From: Pseudomonas sp. MYb185
GTDB lineage: Bacteria; Pseudomonadota; Gammaproteobacteria; Pseudomonadales; Pseudomonadaceae
DNA: 64,000 nucleotides
Reading direction: 5' to 3'
Assembly (NCBI RefSeq): GCF_002979975.1
Contig: NZ_PCQD01000005.1
Location: 68,071 to 132,070 of the forward strand
Position 1 is the first letter of the stretch, and each line of letters begins with the position of its first letter. The position numbers and the translations under genes are program-made. Below, one piece after another: positions 1-64,000 of this stretch. The notes beneath the pieces were generated by a model. The model did no database searches. It was not told where the DNA came from and saw only the letters and a list, made by a program, of their open reading frames with translations.

Positions 1-111
1 GAGATCAACCTCGATGCCATTGACGCCGGCCACCGCGGTCAGTGCTTCGGTAACATGCTTGACGCAGTTGTTGCAGGTCATTTCCTGTACATCCAATTCG
101 ATGGAACTCAT
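1..111 (-). CDS. Heavy-metal-associated (copper chaperone-like) protein, N-terminal part
   Basis: Minus-strand gene starting at the ATG complementary to 109-111; only its first 37 codons lie in the window. The peptide begins MSSIELDVQEMTCNNC and carries the MxCxxC metal site (M11-T-C13-N-N-C16) of HMA-domain copper chaperones (CopZ) or of the N-terminus of a Cu+ P-type ATPase. These shuttle Cu(I) in the cytoplasm. A GGGAG ribosome site precedes the ATG. The upstream sequence looks like a MerR-family promoter, which fits a metal-induced gene. Whether it is a stand-alone chaperone of about 65 residues or a longer ATPase cannot be seen; the very short N-terminus before the motif favours the chaperone. 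Confidence 0.8.
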   Translation of the reverse strand, partial: MSSIELDVQEMTCNNCVKHVTEALTAVAGVNGIEVDL

Positions 112-143
112 GGTGGGGTACTCCCTGGAGGTTTGAACTGGGA

Positions 144-176
144 GCATTTTCAACCCTGACATGGTGGCAAAGTCAA
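144..176 (-). promoter_or_regulatory. Putative CueR/MerR-type promoter of the copper chaperone gene
   Basis: Read on the minus strand there is a TTGACT -35 box (complement of 171-176), then an imperfect dyad ACTTTGCCACCATGTCAGGGT, then an AT-rich -10-like stretch (GAAAAT) about 19 bases downstream. A dyad in an over-long spacer is the hallmark of promoters activated by MerR-family metal sensors such as CueR. The regulator is not in the window; the call rests on pattern alone. Confidence 0.5.
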
Positions 177-196
177 TCCGGCTCTGGTGCTGATCG

Positions 197-2620
197 ATGT
201 CTATAATGGTGTCAGCGTGGATCAGGCTGATGCGATCCACTTTCAACAATGAACTGAAAGGGGCGACACTCTTGAAAGCGTTCACGGTGATTGTCGGGTT
301 GGCCTGCGCACTGGTCGGGCTGGTGCTGGCTCTGGGTGGTGGCTATCTGGTGACGCTGGGTGGCAGTTGGTATTACCTGCCGGCGGGTGTGGCCATATTG
401 GTTGCCGGGATACTGATTGCAAGAGGACGTACATCCGGAGCCCTGCTGTTCGCCCTGGTTTTCCTGCTATCGGCAGTCTGGGCTATCTGGGATGCGGGTT
501 TCGAATTCTGGCCGCTGGTGTCGCGCCTGTACATGCTGGCGGTGATGGGGCTGGTCATCGCTTTCATCTATCCCTCGATGGTGCGCCGCACTGGCGAACT
601 GCCGGGACGGAGCGCGGTGGTGGTGCCGGTCATCATGCTGGTAGGCGTGGTCGCCACCTTTGCCGCCATGTTCATTCCAATGAACAGCCAGCTGGCCACC
701 CGTGACCCGGTACGCACGCCCCTGGCCGACGGTGTCGAGCAGGCTGACTGGATGCACTGGGGCAACACCACCCATGGTGACCGTTTTGCCGCACTGGATC
801 AGATCACGCCGGAGAATGTCACGCAGTTGGAGGTGGCCTGGACCTTCCGTACCGGGGAGCTGCCGGAAAGCACCGGCTCCGGTGCCGAAGACCAGAATAC
901 GCCTCTGCAGGTCGGCGATACCCTGTACTACTGCAATGCCTACGGCAAGGTCTTCGCTCTGGATGTGGACGCTGGTGAGCAGCGCTGGATGTTCGATCCT
1001 GAAGGGCACGCTCCGGTCTGGCAGCGTTGCCGTGGCCTGGGCTATTTTGCCGAGGAGGGCGCCAGCACCCTGGCCGGCGAGACCGGCGACAGCCCGGCGG
1101 CCAGTTGTCAGCGCCGACTGTTCCTACCCACTGGGGATGCCCGCCTGCTTGCCATCAATGCCGAAACCGGGGAGCTCTGCGCCGATTTCGGTGACAATGG
1201 CACCGTCGATCTCAAGGTCGATATGGGCGAGGTGAAGGATGGCTTCTATCAGCAGACCTCCACGCCATTGGTGGCCGGTGAGCTGGTGGTGGTTGGCGGC
1301 CGTGTGGCCGACAACTTCTACGTGGGTGAGCCGCCGGGCGTGGTGCGCGCTTATGATGTGCGCAGCGGCGACCTGGTCTGGGCCTGGGATCCGGGCAATC
1401 CGGACACCACCCGCCGCCCGCCGGCAGGCGAGACCTATACCCTGGGTACGCCCAACGTCTGGTCGGCAATGTCCTATGATGCCGAGCTGGGGCTGATCTA
1501 CCTGCCTACCGGCAACACCACTCCGGACTTCTGGGCTGGCCAGCGCACCGAGCTGGATGATCTGTACAGTTCCTCGCTGGTCGCGGTCGAGGCGCAGACT
1601 GGACGGGTGCGTTGGCACTATCAGATGACCCACCATGATATCTGGGACTTCGACCTGCCGGCCCAGCCGCTGCTGTACGACATCCCGGACGAGCAGGGCG
1701 GTAGTGTGCCGGCAGTGGCCCAGGTGACCAAGCAGGGGGAAATATTCCTGCTCAACCGGGTGACCGGCGAGCCGATTGCCGAGGTGGAAGAGCGGCCGGT
1801 GCCCGCCGGTAATCTGGAAGGCGAACGCTACGCGCCAACCCAGCCGTTCTCGGTGGGCATGCCGTCGATCGGTAACGAGACGCTGGTGGAGTCGGATATG
1901 TGGGGCGCGACCCTGCTGGACCAGTTGGTGTGTCGTATCCAGTTCGCCGGTATGCGCCATGAGGGTGTATACACCCCGCCGGGCCTGGATCGCGCGTTGC
2001 AGTATCCCGGTTCGCTGGGCGGCATGAACTGGGGCAGTGTGGCGGTGGACCCGACTACCAGCTACATGTTCGTCAACGACATGCGTCTGGGGCTGGCCAA
2101 CTACATGCTGCCGCGTGAGGACATTCCTGCTGACGCCAGTGGGATCGAGATGGGTATCGTACCGATGGAAGGCACACCCTATGGCGCCATGCGTGAACGC
2201 TTCCTGTCGCCGCTCGGCATTCCCTGCCAGAAGCCGCCATTCGGCACCATGTCGGCCATCGACCTGAAGACCCGTGAGCTGGTGTGGCAGGTGCCGGTGG
2301 GCACGGTGCGCGACACCGGCCCGATGGGTATCAAGATGCGCCTGCCGATTCCGGTGGGCATGCCGACCCTGGGGCCATCGCTGGCCACCGAGACCGGCTT
2401 GCTGTTCTTCGCCGGCACTCAGGACTATTACCTGCGGGCCTTCGACAGCTATACCGGCAGGGAAATCTGGAAGTCCCGTCTGCCGGTGGGTAGCCAGGCT
2501 GGCCCGATGACCTATGTGTCACCGCACAGCGGCAAGCAGTACATCGTCATCACCGCCGGCGGCGCGCGGGTATCGCCTGACCGTGGCGATTATGTGATCG
2601 CCTACGCCCTGCCGGATTGA
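197..2620 (+). CDS. gcd: Membrane-bound PQQ-dependent (glucose) dehydrogenase
   Basis: 807-residue quinoprotein. Residues about 25-165 form five hydrophobic segments, the usual membrane anchor of Gcd. The rest is the periplasmic eight-bladed PQQ propeller, beginning near ADWMHWGNTTHGDRF and showing tryptophan-docking repeats (GDLVWAWDPG, GREIWKS) and the QVTKQGEIFLLNR stretch near the cofactor pocket. Family members oxidise D-glucose to gluconolactone and pass electrons to ubiquinone. Length matches Gcd (about 800). The same family includes quinate/shikimate and other polyol dehydrogenases, so the substrate is inferred. A later in-frame ATG (MVSAW, 206) is possible. The gene stands alone and is followed by a strong hairpin at 2646-2680. 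Confidence 0.85.
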   Translation: MSIMVSAWIRLMRSTFNNELKGATLLKAFTVIVGLACALVGLVLALGGGYLVTLGGSWYYLPAGVAILVAGILIARGRTSGALLFALVFLLSAVWAIWDAGFEFWPLVSRLYMLAVMGLVIAFIYPSMVRRTGELPGRSAVVVPVIMLVGVVATFAAMFIPMNSQLATRDPVRTPLADGVEQADWMHWGNTTHGDRFAALDQITPENVTQLEVAWTFRTGELPESTGSGAEDQNTPLQVGDTLYYCNAYGKVFALDVDAGEQRWMFDPEGHAPVWQRCRGLGYFAEEGASTLAGETGDSPAASCQRRLFLPTGDARLLAINAETGELCADFGDNGTVDLKVDMGEVKDGFYQQTSTPLVAGELVVVGGRVADNFYVGEPPGVVRAYDVRSGDLVWAWDPGNPDTTRRPPAGETYTLGTPNVWSAMSYDAELGLIYLPTGNTTPDFWAGQRTELDDLYSSSLVAVEAQTGRVRWHYQMTHHDIWDFDLPAQPLLYDIPDEQGGSVPAVAQVTKQGEIFLLNRVTGEPIAEVEERPVPAGNLEGERYAPTQPFSVGMPSIGNETLVESDMWGATLLDQLVCRIQFAGMRHEGVYTPPGLDRALQYPGSLGGMNWGSVAVDPTTSYMFVNDMRLGLANYMLPREDIPADASGIEMGIVPMEGTPYGAMRERFLSPLGIPCQKPPFGTMSAIDLKTRELVWQVPVGTVRDTGPMGIKMRLPIPVGMPTLGPSLATETGLLFFAGTQDYYLRAFDSYTGREIWKSRLPVGSQAGPMTYVSPHSGKQYIVITAGGARVSPDRGDYVIAYALPD

Positions 2621-2645
2621 TCGAATTCCGGCTCAACGGGAGACA

Positions 2646-2680
2646 GGGTTTCCTGGGAGGTACCAGCCCCCAGGAAACCC
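2646..2680 (+). terminator. Hairpin downstream of the PQQ dehydrogenase gene
   Basis: Perfect 12-bp inverted repeat (GGGTTTCCTGGG, 11-base loop, CCCAGGAAACCC) 26 bases after the stop codon. No clear T-run follows, so it is a probable but not textbook intrinsic terminator. It separates gcd from the B12 riboswitch. Confidence 0.6.
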
Positions 2681-2737
2681 ATGGACACGGTGGTCTGCCG
2701 CTTTACTTCCCCAGCGAAAACTCCTAACCTTTCGCCT

Positions 2738-2960
2738 GCTTCAGGTGTCCACCAGCTCGGCTGGTGGGTGAAACTGGGAAGCCGGTGCGTCTTGATATTT
2801 CAGACTATTCCGGCGCTGCCCCCGCAACGGTAAATGAGTGCCAGCCACCTCTAGGTGCGTCCTGGCGGATGATTCAGAGTGACCACTGTGCCTGCACGGG
2901 AAGGTCGCATCATCGGATAGGCATTATCCACTCATGAGCCCGGAGACCGGCCTGTCGCAT
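2738..2960 (+). promoter_or_regulatory. Cobalamin (adenosylcobalamin) riboswitch
   Basis: Leader with the conserved pieces of the cobalamin riboswitch in order: TTCAGGTGTCC opening, a variable arm, GGGAAGCCGGTG, GCTGCCCCCGCAACGGTAA (core containing the B12-box-type C-rich and GCAACGGTA elements), and near the 3' end AGCCCGGAGACCGGCC. It lies about 130 bases before btuB and heads the uptake/biosynthesis operon. In the family, binding of adenosylcobalamin shuts off expression, so the operon should be on when B12 is low. Boundaries are approximate to about 15 bases. Confidence 0.93.
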
Positions 2961-3087
2961 GTCACAGCAGTGCGGCGGGCTCTGTGGGTGTAGCGTTTCA
3001 TGCTGTGTCTGGAACCGTCTCCCCAACTCCGTTCGCCGACTGCATAACCAGCCATGCCGTACGGGTGAGTACGGCGACGGAGCACCG

Positions 3088-4902
3088 ATGACGTTTGCAC
3101 GCACCTCCCTGGCGCTGGCCCTGATGGCCACTGCCGGTTTTTCCCATGCCGAATCCCTTTCCCTGGACAACCAGGTCGTTACCGCCACGCGCACCGGACA
3201 GTCCCTGGGTGCCAACCTTGGCGCAGTAACACGACTGGACCAGCGCGCCATCCAGCGCCTGCAGCCGACCGATATGCTGGATCTGCTGCGGCGCACCCCA
3301 TCGCTGAGCATCGTCAACAATGGTGGCGCGGGCAAGTCCAGCACCGTTGGCATTCGCGGCAGCAGCAGTGACCATGTGCTGGTGCTGATCGATGGCGTGC
3401 GTATTGGCTCGGTGACCAGTGGAAGTGCTGCGTTGCACAATCTGCCCATCGAGCAGATCGAGCGTATCGAGATCGTGCGTGGACCACGCTCCAGTCTGTA
3501 TGGCTCCGAAGCCATTGGCGGGGTGATCCAGATCTTCACCAAGCGTGGAGCCGGCGGTGATCCCAAGCCGTGGATGTCGCTCACTGCCGGCAGCCGCAAC
3601 CATCATGAGGGCAGTGCCGGGGTCTCCGGCGGGATCGGGCAAGGCTGGTACAGCGCGGCGGTGACCAGCCTGTCCACCCGGGGCATCGATGCCCGGCCTG
3701 GCAAGGGGGACCCGGATAACGATGGTTACCGTGAACTCTCCGGCAACCTGCGCGCCGGCTATCGCTTCGACAATGGTCTGGAGCTGGAAGGTCATGTGCT
3801 GGAATCCCACTCCCATAGCGACTTCGACTCGGGCTACAAGGCTAACAACGACTCGAAGCTGAAAACCCACGGGCTCAATGCCCGCTTCTCACCGCTCGAA
3901 CCCTGGCGGGTGACGCTGCAGGCGGCGCGCAGCGAGGACAAGAACGACACCTTCAATGGCAGCACCTTCAACAGCCGTTTCGATACCCGGCGCGACAGCC
4001 TGGGCTGGCAGAACGATATCGATCTTGCCCCCGGCCATCTGCTGACCCTGGGTTTCGACCACCTGACCGATGAGGTCGGCAGTAGCGTGGCCTACAGGGA
4101 GAACCGCCGTACCAACAAGGGCTACTACGCCCAGTATCTGGGACAACATGGCGTGCATGAATGGCAGATGAGCCTGCGTCATGATGACAATGAACAGTTC
4201 GGTCGCTACAACACCGGCAGCATTGCCTATGGCCTGAGCCTGACCGACAACCTGCAATGGGTGGCCAGTTACGGCACCGCGTTCAAGGCGCCGACCTTCA
4301 ACCAGCTGTACTACCCCGGCTTCGGTAACCCGGATATCAAGGAAGAAACCTCGCGCAATATCGAGACTGGACTGCGTGGCGAGCACGACTGGGGTAACTG
4401 GGCGGTCAACCTGTTCCGCAATGAAGTGGACGATCTGATTTCCAGCGTAAACCTCGGTGGCGGTATCTATCTGTCGGAGAACATAGACAAGGCGGTGATC
4501 AAAGGCGTGGAGCTCGAGATTGCCCGCCATTGGCTGGGTTGGGACTGGAGCAGCAACCTGACTCTGCAGGACCCCGCCAACCGTACCTCTCGCACGGGAC
4601 AGGGTGATCTGCTGGCCCGCCGGGCCGAGCAGATGTTCAACCTGGATATCGATCGCCGTTTCGGCCGCATTGGCGTCGGTGCCAGCCTGCATGCCGAGGG
4701 CCGGCGTTGGGATAACGCGGCCAATACCATCGAGCTGCACGGCTACAACACCGTCGACCTGCGCGCCGAGTACTGGCTCAGCCATGCCTGGCGGCTGCAG
4801 GCGCGTATCAGCAACCTGTTCGATACCGATTACGAGACCGCTGCCAGCTACCAGCAGCCGGGTCGTGCCGGCTATCTGACGGTGCGTTATCAACCCTTGT
4901 AA
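3088..4902 (+). CDS. btuB: TonB-dependent vitamin B12 outer-membrane receptor
   Basis: 604-residue outer-membrane receptor importing cobalamin, powered by TonB-ExbBD. The start at 3088 (MTFARTSLALALMATAGFSHA) gives a clean signal peptide. An in-frame ATG at 2959 would put the start inside the riboswitch. After the cleavage site comes a TonB box (DNQVVTATR), then the plug domain (DMLDLLRRTPSLSI, SDHVLVLIDGVRIG, IERIEIVRGPRSSLYGSEAIGGVIQI) and a 22-strand barrel ending GYLTVRYQPL. The terminal residue is Leu instead of the usual Phe, with Tyr-Gln-Pro before it. First gene after the cobalamin riboswitch. Confidence 0.93.
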   Translation: MTFARTSLALALMATAGFSHAESLSLDNQVVTATRTGQSLGANLGAVTRLDQRAIQRLQPTDMLDLLRRTPSLSIVNNGGAGKSSTVGIRGSSSDHVLVLIDGVRIGSVTSGSAALHNLPIEQIERIEIVRGPRSSLYGSEAIGGVIQIFTKRGAGGDPKPWMSLTAGSRNHHEGSAGVSGGIGQGWYSAAVTSLSTRGIDARPGKGDPDNDGYRELSGNLRAGYRFDNGLELEGHVLESHSHSDFDSGYKANNDSKLKTHGLNARFSPLEPWRVTLQAARSEDKNDTFNGSTFNSRFDTRRDSLGWQNDIDLAPGHLLTLGFDHLTDEVGSSVAYRENRRTNKGYYAQYLGQHGVHEWQMSLRHDDNEQFGRYNTGSIAYGLSLTDNLQWVASYGTAFKAPTFNQLYYPGFGNPDIKEETSRNIETGLRGEHDWGNWAVNLFRNEVDDLISSVNLGGGIYLSENIDKAVIKGVELEIARHWLGWDWSSNLTLQDPANRTSRTGQGDLLARRAEQMFNLDIDRRFGRIGVGASLHAEGRRWDNAANTIELHGYNTVDLRAEYWLSHAWRLQARISNLFDTDYETAASYQQPGRAGYLTVRYQPL

Positions 4903-4933
4903 CAGCAGGACCACATCCACAGGAGGATGACAT

Positions 4934-5509
4934 ATGTTGGCACTATCCAAGCGCGGCCAGTTGGCCGTAGGTATCGTTCTGGTGCTGTTGATGGCCATTA
5001 CCCGGGGCAGCCACTTCAGCACGGTCAACCTGCCCGGCGCATCCTGGGCGGCGTTCTTCCTCGCCGGCGTGCTGCTGCGCCCGCGCTGGGCCTTTCCGTT
5101 GCTGTTTCTGCAGGCGGTGTTCATGGATGTCATGACCGTCGGCTGGAGCAATGCCGGGCACCATTGCATGACCATCGCCTACTGGATGCTGCTGCCGGCC
5201 TATGGCTCGCTGTGGCTGGGCGGTCGGCTATACGCGGGTTGGCATCGCGAGCAGCCAACCAGTCTGCTGGTGCTGGGCGGGACCATGGCCGCCAGCGCGC
5301 TGGTCTGCCAGAGCTTTTCCAGCGGCGGTTTCTACTGGTTGTCGGGGCGTTATCCCGACCCGACCCTGCTCGGCACCATCGAGCGCCTGGCGACCTATTA
5401 TCCCAAGTACCTTGGCTCGCTGGCCTTCTATGTGGCCATCGCTGCGGCGCTCTATATCGGCTGGCAGCTGCTGGCCCGCCAGCGGGTTGCCGAGGGTGGC
5501 AAGGTATGA
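4934..5509 (+). CDS. btuM: BtuM-like cobalamin transporter (solitary ECF S-component type)
   Basis: 191-residue integral membrane protein with about six hydrophobic segments (near 10-22, 38-50, 53-68, 80-97, 108-122 and 142-165). It lies between btuB and cobO under the cobalamin riboswitch, so a role in inner-membrane corrinoid uptake is likely. BtuM proteins of Gram-negative bacteria are small solitary S-components that ligate cobalamin through one cysteine near residue 80. Here C78, in GHHCMTIAY, sits at the matching place. AGGAGG at 4921-4926 gives an ideal ribosome site. The stop overlaps the cobO start (ATGA). Assignment rests on size, context and the cysteine. No btuCDF or ECF module is visible here. 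Confidence 0.7.
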   Translation: MLALSKRGQLAVGIVLVLLMAITRGSHFSTVNLPGASWAAFFLAGVLLRPRWAFPLLFLQAVFMDVMTVGWSNAGHHCMTIAYWMLLPAYGSLWLGGRLYAGWHREQPTSLLVLGGTMAASALVCQSFSSGGFYWLSGRYPDPTLLGTIERLATYYPKYLGSLAFYVAIAAALYIGWQLLARQRVAEGGKV

Positions 5510-6117
5510 GCGAGTCCACCGAACGGGATGAGCGCCACCGCCAGCGCATGCAGCGCAAGAAGGCGGTGGTCGATGAGAAGATCGCCCAGGCCCGTGAGGA
5601 GCGCGGGCTGCTGCTGGTGCTGACCGGCAACGGCAAGGGCAAGAGCAGTTCCGCCTTCGGCATGGCGGCGCGCGCCCTGGGTCATGACATGCAGATTGGC
5701 ATCGTCCAGTTCATCAAGGGGGCTGCCAGTACCGGGGAGGAGCATTTCTTCCGGCGTTTCCCGGAACAGGTGCGTTATCACGTGATGGGCGCCGGTTTCA
5801 CCTGGGAAACCCAGGACCGCCAGGACGATATCGCCAAGGCGCAGGCGGCCTGGGCGGTGGCGGTGGAGCTGATGCGCGATGAGAGTGTGGCGCTGGTGAT
5901 TCTCGACGAGCTGAATATCGCTCTCAAATATGGTTATGTGCAGCTGGACCAGGTGCTGGCCGATATCGCCGCGCGCCCGCGCCACCAGCATGTGGTGGTG
6001 ACGGGGCGCGGTGCGCCGCCGGGACTGGTCGAGGCGGCCGATACGGTGACCGAGATGGGCGTGGTCAAGCATGCCTTCAAGGCGGGTATCAAGGCGCAGA
6101 AGGGAGTGGAGTTCTGA
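5506..6117 (+). CDS. cobO: Cob(I)yrinic acid a,c-diamide adenosyltransferase
   Basis: 203 residues. CobO/CobA/BtuR-type adenosyltransferase, which transfers the 5'-deoxyadenosyl group of ATP to Co(I) corrinoids. The unusual P-loop GNGKGKSS lies at 41-48. Further family stretches are VQFIKG, FTWETQD, the Walker-B-like LVILDELNIAL, and VVVTGRGAPPGL. The charged N-terminal helix (ERDERHRQRMQRKKAVVDEKI) is typical of CobO. Start chosen at 5506 because it overlaps the upstream stop (ATGA) and gives family length; the frame is open further upstream. Its stop overlaps the cobB start (TGATG). Confidence 0.95.
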   Translation: MSESTERDERHRQRMQRKKAVVDEKIAQAREERGLLLVLTGNGKGKSSSAFGMAARALGHDMQIGIVQFIKGAASTGEEHFFRRFPEQVRYHVMGAGFTWETQDRQDDIAKAQAAWAVAVELMRDESVALVILDELNIALKYGYVQLDQVLADIAARPRHQHVVVTGRGAPPGLVEAADTVTEMGVVKHAFKAGIKAQKGVEF

Positions 6118-7406
6118 TGAACGCACAATGTCCGGCAATGCTGATCGCCGCGCCTGCCTCGGGGCAGGGCAAGACTACCGTTACCGCCGCACTGGCCCGG
6201 CTGCACAGCCGCAACGGCAAGCGGGTGCGGGTGTTCAAGTGCGGGCCGGATTTTCTCGACCCGATGATCCTGCAGCGGGCCAGCGGCCAGCCGGTGTATC
6301 AACTGGACCTGTGGATGGTCGGCGAAGAGGAGAGCCGCCGGCTGCTGTGGCAGGCGGCGCAGGAGTCGGACCTGATCCTGATCGAGGGTGTCATGGGACT
6401 GTTCGATGGCACGCCCTCGGCGGCGGATCTGTCCCGGCGTTTTGGTGTGCCGATCATGGCGGTGATCGACGGTGCGGCCATGGCCCAGACCTTCGGTGCG
6501 CTGGCCCATGGGCTGGCGACCTTCCAGCCGGACCTGCCGTTTGCCGGGGTGCTGGCCAACCGCATTGGCAGCGCCCGGCATGCAGAGATCCTGCGCGACA
6601 GCCTGGGCGAGGGGATGGGCTGGTTCGGTGCGCTGCCCAGGGATGCTGCCGTGGAGTTGCCGAGCCGGCATCTGGGGCTGGTGCAGGCCGAAGAGCTGGC
6701 GGATCTCGACGCGCGGCTGGACGCTGCCGCCGACGCGCTGGAACAGAGCGCCGATACCCGCTTGCCCGAGCCGGTGAGCTTTGCCGCTGCACCGCAAGCG
6801 CTCGTTGAGCCGTTGCTGGCAGGGGTACGGATCGGTGTGGCACGGGACACGGCCTTCGCCTTTATCTACCAGGCCAACCTGGACCTGTTGCGCAGTCTGG
6901 GCGCGGAGCTGACTTTCTTCTCGCCACTGGCTGACAGTCAACTGCCGGAGGTGGACAGCCTGTATCTGCCAGGAGGTTATCCTGAGCTGCATCTGGATGC
7001 CTTGTCGGGCAACCAGTCGATGCTGGCCGCTATCCGCGCCCATCATGACGACGGCAAGCCGATCCATGCCGAGTGCGGCGGAATGCTCTATCTGTGCCAT
7101 TCATTGGCAGATATGGCGGGCGCGCGTGGCGAGCTGGTGGGTCTGCTGCCCGCCACGGCGCAGATGCAGGGCCGGCTGGCCGCCCTGGCATTGCAGGAGG
7201 TTGCTCTGCCGGAAGGCAGTCTGCGTGGCCATACCTACCACCGCTCCGTGCTGGAGTGCGATCTGGAACCACTGGCACAGGGTGAGTGCCCGAACTACCG
7301 GCGCACGGCCGAACGGGTATGGCGTATCGGCCGCTTGACCGCGTCCTATATCCACTTCTACCTGCCAGGCAATCCGGCTGCCGCTGCGGAGCTGTTTCGC
7401 CCATGA
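6117..7406 (+). CDS. cobB: Cobyrinic acid a,c-diamide synthase
   Basis: 429 residues. Amidates the a and c carboxylates of the corrin ring using glutamine and ATP. N-terminal dethiobiotin-synthetase-like ATPase domain with P-loop ASGQGKTT (about 13-20) and KCGPDFLDPMIL; C-terminal class I glutamine amidotransferase domain with LPGGYPE and nucleophile C320 in HAECGGMLYL, and a late catalytic His in the TASYIHFYLPGNP stretch. Length is normal. Translationally coupled to both neighbours. In Pseudomonas nomenclature this is cobB (cbiA equivalent). Confidence 0.95.
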   Translation: MNAQCPAMLIAAPASGQGKTTVTAALARLHSRNGKRVRVFKCGPDFLDPMILQRASGQPVYQLDLWMVGEEESRRLLWQAAQESDLILIEGVMGLFDGTPSAADLSRRFGVPIMAVIDGAAMAQTFGALAHGLATFQPDLPFAGVLANRIGSARHAEILRDSLGEGMGWFGALPRDAAVELPSRHLGLVQAEELADLDARLDAAADALEQSADTRLPEPVSFAAAPQALVEPLLAGVRIGVARDTAFAFIYQANLDLLRSLGAELTFFSPLADSQLPEVDSLYLPGGYPELHLDALSGNQSMLAAIRAHHDDGKPIHAECGGMLYLCHSLADMAGARGELVGLLPATAQMQGRLAALALQEVALPEGSLRGHTYHRSVLECDLEPLAQGECPNYRRTAERVWRIGRLTASYIHFYLPGNPAAAAELFRP

Positions 7407-8056
7407 GCGGGCAGGGCTTTTCCGATGCCGAACGGGCTGGGGTGTACCGGGCCATCCGCGAGCGCCGGGACATGCGCCATTTCAGTGGCGGTGAGGTGGC
7501 TCCGGAAGTGCTGAGCCGCTTGCTGCAGGCCGCTCATCAGGCGCCGAGCGTCGGACTGATGCAGCCCTGGCGCTTCATCCGGATTACCCGACCGGCGCTG
7601 CGCCGGGATATCGCGCAACTGGTGGAGCAGGAAAGATTGCTCACCGCCGAGGCCTTGGGCGAACGCGGTGACGAATTCATGCAGCTCAAGGTCGAAGGCA
7701 TCCTCGACTGTGCCGAGCTGTTGGTGGCGGCGTTGCCGGACGGACGCGAGCGGCACGTATTTGGCCGGCGCACGCTGCCGGAAATGGATCTGGCATCGGT
7801 TGCCTGCGCCATCCAGAACCTCTGGCTGGCGGCCCGCGCCGAAGGGCTGGGCATGGGCTGGGTGTCACTGTTCGATCCGCAGGCGCTGGGCGCACTGCTG
7901 AAGCTGCCGCAAGGCGCCCGCCCGGTGGCCATTCTCTGCCTCGGCCCAGTGGAGGAGTTCTATCCACGCCCGATGCTGGTCGAACAGGGCTGGACCGAGG
8001 AACAGCCGCTGGCGGAGCTGGTATTCACCGATGCCTGGGGGCAGCAGGATGACTGA
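7403..8056 (+). CDS. bluB: 5,6-dimethylbenzimidazole synthase
   Basis: 217 residues, nitroreductase-like fold. BluB cleaves FMNH2 with O2 to make 5,6-dimethylbenzimidazole, the lower ligand of B12, so this organism appears able to make true cobalamin aerobically. Family marks: RERRDMRHFSGG near the N-terminus (flavin contacts), APSVGLMQPWRFI, and LGMGWVSLFDP. The start at 7403 overlaps the cobB stop (ATGA) and fits family length. The 21-base gap to cobD is one of the few true gaps in this operon. Confidence 0.93.
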   Translation: MSGQGFSDAERAGVYRAIRERRDMRHFSGGEVAPEVLSRLLQAAHQAPSVGLMQPWRFIRITRPALRRDIAQLVEQERLLTAEALGERGDEFMQLKVEGILDCAELLVAALPDGRERHVFGRRTLPEMDLASVACAIQNLWLAARAEGLGMGWVSLFDPQALGALLKLPQGARPVAILCLGPVEEFYPRPMLVEQGWTEEQPLAELVFTDAWGQQDD

Positions 8057-8077
8057 ACAGCAGCGCCGGAGACTGCG

Positions 8078-8986
8078 ATGTTGACGGGGCTGCTGATGGC
8101 GCTGGCGGTGCTGCTGGATCACTTGTTGGGCGAGCCGCGGCGTGCGCACCCGCTGGTGGCATTCGGGCGAATGGCCGATGTGCTCGAACGTTGGATGAAC
8201 CGGGGCGAGCGGCGTCAGTTGCGCGGATTGCTGGCCTGGCTGTTGGCGGTGGTGCCGCTGACACTACTGGCCTGGGCGCTGGCCAGCCTGCCGCAGATTG
8301 GCTGGCTGCTCTCGATACTGCTGCTGTATCTGGCCATCGGTCTGCGCAGTCTTGGCGAGCATGCCCAGCCCGTGGCCCTGGCGCTGCGGGCCGGTGATCT
8401 GTCGCAGGCGCGCCGCCGGGTGAGCTATATGGTCAGCCGGCAGACTGCCGAGCTGGATGCCACTGCCGTCGCTGCCGCGACCACTGAATCGGTACTGGAG
8501 AATGGCAGCGATGCGGTCTTCGCCGCGCTGTTCTGGTTCGCCGTGCTGGGTGCGCCGGGCGTGGTGCTGTATCGCCTGGCCAATACCCTGGATGCCATGT
8601 GGGGTTATCGCAATGAACGCTTCCAGCGGTTCGGCTGGGCTGCGGCACGGCTGGATGATGCGCTCAACTGGCTGCCGGCCCGGCTGGTGGCCTTGACCTA
8701 TGCGCTATTGGGTAATACGTACCAGGCCTGGTCCTGCTGGCGTCGGCAGGCGCCGCAGTGGGATAGCCCGAACGCCGGACCGGTCATGGCTGCTGGGGCG
8801 GGTGCGCTGAATGTGCGGCTGGGCGGGGCGGCGATCTATCATGGCGAGTTGCATGAGCGTCCGCTACTGGGCGCCGGTCGGCCGGCAGCGGCAGACGATA
8901 TTGACCGTGCACTGCGTCTGGTACGACAGGGCGTCTGGTTATGGCTGGTGGTGGCTTTGGTCATCGGGTTGGTCTGGCATGCTTGA
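8078..8986 (+). CDS. cobD: Adenosylcobinamide-phosphate synthase (CbiB/CobD)
   Basis: 302 residues, polytopic inner-membrane enzyme that attaches (R)-1-amino-2-propanol (or its phosphate) to adenosylcobyric acid. Characteristic N-terminus [21 protein letters not shown], the [15 protein letters not shown] stretch, and [25 protein letters not shown]. About five membrane segments, the last at residues 282-300. Called cobD in Pseudomonas denitrificans nomenclature and cbiB in Salmonella. Overlaps cobC by 8 bases (ATGCTTGA). Confidence 0.94.
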
Positions 8987-10001
8987 GCACGGCGGTCGCC
9001 TGCTGGAAGCCGCTACCCGGTTCGGCATCCCGCCGCAGCAGTGGCTGGACCTGTCAACCGGGCTGGCTCCCTGGCCCTGGCCACTACCGGCCATTCCGGC
9101 CAGCGCCTGGATGCGTCTGCCCGAGCCGGATGATGGTCTGGAGTCCATCGCCTGCGCCTACTACGGTGCGTCCGCGGTACTGCCGGTGGCCGGCTCCCAG
9201 GCCGCGATCCAGGCCTTGCCCCGGCTGCGAGCACCCTGCCGGGTAGCGATCATCGGGCCCTGTTATGCCGAGCACCAGCATGCCTGGCAGAGCCAGGGCC
9301 ATCAGGTGCAATCGCTGACTGCGGAGCAGTTGTCTGCTGTGCTGGATGAGCAGCCGGCCGCGCCGGTATTCGATGTGGTGGTGCTGGTCAATCCGGACAA
9401 CCCCACCGGTCGCGTGCTGGATCGAGCCACTCTGCTCGATTGGCACGCGCGGCTGTTCGCCAGCGGTGGCTGGCTGGTCATTGACGAAGCCTTTGCCGAT
9501 GCGCAACCCGCCTGCAGCCTGGCGGACTGTGCCGACCAGGCGGGGTTGATCGTGCTGCGTTCGGTGGGCAAGTTCTTCGGCCTGGCGGGAATACGTCTGG
9601 GTTTTGTACTGGCTGAGCCGGCATTGCTGTCCGCGCTGGAGGCCCTGTTGGGGCCCTGGGCGGTGAGCGGGCCGGCGCGTGCCGTGGGACGCTCAATACT
9701 GGCGGATAGCTCCCTGCAGCAGGCCTGGCGGCTGCGCTTGCAGGAGGATGCGGTGCGCTTGCAGGAGCTGTTGATCCGCTGTGGGCTGTCCCCGGCGGGT
9801 GGCTGCGAGCTGTTCCAGTGGGTGACTGCCATCGATGTGGCCGGGGTGTACCAGCAGATGGTCGAGCGCGGCATTCTGTTGCGTTGGTATCGGCAGCCTG
9901 CCGGGCTGCGCATCGGCCTGCCCGCCAACCAGGCGCAATGGCAGCGGCTGGAGCAGGCATTCAGCGACGTGATGCGGACCATGGGGAGCAGTAGAGCATG
10001 A
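8979..10001 (+). CDS. cobC: Threonine-phosphate decarboxylase-like aminotransferase of B12 synthesis
   Basis: 340 residues, PLP-dependent class I/II aminotransferase fold. In the pathway this protein makes the aminopropanol (phosphate) side chain from L-threonine O-3-phosphate. Visible: [18 protein letters not shown] and [14 protein letters not shown] at the N-terminus, [18 protein letters not shown], and the PLP-lysine region [19 protein letters not shown] start at 8979 overlaps the cobD stop and gives the family's length; the frame is open upstream. Named cobC in Pseudomonas; the Salmonella equivalent is called CobD, a different protein from the cobD entry here. Confidence 0.92.
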
Positions 10002-11455
10002 GCACCTTGATGATTCAGGGCACGACCTCCGATGCGGGGAAAAGCACGCTGGTGACCGCATTGTGCCGCTGGCTGCGGCGCCGGGGCGTGCGGGTGGTCC
10101 CCTTCAAACCGCAGAACATGGCCTTGAATGCGGCGGTGACTGCCGACGGTGGCGAGATCGGCCGCGCCCAGGCGGTGCAGGCCGCCGCCGCGGGGCTGGA
10201 GCCGCACACCGACATGAATCCGGTGCTGCTCAAACCCAATACCGATACCGGCTCGCAGGTGATCATCCATGGTCACCCGGTGGGCAATATGAATGCCGTC
10301 ACCTATCACGCCTACAAGCCGACTGCCATGCAGGCGGTGCTCACCTCCCACACCCGTCTGAGCCGTGACTTTCAGGTGGTGATGGTGGAGGGCGCTGGCT
10401 CGCCGGCGGAAATCAACCTGCGTCAGGGTGATATCGCCAACATGGGCTTTGCCGAGGCAGTGGATTGCCCGGTGCTGCTGATCGCCGATATCGACCGCGG
10501 CGGCGTGTTTGCCCATCTGGTTGGCACCCTGGAGCTGTTGTCCGCCAGCGAGCGGGCGCGGGTGAAGGGATTCGTCATCAATCGTTTTCGTGGGGACCTG
10601 GCCTTGCTGCAGCCGGGGTTGGACTGGCTGGAGCAGCGCACCGGCGTACCGGTGCTGGGTGTGCTGCCCTATGTGCATGACCTGCATCTGGAGGCGGAGG
10701 ATGCGCTGGATACGCGCCAGGCGGACAGCGCAGCGGAGCAGTTGCGGGTGGTGATCCCGGTACTGCCGCGCATCAGCAACCACACCGATTTCGATCCGCT
10801 GCGCCTGCATCCGCAGGTTGATCTGCGCTTCGCCGCACCGGGTCAGCCGTTGCCGCCAGCGGACCTGATCATCCTGCCCGGCTCGAAAAGCGTGCGTGCC
10901 GACCTGGCATTCGTGCGTGCCCAGGGCTGGGATGCAACAATCCACCGGCACCTGCGCTACGGTGGCAAACTGTTGGGCATCTGTGGCGGCCTGCAGATGC
11001 TCGGCCGGGAGATCAGTGACCCGCTCGGGCTGGAGGGGCCGGCCGGGCGCAGTGCCGGTCTGGGCTTGCTGGATTTTGCCACCCGACTGACGAACGAAAA
11101 ACGCCTGACCCGGGTCGAGGGCCAACTGCTGGCGGGCGGGGTGCCGGTGCGCGGCTATGAGATCCATGCCGGGGTCAGCAGTGGGCCGGCCCTGTCCGAG
11201 CCGCTGATCCGGCTGGATGATGGTAATCTGGATGGCGTGCTGAGCGCCGATGGGCAGATCGCCGGGACCTACCTGCATGGTCTGTTCGAAGCGCCGCAGG
11301 CGGCCGCCGCACTGCTTGGCTGGGCCGGCCTGAGCGGAGCCCGGGAGCTGGATTATGCGGGGCTGCGCGAACGGGATATCGAGCGTCTTGCCGACCTGAT
11401 CGATAAGCATATGAATGCTGATAAACTACTTGCTCTATGCGGGGTAACTAATTGA
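9998..11455 (+). CDS. cobQ: Cobyric acid synthase
   Basis: 485 residues. Adds four amide groups (b, d, e, g) to adenosylcobyrinic acid a,c-diamide with glutamine and ATP. N-terminal ATPase domain begins [15 protein letters not shown] (P-loop GTTSDAGKS) and continues [13 protein letters not shown] and [12 protein letters not shown]. The C-terminal amidotransferase has nucleophile C329 in [11 protein letters not shown] and a late histidine in YEIHAGVS. Length is normal. The stop overlaps the TTG start of cobP (TTGA). Confidence 0.96.
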
Positions 11456-11982
11456 TTGAATTGATACTTGGCGGTGCCAGATCCGGCAAGAGTCGGCTGG
11501 CCGAGCAACTGGCCCAGGACGCTGGGCTGGAGGTGATCTATATCGCCACCAGCCAGCCGCTGGATGAGGAAATGCGCGCGCGTATCGCCCATCACCGTCA
11601 GCAGCGGCCGGCACACTGGGGGCTGATCGAGGAGCCCCTGGCCCTGGCGCAGGTGTTGCGTGAGCAGGCGGACGCGCGGCGCTGTCTGCTGGTCGACTGT
11701 CTGACCCTGTGGCTGACCAATCTGCTGCTGGATGGGGACCCCGAGCGGCTGGGGCGTGAACGTCAGGCACTGCTGGAGGTGCTCGAAGGGCTGCCGGGCC
11801 GGGCGATTCTGGTCAGCAATGAAACCGGCCTGGGCGTGGTGCCGATGGGTGAGCTGAGTCGCCGCTATGTGGATGAGGCCGGCTGGCTGCACCAGGCGCT
11901 CGCACACTGTTGTGACCGGGTGCAGTTCTGCGTCGCCGGTCTGCCGATGCTACTCAAGGGAACCAGGGAGACAGGCAATTGA
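11452..11982 (+). CDS. cobP: Adenosylcobinamide kinase / cobinamide-phosphate guanylyltransferase
   Basis: 176 residues, bifunctional enzyme of nucleotide-loop assembly: phosphorylates adenosylcobinamide, then transfers GMP. P-loop GGARSGKS at 6-13, followed by [26 protein letters not shown], the [14 protein letters not shown] stretch, and [14 protein letters not shown] near the C-terminus. Starts with TTG at 11452 inside the cobQ stop; no alternative ATG would keep the P-loop strand intact. Equivalent to Salmonella cobU. Confidence 0.94.
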
Positions 11983-13064
11983 GTTTATCTGAACAGAAGA
12001 TCGTGCCTGCAGACTGGTGGCAGGCGCCGGTAGCGCCGGTGCATCAGCCTGCACGGGAGCAGGCCGCTCAGCGCCAGACCCAGTTGACCAAGCCGCAGGG
12101 TGCCCTGGGCCGGCTGGAACAACTGGCGATTCAGTTGGCCGGCTGGCAGGGCACTCCCGTTCCGCAGTTACAGCGGGTATGGATCAGTGTATTTGCCGGC
12201 GACCACGGGGTGGCGGTGGAAGGCGTATCCACGGTGCCACAGGCGGTAACCGGGCAGATGCTGCGCAACTTCGCCGCTGGCGGCGCGGCGATCAGCGTCA
12301 TGGCCCGCCAGTTGGGGGCGACCCTGGATCTGCGTGATCTGGGGTTGGCAGTGCCCATCGAGCCGCTGCCCGGCGTGCATCACCTGAATCTGGCAGCGGG
12401 CAGCGCCAATCTGCTGCATGAACCGGCCATGACCAACGCGCTGTGTCAGCAGGCATTGCTGGCCGGTTGCCAGGCGGTAGTCGATGCAGCCGGGCAGGGC
12501 GCGCAGCTGTTTATCGCCGGAGAAATGGGAATCGGCAACACCACGCCGGCCTGCGCCATGGCCAGCCTGCTGCTGGACCAGCCGGTCGCCGCGCTGGTCG
12601 GCCCCGGCACCGGCCTGAATGCCGAGGGGCTGAGGCACAAGACCGAGGTCATCGAGGCGGCGGTGGGCCTGCATGGTCCGCAGTGCCATAGTGCACTGGA
12701 CGTGCTGACCCGCCTCGGTGGGCTGGAAATCGCCGCGATTGCCGGTGCCTATCTGGCAGCGGCGCAGCAGGGCATCCCGATGCTGGTGGACGGCTATATC
12801 TGTTCCATCGCCGCGCTGTGTGCGGTACGCCTGAACCCGGCCTGCCGCGAGTGGATGCTGTTCGGCCATCGCAGCGCCGAGCCGGGCCACACCGCAGTAC
12901 TGGCAGCGTTGCAGGCCGATCCCTTGCTGGATCTGGGCATGCGCCTGGGCGAAGGCACCGGTGCGGCGGCCAGTGTACCGCTGCTGCGCATGGCCTGCGC
13001 GCTGCACAATGACATGGCCACCTTTGCCGAGGCGGCGGTGGCTGCCGAGCCTGCGGCATGCTGA
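11979..13064 (+). CDS. cobT: Nicotinate-nucleotide--dimethylbenzimidazole phosphoribosyltransferase
   Basis: 361 residues. Makes alpha-ribazole 5'-phosphate from nicotinate mononucleotide and the dimethylbenzimidazole supplied by BluB. Visible: [45 protein letters not shown], and the catalytic glutamate E325 in [14 protein letters not shown]. Starts at TTG 11979 (TTGA with the cobP stop), with GGGAG about ten bases upstream; a second TTG start in a row. Annotated cobU in P. aeruginosa, cobT in Salmonella. Confidence 0.95.
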
Positions 13065-13633
13065 CCCTGGATCTGTTGCGTCATGGCGAGACCGAGCGCG
13101 GTGGCGGCTTTCGCGGCAGTCTGGATGATCTGCTGACGCCGGTCGGCTGGCAGCAGATGCGGGAGGCGACGCTGCAGCCGGAGCCCTGGGACGCGATCAT
13201 CAGTTCCCCCTTGCGCCGCTGTGCCGATTTCGCTTTCGCCCTGGCGCAGCAGTGCAGGTCGCCGCTGGTGCTGGTGGAGGATCTGCGCGAGCTGCATTTC
13301 GGCGATTGGGAAGGGCGCCAGGCCAGCGAGTTGATGGTTGAACATGCCGAGGATCTCGGGCGTTTCTGGGCCGATCCCTATCAGTTCTGCCCTCCGGGCG
13401 GAGAACAGATGGAGCTCTTCGAGCGGCGGGTGCTGAACGCCATCGACGAGCTGTACCAGCGCCGCGCCGGGGAGCACCTGCTGCTGGTTACCCATGGCGG
13501 GGTGATGCGTCTGCTGGCGGCCAGGGCCCGCGGTCTGGCGCGGGAAGGGCTGCTGCAGGTCGAGGTTGGGCATGGCCAGCGGTTACGCCTGCAGGTCAAG
13601 GAAGGCGGGGAGCTGCACGAATGCCCTTGCTGA
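13058..13633 (+). CDS. cobC: Histidine phosphatase, probable alpha-ribazole phosphatase
   Basis: 191 residues, phosphoglycerate-mutase-like histidine phosphatase. The catalytic LRHGE motif is at 7-11, with the second conserved histidine in [12 protein letters not shown]. Position between cobT and cobS implies removal of the 5'-phosphate of alpha-ribazole(-P) or adenosylcobalamin-5'-phosphate, the Salmonella CobC role. The name clashes with the aminotransferase cobC at 8979. Overlaps cobT by 7 bases and cobS by 13. Confidence 0.87.
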
Positions 13634-14346
13634 TTGCGTTGCAGTTCCTGACCCGGCTACCGGTGCGCCTGCCGCGCTTGCCCACGCCGGAGGAAAGCGG
13701 TCGTTCGCTGCTCTGGTATCCGCTGGTGGGGTTGTTGCTGGGGGCTGCACTACTGCTGGGCCACTGGTTGTTGAATGGCGTATCGATAGGCTTGCAGGCG
13801 GCACTGCTGCTGACCCTGTGGGTCTGGCTCAGCGGTGGGCTGCATCTGGATGGCCTGGCCGATACCGCCGATGCCTGGGTTGGCGGCTATGGTGATCGTG
13901 AGCGCACCCTGGCGATCATGAAAGACCCGACCTGCGGACCTATTGGCGTGATCAGCCTGGTGCTGCTGTTGCTGCTGAAGCTGACCGCGTTGGTGGCACT
14001 GTTGCAGGCCGGGCAGTGGGGCGCGCTGTTGCTGGCGCCCTGGCTGGGGCGCTGGGTGTTGCCGTTGCTGCTGTTCAGCACGCCCTACGTGCGTCCCGGT
14101 GGGCTGGGTCAGGTGCTGGCCGAGCATATGCCGCGTCGCAGCCTGCCGCTGTTGCTGGGCATCCATGCGCTGGCGATGTTGCTGTTTGGCTGGACGGGGC
14201 TGTTGGTACTGGTGGTGGCGCTGCTGGTGCTGCTGGTGGTGCGTCATTACCTGTGTCAGCGCCTCGGCGGCACCACCGGCGATACCGCCGGTGCTCTGGT
14301 CGAACTGGTGGAAACCGCGGTGCTGGTGAGTTGCGCCGTGGTCTGA
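13621..14346 (+). CDS. cobS: Adenosylcobinamide-GDP ribazoletransferase (cobalamin synthase)
   Basis: 241-residue polytopic inner-membrane enzyme joining alpha-ribazole(-phosphate) to adenosylcobinamide-GDP, the last step of B12 assembly. N-terminal [15 protein letters not shown] and metal-binding GGLHLDGLADTADAW with following MKDPTCGPIGV are diagnostic. At least five hydrophobic segments follow. Named cobV in P. aeruginosa. It is the last clear enzyme of the operon. Early corrin-ring genes are not in this window, so de novo synthesis depends on loci elsewhere. Confidence 0.95.
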   Translation: MPLLIALQFLTRLPVRLPRLPTPEESGRSLLWYPLVGLLLGAALLLGHWLLNGVSIGLQAALLLTLWVWLSGGLHLDGLADTADAWVGGYGDRERTLAIMKDPTCGPIGVISLVLLLLLKLTALVALLQAGQWGALLLAPWLGRWVLPLLLFSTPYVRPGGLGQVLAEHMPRRSLPLLLGIHALAMLLFGWTGLLVLVVALLVLLVVRHYLCQRLGGTTGDTAGALVELVETAVLVSCAVV

Positions 14347-14441
14347 ACTTTTTCCGGCAGCGTTCATCTGACTGTAATGCAGGGGCCATAAGGTGACTAT
14401 GTGACTTCACCCCCTGCAACAGGGAAACGGAGGAAAACAAG

Positions 14442-14522
14442 ATGAACGAGTACGAAGAAGAATTGCTGGAACAGCGTGCGCAGGATTGGGACCACGACGT
14501 GGAAGACGCCGAGGAGATGTAG
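14442..14522 (+). CDS. 26-residue acidic small protein (hypothetical)
   Basis: Short ORF, 26 residues starting MNEYEEELLEQRAQDWDHD and ending DAEEM, strongly acidic (E/D-rich). It is preceded by an excellent ribosome site (ACGGAGGAAAACAAG then ATG), better than most genes in this operon. It lies 95 bases after cobS with no convincing terminator between, so it may be the tail of the B12 operon. No function is recognised. Support is the ribosome site and the coding-like composition; conservation is untested. Confidence 0.5.
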   Translation: MNEYEEELLEQRAQDWDHDVEDAEEM

Positions 14523-14566
14523 GGAGGCGTCGTCCCTGCTCCGAACGATTCCATGATCCAGGGGAG

Positions 14567-15372
14567 GTCGAGCGCGACCCGGTCGAGTTCCATCTCCACC
14601 AGCGGCGTATCCGCCTAGTCCCCGTGTCGAGATGGAACTCGACACTCCCAGCAAGTCGCAGCTCTCTGGAAGGTCGAGCGCGACCCGGTCGAGTTCCACC
14701 TCGACCAGCGGTGTATCTGCCCAGTCCCCGTGTCGAGATGGAACTCGACACTCCCAGCAAGTCGCAGCCCTCTGGAGGGTCGAGTTCCACCTCGACCAGC
14801 GGCGTATCCGCCCAGTCCCCGTGTCGAGATGGAACTCGACACTCCGGGCAAGTCGCAGTTCTCTGGAAGGTCGAGCGCGACCCGGTCGAGTTCCACCTCG
14901 ACCAGCGGCGTATCCGCCCAGTCCCCGTGTCGAGATGGAGCTCGACACTCCGGGCAAGTTGCAGCCCTCTGGAGGGTTGAGTTCCACCTCGACCAGCGGT
15001 GTATCCGCCCAGTCCCCGTGTCGAGATGGAACTCGACACTCCCAGCAAGTCGCAGCCCTCTGGAAGGTCGAGTTCCACCTCGACCAGCGGCGTATCTGCC
15101 CAGTCCCCGTGTCGAGATGGAACTCGACACTCCCAGCAAGTCGCAGCCCTCTGGAAGGTCGAGTTCCACCTCGACCAGCGGCGTATCTGCCCAGTCCCCG
15201 TGTCGAGATGGAACTCGACACTCCCAGCAAGTCGCAGCCCTCTGGAAGGTCGAGTTCCACCTCGACCAGCGGTGTATCCGCCCAGTCTCCTTGTCGAGAT
15301 GGAGCTCGACACTCCGGGCAAGTTGCAGCCCTCTGGAAGGTCGAGTTCCATCTCGACCAGCGGTGCTGCCCG
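14567..15372 (+). repeat. Tandem array of 91/106-bp REP-doublet (REPIN-like) units
   Basis: Eight full units plus a partial ninth. Units start at 14582, 14688, 14779, 14885, 14976, 15067, 15158, 15249 and 15340, giving spacings of 106, 91, 106, 91, 91, 91, 91, 91. The first two 106-bp steps carry an extra 15 bases (GAGCGCGACCCGGTC). Each unit holds GTCGAGTTCCACCTCGAC, a spacer of about 25 bases, then GTCGAGATGGAACTCGAC. These two arms are inverted copies able to form a long hairpin. A linker containing AAGTCGCAGCCCTCTGGA follows. The array lies between the convergent ends of the cob operon and the AraC gene. Long open frames across it are a side effect of stop-free 91-bp repeats and are not called as genes. 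Confidence 0.95.
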
Positions 15373-15412
15373 ATACACCGCCATGGAGCTGATGCTCGTC
15401 GCTCCCGGTTTG

Positions 15413-16438
15413 TTAGCGCTGTACAGCCTGTGTCTCCCGACTCTGCCGGCGATATTGTCCCGGCGCCATGCCGGTCCAGCGCTTGAACGCCCGCTGGAAT
15501 GCCGCGGGTGATGAAAACCCCAACAGAAACGATACTTCCCCCAGGGCTGTTTCCGTATCGCGGATATAGCTGAGCGCCAGATCCCGCCTGATTTCATCGA
15601 TGATGTCCTGAAACCGCGTATTGTCTTCGATCCGCAGCCGGCGGCGTAATGTCCAGCCGGGCAGCCCCAGTTGGCCGCCCACTTCGTCCAGCGTCGGCAA
15701 GCGACTGTGCAACTGTGGCGATACGATCTCCTCGACTCTTTCCCGCAACCGGCGATGCCGGGTCAGCTCCCGCAACTGCTGCTGGCACAGGGCGAGCAGC
15801 TGCTCATGGGTGGTTGCGGCACTCTGCACCGGTTGCAGTTCCAGGCTGGCCGGTTCCCACAGCAGCTGGTTGTGTTCCTGTTCGAACAGCACCGGACAGC
15901 CGAACAGGTGCTCGTAACGCTCGACATACGCCGGGGCTGGAAACTCGATATGCACTTCACGCAACCGCGCGGCGCCCAGGGTCAGCTGGCGTGCCAGCTG
16001 CATGCGCGAGGCCAGTGCCGAGTCGACCACGAACAGGTTGAAGGCGTTGTAGGGACTGATCGAGTAGAAGCGGGTGGCGGGTGTCTGGAAGCTGGAATGG
16101 CCGCGGTAGTTCTGGCTCACCAGCCGCTCGAAGCGCACCAGCGTCTCGAATGCAGCGGCCAGCGTCGGCGCGCACTGTGCGGCGGCCCCGGGGAGGCCGA
16201 AGTGGCTTGGTTGGCTGTGCAGTCCCATCAGCAGACCCAGATCGGCCCGCCCGCTGAGCTGCATCGCCGCATGCCCCAGGCGCATGAAGCGCGGGATGCT
16301 GATGCGCGCCTGCGCCTGGGCCAGCAGCGCTGCGCTGATCCGGTAGCGACGCAGCAGCGGCTCCGGATCATGGCCCAGGCTGTGCAGCGCCGCCTGCAGG
16401 CTGTACAGATAGCCGACCGACAGGTCACCCAGCTTCAT
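15413..16438 (-). CDS. AraC-family transcriptional regulator
   Basis: 341 residues. N-terminal arabinose-binding-like domain of the PF12625 type (about 20-210) and a C-terminal AraC double helix-turn-helix (about 235-330), with LDEVGGQLGLPGWTLRRRL in the first HTH and the second signature GEVSFLLGFSSPAAFQRAFKR. AGGAGGG sits directly against the outer ATG (16444), so the inner ATG at 16438 (MKLGDLSVGYL) with 6-base spacing is the better start. Divergent from fadH with about 155 bases between, so it probably controls fadH. The inducer is unknown; regulators of this type often sense lipophilic compounds. Confidence 0.87.
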   Translation of the reverse strand: MKLGDLSVGYLYSLQAALHSLGHDPEPLLRRYRISAALLAQAQARISIPRFMRLGHAAMQLSGRADLGLLMGLHSQPSHFGLPGAAAQCAPTLAAAFETLVRFERLVSQNYRGHSSFQTPATRFYSISPYNAFNLFVVDSALASRMQLARQLTLGAARLREVHIEFPAPAYVERYEHLFGCPVLFEQEHNQLLWEPASLELQPVQSAATTHEQLLALCQQQLRELTRHRRLRERVEEIVSPQLHSRLPTLDEVGGQLGLPGWTLRRRLRIEDNTRFQDIIDEIRRDLALSYIRDTETALGEVSFLLGFSSPAAFQRAFKRWTGMAPGQYRRQSRETQAVQR

Positions 16439-16579
16439 TGTCATCCCTCCTTCTAATCGGAGTCAGAATGTAACCCAGGGTTATGAAAATGTCATTTGAG
16501 GTGATTGAGCGCTGCCGGAGACCAGCCTATTGTCTGCTGCATACCAAAGCCGGACGATGAGCCGGCGGCCTGATGATGA

Positions 16580-18625
<2,046 letters not shown>

Positions 18626-18640
18626 TCTCTGCCAAGTCTG

Positions 18641-18665
18641 TCACATCCCGGGTGTGATGTTTTTC
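18641..18665 (+). terminator. Probable intrinsic terminator after fadH
   Basis: TCACATCCCGGGTGTGA forms a short stem with a small loop and is followed by TGTTTTTCTT. It lies 15 bases beyond the fadH stop, the right place and composition for a rho-independent terminator. Confidence 0.65.
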
Positions 18666-18744
18666 TTAAACTGCGCGGGGGCGGATGCAAACGCCCCGAA
18701 AAAGGTGCACAGTGGCGGAATCACAAAAACGGATGGGCAGTGGG

Positions 18745-19599
18745 ATGAGTGCGAGAGACCAGGGCAGAATACAGAAGCCGTTGCTGACTGAAGCGGTGAT
18801 GTTCTTTTCTGAGCATGGTATCTCGCGGGAGATGCTGTTCCCCGAGTTCGAAGCATTGCTCGATGGTCTGGTGGCCGCGCCCGAATGCGCCGACGAGACC
18901 ATCGAGGCGGTGTTCCTGCAGATCAATCACCGCCTGCATGTCCGCGCGGCGGTGTTTTTCACCATCGATTTCGATATGGACGGCTGTGTCAACCGTCTGT
19001 GGAACCTGCCGTTGCGTCAACTGGCGGAGAAGGCCGGGCGAGGCCCCGATATGGGCGGTGGGCCGATTCGGCTGGTCTGTCTCGGTTTCTGCAACAATAA
19101 CGAATACCGCGCCAGCCTGTGGAAGCCGCAACAGCGTGGCGGCAAGGCGGACCTGAGCCTGATCAAGCAGGCGGTCACCCGCAATACCCTGGGCATTATC
19201 GGCGAGGACGAGGAGGCGCAGGCGGTACTGGCCACCGACAACCTGCAGATGGCTGCCGAGGAAGCCTGGTATGGCAATGCCTCGGCTCTGGAAAGCGCTC
19301 CCCAGGCGGTGGAGGAGGATCTCGCTGCGCAGATGGAGGCGCTGAGAAAGCTCCATGCCAGCGAAATCGCCGACCATCTGCGCCAGATTGCCGAGTTGCA
19401 GAATCGCCTGCGACTGCAGGAGCAGGCGCACCGCCAGCAACTGGAAAGCCTGCGCGGCCAGCATGCCGACCAACTTACGGTGGCCCAGGGTGAACTGCTG
19501 GATATCAAGCGCGAACTTGCCGAGCAACAGAAGCTCAACACGCTATTGCGCCGTGAGTTGAGCAAACTGCAGAGCCGCACTCACATGGATAGCGAATAA
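18745..19599 (+). CDS. Conserved hypothetical protein with C-terminal coiled coil
   Basis: 284 residues from the chosen start (MSARDQGRIQKPLLTEA); ATGs at 18733 and further upstream are also in frame and no ribosome site decides strongly. The first about 165 residues are globular with no signal peptide or membrane segment. Residues about 195-280 are a heptad-rich, Gln/Leu/Glu-rich coiled coil (LRQIAELQNRLRLQEQAHR, LDIKRELAEQQKLNTLL). I recognise no catalytic motif. It sits just upstream of nadK, as a hypothetical gene does in other pseudomonads. Function unknown. Confidence 0.8.
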   Translation: MSARDQGRIQKPLLTEAVMFFSEHGISREMLFPEFEALLDGLVAAPECADETIEAVFLQINHRLHVRAAVFFTIDFDMDGCVNRLWNLPLRQLAEKAGRGPDMGGGPIRLVCLGFCNNNEYRASLWKPQQRGGKADLSLIKQAVTRNTLGIIGEDEEAQAVLATDNLQMAAEEAWYGNASALESAPQAVEEDLAAQMEALRKLHASEIADHLRQIAELQNRLRLQEQAHRQQLESLRGQHADQLTVAQGELLDIKRELAEQQKLNTLLRRELSKLQSRTHMDSE

Positions 19600-19724
19600 G
19601 CGTCCCAAGCCTGATCCCCTCCCACTGCATTTGCCAGAAGCCGCTCTGCTGCGGATAATTGCTGCTTGTCCGTGCGTCAGCAGCGTTGTGCGGAATTTCT
19701 CAAGCCGACTACAGAGAGTGGTGT

Positions 19725-20606
19725 ATGGAGCATTTCCGCAATATCGGGTTGATCGGCCGTCTGGGCAGTGGCCGGGTGGTGGATACCCTGCGTCGTCTCA
19801 AGCGTTTTCTGCTGGACAAGGGCCATACCGTGATACTCGAGGATGCCGTGGCCGACCTGCTGCCGGGGCATCAGTTGCAGGTCTGTTCTCGCGCGATGAT
19901 GGGCGAGATCTGCGATCTGGTGATCGTGGTCGGTGGTGACGGCAGCCTGCTCGGCGCCGCCCGTGCGCTGTGCCGCTACAACGTGCCGGTGCTGGGGGTG
20001 AACCGTGGGGGGCTTGGATTTCTCACCGACATTTCCCCGGAGGAACTGGAGCAGCGGGTCGGGGCCGTTCTGGCCGGAGAATACATGGCCGAATCGCGCT
20101 TCCTGCTGGATGCCTTTGTCTGTCGTGACGACGAGCAATTGGGCAATAGTGAGGCGCTGAACGATGTGGTGCTGCACCCCGGCAAGTCGGCGCGGATGAT
20201 AGAGTTCGAGCTGTTCGTCGACGGTCAGTTCGTCTACAGCCAGAAGTCAGACGGCATGATTGTCGCCACCCCGACCGGCTCCACCGCTTACTCGCTGTCG
20301 GCCGGCGGGCCGATCATGCATCCCAAGCTGGATGCGGTAGTACTGGTGCCCATGTTCCCGCACACCCTGTCCAGCCGCCCGATCGTGGTCGAGGGCAACA
20401 GCGAGATCCGGGTGGTTATCAGTCGGCAGAACGAGATCTACCCCCAGGTCAGCTGCGACGGCCAGGTACATATCGCCTGTGCCCCCGGCGATACCCTGAT
20501 CATCCGCAAGAAACCGCAGAAACTGCGACTGATCCATCCCCTGGACCATAACTTCTACGCGATCTGCCGCAGCAAACTGGGCTGGAGCAGTCGTCTGACG
20601 GAATGA
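19725..20606 (+). CDS. nadK: NAD kinase
   Basis: 293 residues; phosphorylates NAD+ to NADP+. The GGDG motif (VVGGDGSLLGAARAL), NRGGLGFLTDI and the second signature TPTGSTAYSLSAGGPI are all present. The start at 19725 (MEHFRNIGLIGRLGS) matches the usual beginning of pseudomonad NadK; the frame is open upstream to 19659. The stop overlaps the next gene (ATGA), which starts a run of coupled genes. Confidence 0.95.
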   Translation: MEHFRNIGLIGRLGSGRVVDTLRRLKRFLLDKGHTVILEDAVADLLPGHQLQVCSRAMMGEICDLVIVVGGDGSLLGAARALCRYNVPVLGVNRGGLGFLTDISPEELEQRVGAVLAGEYMAESRFLLDAFVCRDDEQLGNSEALNDVVLHPGKSARMIEFELFVDGQFVYSQKSDGMIVATPTGSTAYSLSAGGPIMHPKLDAVVLVPMFPHTLSSRPIVVEGNSEIRVVISRQNEIYPQVSCDGQVHIACAPGDTLIIRKKPQKLRLIHPLDHNFYAICRSKLGWSSRLTE

Positions 20607-21568
20607 CAAACATGGCGCTGGAACAATGGCAGGGCTACGACATCATCGGTGATGTGCATGGTTGTGCGCATACGCTGGAGGCGTTGCTCGAGCGCATGGG
20701 TTACGCACGTATCGGCGGCGTATGGCGTCACCCGCAGCGCCAGGCGCTGTTTCTCGGCGACATCATCGATCGCGGTCCGCGCATCCGTGAGGCGCTGCTG
20801 CTGGTGCGCGACATGATCGAGGCCGGCAGTGCCCGCTGCATCATGGGCAACCATGAATTCAATGCGCTGGGCTGGATGACGCCGGCCCCGGCCGGCAGTG
20901 GCCGGCGTTACGTGCGTGAGCATACCGAGCGCAACCAGCGGCAGATCCAGGCGACGCTCGAACAGTTCAGCGGTCGCGCCGCCGAGTGGGACGAGTTCGT
21001 CGACTGGTTCTGGACCCTGCCGCTGTTCCTCGATATGGGGCCGTTCCGTCTGGTGCATGCCTGCTGGGATGATCAACTGATTGAGTCATTCTCCGCGCAG
21101 TACCCCGATGCTTGCCCCGATATCGAATTTCTCCAGGCCTCGGTGGAGCGTGACGGTTTTGCCGATCAGGTGTTCGACCGCCTGCTGCGTGGTATCGGTA
21201 TGCCCCTGCCGCATGGCCTGACCATGACCGGTCGTGACGGCTTTACCCGGGCCATGTTCCGTACCAAGTTCTGGGAGGAGGCGCCGCAGACCTACGGTGA
21301 TCTGGTGTTCCAGCCCGATGGCCTGCCCGAGCATATTGCCATCCGCCCGCTGACCGACCGGCAGAAGCGTGAGCTGCTGATATATGGCAGCGATCAGCCG
21401 TTGCTGTTCGTCGGGCACTACTGGCAGCAGGGCGTGCCGCAACCGCTCCGGAAGAATCTGGCCTGCCTCGACTACAGTGCGGTGAAATACGGCCGCCTGG
21501 TGGCCTATCGCTGGAGCGGCGAGCAACGGCTGCTGCGGGAAAACTTTGTCTGGGTGGACGTGAGATGA
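20603..21568 (+). CDS. Metallophosphoesterase (calcineurin-like)
   Basis: 321 residues. Calcineurin-type metal ligands in order: DIIGDVHGC (D and H), LGDIIDRGP, and MGNHEFNAL, i.e. the GDxHG/GDxxDRG/GNHE set of PPP-type bacterial phosphatases related to diadenosine tetraphosphatase and PrpE. A later VGHYW supplies another histidine. Cytosolic by sequence. The substrate is not evident: candidates are phosphoproteins or nucleotide polyphosphates. Translationally coupled to nadK upstream and the rhomboid gene downstream. Confidence 0.87.
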   Translation: MTNMALEQWQGYDIIGDVHGCAHTLEALLERMGYARIGGVWRHPQRQALFLGDIIDRGPRIREALLLVRDMIEAGSARCIMGNHEFNALGWMTPAPAGSGRRYVREHTERNQRQIQATLEQFSGRAAEWDEFVDWFWTLPLFLDMGPFRLVHACWDDQLIESFSAQYPDACPDIEFLQASVERDGFADQVFDRLLRGIGMPLPHGLTMTGRDGFTRAMFRTKFWEEAPQTYGDLVFQPDGLPEHIAIRPLTDRQKRELLIYGSDQPLLFVGHYWQQGVPQPLRKNLACLDYSAVKYGRLVAYRWSGEQRLLRENFVWVDVR

Positions 21569-22401
21569 GCAAGTACCGTGCAATGCATTGCCGGCTGGAT
21601 GAAGACCTGAGCCAGCTGACCGGCTTTCTTCGCCGCCAGGGCGTACCGCACCGCATCACCGAGGAGCGCGGGCAGCAGGTGGTCTGGACCCGGGATGAAG
21701 CCGATGCCGAGCTGGTTCGGGTGCTGTATGCCGAGGGCGTACCGCAGCAGGAGGCCAGACCGCTGACCGCCCGACCTGTCCGCCGGCTGAACTGGAAACA
21801 GCTGCTGCGACATGTACCAGTCACCCTGACGGTGCTGGCGATGACCGCCGTGGTGGCGCTGTTGACCGGTATCGGCAGCAATATCTCGGCTATCGTGCTG
21901 TTTTCCTTCGTGCCGGTGACCGACACGGGTTATCTGGCCACCGAGCTGGATCTGCAGCAGTGGTGGCGGCTGTTCACTCCGATATTCCTGCATTTCGGCT
22001 GGTTGCATCTGGCGTTCAACGCCTTGTGGTACTGGGAGCTGGGCCGGCGTATCGAACTGCGCTCCGGTAGCCTGTGGCTGCTCGGGCTGACGCTGTTGTT
22101 CGCCCTGGTATCCAACCTGGCGCAATGGATATTCAGCGGGGCGGTACTGTTCGGCGGGCTGTCCGGGGTGCTGTATGGCCTGCTGGGTTATTGCTGGCTA
22201 TACCAGATGCTGTCGCCCAATGTGCATTTCGACCTGCCCAAGGGGGTGGTGGTGATGATGCTCGCCTGGCTGGTGCTGTGCCTGTCGGGTGTGGTGACCA
22301 TGCTCGGCTTCGGCGCCATCGCCAATGCCGCCCATGTTGGCGGCCTGCTGATCGGGTGTGCCTGCGGTGCGATTGCCGGTGGTCTGCAGCGGATGCGCTG
22401 A
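21565..22401 (+). CDS. glpG: Rhomboid-family intramembrane serine protease
   Basis: 278 residues. An N-terminal cytoplasmic domain (about 1-70; CRLDEDLSQLTGFLRRQGVPHRI) resembles the GlpG N-domain, followed by six membrane segments. The catalytic dyad is present: S200 in GGLSGVLYG and H257 in ANAAHVGGLLIG; the HxxxN-type loop is FGWLHLAFNALWYWELG. Cleaves membrane-spanning substrates within the bilayer. Overlaps the preceding gene (ATGA). Confidence 0.92.
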   Translation: MSKYRAMHCRLDEDLSQLTGFLRRQGVPHRITEERGQQVVWTRDEADAELVRVLYAEGVPQQEARPLTARPVRRLNWKQLLRHVPVTLTVLAMTAVVALLTGIGSNISAIVLFSFVPVTDTGYLATELDLQQWWRLFTPIFLHFGWLHLAFNALWYWELGRRIELRSGSLWLLGLTLLFALVSNLAQWIFSGAVLFGGLSGVLYGLLGYCWLYQMLSPNVHFDLPKGVVVMMLAWLVLCLSGVVTMLGFGAIANAAHVGGLLIGCACGAIAGGLQRMR

Positions 22402-22561
22402 ATGTCCGGGCCCGAACAGGTACAATGTCGGCATGACAACACTTAGTCCCACGCTGCTTGGCTCGCAATGACGGTGAGGTGAGGGGAGCCTGCAGTGGCG
22501 CTACTTGCCGCGACAGCGAAAGACAGCCTGCAACGACCTATTTATCAGCTCCGGAGAACCC

Positions 22562-22834
22562 ATGAATACCTTTATCGACATGCTGCGCAATATTTCCCCC
22601 GAGGTCTATGAGAACCTCAAGCAGGCGATCGAGCTGGGCAAATGGGCCGATGGCCGCAAGCTGACCCAGGAGCAGAAGGAACTGTGCCTGCAGGCGATCA
22701 TCGCCTGGGAAATGGATAACCTGCCGGAGGAGCAGCGCACCGGCTATATCGGTCAGACCTGCAAGAACCAGGCGAAGGCCCCCACCAACCTTGATGAATC
22801 CCTGTTCTCTCCGGCCAAGGGCACCCTGCACTGA
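22562..22834 (+). CDS. DUF1315 (YeaC-like) family protein
   Basis: 90 residues (MNTFIDMLRNISPEVYENLKQAIELGKW). A small soluble helical protein matching the DUF1315/YeaC family, of unknown function. A pseudomonad neighbourhood of rhomboid, DUF1315, DUF2797 and pepN supports the call. GGAG precedes the ATG by about eight bases. A possible -10 (TACAAT at about 22420) in the 160-base gap upstream suggests its own promoter. The stop overlaps the next start (TGATG). Confidence 0.88.
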   Translation: MNTFIDMLRNISPEVYENLKQAIELGKWADGRKLTQEQKELCLQAIIAWEMDNLPEEQRTGYIGQTCKNQAKAPTNLDESLFSPAKGTLH

Positions 22835-23667
22835 TGGCGCTGGTCAGCGGCGAGGGCAGTATCCGCAAGATGCTCGGGACTCTGGGCGAACCCGTCCAGT
22901 ACGCTTTACCCCTTGGAGATCAGCAGGTATCCCTGAATGAACTGCTGGGTCGGTCCATCCGGCTGGAGGCACTGGGGCCTATCCATTGCAGCCATTGCAA
23001 CCGGCTCACCAAAAAGAGTTACAGCCAGGGATTCTGTTTCCCCTGTATGAAGAAGCTGGCCCAGTGCGATATCTGCATCGTCAGCCCCGAGCGCTGCCAC
23101 TACGACCAGGGTACCTGCCGCGAGCCGGCCTGGGGCAAGCAGTTCTGCATGACCGACCATATCGTCTACCTGGCCAACTCCTCGGGGCTGAAGGTCGGCA
23201 TTACCCGGGCCAGCCAGGTGCCGACCCGCTGGATCGACCAGGGTGCCAGCCAGGCGTTGCCGATTCTGCGGGTGGCGACCCGTCAGCAGTCCGGGCTGGT
23301 GGAAGACCTGTTGCGCCAGCAGGTGGCGGACAAGACCAACTGGCGGCAGCTGCTGCGCGGTGAGCCGGATCCGATCGACCTGGCGGCCGAACGCGATCGA
23401 CTGCTGGACGGCGCGCAGGAAGAACTGCAGGCGTTGCAGGCACGCTTCGGTCTGCAGGCGATTCAGCCGTTGCCGGCGGCCGAGGTGCAGGAGATTCGTT
23501 ATCCGGTACTGGAGTACAGCGCCAAGCCGCAGTCGGCGAATCTGGACAAGGAGCCGGTTCTCGAGGGCACCCTGCTGGGGATCAAGGGTCAATACCTGTT
23601 ACTGGATACCGCCGTCATCAATATTCGCAAATACACTGCCTACACTATGGCTTTCAGTGTGTCCTGA
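22834..23667 (+). CDS. DUF2797 family protein
   Basis: 277 residues. N-terminal region rich in paired cysteines (HCSHCNRLTKKSY, GFCFPCMKKLAQCDIC, and later CREPAWGKQFC), which suggests zinc binding, then DHIVYLANSSGLKVGITRASQVPTRWIDQGA, which resembles a GIY-YIG-like strand pattern (VYLANS and VGIT). Known only as DUF2797. Biochemical function is not established to my knowledge. It ends 10 bases before pepN and is probably co-transcribed with it. Confidence 0.87.
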   Translation: MALVSGEGSIRKMLGTLGEPVQYALPLGDQQVSLNELLGRSIRLEALGPIHCSHCNRLTKKSYSQGFCFPCMKKLAQCDICIVSPERCHYDQGTCREPAWGKQFCMTDHIVYLANSSGLKVGITRASQVPTRWIDQGASQALPILRVATRQQSGLVEDLLRQQVADKTNWRQLLRGEPDPIDLAAERDRLLDGAQEELQALQARFGLQAIQPLPAAEVQEIRYPVLEYSAKPQSANLDKEPVLEGTLLGIKGQYLLLDTAVINIRKYTAYTMAFSVS

Positions 23668-23677
23668 GGAGTCCAAC

Positions 23678-26332
23678 ATGCGTACCGAACAACCCCAGAC
23701 CATTTACCTCAAGGACTATCAGCAGCCCGACTACCTGATCGATGAGACCCATCTGACCTTCGAGCTGTTCGAGGATCATGCCCTGGTGCACAGTAGGCTG
23801 TTCATGCACCGCAACAGTCAGGAGCAGGGCGCGGGGCTGCCGCCGTTGGTACTGCATGGCCAGCAGCTGGAGTTGCGCAGTGTGGCACTGGATGAGCATG
23901 CGCTGTCAGCGGCTGACTATCAGCAGGATGAAGACAGCCTGACACTGCAGCCGCAGGCGCCGGAATTCGAGCTGGCGATCACCACCCGCATCGAGCCGCA
24001 GAACAATACCGCGCTGGAGGGGCTGTACAAGTCCGGCGGCATGTTCTGCACCCAGTGCGAGGCCGAGGGCTTTCGCAAGATCACCTATTATCTGGACCGC
24101 CCGGATGTCATGAGCCGCTTCACCACCACGGTGATGGCCGAGCGCGGGGCTTATCCGGTGCTGCTGTCCAACGGCAACCTGATCGCCAGTGGCGACCATG
24201 AAGGCGGACGGCACTGGGCCACCTGGGAAGATCCCTTTCCTAAGCCGGCCTACCTGTTCGCCCTGGTCGCTGGCGACCTGTACCGCATCGATGACAGCTT
24301 CACCACCATGAGCGGTCGCGATGTCGAGCTGCGCATCTACGTCGAGCCGGAAAACCGCGAGCAGTGCGCCCATGCGATGGACAGCCTCAAGCGCGCGATG
24401 CGCTGGGATGAGCAGGTCTATGGCCGCGAGTACGATCTGGACATCTTCATGATCGTTGCGGTGAACGACTTCAACATGGGGGCGATGGAAAACAAGGGCC
24501 TGAACATCTTCAACTCCAGTTGTGTGCTGGCCCACCCCGATACCGCTACCGACATGGCGTTCCAGCGGGTCGAGGCGGTGGTCGCCCATGAGTATTTCCA
24601 CAACTGGTCGGGCAACCGGGTTACCTGCCGTGACTGGTTCCAGCTATCGCTGAAGGAGGGCCTGACGGTATTCCGCGACGCCGAGTTCAGCGCCGACATG
24701 AACTCGCGCACGGTCAAGCGCATCGAGGACGTGACCTTCCTGCGCTCCAATCAGTTCGCCGAGGATGCCGGCCCGATGGCCCACCCGGTACGGCCTGACT
24801 CCTTCATCGAAATTTCCAACTTCTATACCCTGACCATCTACGAGAAGGGCGCCGAAGTGGTGCGCATGCTGCACACCCTGCTCGGGCCCGAGGGCTTTCG
24901 CAAGGGTACCGATCTGTACTTCGAGCGCCATGACGGTCAGGCGGTGACCTGCGATGATTTCGTTGCCGCGCTGGAAGATGCCAACGGTGTGGACTTCAGC
25001 CAGTTCAAGCGCTGGTACAGCCAGGCCGGTACGCCGGTGCTGGAGGTCGACAGCCACTATGATGCGGCCAGCTCGACCTTCCAGCTGCGCTGCCGGCAGA
25101 GTTGCCCGGCGACACCCGGCCAGCCGGAAAAGCAGCCCTTCGTGATCCCGTTGCGCATGGCGTTGCTGGATGGCGAGGGTCGGGAAATACCGCTGAAGCT
25201 GGCGGGTGAAGGGCAGGGCAGAGGCACGGAAACGGTACTGGCGGTAACCGAGGCCGAGCAGGTGTTCGTCTTCGAGAATGTCAGCGAGCAGCCGCTGCCG
25301 TCATTGCTGCGTGGCTTCTCTGCGCCAGTGAAGCTGGTCTACCCCTACAGCCGTGATGACCGGGTGTTCCTGGCCATGCACGACCCGGATGGTTTCAATC
25401 GCTGGGAAGCGGCGCAGTCGCTGGCGGTGGACGTGCTGCAGGGCCTGATCCAGATTCACCAGGCGGGCCGACCGCTGCTGCTCGATCAGCGCCTGCTGGA
25501 GATGTACCGCAGTGTACTGCTCGATCCTCAGCTGGACCCGGCAATGGTCGCTGAAATCCTGCGGCTGCCGTCCGAGGCCTATCTGATCGAACTGGCCGAG
25601 GTCGCCGATGTGGACGCCATTCACCACGTCCGCGAGTGGGCGCGCCTGGAGCTGGCCAAAGCCCTGGTCGAGCCGCTGTGGCTGGTCGTCCAGCGCCTGG
25701 GTGCAGAGCCGGGCAGCTACAGTGCCGATGCCGCCGCCATGGCGCGCCGCAGCTTGCGCAACACGGTGCTTGGCTATCTGATGCTGACCGATGCGCCGGC
25801 CGCGCTATCGGCCTGCGTGCAGCAGTTCGTCGAGGCTGGCAACATGACCGATCGCCAGGCGGCGCTGGTGGCACTGGTCAATTCGCCCCACGAGCAGCAG
25901 AAGCATGCCGCCCTGCAGGAGTTCGCCCAGCGCTGGAGCGACTACCCGCTGGTGATGGACATGTGGTTCAGCATCCAGGCCAGCAGTCCGTTGCCGGGTG
26001 GCCTGGAGCGGGTGCAGGGGCTGATGAAGCATCCGGCCTTCAATATCCGCAACCCGAACAAGGTACGGGCACTGATCGGCGCCTTCGCCAACCAGAACCT
26101 CGCCAACTTCCACCGTGCTGATGGCGAGGGCTACCGTTTCGTCGCCGAGCGGATCATCGAACTGGACCGCCTGAACCCGCAGATCGCCTCGCGCATGCTC
26201 ACGCCGCTGACCCGCTGGCGCAAGTTCGATCCGGCTCGTCAGGAACTGATGAGGGCGGAGCTGACGCGCATCCTGGCCTGTGAGGAACTGTCCACCGATG
26301 TGTACGAGGTGGTCAGCAAGTCCCTGGCCTGA
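23678..26332 (+). CDS. pepN: Aminopeptidase N
   Basis: 884-residue M1 zinc aminopeptidase, close to the length of E. coli PepN. Exopeptidase site G268-AMEN272; zinc ligands H304 and H308 in HEYFH and E327 in SLKEG, the same spacing as E. coli. A C-terminal helical (ARM-like) domain follows (about 545-884). Cytoplasmic; releases N-terminal residues from peptides. The start at 23678 follows GAGGAGTCCAAC; the frame is open far upstream but that is shadow over DUF2797. Last gene of the run that begins near nadK. Confidence 0.96.
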   Translation: MRTEQPQTIYLKDYQQPDYLIDETHLTFELFEDHALVHSRLFMHRNSQEQGAGLPPLVLHGQQLELRSVALDEHALSAADYQQDEDSLTLQPQAPEFELAITTRIEPQNNTALEGLYKSGGMFCTQCEAEGFRKITYYLDRPDVMSRFTTTVMAERGAYPVLLSNGNLIASGDHEGGRHWATWEDPFPKPAYLFALVAGDLYRIDDSFTTMSGRDVELRIYVEPENREQCAHAMDSLKRAMRWDEQVYGREYDLDIFMIVAVNDFNMGAMENKGLNIFNSSCVLAHPDTATDMAFQRVEAVVAHEYFHNWSGNRVTCRDWFQLSLKEGLTVFRDAEFSADMNSRTVKRIEDVTFLRSNQFAEDAGPMAHPVRPDSFIEISNFYTLTIYEKGAEVVRMLHTLLGPEGFRKGTDLYFERHDGQAVTCDDFVAALEDANGVDFSQFKRWYSQAGTPVLEVDSHYDAASSTFQLRCRQSCPATPGQPEKQPFVIPLRMALLDGEGREIPLKLAGEGQGRGTETVLAVTEAEQVFVFENVSEQPLPSLLRGFSAPVKLVYPYSRDDRVFLAMHDPDGFNRWEAAQSLAVDVLQGLIQIHQAGRPLLLDQRLLEMYRSVLLDPQLDPAMVAEILRLPSEAYLIELAEVADVDAIHHVREWARLELAKALVEPLWLVVQRLGAEPGSYSADAAAMARRSLRNTVLGYLMLTDAPAALSACVQQFVEAGNMTDRQAALVALVNSPHEQQKHAALQEFAQRWSDYPLVMDMWFSIQASSPLPGGLERVQGLMKHPAFNIRNPNKVRALIGAFANQNLANFHRADGEGYRFVAERIIELDRLNPQIASRMLTPLTRWRKFDPARQELMRAELTRILACEELSTDVYEVVSKSLA

Positions 26333-26352
26333 CGTGAACAGAAGGCGTCTTC

Positions 26353-26390
26353 CCTCCGTTATCCTTCGTTTTCGCGAAGAATGACGGAGG
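26353..26390. repeat. REP-like hairpin after pepN
   Basis: CCTCCGTTATCCTTCG and CGAAGAATGACGGAGG are inverted copies with two mismatches around a TTTTCG-type loop. It starts 20 bases after the pepN stop and may terminate or protect the transcript. The right arm (GAAGAATGACGGAGG) resembles the hairpins at 42780 and 55681, so a dispersed REP family is likely. Confidence 0.6.
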
Positions 26391-26781
26391 CATACTGCGT
26401 TTCGTTTATGATGCATACTTGCGTTTTGTGATAATGGTGCGCCAATTACAAAAGATTACGGATCAGCCATTGGTGGGCAGCAAGATTCCTCCTAATATGA
26501 GTCACCCGAATCAATTCGGGATGATCAATAAAAACAACGAGGTTCGTCCATGTGTGATTTTAGAATGGGGCATCTCCGCGTAGTACCGTCCAACAGCAGC
26601 CAGCGTCGTGCCATCGACGTTCGTGCCTTCGGTTTTATTTCTCATCCCGCGTTTTTCGGTCGAGCATGCCTTCGGTGATGCGCATTGCATTGCCGGGCAT
26701 CTTCGAGTCGATCTGTCAGCGGTCGGCAGTCCTTTTCGTGCTTGCCATGGCTGCAGCTCGATAACATAACAATTACAACCC
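26391..26781. other. Long intergenic leader before the MMPL exporter, no gene seen
   Basis: About 390 bases with no convincing ORF on either strand. It contains an AT-rich part near 26420-26540, including the short dyad CCCGAATCAATTCGGG at about 26507-26522, and a more GC-rich part up to the exporter's ribosome site (AGGAGAG, 26782-26788). It probably carries the exporter promoter and a long 5' untranslated region. No known riboswitch motif was recognised. Confidence 0.5.
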
Positions 26782-26793
26782 AGGAGAGTCTGG

Positions 26794-29172
26794 ATGGTTC
26801 AGAATGATCAGGAAGAAGCTACCTTCATGGAGCGTCTGGTTTTCACCCACCGGTTGACAGTCGTTGTGCTGTTCCTGCTGGTGACGGTGTTCCTTGGTTA
26901 CCAGGCAACGAAGGTCAGGCCGGATACCAGTTTCGAGAAGATGATCCCCCTCGAACATCCCTATATCGTCAACATGATCGAGCATCAGGACGATCTGGCC
27001 AGCCTGGGTAACTCCATTCGTATCGCCGTAGCCATCGAAGATGGCGATATCTTCTCCAGCGAATACATGGAGACGCTCAAGCGTATCAACGATGAGGTGT
27101 TCTTCCTGCCGGGTGTGGACCGGGCGGGTCTGCGCTCATTGTGGACGCCCAATGTACGTTGGACCGAAGTGACCGAATACGGCTTCGATGGCGGCCCGGT
27201 GGCCAGCCGTCCTTCCTACATGACCGAAGATGATCTCAATGAGCTGCGGGTCAACGTGCTCAAGTCGGGTGAGATCGGTCGTCTGGTGGCGAACAACTTC
27301 AAATCCAGCATCATCGAGGTTCCGCTGCAGGAATCCTATCCGAACCCGGAGAACCAGTCCGAGCTGATCCGTCTGGACTACGGCGAATTCTCGACCATGC
27401 TGGAAGAGAAGATCCGTAACGAGTTCCAGAACGAGAACCCGAACATCAGTGTTCACATCGTCGGTTTCGCCAAGAAAGTGGGTGACCTGATCGAGGGCCT
27501 GATGGCGGTGATGCTGTTCTTCGCCGTGGCGGTAGGCATCACCTTCTGCCTGCTGTACTGGTTCACCTGGTGTATCCGCAGCACCATGGCGGTACTGATC
27601 ACCACCTTGATCGCAGTAGTCTGGCAGCTGGGCCTGATCCACCTGATCGGCTTCGGGCTGGATCCCTACTCGATGCTGGTACCTTTCCTGATCTTCGCTA
27701 TCGGTATTTCCCATGGTGTACAGAAGATCAACGGTATCGCCCTGCAATCCAGTGGTGCCGATAACGCCCTGATGGCGGCGCGGCGCACCTTCCGCCAGTT
27801 GTTCCTGCCCGGCATGATCGCGATTCTGGCCGATGCGGTGGGCTTCATCGCACTGCTGGTGCTGGATATCGGCGTGATCCACGAGCTGGCCATCGGTGCC
27901 TCGGTGGGTGTGGCGGTAATCGTGTTTACCAACCTGATCATGCTGCCGGTAGCGATTTCCTACATGGGCATCAGCAAGCGCGCCATCGAGCGCAGCAAGC
28001 GCGATGCGGTACGCGAGCATCCGTTCTGGCGTGCACTGTCCAACGTGGCGCATCCGCGCCTGGCTCCGGTTATGGTTATCCTTGGCCTGGTGGCCGGTGT
28101 TGGCAGCTTCCTGTACCAGAAGGCCAACCTGGAGATCGGTGACCTGGATCCGGGTGCACCGGAGCTGCGTGCCGACTCCCGTTACAATCTGGATAACGAT
28201 TTCATCATCAGCAACTATTCCACCAGCTCCGACATCCTGGTGGTGATGGTCGAAACCCCGCCGGAGATGTGCTCGGCCTTCAATACCATGGAAGCCATCG
28301 ACCAGTTCGAGTGGCGCATGAACAACGTGCCGGGCGTGCAATCGACGGTATCGCTGGTCACCGTGGGCAAACAGGTGATCATGGGTAACAACGAGGGCAA
28401 CCTGAAGTGGCAGGCGCTGTCACGCAACCAGGACAACCTGAACAACGCCATCAGCCGCGCGCCGGAAGGCATGTTCAACAGCTCCTGCTCGCTGGCACCT
28501 GTGCTGGTCTACCTCAACGATCACAAGGCTGAAACGCTGACCCGTGCTACCGATGAAGTGAAGGCGTTCGCTGCCGAATACGACACCGACACGCTGAAGT
28601 TCAAGCTCGCAGCGGGTAACGCCGGTATCGAGGCGGCCACCAACGAGATCATCGCCACGTCCGAGCTGACCATCCTGGTGCTGGTATATCTCTGGGTAGG
28701 CGCCATGTGCTGGTTCACCTTCCGCTCCATTCCGGCGACTATCTGTATCGTCATGCCGCTGATCCTGACCTCGATCCTGGGTAATGCGCTGATGGCCTTC
28801 CTCGGCATCGGTATGAAGGTCGCGACGCTGCCGGTGATTGCCCTGGGTGTGGGTATCGGTGTGGACTACGGTATCTATATCTACAGTCGCCTGGAGAGTT
28901 TCCTGCGCGTGGGCATGCCGTTGCAGGAGGCCTACTACCAGACGCTGCGTTCTACCGGTAAGGCGGTACTGTTCACCGGTCTGTGCCTGGCCATCGGTGT
29001 GGCTACCTGGATTTTCTCCGCGATCAAGTTCCAGGCGGATATGGGTCTGATGCTGACCTTCATGTTCATCGTGAACATGTTCGGGGCCATGCTGCTGTTG
29101 CCGGCGCTGGCACGCTTCCTGCTCAATCCTGAGAAAATCCGTAACAAGAAGCAGACTTTCATGCAGCATTGA
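26794..29172 (+). CDS. MMPL/RND-superfamily exporter
   Basis: 792 residues in two repeats, each a transmembrane helix, a periplasmic domain and about five further helices (TM1 near 22-38, cluster 232-375; second half TM near 423-440, cluster 625-780). HAE3/MMPL-type RND permease with GLDPYSMLVPFLIFAIGISHGVQ and VIALGVGIGVDYGIYIYSRL, the helix carrying the conserved Asp pair. Such permeases export lipids or hydrophobic compounds with proton antiport. In pseudomonads they commonly pair with a YCF48 protein plus DUF1302 and DUF1329 proteins; here only the YCF48 partner is present, and it follows. Good ribosome site (CAGGAGAG). Confidence 0.88.
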   Translation: MVQNDQEEATFMERLVFTHRLTVVVLFLLVTVFLGYQATKVRPDTSFEKMIPLEHPYIVNMIEHQDDLASLGNSIRIAVAIEDGDIFSSEYMETLKRINDEVFFLPGVDRAGLRSLWTPNVRWTEVTEYGFDGGPVASRPSYMTEDDLNELRVNVLKSGEIGRLVANNFKSSIIEVPLQESYPNPENQSELIRLDYGEFSTMLEEKIRNEFQNENPNISVHIVGFAKKVGDLIEGLMAVMLFFAVAVGITFCLLYWFTWCIRSTMAVLITTLIAVVWQLGLIHLIGFGLDPYSMLVPFLIFAIGISHGVQKINGIALQSSGADNALMAARRTFRQLFLPGMIAILADAVGFIALLVLDIGVIHELAIGASVGVAVIVFTNLIMLPVAISYMGISKRAIERSKRDAVREHPFWRALSNVAHPRLAPVMVILGLVAGVGSFLYQKANLEIGDLDPGAPELRADSRYNLDNDFIISNYSTSSDILVVMVETPPEMCSAFNTMEAIDQFEWRMNNVPGVQSTVSLVTVGKQVIMGNNEGNLKWQALSRNQDNLNNAISRAPEGMFNSSCSLAPVLVYLNDHKAETLTRATDEVKAFAAEYDTDTLKFKLAAGNAGIEAATNEIIATSELTILVLVYLWVGAMCWFTFRSIPATICIVMPLILTSILGNALMAFLGIGMKVATLPVIALGVGIGVDYGIYIYSRLESFLRVGMPLQEAYYQTLRSTGKAVLFTGLCLAIGVATWIFSAIKFQADMGLMLTFMFIVNMFGAMLLLPALARFLLNPEKIRNKKQTFMQH

Positions 29173-29186
29173 TACCGAGGGAAATC

Positions 29187-29219
29187 GTTCTGGCGTCGAC
29201 CTCCTAGGTGCGCCAGAAC
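29187..29219 (+). terminator. Hairpin between exporter and YCF48 gene
   Basis: Perfect 9-bp inverted repeat GTTCTGGCG / CGCCAGAAC with a 15-base loop, 15 bases after the exporter stop. No T-run follows. It could attenuate transcription into the next gene or stabilise the upstream mRNA. Confidence 0.5.
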
Positions 29220-29333
29220 CCCGGTGAATGATTAACCAGAGAGCCCGCCCGCTTGGTGCACTGTGTCAGACCTCGATGGGGTACAGGACACGCCAGCCGG
29301 CAGGGCTACCTATAAGAACAAAGGGGACGGATT

Positions 29334-30515
29334 ATGCACGAGCCACATTTCTGGCGCGTTTCATCCTTGAAGCAGGCTGTCGCAGCGCTGCCGGGTAAGG
29401 GAATGGGAATATCATTGTCACGCAGGATCGTCATGACCCTGGGCCTGTCAGCCGCGCTGCTGGGTGCTGTACCGATGAGCATGGCGCAACCGGTCAACAC
29501 CGACAATCTCAAGCCAGCGGTCCTGTCGCTGAAGGCCAGCAAGACATTGCTGCTGGATGTGGAACAGGCTGGCAAGCGGCTGGTTGCGGTCGGCTCCCGC
29601 GGCCATATCGTCTACTCGGATGATCTGGGTGAGAGCTGGATCCAGGCGCCAGCGCCGACCCGTCAACTGCTGACAGCGGTGGACTTCGTCGATGACCGCC
29701 ACGGTTGGGCGGTGGGCCACGATTCGCTGATCTTGCATACTGCCGATGCCGGCGAGACCTGGACAGTGCAGTATCGCGATCCGGAGATCGACGCAGCGGA
29801 TGAGGATGATGAAGGCTTCGGCTTCCTGGAAAAGCCGCTGATGGATGTCTGGTTCCGTGATGCGCAGACCGGTTTCGCTGTCGGCGCCTACGGGTTGCTG
29901 CTGCGTACCGATGACGGTGGCCAGAGCTGGGAAGACGTATCCTTCGATATCGATAACCCGGACGAATTCCATTACAACGCGCTGACCGAAATCAAGGACA
30001 GCGGCCTGTTCCTGGTCGGTGAGATGGGCACCATGTATCGCTCGGCTGATTACGGCGAAACCTGGGAAACCCTCGAAGAGATGCCCTATGACGGTTCCTG
30101 GTTCGGCGTGGCCAGCACTGGCGAGCCGGGCGGTGTGCTGGCCTGGGGGCTGCGTGGCAACGTGTTCCGCTCCAGCGACTTTGGTGACAGCTGGGAGCAG
30201 GTCGAACTGCTGATGCCGAACAATGGTTCGCTGAGCTCGACGCTGTCGGGTGGTCAGTTGTCGGTCGATGGTCGCCTGCTTGTGGTCGGTGTCGGTGGCG
30301 TGGTTGCCATCAGCGATGACCACGGTCGCAGCTTCGATGTGAATATCCGCTCCGACCGCGTGGCTCTGGCCACCGCCACCAGCTTGCCGGATGGCAGGGT
30401 TCTGCTGGTTGGGCAGCGTGGTGTGATCAAGGCGGACGAGGCTGGCATGTCGGCCCCGGGTAGCTCGGCGCTGACCCTGCCGGAAACCGCAGAAACCGCG
30501 GAAACGCTGGAGTAA
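29334..30515 (+). CDS. YCF48/BNR-repeat periplasmic protein
   Basis: 393 residues. A twin-arginine-free signal peptide (RRIVMTLGLSAALLGAVPMSMAQ) lies unusually far in (residues about 30-52), so the internal ATG at 29403 (MGISLSRR) may be the true start; AAGGGGACGG favours 29334. The mature part is a beta-propeller with repeated sialidase-type Asp boxes (SDDLGESW, TADAGETW, TDDGGQSW, SADYGETW, SSDFGDSW). YCF48-like propellers are assembly factors in photosystem II. In pseudomonads they accompany MMPL exporters, probably as a periplasmic partner. Acidic overall. Ends 40 bases before a strong terminator. Confidence 0.87.
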   Translation: MHEPHFWRVSSLKQAVAALPGKGMGISLSRRIVMTLGLSAALLGAVPMSMAQPVNTDNLKPAVLSLKASKTLLLDVEQAGKRLVAVGSRGHIVYSDDLGESWIQAPAPTRQLLTAVDFVDDRHGWAVGHDSLILHTADAGETWTVQYRDPEIDAADEDDEGFGFLEKPLMDVWFRDAQTGFAVGAYGLLLRTDDGGQSWEDVSFDIDNPDEFHYNALTEIKDSGLFLVGEMGTMYRSADYGETWETLEEMPYDGSWFGVASTGEPGGVLAWGLRGNVFRSSDFGDSWEQVELLMPNNGSLSSTLSGGQLSVDGRLLVVGVGGVVAISDDHGRSFDVNIRSDRVALATATSLPDGRVLLVGQRGVIKADEAGMSAPGSSALTLPETAETAETLE

Positions 30516-30554
30516 GCCTGGCGGACGGGCTTGCCAGAGCCCGCCACCTATTCC

Positions 30555-30592
30555 GACATCACCCCCAATCGCTTGCGGTTGGGGGTGATGTC
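30555..30592. terminator. Bidirectional terminator between YCF48 gene and batD
   Basis: GACATCACCCCCAATC and GGTTGGGGGTGATGTC form a 16-bp stem (one mismatch) around a short loop, followed by GTTTC. Placed between convergent genes ending at 30515 and 30605, it can serve both. Confidence 0.85.
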
Positions 30593-30604
30593 GTTTCTGG
30601 GCAC

Positions 30605-32263
30605 TCACACATCCGGATACAGGCTTTCCGGTTTGCTCACCTGTTCCTGCTCGGCCTCTCGCCGCCGACTCTGGATCACCATGCGCACCGCGCGCCATAG
30701 GGGTTTGCCGCGCCAGTTATGGTGGGCGCGACCGAACAGGCAGGCGTTGAGGTCATCAAGAGCCTCTTCCAGCTCCAGATAGTTGTGAGCCAGGCCGATA
30801 AGTCCTTCGCTGTCCTGCTGCCTGGCCCAGAGCTCCAGGGCCTTGCGGGCCTCCGCTGGCTGGTTGGTGCGACAGGCTGCCTGCAGGTCCGCCAGCGGAT
30901 TGCCCTGGGCAGTGTCGTCGAAGTGCTCCTCGACTTCGGGCAACTGATATTCGCCCAGCGCCAGGCGGGTCCGGCGCAGCCAGTACAGACAGTACAACAG
31001 CGCCAGGCTCAGCAGGGCGCAGGCCAACTGCCAGGGCCAGAGCAATACGGGGTCGCTGGCAGGGAAGTTGAGCGGTCCGCCGGGGCCAGTGAACTCGCTG
31101 CTGCGACTGACATTCAGCATGACGGCATCGAGTGTCGCGGTTTCCAGGCGGTCCTCCCGGGTATTCCACCAGTGCACCACCACCGGCGGCAGGGTATAGG
31201 AGCCTTCCTGCAGGGCGACCAGGGCGGCACTGTCATGCCGCACGCCATGCATGCCCTCATCGCTGGCCCGGCTCTGCAGCTGGGGCTGGTCGGCATACTG
31301 ACGCAGCTCATGATCGACGTCACCGGGCAGGCTCTGCAGCGCAGGTAGCTGGCTGGCATTGAGCCCGTCGGCAGTGAGGATGAGGGTGCGGGTCAGCGGC
31401 TCGCCGCTGAGCAGGTCGATACCGGGGTCGGGTTGCCAGGTCTGGCTCAGGTTCAGCGAGGCTGCCGGTATCCAGGGCGCCCCGGAGGGATAGCTGTCCG
31501 GCACCGGACGAACCTGCAGGGTGATGCTCGGTGAGCGCACCTGGATCAACCTGCCACTGCGTGCTGAGCGGTTGTTGCCATTCCCGGGTTGCAATGCGGT
31601 GGCGCTGAACAACTGCGAGGGGATCTCCAGCTCGCCGCTCTGCTGGGCAAAGATGGCATAGCGCACTTCGATTACACCGTGGCGTACGCCGTTGAGCAGG
31701 CGCTCGAAGTGCCGTGCCGGGCCCAGGCTTTCGACCCGGGCATTGGGAATGTCCAGGCCGCTGAGGATGGAGTCGTCGAACAAGGATACCGAGTGATAGA
31801 TGCGCAGCGTCAGCAGCACCTGCGCCTGGACATAGGGCTGCTCGATATCGACTTCGCTGTCGATGAAGATCGGCGCCAACTGGGCACCGCTGTCAGCGGC
31901 GGCCTGGGCGGCGGACAGCACATGCAGGCTGATTGGCTGGCTTTGCAGGCTGCCCAGGCTGACCGGGGGGATGACGATGAAACCGGTCCGCAATGGCATC
32001 AGGGTGACCACCCAGCGAGTGACCGGGGTGGTCTTGCCGTCGATCTGGCTCACCAGGCTCAGCTGCCGGGTGCGCTGCAGCTCGAAATGCTCCTCCAGGG
32101 GGCTGAGGTCCAGCTCGCTGAGCCGACCGGCAGCCGGCGTCTCCAGGGTCAGCTCCAGGGCTTCACCCTCGACCAGCCGGGTGCGGTCGACGCTGGCTTC
32201 CAGTGCGGCCTGGGCCAGTTGGCTGGCCAGTGCCAGCAGGCACACGGCGAGGAGTCGGATCAT
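30605..32263 (-). CDS. batD: BatD-like protein (oxygen-tolerance/BatD family)
   Basis: 552 residues. Signal peptide (MIRLLAVCLLALASQLAQA), a long periplasmic part with Ig-like beta domains (about 20-415), a transmembrane helix near 420-440 (LLWPWQLACALLSLALLYCLYWL) and a cytoplasmic tail. Start at 32263 chosen for the signal peptide; it overlaps the batB/C stop by 4 bases. BatD proteins belong to MoxR-VWA modules implicated in stress tolerance and envelope quality control; the molecular role is unclear. Last gene of the six-gene minus-strand operon. Confidence 0.87.
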   Translation of the reverse strand: MIRLLAVCLLALASQLAQAALEASVDRTRLVEGEALELTLETPAAGRLSELDLSPLEEHFELQRTRQLSLVSQIDGKTTPVTRWVVTLMPLRTGFIVIPPVSLGSLQSQPISLHVLSAAQAAADSGAQLAPIFIDSEVDIEQPYVQAQVLLTLRIYHSVSLFDDSILSGLDIPNARVESLGPARHFERLLNGVRHGVIEVRYAIFAQQSGELEIPSQLFSATALQPGNGNNRSARSGRLIQVRSPSITLQVRPVPDSYPSGAPWIPAASLNLSQTWQPDPGIDLLSGEPLTRTLILTADGLNASQLPALQSLPGDVDHELRQYADQPQLQSRASDEGMHGVRHDSAALVALQEGSYTLPPVVVHWWNTREDRLETATLDAVMLNVSRSSEFTGPGGPLNFPASDPVLLWPWQLACALLSLALLYCLYWLRRTRLALGEYQLPEVEEHFDDTAQGNPLADLQAACRTNQPAEARKALELWARQQDSEGLIGLAHNYLELEEALDDLNACLFGRAHHNWRGKPLWRAVRMVIQSRRREAEQEQVSKPESLYPDV

Positions 32264-34050
32264 GGGGTTGTTTCCTGTCGCTGCAGATACTGGTGGAGGA
32301 ATTTGCGTCGCAGCAGTTCCGCCGGATCGTCGGGAATGTCCCGCAACCATTGTCCCAGCGCCTGCTGTTGTTCCAGGCTGGTGCGTTGCGAAGTGCGATC
32401 GGTAGCGCCTGCGCCGTTGCGATCGTCCGTGTCGGGCTGCGTTTGCGGATTGGCGCCGTCATTGCCGCCAGACAGACCCTGGTTGACGCCGCCGGATGGG
32501 TCGGCGCCAGCTGGGCTGCCAGCGTCACCGGGGTGCTGTTCCTGTTCCGGAGTGGCCGGTGTGGCTGCGCCAGCGGCGTCCTGGGAGGCCGTGCCGTTAG
32601 CCGGGCCCTCGGTATCGGCACTGGCAGCGTCGGCGGCATCGACATTGCCATCGGTCGGCTGCTGGGCCTGCTGCTGGCGCAGTTCCTCCAGCAGTGCCTC
32701 GATGGCGTCCCGGTTGTGCCGGGCGGCACGGTGCTCCGGCGCGCGGGTCAGCGTGTGCTCATAAGCCTCCAGAGCTGCCTGGTATTCCCCGGCCATGGCC
32801 TGGGCGGTGCCCTGGTTGAAATGATGCTGGGGGTTGTCGGGCTCAAGCCGGGCCAACTCTGCCCAGGCCTCGGCGGCCTGCTGGTACTGACCAGCCTGGT
32901 ACAGGGCCCAGGCCCGCCAGTCTGGATCGACGAAACGCTCGGCGGCATCGTCGGGACGTTGCTGCTGCAGCAATTGCATGGCCTGCTGATCCGGCCGCTG
33001 CCACAGGTCCTTCCAGCTGAAAGCCTGCGCTGCCGGGGAGGGTAGCAGGGCCGCGCACAGCAGCAGGCCGAGCCAGCCACGCCGGGCGCCCAGGGCCGCA
33101 AAGGGTAACAGCAGCAGCACCAGCCAATGGCCCTGGTCGAGCAGCAGCCGCTGGGTGTCAGACTCGGCGCTGGCGATGTTGCGCAGGGGCTGCAGCAGAT
33201 AGTCCAGGTCCCGACTACCGACGCTGATGCCGTGGTAACGTGCGCCGTGCTGGCGTGCCAGCGCAGCCAACTGCTGGCCATTGAGCCGTGGCAGCAGGAT
33301 GCGGCCCTGGTCATCGCGCATGAAGCCGCCTTCGGCCAGCGGCACCGGGGCACCGGAGGTGGTACCGACACCAAGTATCGCCAACTGGCTGCCGAGCGCC
33401 TGGGCATGTTCGACCAGGGCGGCGCGCCCGTCGCTGTCGAGCCCGCTGGTGACCAGCAGTATCTGACTGCTGCTGCGCGGCCGCTGCTCGATCATCTGCC
33501 GGGCCAGTGCCAGGGCCTGTCCCACATCCTGGCCCTCGGCCGGCATGATGTCCGGCTCCAGCGCAGCCAGCAGGCTGGTCAGGGTGCCATGGTCGCTGCT
33601 CAGCGGGGCGACCCGGTGCGCGCTGCCGGCGAAGGCGACCAGGGCCATCTCGCTGTCGCCATGCTCCTGGATCACATTGCGGATCTTGTACCTGGCCCGT
33701 TGCAGCCGGTTCGGCGGCAGGTCGTTGGACAGCATGTTGCGAGACACATCCAGCACTATCACCAGTGCGCCGTCCTGCAGCCGGCGTGACTCGCCACTGG
33801 CTTCCAGTACCGGACCGGCCAGGGCGAGTAGCGCGAGGACCCAGGTCACGCCGAGGGCGATGAAGCGCAGCCGGTGATGACCACCGGCGTGCTGCTGCAG
33901 CAACCAGTCATGCAGGTGGGCTGGCAGCAGTTGTTCCCAGCCGGAGCGTCGCCAGCCGCGCCGGTACAGCAGCACCAGCAGTACGCCGGCCGGGAGCAGG
34001 CCGAGCAGCCATAGCGGCCGGGCGAAGGACAGACCGAACAGCTCAGGCAT
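32260..34050 (-). CDS. batB: BatB-BatC fusion: VWA domain plus TPR protein
   Basis: 596 residues. N-terminal membrane helices (about 13-28 and 63-80), a von Willebrand factor A domain (about 95-290), another helix near 307-345, TPR repeats (about 375-450: WRAWALYQAGQYQQAAEAWAEL, NQGTAQAMAGEYQAALEAYEH) and a low-complexity acidic, Ala/Gly/Thr-rich tail before a conserved end (WLRDIPDDPAELLRRKFLHQY). The metal-ion-dependent adhesion site reads D101-V-S103-R-N105, i.e. DxSxN instead of DxSxS, so metal binding may differ. Partner VWA protein BatA has the canonical motif. Overlaps both neighbours. Confidence 0.88.
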   Translation of the reverse strand: MPELFGLSFARPLWLLGLLPAGVLLVLLYRRGWRRSGWEQLLPAHLHDWLLQQHAGGHHRLRFIALGVTWVLALLALAGPVLEASGESRRLQDGALVIVLDVSRNMLSNDLPPNRLQRARYKIRNVIQEHGDSEMALVAFAGSAHRVAPLSSDHGTLTSLLAALEPDIMPAEGQDVGQALALARQMIEQRPRSSSQILLVTSGLDSDGRAALVEHAQALGSQLAILGVGTTSGAPVPLAEGGFMRDDQGRILLPRLNGQQLAALARQHGARYHGISVGSRDLDYLLQPLRNIASAESDTQRLLLDQGHWLVLLLLPFAALGARRGWLGLLLCAALLPSPAAQAFSWKDLWQRPDQQAMQLLQQQRPDDAAERFVDPDWRAWALYQAGQYQQAAEAWAELARLEPDNPQHHFNQGTAQAMAGEYQAALEAYEHTLTRAPEHRAARHNRDAIEALLEELRQQQAQQPTDGNVDAADAASADTEGPANGTASQDAAGAATPATPEQEQHPGDAGSPAGADPSGGVNQGLSGGNDGANPQTQPDTDDRNGAGATDRTSQRTSLEQQQALGQWLRDIPDDPAELLRRKFLHQYLQRQETTP

Positions 34051-35038
34051 GCCGGGGGCTCCGCAATACCATGCCGGCCGATAGTGCCAGGCTCAGCAGC
34101 AGCGCCAGCCCCAGCGGCCAGGGATACAGTACGATGGCCCGGCGGTTCGGGAGACCGGCGCGCAGTGCGGGTTCCAATTGGTCCAGGCGCTGATAGATGT
34201 TCTCCATGTCGGTCTCGTTGCGTGCACGAAAGTATTCGCCGCCGGTCAGTTGGGCGATTTCCCTGAGACTGTCCTCGTCCAGTTCGATGGAGGGGTCGAA
34301 CTGCAGACCCCAGAAGCTGGCGCTGCTGTCCTGTGTGCCGGTATCGGCACCGACACCGATGGGGAAAATGCGTATCTGATGCTCGGCGGCCAGTTGCGCG
34401 GCACGCAGCGGGCTGACATTGCCGGTGGTATTGGCGCCATCGGTGATGAGCACCAGCACCCGGCTTGCCGCGGGTTCCTCGACCAGCCGCTTGATAGCCA
34501 GGCCGATGGCATCGCCGATGGCAGTTTCGCGACCGGCCAGGCCGATGAAGCTTTCATCCAGCCATTGGGCGATAGCGCTGCGGTCATGGGTCAACGGCGC
34601 CTGCACATAGGCCTGACTACCGAACAGGATCAGCCCCAGGCGATCACCGCGGCGGCGCTCGATGAACTCGCCGAGCAGATGCTTGACCAGGGTCAGGCGG
34701 TTGACTTCCTCGCCATCGAGTTGCATATCGCGAAACTCCATGCTGCCGGACAGGTCCAGCGCCAGCATCATGTCCCGGCCACTGGTCGCTGTTGGCAGCG
34801 CTTCGCCCAGCCAATGCGGCCGGGCGGCGGCGCACACCAGCAGTACCCAGATCAGCAGGTAGGGCCACTTGCGTCCCGGCGCGCTGTGTCCCGGCGCCAG
34901 CTCCCGTATGGCCTGCAGCCGTGTCATGAAGCTGACCTGCAGCGCTGTCGAACGGGTTTCGGCGGCCGGCAGCCATCTGCGGTACAGCCAGGGCAATGGC
35001 AGCAACAGGAAGCATAGCGGCCAATGGAACTCAAACAT
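34043..35038 (-). CDS. batA: BatA-like VWA-domain membrane protein
   Basis: 331 residues. Two N-terminal membrane helices (about 5-20 and 58-75), VWA domain with intact MIDAS motif D95-L-S97-G-S99, the following conserved threonine region (GLILFGSQAYVQAPLTHD) and ITDGANTTGN, then a C-terminal helix near 308-325. VWA proteins of this class are thought to work with MoxR ATPases in metal insertion or folding of envelope complexes. A start six bases upstream (MTMFEF, 35044) is possible. Overlaps the DUF4381 stop by 8 bases. Confidence 0.9.
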   Translation of the reverse strand: MFEFHWPLCFLLLPLPWLYRRWLPAAETRSTALQVSFMTRLQAIRELAPGHSAPGRKWPYLLIWVLLVCAAARPHWLGEALPTATSGRDMMLALDLSGSMEFRDMQLDGEEVNRLTLVKHLLGEFIERRRGDRLGLILFGSQAYVQAPLTHDRSAIAQWLDESFIGLAGRETAIGDAIGLAIKRLVEEPAASRVLVLITDGANTTGNVSPLRAAQLAAEHQIRIFPIGVGADTGTQDSSASFWGLQFDPSIELDEDSLREIAQLTGGEYFRARNETDMENIYQRLDQLEPALRAGLPNRRAIVLYPWPLGLALLLSLALSAGMVLRSPRHA

Positions 35039-35495
35039 CGTCATACCGTATCCAGCGGCGCAACTCCCTGAGCAGCGCCTCTCGCTGCGCGGCGCTGAGT
35101 TGGACCTGGGGCCTATACAGGTCGGCAGCCAGGGGTTGCAGGGCACTGCGTTGCACCTGCGGGTTGCGGCTGCACAGGTAGTCCAGCCAGGCTTCGCCAT
35201 ACAGACGGGTGGCGGCCTCGTCGCCACGCTGTTTGAGTAGTTGCTTGAGCCGGGTATTGACGGCCGCCAGCCATTGGGTATCGGGCAACTGCGTCGGAAT
35301 ATCGGCCAGCACCTGCCAACTGAGCCGGTGGCGCCGCCGCTTGTGCCGGCGGGCCTGGCGCAGCAGCCACGGCAACAGCAGTGCCAGCAGCAACAGGCTG
35401 CCGCCGAGCAGCCACCAGCCGGGTGCCGGCGGCCACCAGAGGATCGGGGCTGGCTCCAGCGGTGGGATCAACTGAGCCTGCAGATCGGCGTCCAT
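35031..35495 (-). CDS. DUF4381 family membrane protein
   Basis: 154 residues. One strong transmembrane segment (about 21-44: ILWWPPAPGWWLLGGSLLLLALLLPWLL) preceded by a proline/tryptophan motif typical of the DUF4381 family, followed by a basic linker and a soluble helical part. Position between DUF58 and batA is standard for MoxR operons. Starts at 35495 in an ATGA overlap with the DUF58 stop; the open frame upstream of that is not coding. Confidence 0.87.
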   Translation of the reverse strand: MDADLQAQLIPPLEPAPILWWPPAPGWWLLGGSLLLLALLLPWLLRQARRHKRRRHRLSWQVLADIPTQLPDTQWLAAVNTRLKQLLKQRGDEAATRLYGEAWLDYLCSRNPQVQRSALQPLAADLYRPQVQLSAAQREALLRELRRWIRYDDV

Positions 35496-36424
35496 CAGGA
35501 GCGTCTCCGTGCATGCTCGCTGAGCAGCGGGCGCAACTGATCGACTGCATTGCGGCTGGTATCCATCGGTTGCAGGCCGCAGCGCAGGCGGTTGGCCAGC
35601 CGCTGCCAGCTCTGCTGGCGGGCCAGGAACTGGCCGGCCCAGGCCTCGCGCAGGGCACTGGCAGTGGTATTCAGGGTCAGGCGCTGCTGCCCCTGGACGA
35701 ACTCCAGCGCCGGGCTGCTCGGCAGACTGGCCTCCAGCGGATCGAAGATCGGCAGCAATACCAGGTCGTTGTGCGCACCCAGCGCCACCAGCAGCGGTTG
35801 GCTCAGCCCGTCGATGGCGGCATGGTCGCACAGCAGATAGAGAATACTGCCGGGGCGGATCACCTCGCGGCTGCGCCGCAGCGCCAGATCCAGTGGTTCG
35901 CCGCCGCTTTCATCGGTGGGTGCGCCCAGGGCGTGGTTGCCCTCGAGCAAGCGTCCCAACAGTTGCAGGATCGCCCGGCGACTGCGGCGCGGGCGGATCT
36001 CGTGGCATTCCCGGGAGCCGAAAACCATGCCGCCGACCCGGTCGTTGTGCGCCAGTGCCATCCAGGCGATCAGGGCGGCGGCCTCGGCCGCCAGTACCGA
36101 CTTGAAGCACAGCTGGGTACCGAAGAACAGTCGCTCGCTCTGTTCGCAGATGATGAAGACCGGGCGCTCGCGCTCCTCATTGAAGACCTTGGTGTGCGCC
36201 TTGCGGGTACGTGCGGTGACCCGCCAGTCGATATTGCGGATGTCATCGCCGGGCTGATACAGGCGTACCTGATCGAAATCGATACCGCGCCCACGCAAGC
36301 GTGACAGCTGGCGGCCTGTCTGCTGTCCGACATGCACCGAGCGGCCGGACAGCGGCAGCGCCTGGCTGTGCCGGCGCATTTCCAGCAGCGACTCCAGGGT
36401 GGCGTAGACCGCGGCGTTGTTCAT
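35495..36424 (-). CDS. DUF58 family protein
   Basis: 309 residues, soluble. Contains the DUF58 signature GRGIDFDQVRLYQPGDDIRNIDWRVTART (the Pro-Gly-Asp-Asp-x-Arg-x-Ile-Asp-Trp core) near residues 45-75, followed by a VWA-like fold (PVFIICEQSERLFFG, where the usual DxSxS is ExSxR). Encoded directly after moxR in nearly all such operons. Likely an adaptor for the MoxR ATPase; exact role unknown. Confidence 0.9.
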   Translation of the reverse strand: MNNAAVYATLESLLEMRRHSQALPLSGRSVHVGQQTGRQLSRLRGRGIDFDQVRLYQPGDDIRNIDWRVTARTRKAHTKVFNEERERPVFIICEQSERLFFGTQLCFKSVLAAEAAALIAWMALAHNDRVGGMVFGSRECHEIRPRRSRRAILQLLGRLLEGNHALGAPTDESGGEPLDLALRRSREVIRPGSILYLLCDHAAIDGLSQPLLVALGAHNDLVLLPIFDPLEASLPSSPALEFVQGQQRLTLNTTASALREAWAGQFLARQQSWQRLANRLRCGLQPMDTSRNAVDQLRPLLSEHARRRS

Positions 36425-36426
36425 GG

Positions 36427-37386
36427 TCAGACCACGGCGACGGATTCAACCAGCAGGGTGATCGCCCGGTCGGCATCGATCCCTGCCGCTTCGGCCTCGA
36501 AACTGAGAATCAGCCGGTGGCGCAGCACATCATGCACTATCGCCTGCACGTCCTCGGGGCTGACGAAGTCACGACCGGCCAGCCAGGCGTGGGCACGGGC
36601 GCAGCGATCCAAGGCGATGGTGCCGCGTGGGCTGGCGCCCATCTCGATCCATTCGGCCAGTTGCGGGTTGTACAGCTCCGGGCGGCGGGTCGCCATGATC
36701 AGCTGGATCAGGTATTCCTCCACCGCGTCGGCCATGAACAGCGAGAGCACTTCCTGACGGGCGGCGAGAATCGACGCCTGACTGATGCGCTCGGCAATGC
36801 GTGCTTCGAAGCCCTTGGCCTCACCCCGGGCCAGATGCAGGATCTGGCGCTCCAGGGCGGCATCGGGAAAGCCGATGCGCACATGCATGAGGAAACGGTC
36901 CAGCTGGGCTTCGGGCAGGGGGTAGGTGCCTTCCTGTTCGATCGGGTTCTGCGTGGCCATGACCATGAACAGCTCGGGTAGCGGCCAGGTTTCGCGGCCG
37001 ATGCTCACCTGGCGCTCGGCCATGGCTTCGAGCAGCGCCGACTGCACCTTGGCCGGTGCCCGGTTGATCTCGTCGGCCAATACCAGGTGGTGGAAGATCG
37101 GCCCTTTCTGGAAACTGAAGGAGGCGGTTTCCGGACGGTAGATCTCGGTGCCGGTGATATCCGCAGGCAGCAGGTCGGGGGTGAACTGGATACGATGGAA
37201 GTCCGCATCGATGGCCTCGGACAGGGTCTTGATTGCCTTGGTCTTGGCCAGCCCCGGCGCGCCTTCCACTAGCAGGTGGCCACCGGCGAGCAGACAGATC
37301 AGCGTACGGTCGATCAGCTGTTCCTGGCCGAAGATCTGCTGGGCCATGAAGCTCTTGAGTTGCATCAGTGACGCGCGATGGGGCAT
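36427..37386 (-). CDS. moxR: MoxR-family AAA+ ATPase
   Basis: 319 residues. Walker A is EGAPGLAKTKAI (about 40-51), Walker B VLADEINRAPAKVQ, sensor 1 MATQNPIEQEGTYPLPEAQLDRF, and the C-terminal AAA_lid region with GASPRGTIAL. Family members are chaperone-like ATPases working with VWA proteins, here the two Bat proteins downstream. First gene of the minus-strand operon; a purine-rich GGAAGAGG precedes the ATG. Its promoter shares the 127-base divergent region with gdhB. Confidence 0.94.
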   Translation of the reverse strand: MPHRASLMQLKSFMAQQIFGQEQLIDRTLICLLAGGHLLVEGAPGLAKTKAIKTLSEAIDADFHRIQFTPDLLPADITGTEIYRPETASFSFQKGPIFHHLVLADEINRAPAKVQSALLEAMAERQVSIGRETWPLPELFMVMATQNPIEQEGTYPLPEAQLDRFLMHVRIGFPDAALERQILHLARGEAKGFEARIAERISQASILAARQEVLSLFMADAVEEYLIQLIMATRRPELYNPQLAEWIEMGASPRGTIALDRCARAHAWLAGRDFVSPEDVQAIVHDVLRHRLILSFEAEAAGIDADRAITLLVESVAVV

Positions 37387-37440
37387 GGTGCCTCTTCCCT
37401 GGTATCTTCCTGCGATAGGAGACTACTTTACCGAAAAGCG

Positions 37441-37503
37441 CTCAGTCTGGACTAATCTGAAATCAAATCAGAGACAAATTTTCCTGTAGTTCACTCAGTC
37501 TGG
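37441..37503. promoter_or_regulatory. Repeats in the moxR/gdhB divergent promoter region
   Basis: The 10-base direct repeat CTCAGTCTGG occurs at 37441-37450 and 37494-37503, flanking a dyad TCTGA-AATCAAA-TCAGA at 37456-37472 and an AT-rich stretch. Placement just before gdhB makes these possible operator elements. No regulator can be named. Confidence 0.3.
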
Positions 37504-37513
37504 GAGTGTGTTC

Positions 37514-40500
37514 ATGGCTTTTATCGTCGCCAGCAGCAAGCAGGAGTTTCTGCAGGTCATCCAGCAACGCCTGCAGGAACTGGTCGAGCCGCGGGAGCAG
37601 GAGGCCATCGCGGTATTTGCCCGGGATTTCTTCAGTATCACCACCCTGCAGGAGCTGCTGTCCCGCCACGACACCGACCTGCTGGGTAGCGTGCTGTCGG
37701 GCTGGCGCATGCTGCAGCAGTTCGCAGGGCACGGCAGCAAGGTGCATGTGTTCAACCCGGATGTGCAGGGCCATGGCTGGCAATCCTCGCATACGGTAGT
37801 GCAACTGCTGCACGCCGATGCGCCGTTTCTGGTCGACTCGGTGCGCATCGAGTTGCAGCGCCAGGGCTATGCCATCCATATCCTGCAGAACAGCGTATTC
37901 AAGGTCGCCCGCAATGCCGATGGCCAGTTGCAGCGGATCGAGCCGGCTGCCGCTGACGGTCCCGGGCTGCATGGCGAGTCGGTGATGCATATCGAGATCG
38001 ACCGCTGCCAGTTGCCGGCGGCGCTGAACGAATTGCAGACCGGTTTGCAGCAGGCGTTGAACTATGTCGAGGGAGTGGTCAACGACTTTGCCCCGATGCA
38101 GCGCCAGGTGCAGGAACTGATCGGCAGGCTGGCGGGCGCGGATTTCGACTGGTTCGATGTATCCCAGCGCGAGGAGGCGACGGCCTTTCTCGATTGGCTG
38201 CTGGATGACAACTTCACCTTTCTCGGGTACGAACGCTTCGCCATCGACCAGGGGCTGCCGGAGGGACGCCTGGGCATGCAGCCGCAGCACAGCCTTGGCG
38301 CCGCTGCGCTGGAGCCGCCGGATGAGGATATAGAAGGGCTGCCGCAGGAGGTGCTGGAGTATCTGCGCTGCCCGGTGCTGCTGTCGTTCGCCAAGTCGTC
38401 GCGCACCAGCCGTGTGCATCGGCCGGCCTATCCCGACTATGTGTCGATCCGCGAAGTCAATGCTGCCGGGGAGGTGGTGCTGGAGCACCGTTTCTGCGGG
38501 CTGTATACCTCCAGGGTATACAGCGCCGATGTCTACAACATTCCCTGGCTGCGGCACAAGGTCGAGGCGGTACGCCAGGACTCGGGATTCGAGCCGCACA
38601 GCCATCTGGGCAAGGAGCTGGACCAGGTGCTGCAGGAGCTGCCCCGGGATGACCTGTTCCAGATATCGTCACAGCAACTGAGCGAAACGGCCCTGAGCAT
38701 AGTGCAGATCCAGGAGCGCAACCTGATCCGCCTGTTCCTGCGTCGTGGCAACTATGGGCGCTTCTATTATTGCCTGGCCTACGTGCCACGGGAGATCTAC
38801 TCGACCGCCATTCGCCGGCAGATACAACAGGTACTGATGGACAGACTCGAGGCCAGCGACAGCGAGTTCTGGACCTTCTTCTCCGAATCACAGCTGGCCC
38901 GCGTGCAGTTCATCCTGCGCGTGGACCCCCGGCGCAACCTGGAAATCGACCACGTGAAACTGGAAAGGGATGTGATACAGGCCTGCCGCAGCTGGCATGA
39001 CGACTTCAGCGCACAGCTGCAGGACACCCTGGGCGAGGCCACTGCCACCGAGGTGCTGGTGCAGTTCGGCGATGGCTTCCCGGTGGGCTACAGCGACCGC
39101 TACAACCCGGCTACCGGGGTGGCGGACCTGCAGCACCTGTTGCAGCTGGATGAAGGCAACCCGCTGGCGATGAGCTTCTACCAACCGCTCAACGCTAAAC
39201 CGGATGAGCTGCACTGCAAGCTGTATCACTTTGGCGGGTCACTGCCGCTGTCCGATGTCATGCCGATCCTGGATAACCTCGGTCTGCGTGTACTCGGCGA
39301 GTTCCCGTTCCAGATCTGCCGCCAGGATGGGCAGAGCTACTGGGTGCATGATTTCGTGTTCACCAATGCGCTGGCCCCGGAGATGGACATCGGCGATGTC
39401 AACGAACTGTTTGGCGAGGCGTTCACCGCCATCTGGAACGGCCAGGCGGAAAACGACAGTTTCAACCGGCTGATCCTGCTGGCTGGCATTCATTGGCGCG
39501 AGGCTGCACTGATGCGCGCGCTGGCTCGCTATATCAAGCAGATCCGCATGGGCTTCGAGTTGCCCTATCTCGCCGCAACCCTGGCCACTCATGCGCCGAT
39601 CGCCCGGGAGCTCGTCAGGCTGTTCAAGACGCGCTTCTTCCTGGCCCGCAAGGCGTCGGCCGGGGAGCTGGAGGAAAAGCTGGAGCAGGCTATCGTCGGC
39701 GCGCTGGAGCAGGTCGCGGTGCTCAACGAGGACCGCATCCTGAGGCGCTATCTGGAGCTGATCAAGGCCTGCGTGCGGACCAACTTCTATCAGCATGACG
39801 CACAGGGGCAAGCCAAGGACTACATCAGTCTGAAGTTCGATCCGGCCGGCATACCGGAACTGCCGCTGCCGAGGCCCATGTACGAAATATTCGTCTATTC
39901 GCCGCGGGTCGAGGGCGTGCACCTGCGCGGTGGCAAGGTGGCGCGAGGCGGGCTGCGCTGGTCCGATCGCGAGGAGGACTACCGCACCGAAGTGCTCGGC
40001 CTGGTCAAGGCCCAGCAGGTCAAGAATGCGGTGATCGTACCGGTCGGCGCCAAGGGCGGCTTCGTGCCGCGGCGACTACCGCAGGGGGCCGGACGCGACG
40101 CGATACAGCAGGAGGCGATTGCCTGCTACCGGGTCTTCATTCAGGGGCTGCTGGATATCACCGACAACCTGATCGAAGGCCAGGTGGTTCCGCCCGAGCA
40201 GGTCATCCGCCATGATGGCGACGATTTTTATCTGGTGGTGGCGGCGGACAAGGGCACTGCCAGCTTCTCCGATATCGCCAACGGCATCGCCGCCGATTAC
40301 GGTTTCTGGCTGGGCGACGCCTTCGCCTCCGGCGGCTCGGTCGGCTACGATCACAAGGCCATGGGGATCACCGCCCGGGGCGCATGGATCTCGGTGCAGC
40401 GGCACTTCCACGAACTGGGCATCAACGTCCAGGAAGATCCGGTCAGCGCTATCGGTATCGGTGACATGAGCGGCGATGTGTTCGGCAACGGCCTGCTGCG

Positions 40501-42376
40501 CTCGCGTTCAGTGCGGCTGCTGGCGGCCTTCAACCACCAGGATATCTTTATCGATCCGGACCCGGATGCCTCGCGCAGCTTCGAGGAGCGACAGCGCCTG
40601 TATGACCTGCCGCGCTCCAGTTGGGCCGATTACAACCCGGAGCTGATTTCCGCGGGTGGCGGCGTGTTCTCCCGCAGTCTCAAACAGATCACGCTGACGC
40701 CGCAGATACGTGAGGTATTCGATATCGTCGAGCAGCAGCTGACCCCGGCGGAACTGATCCACCGCCTGCTCAAGGCCCCGGTGGATCTGCTGTGGAATGG
40801 TGGCATCGGCACCTATATCAAGGCCTCGACCGAGAGCCATGCCGATGTCGGTGACAAGACCAACGATGCGCTGCGGGTGGATGGCAGGGACTTGCGCTGC
40901 AAGGTGATAGGCGAGGGCGGCAACCTCGGCATGACCCAGCTGGGGCGGATCGAATACTGCCTGAATGGCGGCGCCGCCAACACCGACTTCATCGACAATG
41001 CCGGTGGTGTGAACTGCTCTGACCATGAGGTCAATATCAAGATCCTGCTCAACGAAGTGGTTGCAGCGGGGGACATGACCGTCAAGCAGCGCAACGCCCT
41101 GCTGGCCGAGATGACCGAGGCGGTAGCGGCGCTGGTGCTGGCCAGCAACTACAAGCAGAGTCAGGCCATCAGCCTGGCCCAGGGCCAGGCGGCACGGGCG
41201 ATGGTCGAATACCAGCGCTTTATCAGCGGCATGGAAGCCAGCGGCAAGCTCAGCCGTAGCCTGGAGTTCCTGCCCGATGACGAGCAACTGGCCGACCGCG
41301 CCGGCAAGGGGTTGGGGCTGACCCGGCCGGAGCTGTCGGTGCTGATCTCCTATTCCAAGGCCGACCTCAAGGAGCAACTGGTGGACTCGGCGGTGCCGGA
41401 GGATCCCTGGCTGGCACGGGAAATGGCCACCGCCTTCCCGCCCAGACTGGTGCGTGAGCAGACCGCCGCGCTGGCCCACCACCGGCTGCGGCGGGAAATC
41501 ATCGCCACGCAACTGGCCAACAACCTGGTCAACCACATGGGCATCACCTTCCTGCGCCGGCTGGAACAATCGACCGGTGCCAGCCCCGGGCAGATCGTCG
41601 CCGCCTATGTGGTGGCGCGGGATGTGTTCAAGCTGATGGAACAATTCCACAGCATCGAGCAACTGGACCATCAGCTGTCGGCGGCGATCCAGCTGGAACT
41701 GATGGACGAACTGATGCGCCTGGCGCGCCGCGCCACCCGCTGGTTTATCCGCCGTCGCGGCAAGGAACTGCAGCCGGCAGCGGAGGTGGAGCATTTCGCA
41801 CCACAGATCCAGGCGCTGGGAGAGCGCTTCGATGGCATGCTCGAAGGCTCCGTGCATGAGCTATGGCAAACCCGCTTCGACCATTATACTGCCGCCGGCG
41901 TACCGGCCCCGATTGCCCGCCTGGTCGCCGGGACCGTGCATTTCTATACCATGCTGGGGATGATCACCGCGGCCGATACCACCGGCCAGCCGGTCGAACG
42001 GGTAGCACAGGTGTTCTTCACCCTGGGCAGCGAACTGCAACTGACCTGGTTCGGCTCTCAGATCAATGCCTTGCCGGTCGGCTCGCACTGGCAGGCCCTG
42101 GCACGTGAAGCCTACCGGGATGAACTGGAGAACCAACTGGGCAGCATTACCGTAACGGCCTTGCAGATGAGCGAGCCCGAGACCCCGGTGGCAGAACTGG
42201 TAAGCACCTGGCTGGAACGCAACCACGCACCGGTGCAGCGCTGGCAGGAACTGCTGAACGAACTGCGCAGCGCCGGGCAGAGCGACTACCCGATGACGGC
42301 CGTCGCCATGCGTGAACTGACCGACCTGGCAAACGATGCCCGCCAGACCATACATGGAGAAACATGCAGGAACTGA
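37514..42376 (+). CDS. gdhB: NAD-specific glutamate dehydrogenase, large (GDH-180) type
   Basis: 1620 residues, the length of the large NAD-dependent glutamate dehydrogenases of pseudomonads, which convert glutamate to 2-oxoglutarate and ammonia during amino-acid catabolism. A long N-terminal region with ACT-like segments (about 1-700) precedes the catalytic domain. The hallmark RGGLRWSDREEDYRTEVLG is near 815-833, with VIVPVGAKGGFV, the dinucleotide-fold region GIGDMSGDVFGNGLLRS, and GEGGNLGMTQLGRIEY. ATG 37514 is 7 bases after GGGAG; a GTG two codons earlier is the alternative. Overlaps the next gene by 13 bases. Confidence 0.96.
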   Translation: MAFIVASSKQEFLQVIQQRLQELVEPREQEAIAVFARDFFSITTLQELLSRHDTDLLGSVLSGWRMLQQFAGHGSKVHVFNPDVQGHGWQSSHTVVQLLHADAPFLVDSVRIELQRQGYAIHILQNSVFKVARNADGQLQRIEPAAADGPGLHGESVMHIEIDRCQLPAALNELQTGLQQALNYVEGVVNDFAPMQRQVQELIGRLAGADFDWFDVSQREEATAFLDWLLDDNFTFLGYERFAIDQGLPEGRLGMQPQHSLGAAALEPPDEDIEGLPQEVLEYLRCPVLLSFAKSSRTSRVHRPAYPDYVSIREVNAAGEVVLEHRFCGLYTSRVYSADVYNIPWLRHKVEAVRQDSGFEPHSHLGKELDQVLQELPRDDLFQISSQQLSETALSIVQIQERNLIRLFLRRGNYGRFYYCLAYVPREIYSTAIRRQIQQVLMDRLEASDSEFWTFFSESQLARVQFILRVDPRRNLEIDHVKLERDVIQACRSWHDDFSAQLQDTLGEATATEVLVQFGDGFPVGYSDRYNPATGVADLQHLLQLDEGNPLAMSFYQPLNAKPDELHCKLYHFGGSLPLSDVMPILDNLGLRVLGEFPFQICRQDGQSYWVHDFVFTNALAPEMDIGDVNELFGEAFTAIWNGQAENDSFNRLILLAGIHWREAALMRALARYIKQIRMGFELPYLAATLATHAPIARELVRLFKTRFFLARKASAGELEEKLEQAIVGALEQVAVLNEDRILRRYLELIKACVRTNFYQHDAQGQAKDYISLKFDPAGIPELPLPRPMYEIFVYSPRVEGVHLRGGKVARGGLRWSDREEDYRTEVLGLVKAQQVKNAVIVPVGAKGGFVPRRLPQGAGRDAIQQEAIACYRVFIQGLLDITDNLIEGQVVPPEQVIRHDGDDFYLVVAADKGTASFSDIANGIAADYGFWLGDAFASGGSVGYDHKAMGITARGAWISVQRHFHELGINVQEDPVSAIGIGDMSGDVFGNGLLRSRSVRLLAAFNHQDIFIDPDPDASRSFEERQRLYDLPRSSWADYNPELISAGGGVFSRSLKQITLTPQIREVFDIVEQQLTPAELIHRLLKAPVDLLWNGGIGTYIKASTESHADVGDKTNDALRVDGRDLRCKVIGEGGNLGMTQLGRIEYCLNGGAANTDFIDNAGGVNCSDHEVNIKILLNEVVAAGDMTVKQRNALLAEMTEAVAALVLASNYKQSQAISLAQGQAARAMVEYQRFISGMEASGKLSRSLEFLPDDEQLADRAGKGLGLTRPELSVLISYSKADLKEQLVDSAVPEDPWLAREMATAFPPRLVREQTAALAHHRLRREIIATQLANNLVNHMGITFLRRLEQSTGASPGQIVAAYVVARDVFKLMEQFHSIEQLDHQLSAAIQLELMDELMRLARRATRWFIRRRGKELQPAAEVEHFAPQIQALGERFDGMLEGSVHELWQTRFDHYTAAGVPAPIARLVAGTVHFYTMLGMITAADTTGQPVERVAQVFFTLGSELQLTWFGSQINALPVGSHWQALAREAYRDELENQLGSITVTALQMSEPETPVAELVSTWLERNHAPVQRWQELLNELRSAGQSDYPMTAVAMRELTDLANDARQTIHGETCRN

Positions 42377-42585
42377 TCATCGACGTCGCAGTGCCCGCCG
42401 AACGCTACCTGGCCTGGTACCAAGGCCAGGCTAAGCGGGTCCTGATGCGCAGCCGCGACGGCCGCAGCATCAGCCTGCCGGCACACCACCTGCGGCCTTT
42501 CCTGACGCATGAGGGGGTGTATGGGAGTTTTGTGATGCGGTTTACCAGCGACGGGAAGATGGTGTCGCTGGAGCGGTTGGGGTGA
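42364..42585 (+). CDS. DUF2835 family protein
   Basis: 73 residues (MQELIIDVAVPAERYLAWYQ). Small soluble protein of the DUF2835 type, found directly after gdhB in pseudomonads; function unknown. It overlaps the gdhB stop by 13 bases, with GGAGAAAC as ribosome site inside gdhB, so it is translationally coupled. The conserved RSRDGRSISLPAHHLRPFLTH suggests a small beta-rich nucleic-acid- or ligand-binding fold, which is only a guess. Confidence 0.85.
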   Translation: MQELIIDVAVPAERYLAWYQGQAKRVLMRSRDGRSISLPAHHLRPFLTHEGVYGSFVMRFTSDGKMVSLERLG

Positions 42586-42634
42586 GAGGCAGGGCCAGTT
42601 GCCAAACGCCAGTCCCCGCTCCCGATTTGGGAAT

Positions 42635-42694
42635 GTCGAGTTCCATCTCGACACCTGCTCCCCGGCCACCCCACTGTTCGAGATGGAACTCGAC
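42635..42694. repeat. Solitary REP doublet (REPIN-like)
   Basis: GTCGAGTTCCATCTCGA at 42635 and its exact inverted copy TCGAGATGGAACTCGAC ending at 42694, with about 26 bases between. Same arms and overall size as each unit of the tandem array at 14567-15372, about 27 kb away, but as one copy and with a different internal loop. Placed 50 bases after DUF2835. Confidence 0.88.
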
Positions 42695-42779
42695 AGGATC
42701 GCCATCGACCTTCCACACATCCGCGTAACCCGGGAGGTTCGAGCACCAGCTCGTACCAAACATTGTCCCCTCAACCGTC

Positions 42780-42801
42780 ATTCTCGGCGAAGGCCGAGAA
42801 T
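42780..42801. repeat. REP-like hairpin
   Basis: ATTCTCGGC-GAAG-GCCGAGAAT, a perfect 9-bp stem. It is the reverse complement of the type seen at 55681-55700 (TCCTCGGC-CTTC-GCCGAGGA), both next to an ATGACG-like flank. Member of a second, short REP family. Confidence 0.6.
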
Positions 42802-43264
42802 CCACCGGCCACACAGTAACCGCCGGAGTGGAAACCCAACCGACGACCATTCCTGAGCCTTTCCATATTGATATGGCCCCGTGCCTGCATTATGGTGAAC
42901 CCAATGCGAAGGAATGCGAGCCCGCCTGCCAGACACGCTACACAGCCCGAATTCCTCCCAGAATGATTGGCATACCTGCCGGCGATATTGCCGGTTGGGT
43001 AGGGCGGTAGCGTGTTTCTGCCTGGCATGAGGAATAGGCCGCGAAGCGTGTGGGTTGGGCGAAGGGGCGAGTGATTGTGAGGTGGTTTTGCGGGGGTAGT
43101 AATGAATTCGGGAAAAGATGAAGTCAAGCTAATACGGAATGGAGCCTGTCTTTGCTTCTAATTGTTTGATTTTATTATGACTTTGTTTGTTAGGGCTTTC
43201 CGGGAAACCGGAGTTATATCGAAGCGTCTGTTATGTATTAGTGCCGCGTGCGGTCTAATCACTG
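42802..43264. other. Intergenic region left of the cassette array; no integrase
   Basis: About 460 bases without a supported gene. The first half is GC-rich; from about 43085 the sequence becomes AT-rich like the cassettes. A 118-codon open frame on the minus strand (42771-43127) has no start signal or recognisable family. There is no room for, and no trace of, a tyrosine-recombinase integrase. The last seven bases with the next six (GTTAGAG, 43264-43270) form the first cassette core site. An attI site may lie here but has no consensus I can recognise. Confidence 0.5.
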
Positions 43265-43278
43265 TTAGAGATCACAAG

Positions 43279-43821
43279 ATGTCCCAGGCCAAAATTTCAT
43301 TTGAGCACGGAATAAAAGATGCAGAGGAGCTTTTGGCTCACTTCGACGCAATTAATTCCAATCCCCCACCTCCTAATGCGGAGGTCTTAAAACGTGCAGG
43401 GTTAGTAATGGCGCTTACTGCATGGGAAACCTACGTAGAAGATCGTGTAACCGAGGCAATGAACAAGAGACTTGCTGCTGTTGCAGGAAGCTATGTCGGC
43501 GAGTTCATTCAAAAGAAATTGCAGCAAGAACTTAAGCAATTCCACAATCCCACATCAGATAAAACAAAACGCTTATTCCTTGATTATCTCGGCGCCGACG
43601 TTACTCAAGGGTGGAACTGGGCAAATAACGACCCAGAAAAAGCCAAAAAATCACTAAACGAGTGGATATCCAAAAGAGGTGATGCTGTACATCGCTCAAA
43701 GCCAATAAACAATGGCTCACCTGCGGCCCACCTCATAAAGCGCGATGAACTCGAAAAAGTCATTCGTTTCATCAAAGAGCTGGTGAAAGCCACCGACTCA
43801 TACTTAGAATGCAATCTCTAA
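43279..43821 (+). CDS. Cassette 1: HEPN-domain protein (RiboL-PSP-HEPN-like)
   Basis: 180 residues, all-helical. Conserved features of the large HEPN family: an early AxWETYVED helix (about 47-55) and the ribonuclease motif R133-GDAV-H138 (R-x4-H) in SKRGDAVHRSKP. HEPN proteins with this motif are usually metal-independent RNases of toxin-antitoxin, abortive-infection or RNA-processing systems. The closest type I recognise is the RiboL-PSP-HEPN group. No antitoxin or nucleotidyltransferase partner is encoded in the cassette. ATG 43279 sits 8 bases after the core site and has no clear ribosome site; the frame continues upstream to 43162 across the cassette edge. Confidence 0.75.
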   Translation: MSQAKISFEHGIKDAEELLAHFDAINSNPPPPNAEVLKRAGLVMALTAWETYVEDRVTEAMNKRLAAVAGSYVGEFIQKKLQQELKQFHNPTSDKTKRLFLDYLGADVTQGWNWANNDPEKAKKSLNEWISKRGDAVHRSKPINNGSPAAHLIKRDELEKVIRFIKELVKATDSYLECNL

Positions 43822-43891
43822 CAACTGGTTAAAACCGTTCGCTTCGCTCACTGGGACGGGCTAAAGCCCGCCCCTTAACCAAACGTTAGAG
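43816..43891 (+). other. attC site 1
   Basis: Outer arms CTCTAAC (43816-43822) and GTTAGAG (43885-43891); inner arms ACTGGTTAA and TTAACCAAAC pair. The central part contains GGGACGGGCTAAAGCCCGCCCC. 76 bases. It closely resembles the interrupted attC5. The ORF 1 stop codon lies inside the outer arm. Confidence 0.92.
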
Positions 43892-43895
43892 GGGC

Positions 43896-44342
43896 ATGAT
43901 GAACTACGCACCTTACCGACTTTCCGAGGGGCTTGTTCTGGAAGAATCTGGGAGCTTGTTGCCTTGGTTTAGAAGCTTGGAGCAGCTCGCGGAAAAAGGT
44001 GGTAAACCTCTCCCCGAGAAAGGCAAACGCACTCAGCTATTTTGGGAGGCCGACGCCGTATTTGGCGGCATGAACGTATCCGTTCAAGCAATGGAAAGAG
44101 GCTTGGGCATTTTCTTCCTCGATCTAAAAAACGGGGAGAAGTTCGAGTCGGAAAAACTTGAATACGAAGCTGTATTGCAGATATTGAAAGCGAAGTTTGG
44201 AGAGCCAGCAGAAGCAGGTAGCGATGACTATGGCTATCCTTGGGTGCGTTGGCGGTGGGGCGGGGTCTGCTTGAACCTAGCGCTAGCAGAGCGCTTTATG
44301 GATTATGTCGCCTTGTCAGTTTCTAACGGAGTCGTCTCGTAA
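43896..44342 (+). CDS. Cassette 2: hypothetical protein
   Basis: 148 residues (MMNYAPYRLSEGLVLEESGSL), soluble, no signal peptide or membrane segment. AGAGGGG from the core site itself acts as ribosome site 3-6 bases before the two adjacent ATGs (43896, 43899). Contains a mixed alpha/beta pattern (LGIFFLDLKNGEKFESEKLEYEAVLQILKAKFG, WVRWRWGGVCLNLALAERF). I recognise no family. Complete cassette gene by position. Confidence 0.75.
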   Translation: MMNYAPYRLSEGLVLEESGSLLPWFRSLEQLAEKGGKPLPEKGKRTQLFWEADAVFGGMNVSVQAMERGLGIFFLDLKNGEKFESEKLEYEAVLQILKAKFGEPAEAGSDDYGYPWVRWRWGGVCLNLALAERFMDYVALSVSNGVVS

Positions 44343-44346
44343 TGCC

Positions 44347-44430
44347 CTCTAACCATCGCAGGCACGGCGACGGCTTTTCCGTTGCGGCTTCGCCTCCACT
44401 ACAAAGCCGCGCGTGCTGCGGGCGTTATAA
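44347..44430 (+). other. attC site 2
   Basis: CTCTAAC (44347-44353) to GTTATAA (44424-44430), 84 bases, with inner complementary arms ATCGCAGGCACGGCG / CGCGTGCTGCGGGCG. Nearly identical in its core to attC6, which marks a shared origin of cassettes 2 and 6. Confidence 0.92.
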
Positions 44431-44448
44431 GTCATTGAGAGTTTGTGC

Positions 44449-44697
44449 ATGGGGTTGATTGAAGCAATTATAGTTGGCCTTCAGTTCAAGCGGCTAGAAA
44501 GGCCGTTGGTGTTCGTTACTATGCTTTTTGCGCTAGTGTGCTTCGTCGCGCTCGGTATAGTAATTGTTCTTGCGGGTATTGAGCTTCTATCATCAGGCAA
44601 GGGTTTGATTCCGGCCCTGGGAGCAATTTTATTGTCGTCCGTATTTTTCGGGCTGTCCGCCGTGTGCGGCCATTTTGTCAAAAAGAGCGTGCAGTAA
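44449..44697 (+). CDS. Cassette 3: small two-helix membrane protein
   Basis: 82 residues from ATG 44449 (MGLIEAIIVGLQFKRLERP). Two hydrophobic segments (about 21-45 and 52-74) separated by a short LLSSGKGLIPAL loop; Cys residues lie within both. No recognised family. Small double-helix membrane proteins are common cassette cargo. Weak ribosome site; a TTG two codons upstream is possible. Function unknown. Confidence 0.7.
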   Translation: MGLIEAIIVGLQFKRLERPLVFVTMLFALVCFVALGIVIVLAGIELLSSGKGLIPALGAILLSSVFFGLSAVCGHFVKKSVQ

Positions 44698-44702
44698 ATG
44701 CC

Positions 44703-44784
44703 TTATAACCATACGCAGCACTACGCCGCCGCAAGCGGCGGCGGGACGCTCGTAAACTCGCGCCCGTGTGCTTAGGCGTTATAT
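44703..44784 (+). other. attC site 3
   Basis: TTATAAC (44703-44709) to GTTATAT (44778-44784), 82 bases, with a central GCCGCCGCAAGCGGCGGC hairpin and complementary arms ACGCAGCAC / GTGTGCTTAGGC (imperfect). Unlike the other attC sites in sequence. Confidence 0.88.
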
Positions 44785-44801
44785 GCCAAAAGGTCGAACC
44801 T

Positions 44802-45650
44802 ATGGGAAGCCTTAAAGAATCCTATTTAGAGTCAGACGAAGGCCGTCAGGAAAACTTGGCTGACGCTCTCGGCATATCTTGGGATGAGCTTTCGCAACTG
44901 GATTATACGGTAACGGAAAATATTTCAAATGAAGGGTTGCTATACGGTTACCTCATAACATTTAGCAGAAACTGCAGCGCAGAAATTCTGTCTAGAATAG
45001 CTGGCATTAGCAAGTCTAGAACAATAAGTCTCTCTCCATGGATATTCGAAAGAAGCTATGAAGATCAGTACGCACTCGGTGCGATTGCGCAGAATATAGA
45101 TCATCGTGCAAGTTTTTCAAATGAAATGGAATCGTCGGCTCGTCTCCAAAGTCTACAAATTGATGATCATGCGACAAGGCAGTTATTACTTCGCCAGACA
45201 TTTATCTCGATTATTGGCGCGCTTGAAACTTTTCTTTCTGATACTTTTATTTCTAAAACACTTTCATCTGAGCACTACCTTCAACAGTTTGTCAGAAACC
45301 ATCCGGAGTTCAAACAGCAAAAGATAAGTATCAGTGAGATTTACGATGTGTCAGTAAAAATTAAGGAGCGAGCCAAGACCGTCATGGTCAACACCATTTA
45401 TCATAAACTACCTACTGTTAGAGAAATGTATGCAGGGACATTCTCAATGGATTTTCCAGATATTTCGAATCTCCAGAAGTATATTCTTGTTCGCCACGAT
45501 TTGGTTCACCGGAACGGGAAAACCACTGAAGGACGCCTGGTAAATGTCAACGATAAGCTTATTGATGAGCTAAGGAATAACGCGGTAACTTTTGTTGAAG
45601 AATTAACGAATAAGTTAGAGAGAGATTTTGACGATGACTTGCCTTTCTAG
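44802..45650 (+). CDS. Cassette 4: HEPN-like protein
   Basis: 282 residues. The N-terminal half (1-115) is unrecognised. The C-terminal half has two HEPN hallmarks: IIGALETFLSDTF (conserved Glu about 142) and the R-x4-H motif R231-HDLV-H236 in VRHDLVHRNGK, as in HEPN proteins of the MAE_28990/RiboL-PSP type. Possible RNase or sensor. ATG 44802 chosen (MGSLKESYLES) after AGGTCGAACCT; the frame is open upstream into attC3. Not similar in sequence to the cassette 1 protein apart from the motif. Low GC, like the rest of the array. Confidence 0.75.
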   Translation: MGSLKESYLESDEGRQENLADALGISWDELSQLDYTVTENISNEGLLYGYLITFSRNCSAEILSRIAGISKSRTISLSPWIFERSYEDQYALGAIAQNIDHRASFSNEMESSARLQSLQIDDHATRQLLLRQTFISIIGALETFLSDTFISKTLSSEHYLQQFVRNHPEFKQQKISISEIYDVSVKIKERAKTVMVNTIYHKLPTVREMYAGTFSMDFPDISNLQKYILVRHDLVHRNGKTTEGRLVNVNDKLIDELRNNAVTFVEELTNKLERDFDDDLPF

Positions 45651-45659
45651 CTGCTTTAC

Positions 45660-45749
45660 ATATAACAATCCGCAGCAATCGCTCCCGTTGGTCGCTGGGA
45701 CAGCCAAAACGCTGCGCTTATTTGGCCGCCCTTGTGCGGGGCGTTAGAC
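45660..45749 (+). other. attC site 4
   Basis: ATATAAC (45660-45666) to GTTAGAC (45743-45749), 90 bases. Inner arms AATCCGCA.. / ..TGTGCGGGGC are partly complementary. Exact complement of the cassette 4 left core site (GTTATAT). Confidence 0.9.
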
Positions 45750-45756
45750 CTAAGCC

Positions 45757-46098
45757 ATGAAAACATCGACATTGTGCAAAGCCCTTTTAAAAGATGTATG
45801 CGACGACAATTTATCGTTTTACAGAAGCATGCTTGCCACACAAGATTTGGCCACAGTAAAAGACGATAAGTGGCGGACAATCATTGGTTTAGCCCGGGAA
45901 CTAGAACCGCACCAACAGGAAATATTTCTATCTTTTGCCCGTTTAGCAGCAGTTGATGCTATCTCAACTCTCTGCGGTGTAATTGACGGCTCAACACAGG
46001 TCGGGGGCCAGTTTGTCGCATTCTCGCTCACAGATGAGTCAGGTACAGAGCATTCTGGCTCAATGCAAGATAATTTCCTTTCTGTTGCATACCCATGA
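45757..46098 (+). CDS. Cassette 5: hypothetical protein
   Basis: 113 residues (MKTSTLCKALLKDVCDDNLSF). Soluble, mostly helical N-terminus (LARELEPHQQEIFLSFARLAAVDAISTLCGVIDGS) and a short C-terminal beta part. No recognised family. Ends 4 bases before attC5. Only 7 bases separate the core site from the ATG, so the ribosome site (TTAGACCTAAGCC) is poor. Confidence 0.7.
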   Translation: MKTSTLCKALLKDVCDDNLSFYRSMLATQDLATVKDDKWRTIIGLARELEPHQQEIFLSFARLAAVDAISTLCGVIDGSTQVGGQFVAFSLTDESGTEHSGSMQDNFLSVAYP

Positions 46099-46135
46099 AC
46101 GGTCTAACAAGTGACTGTGGTGTCAACGCCTCAAA

Positions 46136-47290
<1,155 letters not shown>

Positions 47291-47386
47291 TACAACTGGT
47301 TCAAATCGCTCACTGCGCTCGCTGGGACGGGCTAAAGCCCGCCCCTTAACCAAATGTTATACATGCAGCAGAGGTTAAAGTGACGA

Positions 47387-48112
47387 ATGTTATCCATTGA
47401 AGAATTTGAACGTATTGGTGCTGCATTTAATGCAACAAACCAACCAGTGATTCTGGACTATATTGCGGTGGTGGCGCTCAGCTGGATGGGGGCTTTCCTC
47501 GCGGCATACCTCGTGCAAAAGGCCAAGAACAGAGCAAACTCTGAAGACTTTGATAGGCTGAAATCTGAACTCAAAGAAAATACAAGATTAGTAAAAGAAA
47601 TTGAGTCGAATTTCTCGGAAAATTTTTGGATAAGGCAGCAGGTTTGGCTCAAGAAGCAGGAGTCATATGAAGTCATTCTCGGGTTGCTGCATGATATTGA
47701 AAAATACGTTTATCATCAGGTGACAGATTTTGAGGAATGGCAGTATATAAATAATCGGCACCCCTATTTTGGCTTTTACGCTCACGAAGATGTAGGTAAC
47801 AAGAAAGCGTGGGAGCGTGACAAGCAAGAGTATGAAGAGAAGAAAAGTAACCCCGAAACTGTTGCAGAATCGGAAGCACTTAAAACTCGATATGACAGAG
47901 CTTTGTCAGAGATATTTGATCATATAGATCTGAAAGCGATTTACCTCGATGACCGTGTAGAGGCTGAGATGGAAAAGCTAAAACAGTCGCTTAGCAGAAC
48001 TGATGCAGAGGAGGATTGGGAAGATCATTTCGATAGGATATCCCTAGACACGATGAGAACCATTGATGAAGTACGCAAAATTTCGCGCGCTGAACTGAAG
48101 TTGGATGCATAA
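47387..48112 (+). CDS. Cassette 6: single-pass membrane protein with coiled coil
   Basis: 241 residues. One transmembrane helix (about 27-46: VVALSWMGAFLAAYLVQ) followed directly by a charged, heptad-like coiled coil (about 48-75) and an acidic helical C-terminus. No recognised domain. The layout (short N-terminal helix, long cytoplasmic part) resembles many cassette and defence-island proteins of unknown role. The stop codon lies inside the attC6 outer arm. Confidence 0.75.
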   Translation: MLSIEEFERIGAAFNATNQPVILDYIAVVALSWMGAFLAAYLVQKAKNRANSEDFDRLKSELKENTRLVKEIESNFSENFWIRQQVWLKKQESYEVILGLLHDIEKYVYHQVTDFEEWQYINNRHPYFGFYAHEDVGNKKAWERDKQEYEEKKSNPETVAESEALKTRYDRALSEIFDHIDLKAIYLDDRVEAEMEKLKQSLSRTDAEEDWEDHFDRISLDTMRTIDEVRKISRAELKLDA

Positions 48113-48190
48113 CAATCGCAGGCACAGCGACGGCTTTTTCATTGCGGCTGCGCCTCCATTACAAAGCCGCGCGTGCTGCGGGCGTTAGGC
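48107..48190 (+). other. attC site 6
   Basis: GCATAAC (48107-48113) to GTTAGGC (48184-48190), 84 bases; differs from attC2 at only a few positions (AATCGCAGGCACAGCG versus CATCGCAGGCACGGCG). One mismatch to the cassette's left core (GTTATAC). Confidence 0.9.
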
Positions 48191-48209
48191 ATGCAGGGAG
48201 TCACTTCCA

Positions 48210-48677
48210 TTGAAATCACCTTGGCTTCAATATGAATCAAGATTGGCGAACTGGATGAAGCAGTTTGCGAATGAAAACCTCAAATTCACTAATGGCTTTC
48301 AAGCGATTCCGGGATTTCCATCTGATGGCTTTCGTGCCGATGGCCTTCTCACAAATGGCAAGGTCGTTCTGGCACTAGAGGTTGAGGTCAAGCAAACTCA
48401 CCCTGATACTAATGTCGGCAAATACTGGCTGTTAAATCAATATCAGCCCTATGAAAAAATCGTCCTTTTTCACGTATATACTCCAGAATACAAATCATAC
48501 CCTTGGCGGTTTCAGCTTGGCGAGTTCTATGCATTAAAAATGTCTCAAGAGTTACCTTTTGAGTATCACTTGCTCGATCAACGCGGGGCTGAAAATACAG
48601 ACAGCTCATTTGAACTCGTTACAGGTATTTTAGAACAAAGAATTACCAGTGAATTTGGGGCTGTGCCAAATGCCTAA
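48210..48677 (+). CDS. Cassette 7: hypothetical protein, possible PD-(D/E)xK fold
   Basis: 155 residues from TTG 48210, with GGGAG seven bases upstream; the ATG at 48191 is out of frame. FRADGLL (D44), then LALEVEVKQTH with E59-V-K61, gives the D-x14-E-x-K spacing of PD-(D/E)xK nucleases, preceded by a helix and followed by a helix (VGKYWLLNQY). That would make it a possible DNA nuclease, but no family is recognised, and the motif alone is weak evidence. Stop codon in the attC7 outer arm. Confidence 0.65.
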   Translation: MKSPWLQYESRLANWMKQFANENLKFTNGFQAIPGFPSDGFRADGLLTNGKVVLALEVEVKQTHPDTNVGKYWLLNQYQPYEKIVLFHVYTPEYKSYPWRFQLGEFYALKMSQELPFEYHLLDQRGAENTDSSFELVTGILEQRITSEFGAVPNA

Positions 48678-48761
48678 CAAACCGCTCAAATTCGTTCCGG
48701 CCACAAAAAGCGTGGCTTTCACCGGACTCGCTAACGCTGGCCGTTTAGCGGGGCGTTAGCT
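48672..48761 (+). other. attC site 7
   Basis: GCCTAAC (48672-48678) to GTTAGCT (48755-48761), 90 bases, with complementary inner parts AAACCGCTC / CGTTTAGCGGGGC and CGGCCA / TGGCCG. Exact complement to the cassette's left core GTTAGGC. Confidence 0.9.
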
Positions 48762-48776
48762 ACCAAGGACTCTTAT

Positions 48777-49571
48777 ATGTTGAAAATATTTTGGGGGATG
48801 CGCCAGGCATCAAGAGGAAAGAAATTTGGAAATGAAATAGCTGACTCAATGGCAATAAGCCGTCGCCTGTTCCACTCGGCCATAGAGGAAGGCGGGATGG
48901 GAATGCATTTAATTCTTCTAGCATCCATGAAAGATCAAGGGAAGAGCGTCATTGAGGCACGCGAAGCTATGCTTCCTTTCTTGGAAAATGGGCTTCTAGC
49001 TTTAGAGCAAAGGTTTGGCCCGCAAGCAGCGATTAACGAAGCTAAGCTTGCAGTTTTCGATTTAAATAACGCAAGTGATGAAGTTGGCATGTTATCTATA
49101 AATTCCATGCAGCAGACCAAGTATTATCATAAGCTGCGAGACGAGAAGGCGAAAAATTCATCTGTGCCAACTAGCAATGCTGCGGTATCTATCATGCTGT
49201 TTCTACTGCGCACAGCTCGAACTCTCGGTAATAAAGTATGGGTTGACTTGGATCTGGTTACGGAGCAGGCGGGTGTTTCTTTTGGTCAGATTAATATTGA
49301 GTGCATGAGCTTGGAAGAGAGCGGGCTCGTTGAATTTGATGTTATGGAAGGGGTTAGAGTTACTGATGAGGGCTTGTATATTGCCCGGAAGCTAAAGGAC
49401 TGGCTGGAGTGGAGTGAAAAGGATAATCATGAAACTGCCTCTCATGGGAAAGGGCGGGACGATGAAAACAAAACACTCCAAAAGCCAATGTTTAGTTTAT
49501 GGAATGTTGTGCTGTATCTATTTATGGCATCTGCGATTCTGAAGATGGTAGCTCATTTTGTTCGAGGGTGA
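48777..49571 (+). CDS. Cassette 8: hypothetical protein with winged-helix-like part and C-terminal membrane anchor
   Basis: 264 residues. The first 130 are helical. Residues about 130-210 (VSIMLFLLRTARTLGNKVWVDLDLV ... VEFDVMEGVRVTDEGLYIARKLKDWL) have the order of a winged helix, with a VRVTDEG turn like those in MarR-type wings. A charged linker follows, and a C-terminal transmembrane helix (about 241-260). Tail-anchored proteins with a sensor domain are seen in stress or defence systems, but no family is recognised. Begins 15 bases after the core site. Confidence 0.72.
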   Translation: MLKIFWGMRQASRGKKFGNEIADSMAISRRLFHSAIEEGGMGMHLILLASMKDQGKSVIEAREAMLPFLENGLLALEQRFGPQAAINEAKLAVFDLNNASDEVGMLSINSMQQTKYYHKLRDEKAKNSSVPTSNAAVSIMLFLLRTARTLGNKVWVDLDLVTEQAGVSFGQINIECMSLEESGLVEFDVMEGVRVTDEGLYIARKLKDWLEWSEKDNHETASHGKGRDDENKTLQKPMFSLWNVVLYLFMASAILKMVAHFVRG

Positions 49572-49586
49572 AATTGCAGGGTGAGC

Positions 49587-49634
49587 TTCTAACAAGGCAT
49601 TGCAGCGGACGAGCCGCTGAATGCGGCGTTAGGC
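49587..49634 (+). other. attC site 8 (short)
   Basis: TTCTAAC (49587-49593) to GTTAGGC (49628-49634), only 48 bases. Inner arms GCATTGCAGCGG / CCGCTGAATGC fold into a simple hairpin with an ACGAG loop. Two mismatches between the outer arm and the cassette's left core (GTTAGCT). Confidence 0.82.
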
Positions 49635-49678
49635 TGCACCCAAATAATAACGACGATTCGCCCAAGAGAAGCAGTGAT

Positions 49679-50140
49679 ATGATCCTTGAGTTTAGATGGC
49701 ACCGATTAGAGTCTTTCTCCGCATTGGAGTTACACAACATTATCAAGGCTCGCGAATCGGTTTTTGTTGTAGAGCAAAATTGTCCCTACCAAGAAACTGA
49801 CGATATGGACCTTCATGCTTGGCACTTATCTGTCTTCTTGAACGATGAGCTTGCGGCTTATGCAAGGGTTGTTGATCCTGGAGTCAAATACAGCCAGCCT
49901 TCTATCGGTCGCGTTATGACCCTTAAGAACTTCCGCGAGCTGAGAATCGGCCGCCAACTAATGAAAGAAACTATAAGATTCACCGAGCTAAAATTTCCTG
50001 GCTGCGGGATAAAAATTGGGGCGCAACTTTATTTGCAGAAATTTTACGAATCACTGGGTTTTCAGTCTGTCGGAGAACCATACGATGAGGATGGCATACC
50101 TCATGTTGATATGGTTAAAGAGCCCGTCAGTGCAGCCTAG
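49679..50140 (+). CDS. Cassette 9: ElaA-like GNAT acetyltransferase
   Basis: 153 residues from ATG 49679. ElaA-type N-acetyltransferase: LHNIIKARESVFVVEQNCPYQETDDMDLHAWHL is the family's characteristic start, IGRVMTLKNFRELRIGRQLMKETI is the acetyl-CoA pyrophosphate loop (R-x2-x2-G-x-x-L with IGRQL), and YLQKFYESLGFQSVGEPYDEDGIPHVDM is the usual end. Substrate unknown. GNATs are frequent cassette cargo. The frame is open upstream into cassette 8 but that is not coding. Confidence 0.9.
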   Translation: MILEFRWHRLESFSALELHNIIKARESVFVVEQNCPYQETDDMDLHAWHLSVFLNDELAAYARVVDPGVKYSQPSIGRVMTLKNFRELRIGRQLMKETIRFTELKFPGCGIKIGAQLYLQKFYESLGFQSVGEPYDEDGIPHVDMVKEPVSAA

Positions 50141-50190
50141 CAATTCACTCAAGCCGACGCCGCTTCGCGGCTTGGCTGCGCCTCAACTCC
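50135..50190 (+). other. attC site 9, degenerate last site
   Basis: GCCTAGC (50135-50141; one mismatch from GCCTAAC) followed by AATTCACTCAAGCCGACGCC and GCTTCGCGGCTTGGC, a sequence typical of attC left halves and loops. No GTTRRRY core follows; the sequence runs straight into the stop of the slipin gene at 50191. The site looks decayed or truncated and marks the right end of the array. Confidence 0.75.
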
Positions 50191-50952
50191 TCAGGAACCT
50201 TGCTCACGGCTCTTGATCAGGTTGTGAATCAGATCTATCGGCAACGGGAAAATGATCGTGGAAGCGTTTTCGGTACTCATATCCGCCAGTGTCTGCAAAT
50301 AGCGCAGTTGCATCGCTCCAGGCTCACTGGACATGACCCGCGCCGCTTCGACCAGCTTCTCCGAGGCCTGCAACTCACCTTCGGCATGAATCACCTTGGC
50401 GCGGCGCTCTCGCTCGGCTTCGGCCTGACGGGCAATGGCGCGCACCATCGATTCGTTAAGATCCACGTGCTTGATCTCAACGTTCGCCACCTTGATGCCC
50501 CACTCGTCAGTCTGGGCATCAAGAATCCCCTGAATATCCGAGTTGAGCTTGTCCCGTTCGGAGAGCATTTCGTCCAGGTCGTGCTTGCCGAGCACCGAGC
50601 GCAGCGTGGTTTGCGCCAACTGGCTGGTCGCCTCGGCGAAATTCTCGACTCGGATGATTGCCCGCTCCGGGTCAACCACTCGATAGTAGAGAACCGCGTT
50701 GACCCGCACGGTCACGTTGTCCTTGGATATGACGTCCTGAGGAGGAATATCCAGCGCAACCACCCGCAGATCTACCCGTACCATCTGCTGGATGCCGGGA
50801 AGAATGAGGATCAGGCCGGGGCCCTTGACGCCCTGAAAACGACCGAGAAAGAACACGACCCCGCGCTGGTACTCAGGGAGGATCCGGATGGCTGATGCCA
50901 GAATGGCAAGCAGTACAAATAGTGGAGCCAGATAGGGGACAAACTCGAACAT
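50191..50952 (-). CDS. Slipin (SPFH/band-7 stomatin-like protein)
   Basis: 253 residues. N-terminal membrane segment (about 5-24), then an SPFH domain with [58 protein letters not shown] and the helix [23 protein letters not shown]; the C-terminus ([20 protein letters not shown]) is typical of slipins paired with NfeD proteins. Membrane-domain scaffold and substrate or partner of the NfeD protease. ATG 50952 is preceded by GGGAG; an upstream ATG (50970) lacks one. Its stop abuts the decayed attC9, so cassettes stop exactly at the gene's 3' edge without truncating it. Confidence 0.93.
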
Positions 50953-50969
50953 GATGGATTCTCCCGACA

Positions 50970-52403
50970 CTATGGGTCGCGTTGGTCATGGGTGGGTTTG
51001 AGATGCAACAACAGACCTTCCACTGTCTCGATAAGAACCGCTTGCCCAGCCTGGACAGGCTGATCAGACACGGCGTTCCAGCGTTCACCGCTGACTTGCA
51101 CGTGGCCGCGGTAGCGCCTTTGCTGCGCGCCTGCCCAGGGTTGAAAGTCGTCGGCAGCGATACCGACGCGGCCTATCATATTGTCGACCCCACTGGCTGC
51201 CGGCAGGCGCCGCAGCCGGACAAGTCTGGTCAGGATCCACAGCATGAAGCCAGCAGCGACGGCAGCGACTCCCCCAATCATCGGTAATGACACCTGCTGA
51301 TGCGCACCGTCCATCAGAATCACTGAGCCGAAAATGAAGGCAACGATCCCGCCAACACCGAGAGTACCGAAGCTGGGCGCGAAGGCCTCAGCCACAATCA
51401 ATGCCAACCCCAGTATGATCAGTGCCAGCCCGGCGTAGTTGACCGACAGAATCTGGAACGCGAACAGTGCCAGAATAAGACATACGGCGCCGAGAATGCC
51501 GGGGAACAATTGTCCGGGGTTCGATAGCTCGAAAATGATCCCGTAAAAACCGATGATCATCAGAAAGAAAGCGATGTTGGGATTGGTGATGACTGACAGC
51601 AACCGGGTCCGCCAGTTCGGATCCACCTGCTTGATCGCCAGATTGGCGGTTTCGAGGATCTGATTACCCGACGCCATCACCACGCTACGGCCATCGATCT
51701 GTTGCAGCAGATCGGCGACATCAGTAGCGACTACATCCACGACGTTACGCTCCAGCGCTTGCTGCGCGTTCAGGTTGACCGCTTCGCGCACTGCTTCTTC
51801 CGCCCAGTCGGCGTTGCGGTCATGGCGTTCAGCCAGGTTGCGGATGTAGGCAACCGAATCCTCCAGTACCTTGCGTTCCATTGCAGTGCTACCTCGCCGG
51901 GATTCGCCTTCAGTCTCCTTGGCATCTGAGTCAGGTGCTGGCTCAGGCTTGTCGGTACCCGGCATCGGGCTCATCTGCACGGGAGTAGCCGATCCCAGAT
52001 GCGTAGCTGGCGCCATTGCAGCAATGTGGCTGCCATACAGGATGTAGGTGCCGGCACTGGCCGCACGAGCACCGGCGGGTGTCACGTAGGTGGCCACTGG
52101 TACTGGCGAGGCCAGGATGTCGCGGATGATCATGCGCATGGATTCCATGAGGCCTCCCGGAGTATCCATCCGGATGACCACCACCCCTGCCTGTTCTTCT
52201 TCCGCCTGCTCGATACCCCGGGCTACATAGTCCATCGTCGCCGGGCCTATAGGTCCTTCCACGGTAAGCACGATGGCACTGCGTTGGTTCTGCTGGGCCT
52301 GCGTGCCGGTAGTCAGACTGGCCAGCAAGAGGAGTACGCTCACGCCGATAAGACTGGCGGCGAAGGCAAGCATGGTGCGGCTGCTAGGGAGGTAAGTAAA
52401 CAC
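50970..52403 (-). CDS. NfeD-family membrane serine protease (ClpP-like domain)
   Basis: 477 residues from GTG 52403, which has GGGGAG nine bases upstream; ATGs at 52427 and 52373 lack a ribosome site. Signal peptide or anchor (about 12-35), ClpP/SppA-like protease domain with [14 protein letters not shown] and nucleophile S116 in [15 protein letters not shown], a general-base lysine probably K178 in [12 protein letters not shown], then four to five membrane helices (about 255-375) and a C-terminal NfeD OB-fold. STOPP (slipin plus protease) operon; likely cleaves slipin C-termini or regulates membrane domains. Confidence 0.92.
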
Positions 52404-52773
52404 TGGCAGTAGCTCCCCGCTGAGCATTGGCAGGTATTCATTTCAGCCTAGCAGATCATCCGGAATACGCTCGAGAACGACGGGACGCGTATGTGAAATC
52501 GTCCTCTGAACATGTGCTTGTTCGCTTCGCTTACTGGATTCGCCAAGGCTATGCTTCTGGTCTGCCTGTTAACTTGATCGTCAGGCTTAGCATATCCGCG
52601 CGAAAAGATGCACACGTGCGCCGGCGACGAACTAGCTGCCGCGCGGCGGCGACTGCCGATGAAGCGGATAGAGAAAATATTTTCTCGTTCCTGTCGAAAT
52701 CGCGACTTCCTGTTCGACTACCAGAAGACCGCGCATTGCTGTCGCTATTTCAGCAACCTGGAGGAAGTGAACA
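52404..52773. other. Divergent intergenic region, no supported gene
   Basis: About 370 bases between the NfeD gene (minus) and the VOC gene (plus). Several open frames cross it but none has a ribosome site or recognisable family. Contains the palindrome GAAAATATTTTC (about 52673-52684). Composition is mixed, lower in GC than the flanking core genes. Promoters of both neighbours must lie here. Confidence 0.45.
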
Positions 52774-53193
52774 ATGTCCCGAATGATTTTCGTGAACCTG
52801 CCCGTAATTGACCTCGACGCATCGATGGCGTTCTACAAGTCCATCGGTTTTGAGAATAACCCGCATTTCACTGACGATACGGCTGCTTGCATGGTATGGA
52901 GCGAGACGATCAATGTCATGCTGCTCACGCATGCCAAGTGGCGCACTTTTACCAATCGTCCAATTCCACCCACGACATCTAGCGAAGTGATGCTGGCCCT
53001 GTCGTGCGACAGTCGCGAGGCCGTCGACGCCATGAACGAGGCGGCTGCCGCAAATGGCGGAACCGCAGATATCAATCCCGTTCAGGATCTTGGTTTTATG
53101 TATAACCGTAACCTTGCTGATCCCGACAGCCACGTCTGGGAGGCAATGTGGATGGACCCGGCGGCGATGCCTCCGAAAGACCCAGCAAGCTGA
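52774..53193 (+). CDS. VOC-family (glyoxalase/PhnB-like) protein
   Basis: 139 residues. Two beta-alpha-beta-beta-beta modules typical of the vicinal-oxygen-chelate superfamily: FVNLPVIDLDASMAFYKSIGFENNPHF at the start and ALSCDSREAVDAMNEAAAANGG then NLADPDSHVWEAMWMDP at the end, as in PhnB/YaeR-like proteins with one possible metal-ligand histidine and glutamate. Substrate unknown. GGAGG eight bases before ATG. Composition is less GC-rich than flanking core genes, and it stands alone. It may be a transferred gene. Confidence 0.87.
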   Translation: MSRMIFVNLPVIDLDASMAFYKSIGFENNPHFTDDTAACMVWSETINVMLLTHAKWRTFTNRPIPPTTSSEVMLALSCDSREAVDAMNEAAAANGGTADINPVQDLGFMYNRNLADPDSHVWEAMWMDPAAMPPKDPAS

Positions 53194-53477
53194 AGTGAAC
53201 GCGCATAACATCGCGCTCCGGCCGACCGCTTTACGTTACATCAGAGGAGGGTGCTGCATGAATCTCCGGGCCTCCCGTCCGGCTACAAATCAAGGGTAAT
53301 TGACGGGTTTCCCAGCGTTAGCACGGCAAGCAGCTTTCCTGCCACCTCGCAGCCCAAGCTGGCCCAGGAGGCGGGCGGTTAGGTACAACTGAGTCGTCGC
53401 CAGATGGTACCATCACGCCCCAACACGGCACCTTCGCCTCCTCCATTGCCTCAAGCTACAACCCCGGTACCCCGCCC

Positions 53478-55667
53478 ATGGAAATCAAAGTCAATTTTCT
53501 CGACAATCTCAGACTTGAAGCCAAGTTTGACGATTTCACCGTTATCAGCGATCAGCCGATCCGTTACAAGGGCGAGGGCTCGGCGCCTGGGCCGTTTGAT
53601 TACTTCCTGGCGTCGTCGGCGATGTGCGCGGCGTATTTCGTGAAGGTGTACTGCAACGCGCGCAATATTCCCACCGAGAACATCCGGCTGTCGCAGAACA
53701 ACATCGTTGATCCGGAGGATCGCTACAAGCAGATCTTCAAGATCCAGGTCGAGCTGCCGGAGGATATCTCCGACAAGGATCGCCAGGGCATTCTGCGCTC
53801 GATTGATCGCTGCACGGTGAAGAAGGTGGTGCAGACCGGGCCGGAGTTCCAGATCGAGACGGTGGGCAATATCGATGAGGATGCCCAGGCGCTGCTGATG
53901 GTGGGGGCTGCGGGGGAGGGCAGCACCTGGGTGGAGGGCAAGGACCTGCCATTGGAGCAGACCATCGCCAATCTGACCGGCGCGCTGGCGAATCTGGGCA
54001 TGAAGATCGAGATCGCGTCCTGGCGCAATATCGTGCCGCATGTGTGGTCTCTGCACATTCGCGATGCCGCCTCCAACATGTGCTTCACCAATGGCAAGGG
54101 CGCTACCAAGGAGAGCGCGCTGTGCTCGGCGCTGGGCGAGTTTATCGAGCGGCTGAGCTGCAACTTCTTCTATAACGACCAGTTCTTCGGCGAGGAGATC
54201 GCCGGTAGTGCCTTCGTTCACTACCCCAACGAGAAGTGGTTCCAGCCGGGCCCGGATGACGAGCTGCCGTCGGATATCCTCGATGACCATTGTCGGGAGA
54301 TCTACGATCCGGAAGGTGAGCTGCGCGGTTCGCACCTGATCGATACCAACTCGGGCAATGTGGCGCGGGGTATTGTTTCCCTGCCTTTCGTGCGGCAATC
54401 GGACGGTGAGGTGGTGTATTTCCCTTCGAACCTGATCGAGAACCTCTACCTCAGCAATGGTATGAGCGCCGGTAATACCTTGTTCGAGGCCCAGGTGCAG
54501 TGCTTGTCGGAGATCTTCGAGCGGGCGGTGAAGAAGCAGATCATCGAGGAAGAAATCGCGCTACCGGATGTGCCGATGGCGGTGCTGGAGAAGTACCCGG
54601 ATATCCTCGAGGGTATCCAGGCGCTGGAGGCCCAGGGCTTTCCGGTGCTGGTCAAGGATGCCTCGCTGGGCGGGCAGTTCCCGGTCATGTGCGTCACCCT
54701 GATGAACCCGAGAACGGGCGGCGTCTTCGCCTCCTTCGGCGCGCACCCGAGTTTCGAGGTGGCACTGGAGCGCAGCCTCACCGAGCTGTTGCAGGGGCGC
54801 AGCTTCGAGGGCCTGAACGACTTCCAGCCACCGACCTTCAACTCCCAGGCCATCACCGAGCCGAACAACTTCGTCGAACACTTCATCGATTCCTCGGGGT
54901 TGGTTTCCTGGCGATTCTTCAGTGCCAGGGCGGACGTCGAGTTCGTCGAGTGGGATTTCTCCGGGACCAACGAGGAGGAGGCGGCGACCCTGTTCGGCAT
55001 TCTGGAGGAGTTGGGGCTGGAGGCATACATGGCCGTGCATGAGGACTTGGGCGCGCCGGTGTGCCGTATCCTGGTGCCGGGCTACTCCGAGGTGTATCCG
55101 GTGGAGGACCTGATCTGGGACAACACCAACAAGGCCCTGGATTACCGGGAAGATATCCTCAACCTGCATGTCTTGAGTGACGATCAACTGGCCGCTTTGC
55201 TGGACCGTCTGGACGAGAGCCAGCTTGACGAGCATATGGATATCAGCACCCTGATCGGTATCGAGTTCGACGAGAACACCGTCTGGGGGCAGCTCACCAT
55301 CCTCGAGCTGAAGCTGTTGATCAACCTGGCGTTGCGGCAGCATGAAGAAGCGCTAGAGCGGGTCGAGATGTTCCAGCAGTACAACGACAATACTGTCGAG
55401 CGTGGGCTTTTCTATCAGGCCATGCAGGCGGTGCTGGAAGTGGTGCTCGATGACGAACTGGAGCTGGAGGACTATCTGCATAACTTCGGGCGCATGTTCG
55501 GCGCGGTGACCCTGGAGGCGGTGGTGGGCTCGGTGACGGGGGCGGTGCGCTTCTATGGCCTGACGCCGACCAATATGCAGCTCGAGGGTCTGGACAAGCA
55601 TCTGCGCCTGATCGAGAGTTACAGGAAGCTGCATGCGCACCGTGCGGCTGGGGCAGCCCGGAGTTAA
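53478..55667 (+). CDS. ycaO: OsmC-YcaO fusion protein
   Basis: 729 residues. OsmC-like domain at 1-135 (DYFLASSAMCAAYFVKVYC carries the conserved Cys, and a second Cys is at DRCTVKK), then a YcaO domain (about 150-540) with the ATP-binding pieces FTNGKGATKESALCSALGEFIERLS, SNGMSAGNTLFEAQVQCLSEIFERAVK and the Pro-rich-free E. coli-like C-terminal extension. YcaO enzymes activate amide backbones with ATP. E. coli YcaO is linked to beta-methylthiolation of ribosomal protein S12. Pseudomonads have this fused form. No Shine-Dalgarno is seen before ATG 53478. Confidence 0.93.
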   Translation: MEIKVNFLDNLRLEAKFDDFTVISDQPIRYKGEGSAPGPFDYFLASSAMCAAYFVKVYCNARNIPTENIRLSQNNIVDPEDRYKQIFKIQVELPEDISDKDRQGILRSIDRCTVKKVVQTGPEFQIETVGNIDEDAQALLMVGAAGEGSTWVEGKDLPLEQTIANLTGALANLGMKIEIASWRNIVPHVWSLHIRDAASNMCFTNGKGATKESALCSALGEFIERLSCNFFYNDQFFGEEIAGSAFVHYPNEKWFQPGPDDELPSDILDDHCREIYDPEGELRGSHLIDTNSGNVARGIVSLPFVRQSDGEVVYFPSNLIENLYLSNGMSAGNTLFEAQVQCLSEIFERAVKKQIIEEEIALPDVPMAVLEKYPDILEGIQALEAQGFPVLVKDASLGGQFPVMCVTLMNPRTGGVFASFGAHPSFEVALERSLTELLQGRSFEGLNDFQPPTFNSQAITEPNNFVEHFIDSSGLVSWRFFSARADVEFVEWDFSGTNEEEAATLFGILEELGLEAYMAVHEDLGAPVCRILVPGYSEVYPVEDLIWDNTNKALDYREDILNLHVLSDDQLAALLDRLDESQLDEHMDISTLIGIEFDENTVWGQLTILELKLLINLALRQHEEALERVEMFQQYNDNTVERGLFYQAMQAVLEVVLDDELELEDYLHNFGRMFGAVTLEAVVGSVTGAVRFYGLTPTNMQLEGLDKHLRLIESYRKLHAHRAAGAARS

Positions 55668-55680
55668 CCGGAATGATGGA

Positions 55681-55700
55681 TCCTCGGCCTTCGCCGAGGA
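55681..55700. repeat. REP-like hairpin
   Basis: TCCTCGGC-CTTC-GCCGAGGA, a perfect 8-bp stem followed by TGACG, 13 bases after the YcaO stop. Same family as the hairpins at 42780 and, more loosely, 26353. Part of the sequence (GCCGAGGATGAC) repeats at 55714-55725. Confidence 0.6.
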
Positions 55701-55726
55701 TGACGTGCAGTGGGGCCGAGGATGAC

Positions 55727-56068
55727 ATGTACGAAAACAAGAATGAGCCTTTGATTGCCCGGCGGGACTTCAGTAGACGCATGTTCTTGCATGTGCTCGC
55801 GGCACTGGTGCTGGTGCTTGCGACATTGGTGGCCGGCATTGCGGGGCATATGTACTTCGACAATATGGAGCCGGGCAGGGCGCTCATCGCCTCGGTTACG
55901 CTGAGCAGTGGGCTGGGACTATCCATTTTTCCCGAAAGCACCTCGGGGCAGGTGTTTGCCAGTCTCTATGGGTTCTTCTCCAGCTATGTGTTCATTGCCA
56001 CCAGCACGATAGTCATTGCGCCGGTCCTGCACCGGATTCTGCACAAATTTCATCTGGATGAAGAGTGA
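55727..56068 (+). CDS. Small two-helix membrane protein (hypothetical)
   Basis: 113 residues from ATG 55727, preceded by GAGGA. Two long transmembrane segments (about 17-40 and 50-90, the second broken as SLYGFFSSYVFIATSTIVIAPVLHRILH) with a basic C-terminus, reminiscent of ion-channel-like or stress membrane proteins seen in pseudomonads but not of a named family I can assign. The frame continues upstream to 55673 but only the inner start has a ribosome site. Confidence 0.78.
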   Translation: MYENKNEPLIARRDFSRRMFLHVLAALVLVLATLVAGIAGHMYFDNMEPGRALIASVTLSSGLGLSIFPESTSGQVFASLYGFFSSYVFIATSTIVIAPVLHRILHKFHLDEE

Positions 56069-56154
56069 TCTACCGCCTGAGCGTCGCTGCGGTTGAGTCG
56101 CGGGCGGGCTGATACGGTATACTCCGCGCAGCCATTCACTACCGGGGCATTTCC

Positions 56155-57189
56155 ATGTATTCCACCTTGCGTTCCCTGATGTTTCGCCTGCCGGCGGAGA
56201 CCTCCCATGATCTGGCGCTGGACCTGATCGGCGCTGCCGGCCGCCTGGGCCTGGCGTCTCGCCTGGCGCGTCCGGTGCAGTCTCAGCCGGTGCGTTTGCT
56301 GGGGATGACATTCGATAACCCGGTAGGTCTGGCAGCAGGTCTGGACAAGAATGCGGTGGCGGTGGATGGCTTCGCTGCCCTGGGCTTCGGTTTTCTGGAG
56401 GTGGGCACGGTCACGCCGAGGCCGCAGCCGGGCAACCCCAAGCCGCGCCTGTTCCGCCTGCCGGAGGCCGACGCCATCATCAACCGCATGGGTTTCAACA
56501 ACCTGGGCGTGGATGCCATGGTGGAGCGCATTGCCCGGGTGCGGTACAAGGGCGTGCTGGGCATCAACATCGGCAAGAATGCGGTAACGCCGGTCGAAAA
56601 CGCGGTGGACGATTATCTCTACTGTCTGCGCAAGGTCTATCCCCACGCCGGCTATGTGACGGTCAACCTGTCGTCACCGAATACCCCCGGTCTGCGCACG
56701 CTGCAGTACGGTGACACGCTCAAGGTGCTGCTCGGGCAGATCAAGAGCTGCCAGCAGGAGCTGGCCAGCCAGCATGGCCGCTATGTGCCGATTGCCATCA
56801 AGATCGCACCGGACATGACGCCGGAGGAGTTGGTACTGGTGGCGCGTACGCTGCGCGAGCAGGGTATGGATGCGGTGATCGCCACCAATACCACGCTGGA
56901 TCGCCAGCGGGTCGAGGGGCTGGAGCATGCGGATGAGGCGGGCGGTCTGTCCGGAGGCCCCCTGACCGAAGTATCCACCGAGGTGATTCGGGTGCTCGCC
57001 GGGGAGCTGAATGGCCAGATGCCGATCATTGGTGTTGGCGGTATTCTCACTGGTGCCGATGCGGCAGCCAAGATTGCCGCCGGGGCCAGCCTGGTGCAGT
57101 TGTACAGCGGCTTCATCTATCGTGGGCCGGAGCTGATCCGTGAGTGCGTGGATGCGATTGCGGCGATGAGGCAGGAGCAGGCTGAATAA
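56155..57189 (+). CDS. pyrD: Dihydroorotate dehydrogenase (quinone), class 2
   Basis: 344 residues. Membrane-associated FMN enzyme of pyrimidine synthesis (dihydroorotate to orotate, electrons to quinone). N-terminal helical extension for quinone access (1-45), [41 protein letters not shown], catalytic-serine region [17 protein letters not shown] (S173/S174), IATNTT and the FMN-phosphate site [28 protein letters not shown]. Length typical. Followed by a terminator hairpin. Confidence 0.96.
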
Positions 57190-57192
57190 AAT

Positions 57193-57213
57193 GGCCCCCG
57201 GTGTACGGGGGCC
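57193..57213. terminator. Hairpin between pyrD and rmf
   Basis: GGCCCCCG-GTGTA-CGGGGGCC, an 8-bp GC stem 3 bases after the pyrD stop, followed by TTGGGCCT. The short T-run makes it a weak intrinsic terminator; it lies between convergent genes pyrD and rmf. Confidence 0.65.
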
Positions 57214-57275
57214 TTGGGCCTCGCAGGCCCGACGCTTGGAGTAAGCGCCCTGGGAGAAAAGAGGTAGCGAGGGGA

Positions 57276-57491
57276 TTACCCTACAGCACGCATCTCGTTA
57301 AGGCGATGCACGCCAGAAATTCCGGTATAACCTGCCCAGTGATCGGCTCTGCCTTCACGCCAGCCATTGATCCAGTTCTGTCTGGTGGCGCTACTGTTAA
57401 AGGGACAGGAGTCTTGAGACTTGCCTTGAACGCCGTTCTGATATCCGCGCAAAAATGCTCGTTCCATCGGATCACGCTTTAGTCTTCTCAT
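57276..57491 (-). CDS. rmf: Ribosome modulation factor
   Basis: 71 residues, basic (MRRLKRDPMERAFLRGYQNGVQGKS). Binds 70S ribosomes in stationary phase and promotes inactive 100S dimers. The motif RAFLRGYQNGVQGKSQDSCPF and NWINGWREGRADHW are the family's core; the C-terminal extension matches the longer pseudomonad version (about 70 versus 55 in E. coli). ATG 57491 chosen; the frame runs upstream to 57566. Stands alone, between convergent pyrD and divergent rlmKL. Confidence 0.94.
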   Translation of the reverse strand: MRRLKRDPMERAFLRGYQNGVQGKSQDSCPFNSSATRQNWINGWREGRADHWAGYTGISGVHRLNEMRAVG

Positions 57492-57517
57492 AAAGTACAG
57501 CCCTCGTGTGGTATGAC

Positions 57518-57543
57518 AACCCGTTCCATCCGGAACGGGGTTT
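57518..57543. promoter_or_regulatory. Hairpin in the rmf 5' region
   Basis: AACCCGTTCC-ATCC-GGAACGGGGTT, a 10-bp stem with one bulge, 27 bases upstream of the rmf start. On the minus strand it would sit in the rmf leader. It could be a 5' stability structure. No regulator is evident. Confidence 0.35.
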
Positions 57544-57735
57544 GGTGCCGGGATTGCCCTCAGCACCCCGGAGTCCGCGCGGATCGCGGGCTCCTTATTC
57601 GGTTTACCAACGCAAAGTCTTGGGTCTGTTGTACCCTATTGCGTGTGGATGAGAAAGATCAAATCGGCATACCAGGCTCGATGCTTAGAAGCCTGGATGT
57701 AACATGAATGCAATACACCTGTGGAAATCAATGAG

Positions 57736-59931
57736 ATGCGCCAGACCCTTGAATTTTTTATTACCTGTCCGAAGGGCATCGAGGGCTTGCTGCTCGACGA
57801 GTTGCGTGAACTGGGCGCTGAGTCGGCGAAGGAAACCGTAGCCGGTGTCCATGTGCAGGGGGATCTGGAGCTGGGTTACCGCATCTGCCTGTGGTCACGC
57901 CTGGCCAATCGGGTGTTACTGATCCTGCAGCGCTTTGCCGCCAGTGATGCCCAGAGCCTGTATGACGGCGTGGCGCAGGTCGACTGGGCTGAGCAGATGG
58001 CGGCGGATGGCAGCCTGGCGGTGGATTTCAGTGGTCAATTGCCGGGTGTCGACAATACCCATTTCGGTGCGCTCAGGGTCAAGGACGCGATCGTCGATCG
58101 GCTGCGCACTCCCGAAGGCACGCGTCCTTCGGTGGACAAGGTCAATCCGCACCTGCGCATCAATGTGCATTGCCGTAACGGCGAGGTGCAGCTGGCGCTG
58201 GACCTGTCCGGCAACAGTCTGCATCAGCGTGGCTATCGCCTGCAGCAGGGCGCGGCACCGCTCAAGGAAAACCTGGCTGCGGCGGTGCTCATTCGTGCCA
58301 ACTGGCCAGCGCTGGCGGCCCAAGGTGGCGCGCTGGCCGACCCCATGTGCGGCTCCGGTACCTTCCTGGTCGAAGCGGGCCTGATGGCGGCCGATATCGC
58401 GCCGAACCTGCACCGCCAGCAATGGGGGTTCAGCCGCTGGTTGCAGCATGTGCCGGCGCTGTGGCAACGCCTGCATGACGAAGCCACCCAGCGTGCCGAG
58501 GCCGGATTGGCCCGCCCGCCGCTGTGGATTCGTGGCTATGAAGCCGACCCGCGGTTGTTGCAGCCGCTGCGCAACAATATCCAGCGCGCCGGGCTGAGTG
58601 AATGGATCAAGGTCTACCAGGGTGAGCTGGCGACCTTTGCGCCCAGTCCTGATCGCGGTCAGCACGGCCTGATCGTATGCAACCCGCCCTATGGCGAACG
58701 CCTGGGGGATACCGCGAGCCTGGTCTATCTGTACCAGAAACTCGGGGAAGTGCTGCGCCGCGAATGTACCGGCTGGCAGGCGGCGGTGTTTACCGGTAAT
58801 CCGGAGCTGGGGCGGCGTATGGGCATTCGCAGTCACAAGCAGTACGCGCTGTTCAATGGTGCGTTGCCGTGCAAGCTGCTGATGATGGATCTGCAACCGG
58901 AGCGCTACATTACCGGCAGCAGCCCGACCCCTGCCGAGCGGAGCGGGGAGGCCGATGTCGACAAGGCAGCTCAGCCGGTGGAGGCCACTGCGCGCCTGAG
59001 CGAGTCGGCACAGATGTTCGCCAACCGTCTGAAGAAGAATCTCAAGACCCTGGGCAAGTGGGCCCGCCAGCAGAATATCAGTTGCTACCGGCTGTACGAT
59101 GCGGACATGCCGGAGTTCGCCGTGGCGATCGATCTGTACGATGGGTGGGCGCATGTGCAGGAATATGCGGCGCCAGCCAGTATCAGCGAGGAGAAGGCCC
59201 AGGCGCGCCTGCAGGATGTACTGGTGGCGCTGCCGCAGGTGCTGGGAATACCAGCCAGCCGGGTGGTGCTCAAGCAGCGCCAGCGCCAGGCCGGCAAGCA
59301 GCAATACCAGCGCATGGACCGTCGTGGTGAGTTCCTGACCGTGCAGGAAGGACAGGTGAAGCTGCTGGTCAACCTGACCGACTACCTGGACACCGGGCTG
59401 TTTCTCGATCATCGCCCGATCCGCCTGCGCATCGCCGAGGAGGCGCGCGGCAAGCGCTTTCTCAACCTGTTCTGCTATACCGCCAGCGCCACCGTGCATG
59501 CGGCGGTGGGTGGGGCGCGCAAGACCACCAGTGTCGATCTGTCGAAGACCTATCTGGACTGGGCGCGACGCAATCTGTCGTTGAATGGGTTGTCCGACTT
59601 GCATCAGCTGGTGCAGGACGATGTGATGAAGTGGCTGGAGCAGGACCGGGGCGAGTACGAGCTGATCTTCATCGATCCGCCGACCTTCTCCAACTCCAAG
59701 CGCATGGACGATGTGTTCGATGTGCAGCGCGATCACGTGCAACTGCTGCAGATGGCCATGGCGCGCCTGGCGCCGGGCGGGGTGCTGTACTTCTCCAACA
59801 ACTTCCGCCGTTTCCGGCTGGACCCGGTGCTGGAAGAGACGTACCAGGTGGAGGATATCTCGCCGCAGACGCTGGACCGGGACTTCCAGCGCAATGCGCG
59901 GATTCATCGTACCTGGCGCTTGACGCGCTGA
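57736..59931 (+). CDS. rlmL: Fused 23S rRNA m2G2445 / m7G2069 methyltransferase (RlmKL)
   Basis: 731 residues. N-terminal THUMP domain (about 30-155), RlmL N2-guanine methyltransferase domain with MCGSGTFLVEAGL and the catalytic N316PPYGERLG, then a C-terminal RlmK domain (about 430-731) with KRFLNLFCYTASATVHAAVGGA and IFIDPPTFSNSKRMDDVFDV. Modifies G2445 and G2069 of 23S rRNA in cytosol. Start uncertain: ATG 57736 (MRQTLEFFITCPKG) matches the family best, GTG 57721 is in frame five codons earlier; neither has a clear ribosome site. Confidence 0.94.
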   Translation: MRQTLEFFITCPKGIEGLLLDELRELGAESAKETVAGVHVQGDLELGYRICLWSRLANRVLLILQRFAASDAQSLYDGVAQVDWAEQMAADGSLAVDFSGQLPGVDNTHFGALRVKDAIVDRLRTPEGTRPSVDKVNPHLRINVHCRNGEVQLALDLSGNSLHQRGYRLQQGAAPLKENLAAAVLIRANWPALAAQGGALADPMCGSGTFLVEAGLMAADIAPNLHRQQWGFSRWLQHVPALWQRLHDEATQRAEAGLARPPLWIRGYEADPRLLQPLRNNIQRAGLSEWIKVYQGELATFAPSPDRGQHGLIVCNPPYGERLGDTASLVYLYQKLGEVLRRECTGWQAAVFTGNPELGRRMGIRSHKQYALFNGALPCKLLMMDLQPERYITGSSPTPAERSGEADVDKAAQPVEATARLSESAQMFANRLKKNLKTLGKWARQQNISCYRLYDADMPEFAVAIDLYDGWAHVQEYAAPASISEEKAQARLQDVLVALPQVLGIPASRVVLKQRQRQAGKQQYQRMDRRGEFLTVQEGQVKLLVNLTDYLDTGLFLDHRPIRLRIAEEARGKRFLNLFCYTASATVHAAVGGARKTTSVDLSKTYLDWARRNLSLNGLSDLHQLVQDDVMKWLEQDRGEYELIFIDPPTFSNSKRMDDVFDVQRDHVQLLQMAMARLAPGGVLYFSNNFRRFRLDPVLEETYQVEDISPQTLDRDFQRNARIHRTWRLTR

Positions 59932-59948
59932 CCTGAGGGCTGGCCCGG

Positions 59949-60420
59949 GTTGTCGAGCGCCGCTCGACGACGGAGCCCCAGCGTGCTGCGGGTCTGCCGG
60001 CGTAGCGCAGGCGCGCTACACCCCGTTGAACTCTGCATCGACTGTCAGACTCGAGGGGTGTCTTGGGTTGTCGAGCGCCTCGGGCCGCGATCGGACTCGA
60101 CGACGGGCTTCCAGCGGGCTGCGGGTCTGCCGGCGTAGCGCAGGCGCGCTACACCCCGTTGAATTCTGCATCGACTGTCAGGCTCGGGGGGGCTTGGGTG
60201 TCGAGCGCCTCGGGCCGCGATCGGACCGGGGCGCGATCGACTCGACGACGGGCTTCCGGTGGGCTGCGGGTCTGCCGGCGTACGCAGGCGCGCTACACTC
60301 CGTTGAACTCTGCATCGACTGTCAGACTCGGGGGGGCTTGGGTTGTCGAGCGCCTGCTCGACGACGGGGCCCCAGCGTGCTGCGGGTCTGCCGGTGTAGC
60401 GCAGGTGCGCTACACCGGCA
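59949..60420 (+). repeat. Tandem array of four diverged 118-144-bp repeats
   Basis: Units begin with GTTGTCGAGCGCC at 59949, 60067, 60198 (GTGTCGAG variant) and 60342, ending at 60420; steps are 118, 131 and 144. Each contains CGACGACGG, GTGCTGCGGGTCTGCCGG and a GTAGCGCAGGCGCGCTAC palindrome; units 1-3 also have CTCTGCATCGACTGTCAG. Length steps come from small insertions such as CCGGGGCGCGATCGACTCGA in unit 3. Located between convergent rlmKL and dacB. The open frames across it are not supported as genes. Confidence 0.9.
60391..60418. terminator. Strong hairpin before the dacB 3' end
   Basis: CCGGTGTAGCGC-AGGT-GCGCTACACCGG, a perfect 12-bp stem, last element of the repeat array and 6 bases from the dacB stop. 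Probably terminates or protects dacB mRNA (minus strand); weaker copies occur in the other repeat units. Confidence 0.7.
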
Positions 60421-60424
60421 AGTA

Positions 60425-61897
60425 TCAGCGGCGGTCAGCCACATCCGTCGGGCCGCGGCGGTAGACGTCGCCGAGCAACTGGTCCAGTGCCTCGCGGCTG
60501 GCACCGGCGGAGGGGTGGTTGACGATGGCGGTTACCGCCCAGCTCTGGCCATTGTTGTCCCGGGTAATGCCGGCAATTGCCCGGACATTGCGCAAGGAGC
60601 CGGTCTTGATATGCGCCTGCCCGGCCACCGGGGTGTTGCGCAGGCGTCGACGCATGGTCCCATCCATTGCCGCCAGCGGCATGGAGGCGATGAATTCCGC
60701 AGAGTAGGGGCTGTGCCAGGCATGGCTCAACAGTTGCGCCATGTCGCGTGCGGTCATGCGTTCCAGGCGCGACAGCCCCGAACCGTTATCCAGTACCAGC
60801 CCGTTGGGCTGAATGTCCTTGTCCGCCAGCCACTGGTTGATGATGCGGGTGGCCGCCTTGTGGTCGTCGGTGTCCGCCGCGCTGCGCTGCTCGCGGCCAA
60901 TGGTCAGGAACAACTGCCGGGCCATGGTGTTGTTGCTGTACTTGTTGATATCGCGCACTACCTCGACCAGATCCGGCGAGGTGCTACGCGCCAGCAGCCG
61001 GGCTTCGGCCGGGGAGGGCCCGATACGGTTGCCGCCATGGATGCGCCCGCCCATTTCGTGCCACAGGGTACGGATCAGGCTGGCGGTGTATACCGGGGCG
61101 TCGAGTAGCGACAGATAGCGTTCGGCGTTACAGCCCTGGTGCAGCGAGCCTGTCAGGGTGATGGTGGCGCGCTTGCCATCATCCTTGATGGCATAGGCCA
61201 CGTTTGGCCATGGGCAGCTCTTGGCTGCTGGCAGCAGGGTCAGCTGGTTATCGATACTGACTTCAGGCAGGGCTGGTTCCAGATGGATGCGCACGCCGCC
61301 GGCTTCGGCATAGCTTTTCAGCGACAGCAGCTTGAGGTTGGTCAGCAGCGGATCGGGCTCGACCAGAAAGGGTTTGCTCGGATCGTTGCCATCATCCTGA
61401 AAGGGTGCCAGGTCCTTGGGCAGGCGAATGTCCGCTGGTTGCAGCACCAGGTCGCCACGCACTTCGCGCACGCCGGCGGCGCGCAGGTCGCGCAGCAGCA
61501 GCCATACGCGCTCCATGGTCAGCTTGGGATCGCCGCTGCTGCGAAACACCAGGTCTCCCTGCAGTTCGCCGCCGCTGATCGGTCCGGTGCCATACAGGTC
61601 GGTATTCCATTGGTAGTTCGGGCCAAGCAGCTCCAGGGCGGCGTAGGTGGTCACCAGTTTCATGGTCGAGGCCGGGTTGACCGGTTGATCGGCATTCACA
61701 TACTGCGCCAGCCCCTGGCCTTCCAGCGGAATCACCGCCAGGGACATGGCATTGGCCGGTATCTTGGCCGCCGTCAGTGCCGAGCTGACCTTGGCGGGCA
61801 GGGTACCGCGATCGGTTTCAGCGAAAGTGGCGCCACTGGCAAGCAGACCGGCAAGGGAAAGGAAGCAGCACAGGGATAGTTTTTTTAGACGCAGCAT
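60425..61897 (-). CDS. dacB: D-alanyl-D-alanine carboxypeptidase/endopeptidase (PBP4)
   Basis: 490 residues. Signal peptide (MLRLKKLSLCCFLSLAGLLASGATFA), then a class C penicillin-binding domain: S77-TM-K80 in NPASTMKL, S321-N-N in KYSNNTMARQ, and K431-T-G in HIKTGSLRNV. The insert between SxxK and SxN is the family's usual three-domain arrangement. Periplasmic; trims and cuts peptidoglycan cross-links. Start 61897 gives the signal peptide with GGGAG upstream. The 200 bases upstream to tatD hold no gene. Confidence 0.93.
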   Translation of the reverse strand: MLRLKKLSLCCFLSLAGLLASGATFAETDRGTLPAKVSSALTAAKIPANAMSLAVIPLEGQGLAQYVNADQPVNPASTMKLVTTYAALELLGPNYQWNTDLYGTGPISGGELQGDLVFRSSGDPKLTMERVWLLLRDLRAAGVREVRGDLVLQPADIRLPKDLAPFQDDGNDPSKPFLVEPDPLLTNLKLLSLKSYAEAGGVRIHLEPALPEVSIDNQLTLLPAAKSCPWPNVAYAIKDDGKRATITLTGSLHQGCNAERYLSLLDAPVYTASLIRTLWHEMGGRIHGGNRIGPSPAEARLLARSTSPDLVEVVRDINKYSNNTMARQLFLTIGREQRSAADTDDHKAATRIINQWLADKDIQPNGLVLDNGSGLSRLERMTARDMAQLLSHAWHSPYSAEFIASMPLAAMDGTMRRRLRNTPVAGQAHIKTGSLRNVRAIAGITRDNNGQSWAVTAIVNHPSAGASREALDQLLGDVYRRGPTDVADRR

Positions 61898-62097
61898 CGA
61901 GCGCGACTCCCAGGGAAAGGCGGGTGGGGCTGCGCGGAGTGTCCCTTCCCATGCTGACAGCCAGTTGCCTGACAGGATAGCGCAAGCACGGGCTGGAAAA
62001 CTACCGGTGGGCGGCGGTTGGGTTGTTTTGGGACGAGGGGGGGGCTTTGCTGAGACCTGATTTATTCCCCTGGGGCAGGGACGTGTCTTGGAGGTAC

Positions 62098-62886
62098 CTA
62101 CGGCAGCCGAAAGAACTCCCGCGCCGTGGCCGTGGTATGTGCCGCCAACTGTTCCAGGCTTTCCCCGCGACATTGAGCAACCATGCTCGCCACTTCCGGC
62201 AGCCAGACCGGTTCGTTGCGGCGGTTCTTCGGCTTCGGTGACAGGGTGCGCGGCAGCAGCCAGGGGGCGTCGGTTTCCAGCATCAGGCGACCGGTGGGAA
62301 TATCCCTGACCAGCGACTGCAGGTGGGTACCACGACGTTCGTCGCAGATCCAGCCGGTAATGCCGATGTGCAGATCCAGATCGAGGTAGCCGTACAGGGC
62401 CTGCTGGTCGGCGGTAAAGCAATGCACCACCGCGGCCTGCAGCCGGTCGCGGAAGTCGCGCAGGATACCCACCAGGGTGTCGCTGGCTTCGCGTTCATGC
62501 AGGAATACCGGCAAGCCCAGCTCCACAGCCAGCTCCAGTTGCTCTTCGAGCGCCTTGATCTGTTGTGGGCGGGGAGAGAAATCCCGGTTGTAGTCCAGCC
62601 CGCATTCACCGATGGCCCGCACAGAATCCGCACCGGCCAGCAGGCGCAGGTCGGCCGCCTGGGCATGGTTCCAGTGGCGTGCTTCGTGGGGGTGGACACC
62701 GGCGGTACAGAAAAGGCGGAGCGGGTTTTCAGCGCACTGGGCCTGGATGGCGGTGCAGCTGTCAACCGAGGTGGCGGTCAGTATCATCTGACTGATACCG
62801 GCCGCCCAGGCTCGTTCGAGAACGGCTTCACGGTCCTTGTCAAAGGCGGCGTCAAGCAGGTTGACGCCGATATCGACCCATTCCAT
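62098..62886 (-). CDS. tatD: TatD-family metal-dependent DNase
   Basis: 262 residues. TatD amidohydrolase-like TIM barrel: [10 protein letters not shown] at the N-terminus (as in E. coli TatD), [41 protein letters not shown], and [14 protein letters not shown] carry the metal ligands (H, E, H, H, D). A 3'-5' DNase linked to DNA repair and DNA degradation. Starts 14 bases after the helicase stop, so it is probably translated from the same minus-strand mRNA. Confidence 0.92.
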
Positions 62887-62900
62887 GAGGAGCCCCTCGC

Positions 62901-64000
62901 TCAGCTGCGCCGTGGCGGCTTGGCTGAGCGGGGTTTGCCGGCAAAGTCCTTGCGCGGCGGACGGGGACTGCGGGGACGCTCGGTTTCACCGGGCGGCAGC
63001 GGCCAGGCACGGATCTGCAGGGCCACGCCGTTGATCTCGATGCCGGCCAGCTTGGCCAGCGTCGCTTCGTCCAGCGGCGGCAGATAGACACCGGTATGCT
63101 CGGTGAACATCTTGATGTGCCCGATCTGCTGACGCTGTACGCGACCATGCTTGACCAGCGCATCGACCAGCGGCTTGGGCATCAGGCCATTGGACCGACC
63201 ACCTTGCACCTTGTAGCGCACCAGCCCACTGTCGCGGTCATCGCTGACTTCGCGGCGCGGTGGGGCGACGGGCAGGTCGACTACCGGCTCGACCAGGGTC
63301 TTGGCGCTGGGCAGGATGGCCAGCAGGCTGGCAGCCAGTTCCAGTGGGTCCATGTTGGTCAGTTGCAGCAGGTCGTCGACCAGTTGCTGATGCAGCGAGC
63401 CGGTGGATTCAGCAGCTTTCTGCAGGCGCGTACCCAGTTTGCTCAGGCGACCGTTGCGTACCGCGTCGGCGCTGGGCAGGGCTTGCTGTTCGATCTTCTG
63501 GCCGGTGGCCTTTTCCAGCACGTGCAGCATGCGCCGCTCGCGTGGAGTGACGAACAGGATCGCGGTGCCCGAGCGACCGGCACGACCGGTACGGCCGATG
63601 CGGTGCACATAGGACTCGCTGTCATGCGGCAGGTCGTAGTTGAGGACGTGGGAAATACGCTCGACATCCAGACCACGGGCGGCCACGTCGGTGGCGACGA
63701 CGATATCCAGCAGGCCGCGCTTGAGGCGGTCGACCACCTGCTCACGCAGTTGCTGGCTGAGGTCGCCGTTCAGCGCCGCAGCGGCGAAGCCACGGGCTTC
63801 CAGGCGCTCGGACAGCTCCAGGCTGGCGGTCTTGGTGCGCACGAACACGATCATCGCTTCCACCGGCTCGACTTCGAGCAGGCGGGTCATGGCATCCAGC
63901 TTGTGGTGGTTGGCCACTTCCCAGACTTTCTGGGTAATGGTATCCAGGCTGCTACTCTTGCCACTGTGCAGGCGGATTTCCTTCGGCTCGCGCATGTGCT
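62901..64000 (-). CDS. deaD: DEAD-box RNA helicase DeaD/CsdA, C-terminal part
   Basis: Partial: the gene runs off the right edge; about 366 C-terminal residues are visible and the helicase motifs Q to III lie outside. Seen here: the motif IV-V region [15 protein letters not shown], motif [15 protein letters not shown], then a DbpA-like RNA-binding domain (about the last 100: [13 protein letters not shown] ... [16 protein letters not shown]) and an Arg/Pro/Lys-rich tail ([19 protein letters not shown]). Cold-shock/ribosome-assembly helicase in the family. The frame extends through 64000, and the ATG complementary to 63993-63995 is internal. Confidence 0.9.

What the first reader, a model, noticed from the sequence alone, without database searches (positions are those of the whole stretch)
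43265..50190. Nine-cassette integron array without an integrase
The sequence shows nine ORF-plus-attC units, all in one direction. For each, the left GTTRRRY core and right outer arm are complementary (exact in six, one mismatch in two, two in one), a test that chance cannot easily pass because those bases are joined only in the circular cassette. The attC sites are diverse (48-90 bases) with only two clear pairs (1/5 and 2/6). That suggests cassettes gathered from different pools, not a homogeneous sedentary array. No integrase lies in the 460 bases to the left, and none elsewhere in the window.
Basis: partly seen in the sequence, partly recalled or inferred. Interest (0 to 1): 0.82.

Follow-up and report, generated by a model that had tools for sequence, protein, structure and literature searches.

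The report
Integron copy that lost its integrase
This stretch is a second copy of a bacterium's gene-collecting system (an integron) that lost its enzyme gene but kept its docking site and control region; related bacteria keep several such enzyme-less copies at fixed chromosomal places, so one enzyme may fill many of them, and many carry a switch known from long surface-sugar operons.

Summary
In detail: nine cassettes, one orientation, real attC sites. Two things were missed. (1) Cassette 5's attC is split by a 1,185-bp IS110-type element. (2) The array is headed by an attI (43209-43267), 92% identical to the attI beside the genome's one intact intI on another contig; collinear blocks beyond it show an integron whose intI was deleted.

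This is a pattern. attI-like DNA occurs 43 times in 23 of 37 Halopseudomonas genomes, 2-4 copies in 11; of 41 copies fetched, 30 have no intI beside them. Some intI-less platforms sit at orthologous places (six species beside valS). Homology stops at the GTT crossover and first cassettes differ, so cassettes changed after intI was gone: best read as one integrase acting in trans.

The platform also carries a predicted promoter and an exact 12-base ops element (43003-43014), the recruitment site of the antiterminator RfaH: exact in 14 of 30 intI-less platforms, never reversed; the genome encodes RfaH. Arrays are predicted to be RfaH-antiterminated operons, which my literature searches did not find described. 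Trans activity and RfaH dependence are inferred; many genomes keep platforms without a working cognate intI. New variant of a known kind.

The parts
42868..42896 (+). predicted array promoter TTGATA-17-TATGGT
   Evidence: 9 of 12 consensus bases; 1 found, 0.5 expected in shuffles; a TATG[GT]T hexamer sits 102-114 nt upstream of ops in 20 of 21 Halopseudomonas platforms with an exact ops
43003..43014 (+). ops element GGCGGTAGCGTG (RfaH recruitment site)
   Evidence: exact 12-mer; the only exact 11-mer in 64 kb; ops12 sequence in PMC5995543 (passages)
43015..43095 (.). 81-bp stretch at the place where the C5 integron carries intI (deletion scar)
   Evidence: no intI remnant found by tblastn upstream of this attI
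43096..43137 (.). conserved box that lies just upstream of intI in the C5 locus (intI-promoter side)
   Evidence: 81% identical to C5; present in most intI-less platforms of the alignment
43209..43267 (+). attI site
   Evidence: 54 of 59 bases identical to the attI beside intI on C5; GGTCTAATCACTGTTRRRY (up to 2 mismatches) once in the window, none in 100 shuffles
43265..43885 (+). cassette 1, HEPN_RiboL-PSP protein (ORF 43279-43821); attC 43816-43891
43886..44424 (+). cassette 2, unknown protein with a sub-cutoff PspAB match (ORF 43896-44342); attC 44347-44430
44425..44778 (+). cassette 3, small unknown protein (ORF 44449-44697); attC 44703-44784
44779..45743 (+). cassette 4, second HEPN-like protein, below Pfam cut-off (ORF 44802-45650); attC 45660-45749
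45744..47356 (+). cassette 5, unknown protein (ORF 45757-46098); attC split: 46102-46110 and 47296-47362
   Evidence: 76 bp without the insert, as attC1
46111..47295 (-). IS110-family insertion sequence, transposase 46136-47089, inside attC of cassette 5 (ends uncertain by about 3 bases)
   Evidence: NF033542, 227.5 bits over cut-off 140; two further copies in G018, both after CTAACAA
47357..48184 (+). cassette 6, unknown protein (ORF 47387-48112); attC 48107-48190
48185..48756 (+). cassette 7, unknown protein (ORF 48210-48677); attC 48672-48762
48757..49628 (+). cassette 8, unknown protein (ORF 48777-49571); attC 49587-49634
49629..50190 (+). cassette 9, GNAT acetyltransferase (ORF 49679-50140); attC from 50135, right core lost

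Best explanation
The interval is an integron platform whose intI gene was deleted while promoter, ops leader, attI and cassettes stayed. Shown: attI and intI flanks are homologous and collinear with the genome's intact integron on contig C5; such intI-less platforms occur repeatedly, some at orthologous places, most with attC arrays. Inferred: one integrase, in this genome the intact IntI on C5, inserts and removes cassettes at the remote attI sites in trans. Inferred: transcription starts downstream of the promoter at 42868-42896, RNA polymerase takes up RfaH at ops about 100 nt later and reads through attI and the array without Rho-dependent polarity; at the intI locus the same promoter and ops lie beyond the 3' end of intI, so RfaH would also carry transcription through the untranslated antisense of intI.
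For: attI and three further collinear blocks against C5 (the 18-base block that holds ops is weak alone, E 0.011). One intact intI, TIGR02249 396 bits over cut-off 265. 43 attI hits in 23 of 37 Halopseudomonas genomes, 11 genomes with 2-4; 22 of 29 intI-less platforms have attCs, 80 in all, each downstream of attI and in its direction. Orthologous intI-less sites: valS 6 species, typA 3, another 3, dnaE2-like 2, others 2; site means of identity before the core 0.70-1.00, after it 0.40-0.49, random pairs 0.46. attI varies less than its spacer at sites B (0.24 v 0.64 of columns), D (0.27 v 0.70) and C (0.05 v 0.28). G205 of another genus: open intI whose own attI is cut short, no attC in the 16 kb fetched there, four complete attI copies elsewhere, three with attCs. 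ops exact in 14 of 30 intI-less platforms, 0 reversed; permuted 11-mers mean 0.008, maximum 3 of 30; none in 442 kb downstream of attI, both strands. RfaH encoded, 175.6 bits over cut-off 144.5.
Against: The window's own site is seen in one genome only, so its array could be a relic. Of 23 genomes with attI hits, 8 have a full, open intI of at least 79% identity to C5's (9 with G036 at 75%); most others have broken or no such intI. G018's resident intI has a different attI type from its two remote platforms. At site B attI is no less variable than the left module (0.27) or the far flank (0.22), and it stands out little at sites G and H. 16 of 30 intI-less Halopseudomonas platforms lack an exact ops, and all 16 g14 platforms lack it. 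Of the four RfaH side chains said to contact ops, K10 and R73 are kept but H20 and R23 are Asn. The promoter hexamer is found at 1 of 6 further ops-bearing intI loci. 13 exact ops 11-mers occur genome-wide, so some may be chance.
Confidence: 0.66

Rival explanations
1. A relic: the platform lost intI and has been inert since; array and attI are decaying remains.
For: IS in one attC, last attC truncated; many genomes keep platforms without a working cognate intI; the window site was seen in one genome only.
Against: At shared intI-less sites the first cassettes differ between species although the intI-less junction is shared, with the break at the core; attI varies less than its spacer at sites B, C and D.
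Confidence: 0.25
2. A cassette cluster made by off-target insertion of cassettes at a non-attI (attG-type) site.
For: A proposed route to such clusters (PMC8618304, passages); an intact IntI is in the genome.
Against: The array begins at an attI with intI-flank homology beyond it.
Confidence: 0.03
3. The ops match is a pause or leader motif that does not recruit RfaH; promoter and leader are only an ordinary cassette promoter.
For: Two of four ops-contacting side chains differ in this RfaH; ops is absent from other lineages that have such platforms.
Against: Exact, oriented and at a constant distance from a promoter-like hexamer; the genome also has ops in front of a frame that reads as Wzc and just downstream of rfaH; in 7 genomes with ops at the intI locus all 12 remote platforms with an unbroken attI have it.
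Confidence: 0.35

Closest known systems
Sedentary chromosomal integron
   Same: attI, attC cassettes, an IntI of the TIGR02249 family in the genome
   Different: intI and this array are on separate contigs; several attI platforms per genome
CALIN (cluster of attC sites lacking an integrase); conserved-locus CALINs of Xanthomonas (PMC12444791, passages)
   Same: attC array without neighbouring intI; in Xanthomonas also at conserved places, and said to be mobilisable in trans
   Different: here the clusters are headed by attI plus promoter and leader; the passages read do not report an attI at the Xanthomonas CALINs
RfaH/ops operons (capsule, conjugation and other long operons; PMC6391919, PMC7593976, passages)
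   Same: ops 12-mer in an untranslated leader; RfaH encoded elsewhere
   Different: the operon is an exchangeable integron cassette array; dependence untested
Delta-attI cassettes of mobile integrons (PMC12901181, abstract)
   Same: extra attI copies that IntI can use
   Different: those are attI pieces inside mobile arrays, not whole platforms at chromosomal sites
IS1111-attC insertion sequences (recalled)
   Same: IS110-type element inside an attC; three copies follow the same CTAACAA motif
   Different: not compared with named members

Membership tests
Integron | intI beside attI | tested here: not met
   no match in the window; TIGR02249 match over cut-off only on C5
Integron | attI | tested here: met
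   54 of 59 bases to the C5 attI; recombination itself not tested
Integron | array of cassettes with attC sites | tested here: met
CALIN | two or more attC without a nearby intI | tested here: met
RfaH-controlled operon | ops 12-mer in a leader, sense strand | tested here: met
   that the stretch is a transcribed leader is predicted
RfaH-controlled operon | RfaH in the genome | tested here: met
   TIGR01955, 175.6 bits, cut-off 144.5
RfaH-controlled operon | ops-contacting residues K10, H20, R23, R73 conserved | tested here: inconclusive
   K10 and R73 kept, H20 and R23 are Asn
RfaH-controlled operon | expression depends on RfaH | not testable with these tools
   needs an experiment
IS1111-attC group | IS110-family transposase and insertion inside attC | tested here: met
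   window copy
IS1111-attC group | sequence relation to named members | not tested
   no comparison made

The most novel reading that the evidence does not exclude
Halopseudomonas runs a distributed integron: one integrase fills several integrase-free attI platforms at fixed chromosomal sites, each an operon whose collected, presumably promoterless cassettes are read to the end because RfaH is loaded at an ops element in a conserved leader. The window shows one such platform made by deletion of intI.
Probability: 0.45. Interest if true: 0.85.

Novelty: new variant of a known kind. Interest (0 to 1): 0.74.

Why it matters
Integrase-less cassette clusters have been proposed to be degraded integrons, and attI is not detected by the standard finder outside class 1 (PMC9024848, passages). 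Here many turn out to be attI-bearing platforms, several kept at fixed places, so one integrase may manage several arrays. And an antitermination leader would answer how long promoterless arrays can be expressed beyond the first cassettes. Both are directly testable.

Tried and rejected
Off-target insertion at a non-attI site: rejected because the array begins at attI with intI-flank homology. Left module as a transposon end: common left boundary near -345 at several Halopseudomonas sites but near -170 in genus g14; I did not establish a target duplication or terminal repeat, so how platforms multiply stays open. Conserved right end of arrays: the window's tail resembles attC-type DNA at a few other platforms. 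Identical cassettes on two platforms of one genome: none among matches of 250 bp or more at E <= 1e-20; two similar stretches, 81% in G007 and 72% in G022. Comparison at the same gap: not possible. The genome-wide attC search scored at most 126 candidates per genome and is not used as a count. Rfam at gathering scores found only a cobalamin riboswitch.

Literature, listings unless said: RfaH with integron, 18 papers, 15 listed, none on this; antitermination, polarity and cassette-array terms, 32 papers, 15 listed; Halopseudomonas with integron, one, unrelated; orphan or multiple attI phrases, three, none on this; broader integron searches, 234, 21, 91, 45 and 19 papers, of which 25, 21, 20, 20 and 8 listed. 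Papers of subscription journals are mostly not held.
Full report
Observation. Searches show nine ORF-plus-attC units on the + strand at 43264-50190. The circular-cassette test gives mismatches 0,0,0,0,0,1,0,2,1, matched by 4 of 362,880 permutations. A covariance model of seven sites finds eight hits, all inside the interval and on +; seven of these trained it, one did not. At E <= 1 the same model finds 77 sites in 21 other loci. Bottom strands of sites 1, 2, 6 and 8 fold better than shuffles (z -4.7, -2.9, -2.8, -4.2), as does the right part of site 5 (-3.3); sites 3, 4, 7 and 9 do so weakly or not (-2.0, -1.2, -1.6, -0.4). Cassette 5's attC is split by an IS110-family element, 46111-47295; two copies in G018 follow the same CTAACAA motif.

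What heads the array. Window 43209-43267 is 92% identical (54 of 59) to the attI next to the only intact intI of the genome (G000:C5:78531-79493). Three more blocks are collinear: two correspond to DNA beyond the 3' end of intI on C5 (E 2e-5, and 18 exact bases at E 0.011) and one to DNA just upstream of intI (E 8e-5); between them the window has 81 bp where C5 has 1,013. So this is an integron that lost intI. The left blocks also match the intI loci of G005 and G007 over about 150 bp at 70%.

A pattern in the genus. A search with the window's attI gives 43 hits in 23 of 37 genomes, 11 genomes having 2-4. I fetched 41 of the 43 (not those of G028 and G036): 11 lie beside a full or broken intI; 30 have none in up to 3.5 kb upstream, two of these with under 450 bp to look at (G033_C55, G002_C21). 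Upstream sequences form clusters: the 11 intI loci; six species beside valS; three beside typA; three sharing another neighbourhood; two beside a frame that reads as dnaE2; two beside alkA-like genes; G009/G010; ten single, the window among them (gene names by my reading of translations). G002 and G008 form a further pair by their last 100 bp and their downstream DNA. G007 and G018 are single-contig genomes, so these are not assembly artefacts. Of 29 intI-less platforms (G033_C55, probably the intI locus cut by a contig end, left out) 22 carry attCs at E <= 0.01, 80 in all, each downstream and co-oriented. Of the seven without, L144, L145, L150 and L155 end within 850 bases of attI, L103 has a broken attI, and L114 and L116 have none in over 14 kb.

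Trans action. At the shared intI-less sites the mean identity of the last 100 bp before the core is 0.70-1.00 (single pairs 0.68-1.00) and of the next 100 bp 0.40-0.49 (pairs up to 0.51), the level of random pairs (mean 0.46, maximum 0.54). The six valS platforms share the intI-less junction, so intI was probably gone before these species split, yet their first cassettes differ. A precise break at GTT is what IntI at that attI would leave. attI varies in fewer columns than the spacer beside it at sites B, D and C, little at G and H; at B it is no less variable than the left module or far flank. A LexA-type box CTGT-8-ACAG is at 8 of 11 intI platforms and 0 of 30 others. Against: 8 of the 23 genomes with attI hits have a full, open intI of at least 79% identity to C5's, 9 with G036, and G018's resident intI has another attI type. 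The window's own array cannot be dated, as its place was seen once.

Outside the genus. The same IntI clade (71-76%) occurs in genera g14, g15 and g16. In g15, five of five genomes give one attI hit, at intI, with one species' attI as query. In g14, five of six genomes searched have two or more attI places (reverse-strand hits at the same places reflect an inverted repeat in attI). G205 is telling: its intI is open, its attI is cut short and followed by a frame that reads as a transposase, no attC lies in the 16 kb fetched there, and four complete attI copies lie elsewhere, three followed by attCs.

The ops element. The left block contains GGCGGTAGCGTG at 43003-43014, the ops12 of RfaH. An exact 11-mer stands 195-261 nt upstream of the core in 14 of 30 intI-less Halopseudomonas platforms, 0 in reverse; permuted 11-mers average 0.008 platforms, maximum 3 of 30; none in 442 kb downstream of attI, both strands. 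At intI loci it lies about 20-35 bp beyond the 3' end of intI, antisense to it: 7 of 11 exact among site A loci, exact also in G033, G036, G018, G026, G027 and in both g16 genomes; not in G024, G041, the five g15 or six g14 intI loci. TATG[GT]T sits 102-114 nt upstream in 20 of 21 platforms, mostly with a hexamer 17 nt before it (TTGATA in the window, TTGAAA at 6 of 7 intI loci, weaker at others), but in only 1 of 6 further ops-bearing intI loci. In seven genomes with ops at intI, all 12 remote platforms with an unbroken attI have it exactly, and the broken one on G000 C17 has one mismatch; in G010, G011 and G019 neither intI locus nor platforms have it exactly; G018 is an exception, with ops at its intI only. 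The genome encodes RfaH, with another ops just downstream of it and one before a frame that reads as Wzc. Of 13 exact 11-mers genome-wide some may be chance; the reversed control pattern gave 1. RfaH has K10 and R73 but Asn at H20 and R23. About 60% of Pseudomonadaceae lack RfaH (PMC7593976, passages), so the combination is not a given.

Mechanism. Transcription is predicted to start just after 42896, pause at ops about 100 nt on, take up RfaH and run through attI and the array; RfaH opposes Rho-dependent polarity and helps translation of messages with poor ribosome sites (PMC6391919, passages). At the intI locus it would have to cross about 1 kb of untranslated antisense intI, where antitermination would be useful. 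These steps are inferred.

Verdict. An intI-deleted integron platform, one of a family of attI platforms that one integrase probably serves in trans, with a predicted RfaH-dependent leader. A new variant of a known kind; how platforms multiply is not known.

Noticed in passing
46111-47295: IS110-family element inside attC of cassette 5; two copies about 90% identical to it lie in G018 behind the same CTAACAA motif and are identical to each other.
   Followed up: partly
43279-43821 and 44802-45650: Two cassettes encode HEPN_RiboL-PSP-type proteins, one above and one below the Pfam cut-off; no PADLOC match.
   Followed up: partly
2726-2969: Cobalamin riboswitch, 87 bits.
   Followed up: no
42630-42715: Inverted repeat between gdhB and the platform; similar sequence is repeated at the start of contig C4.
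   Followed up: no
L226 and other g14 attI loci: These attI sites are near-perfect inverted repeats (TTAGATGGAAGGC ... GCCTTCCATCTAA) with the crossover core outside the repeat.
   Followed up: partly
L225 (G051:C6:41291-41350): A g16 genome has an attI-like hit on another contig than its intI, whose own attI differs.
   Followed up: no
L151 and L154: G010 contig C22 and the single-contig genome G009 share 3,040 bp at 100% and 1,789 bp at 99.9%: contamination or very recent transfer.
   Followed up: no
L120 and L115: An 816-bp array segment is 99.3% identical between G005 and G022, whose upstream flanks are about 90% identical: recent cassette transfer between species.
   Followed up: no
43096-43137 and equivalents in other loci: The intI-promoter-side box with AGTCAAGCGAATACG stays recognisable in most platforms that have no intI; its role there is unknown.
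   Followed up: partly
L103 (G000:C17:3363-3423): A fourth attI-like stretch in this genome lacks the crossover core and has no attC after it.
   Followed up: partly
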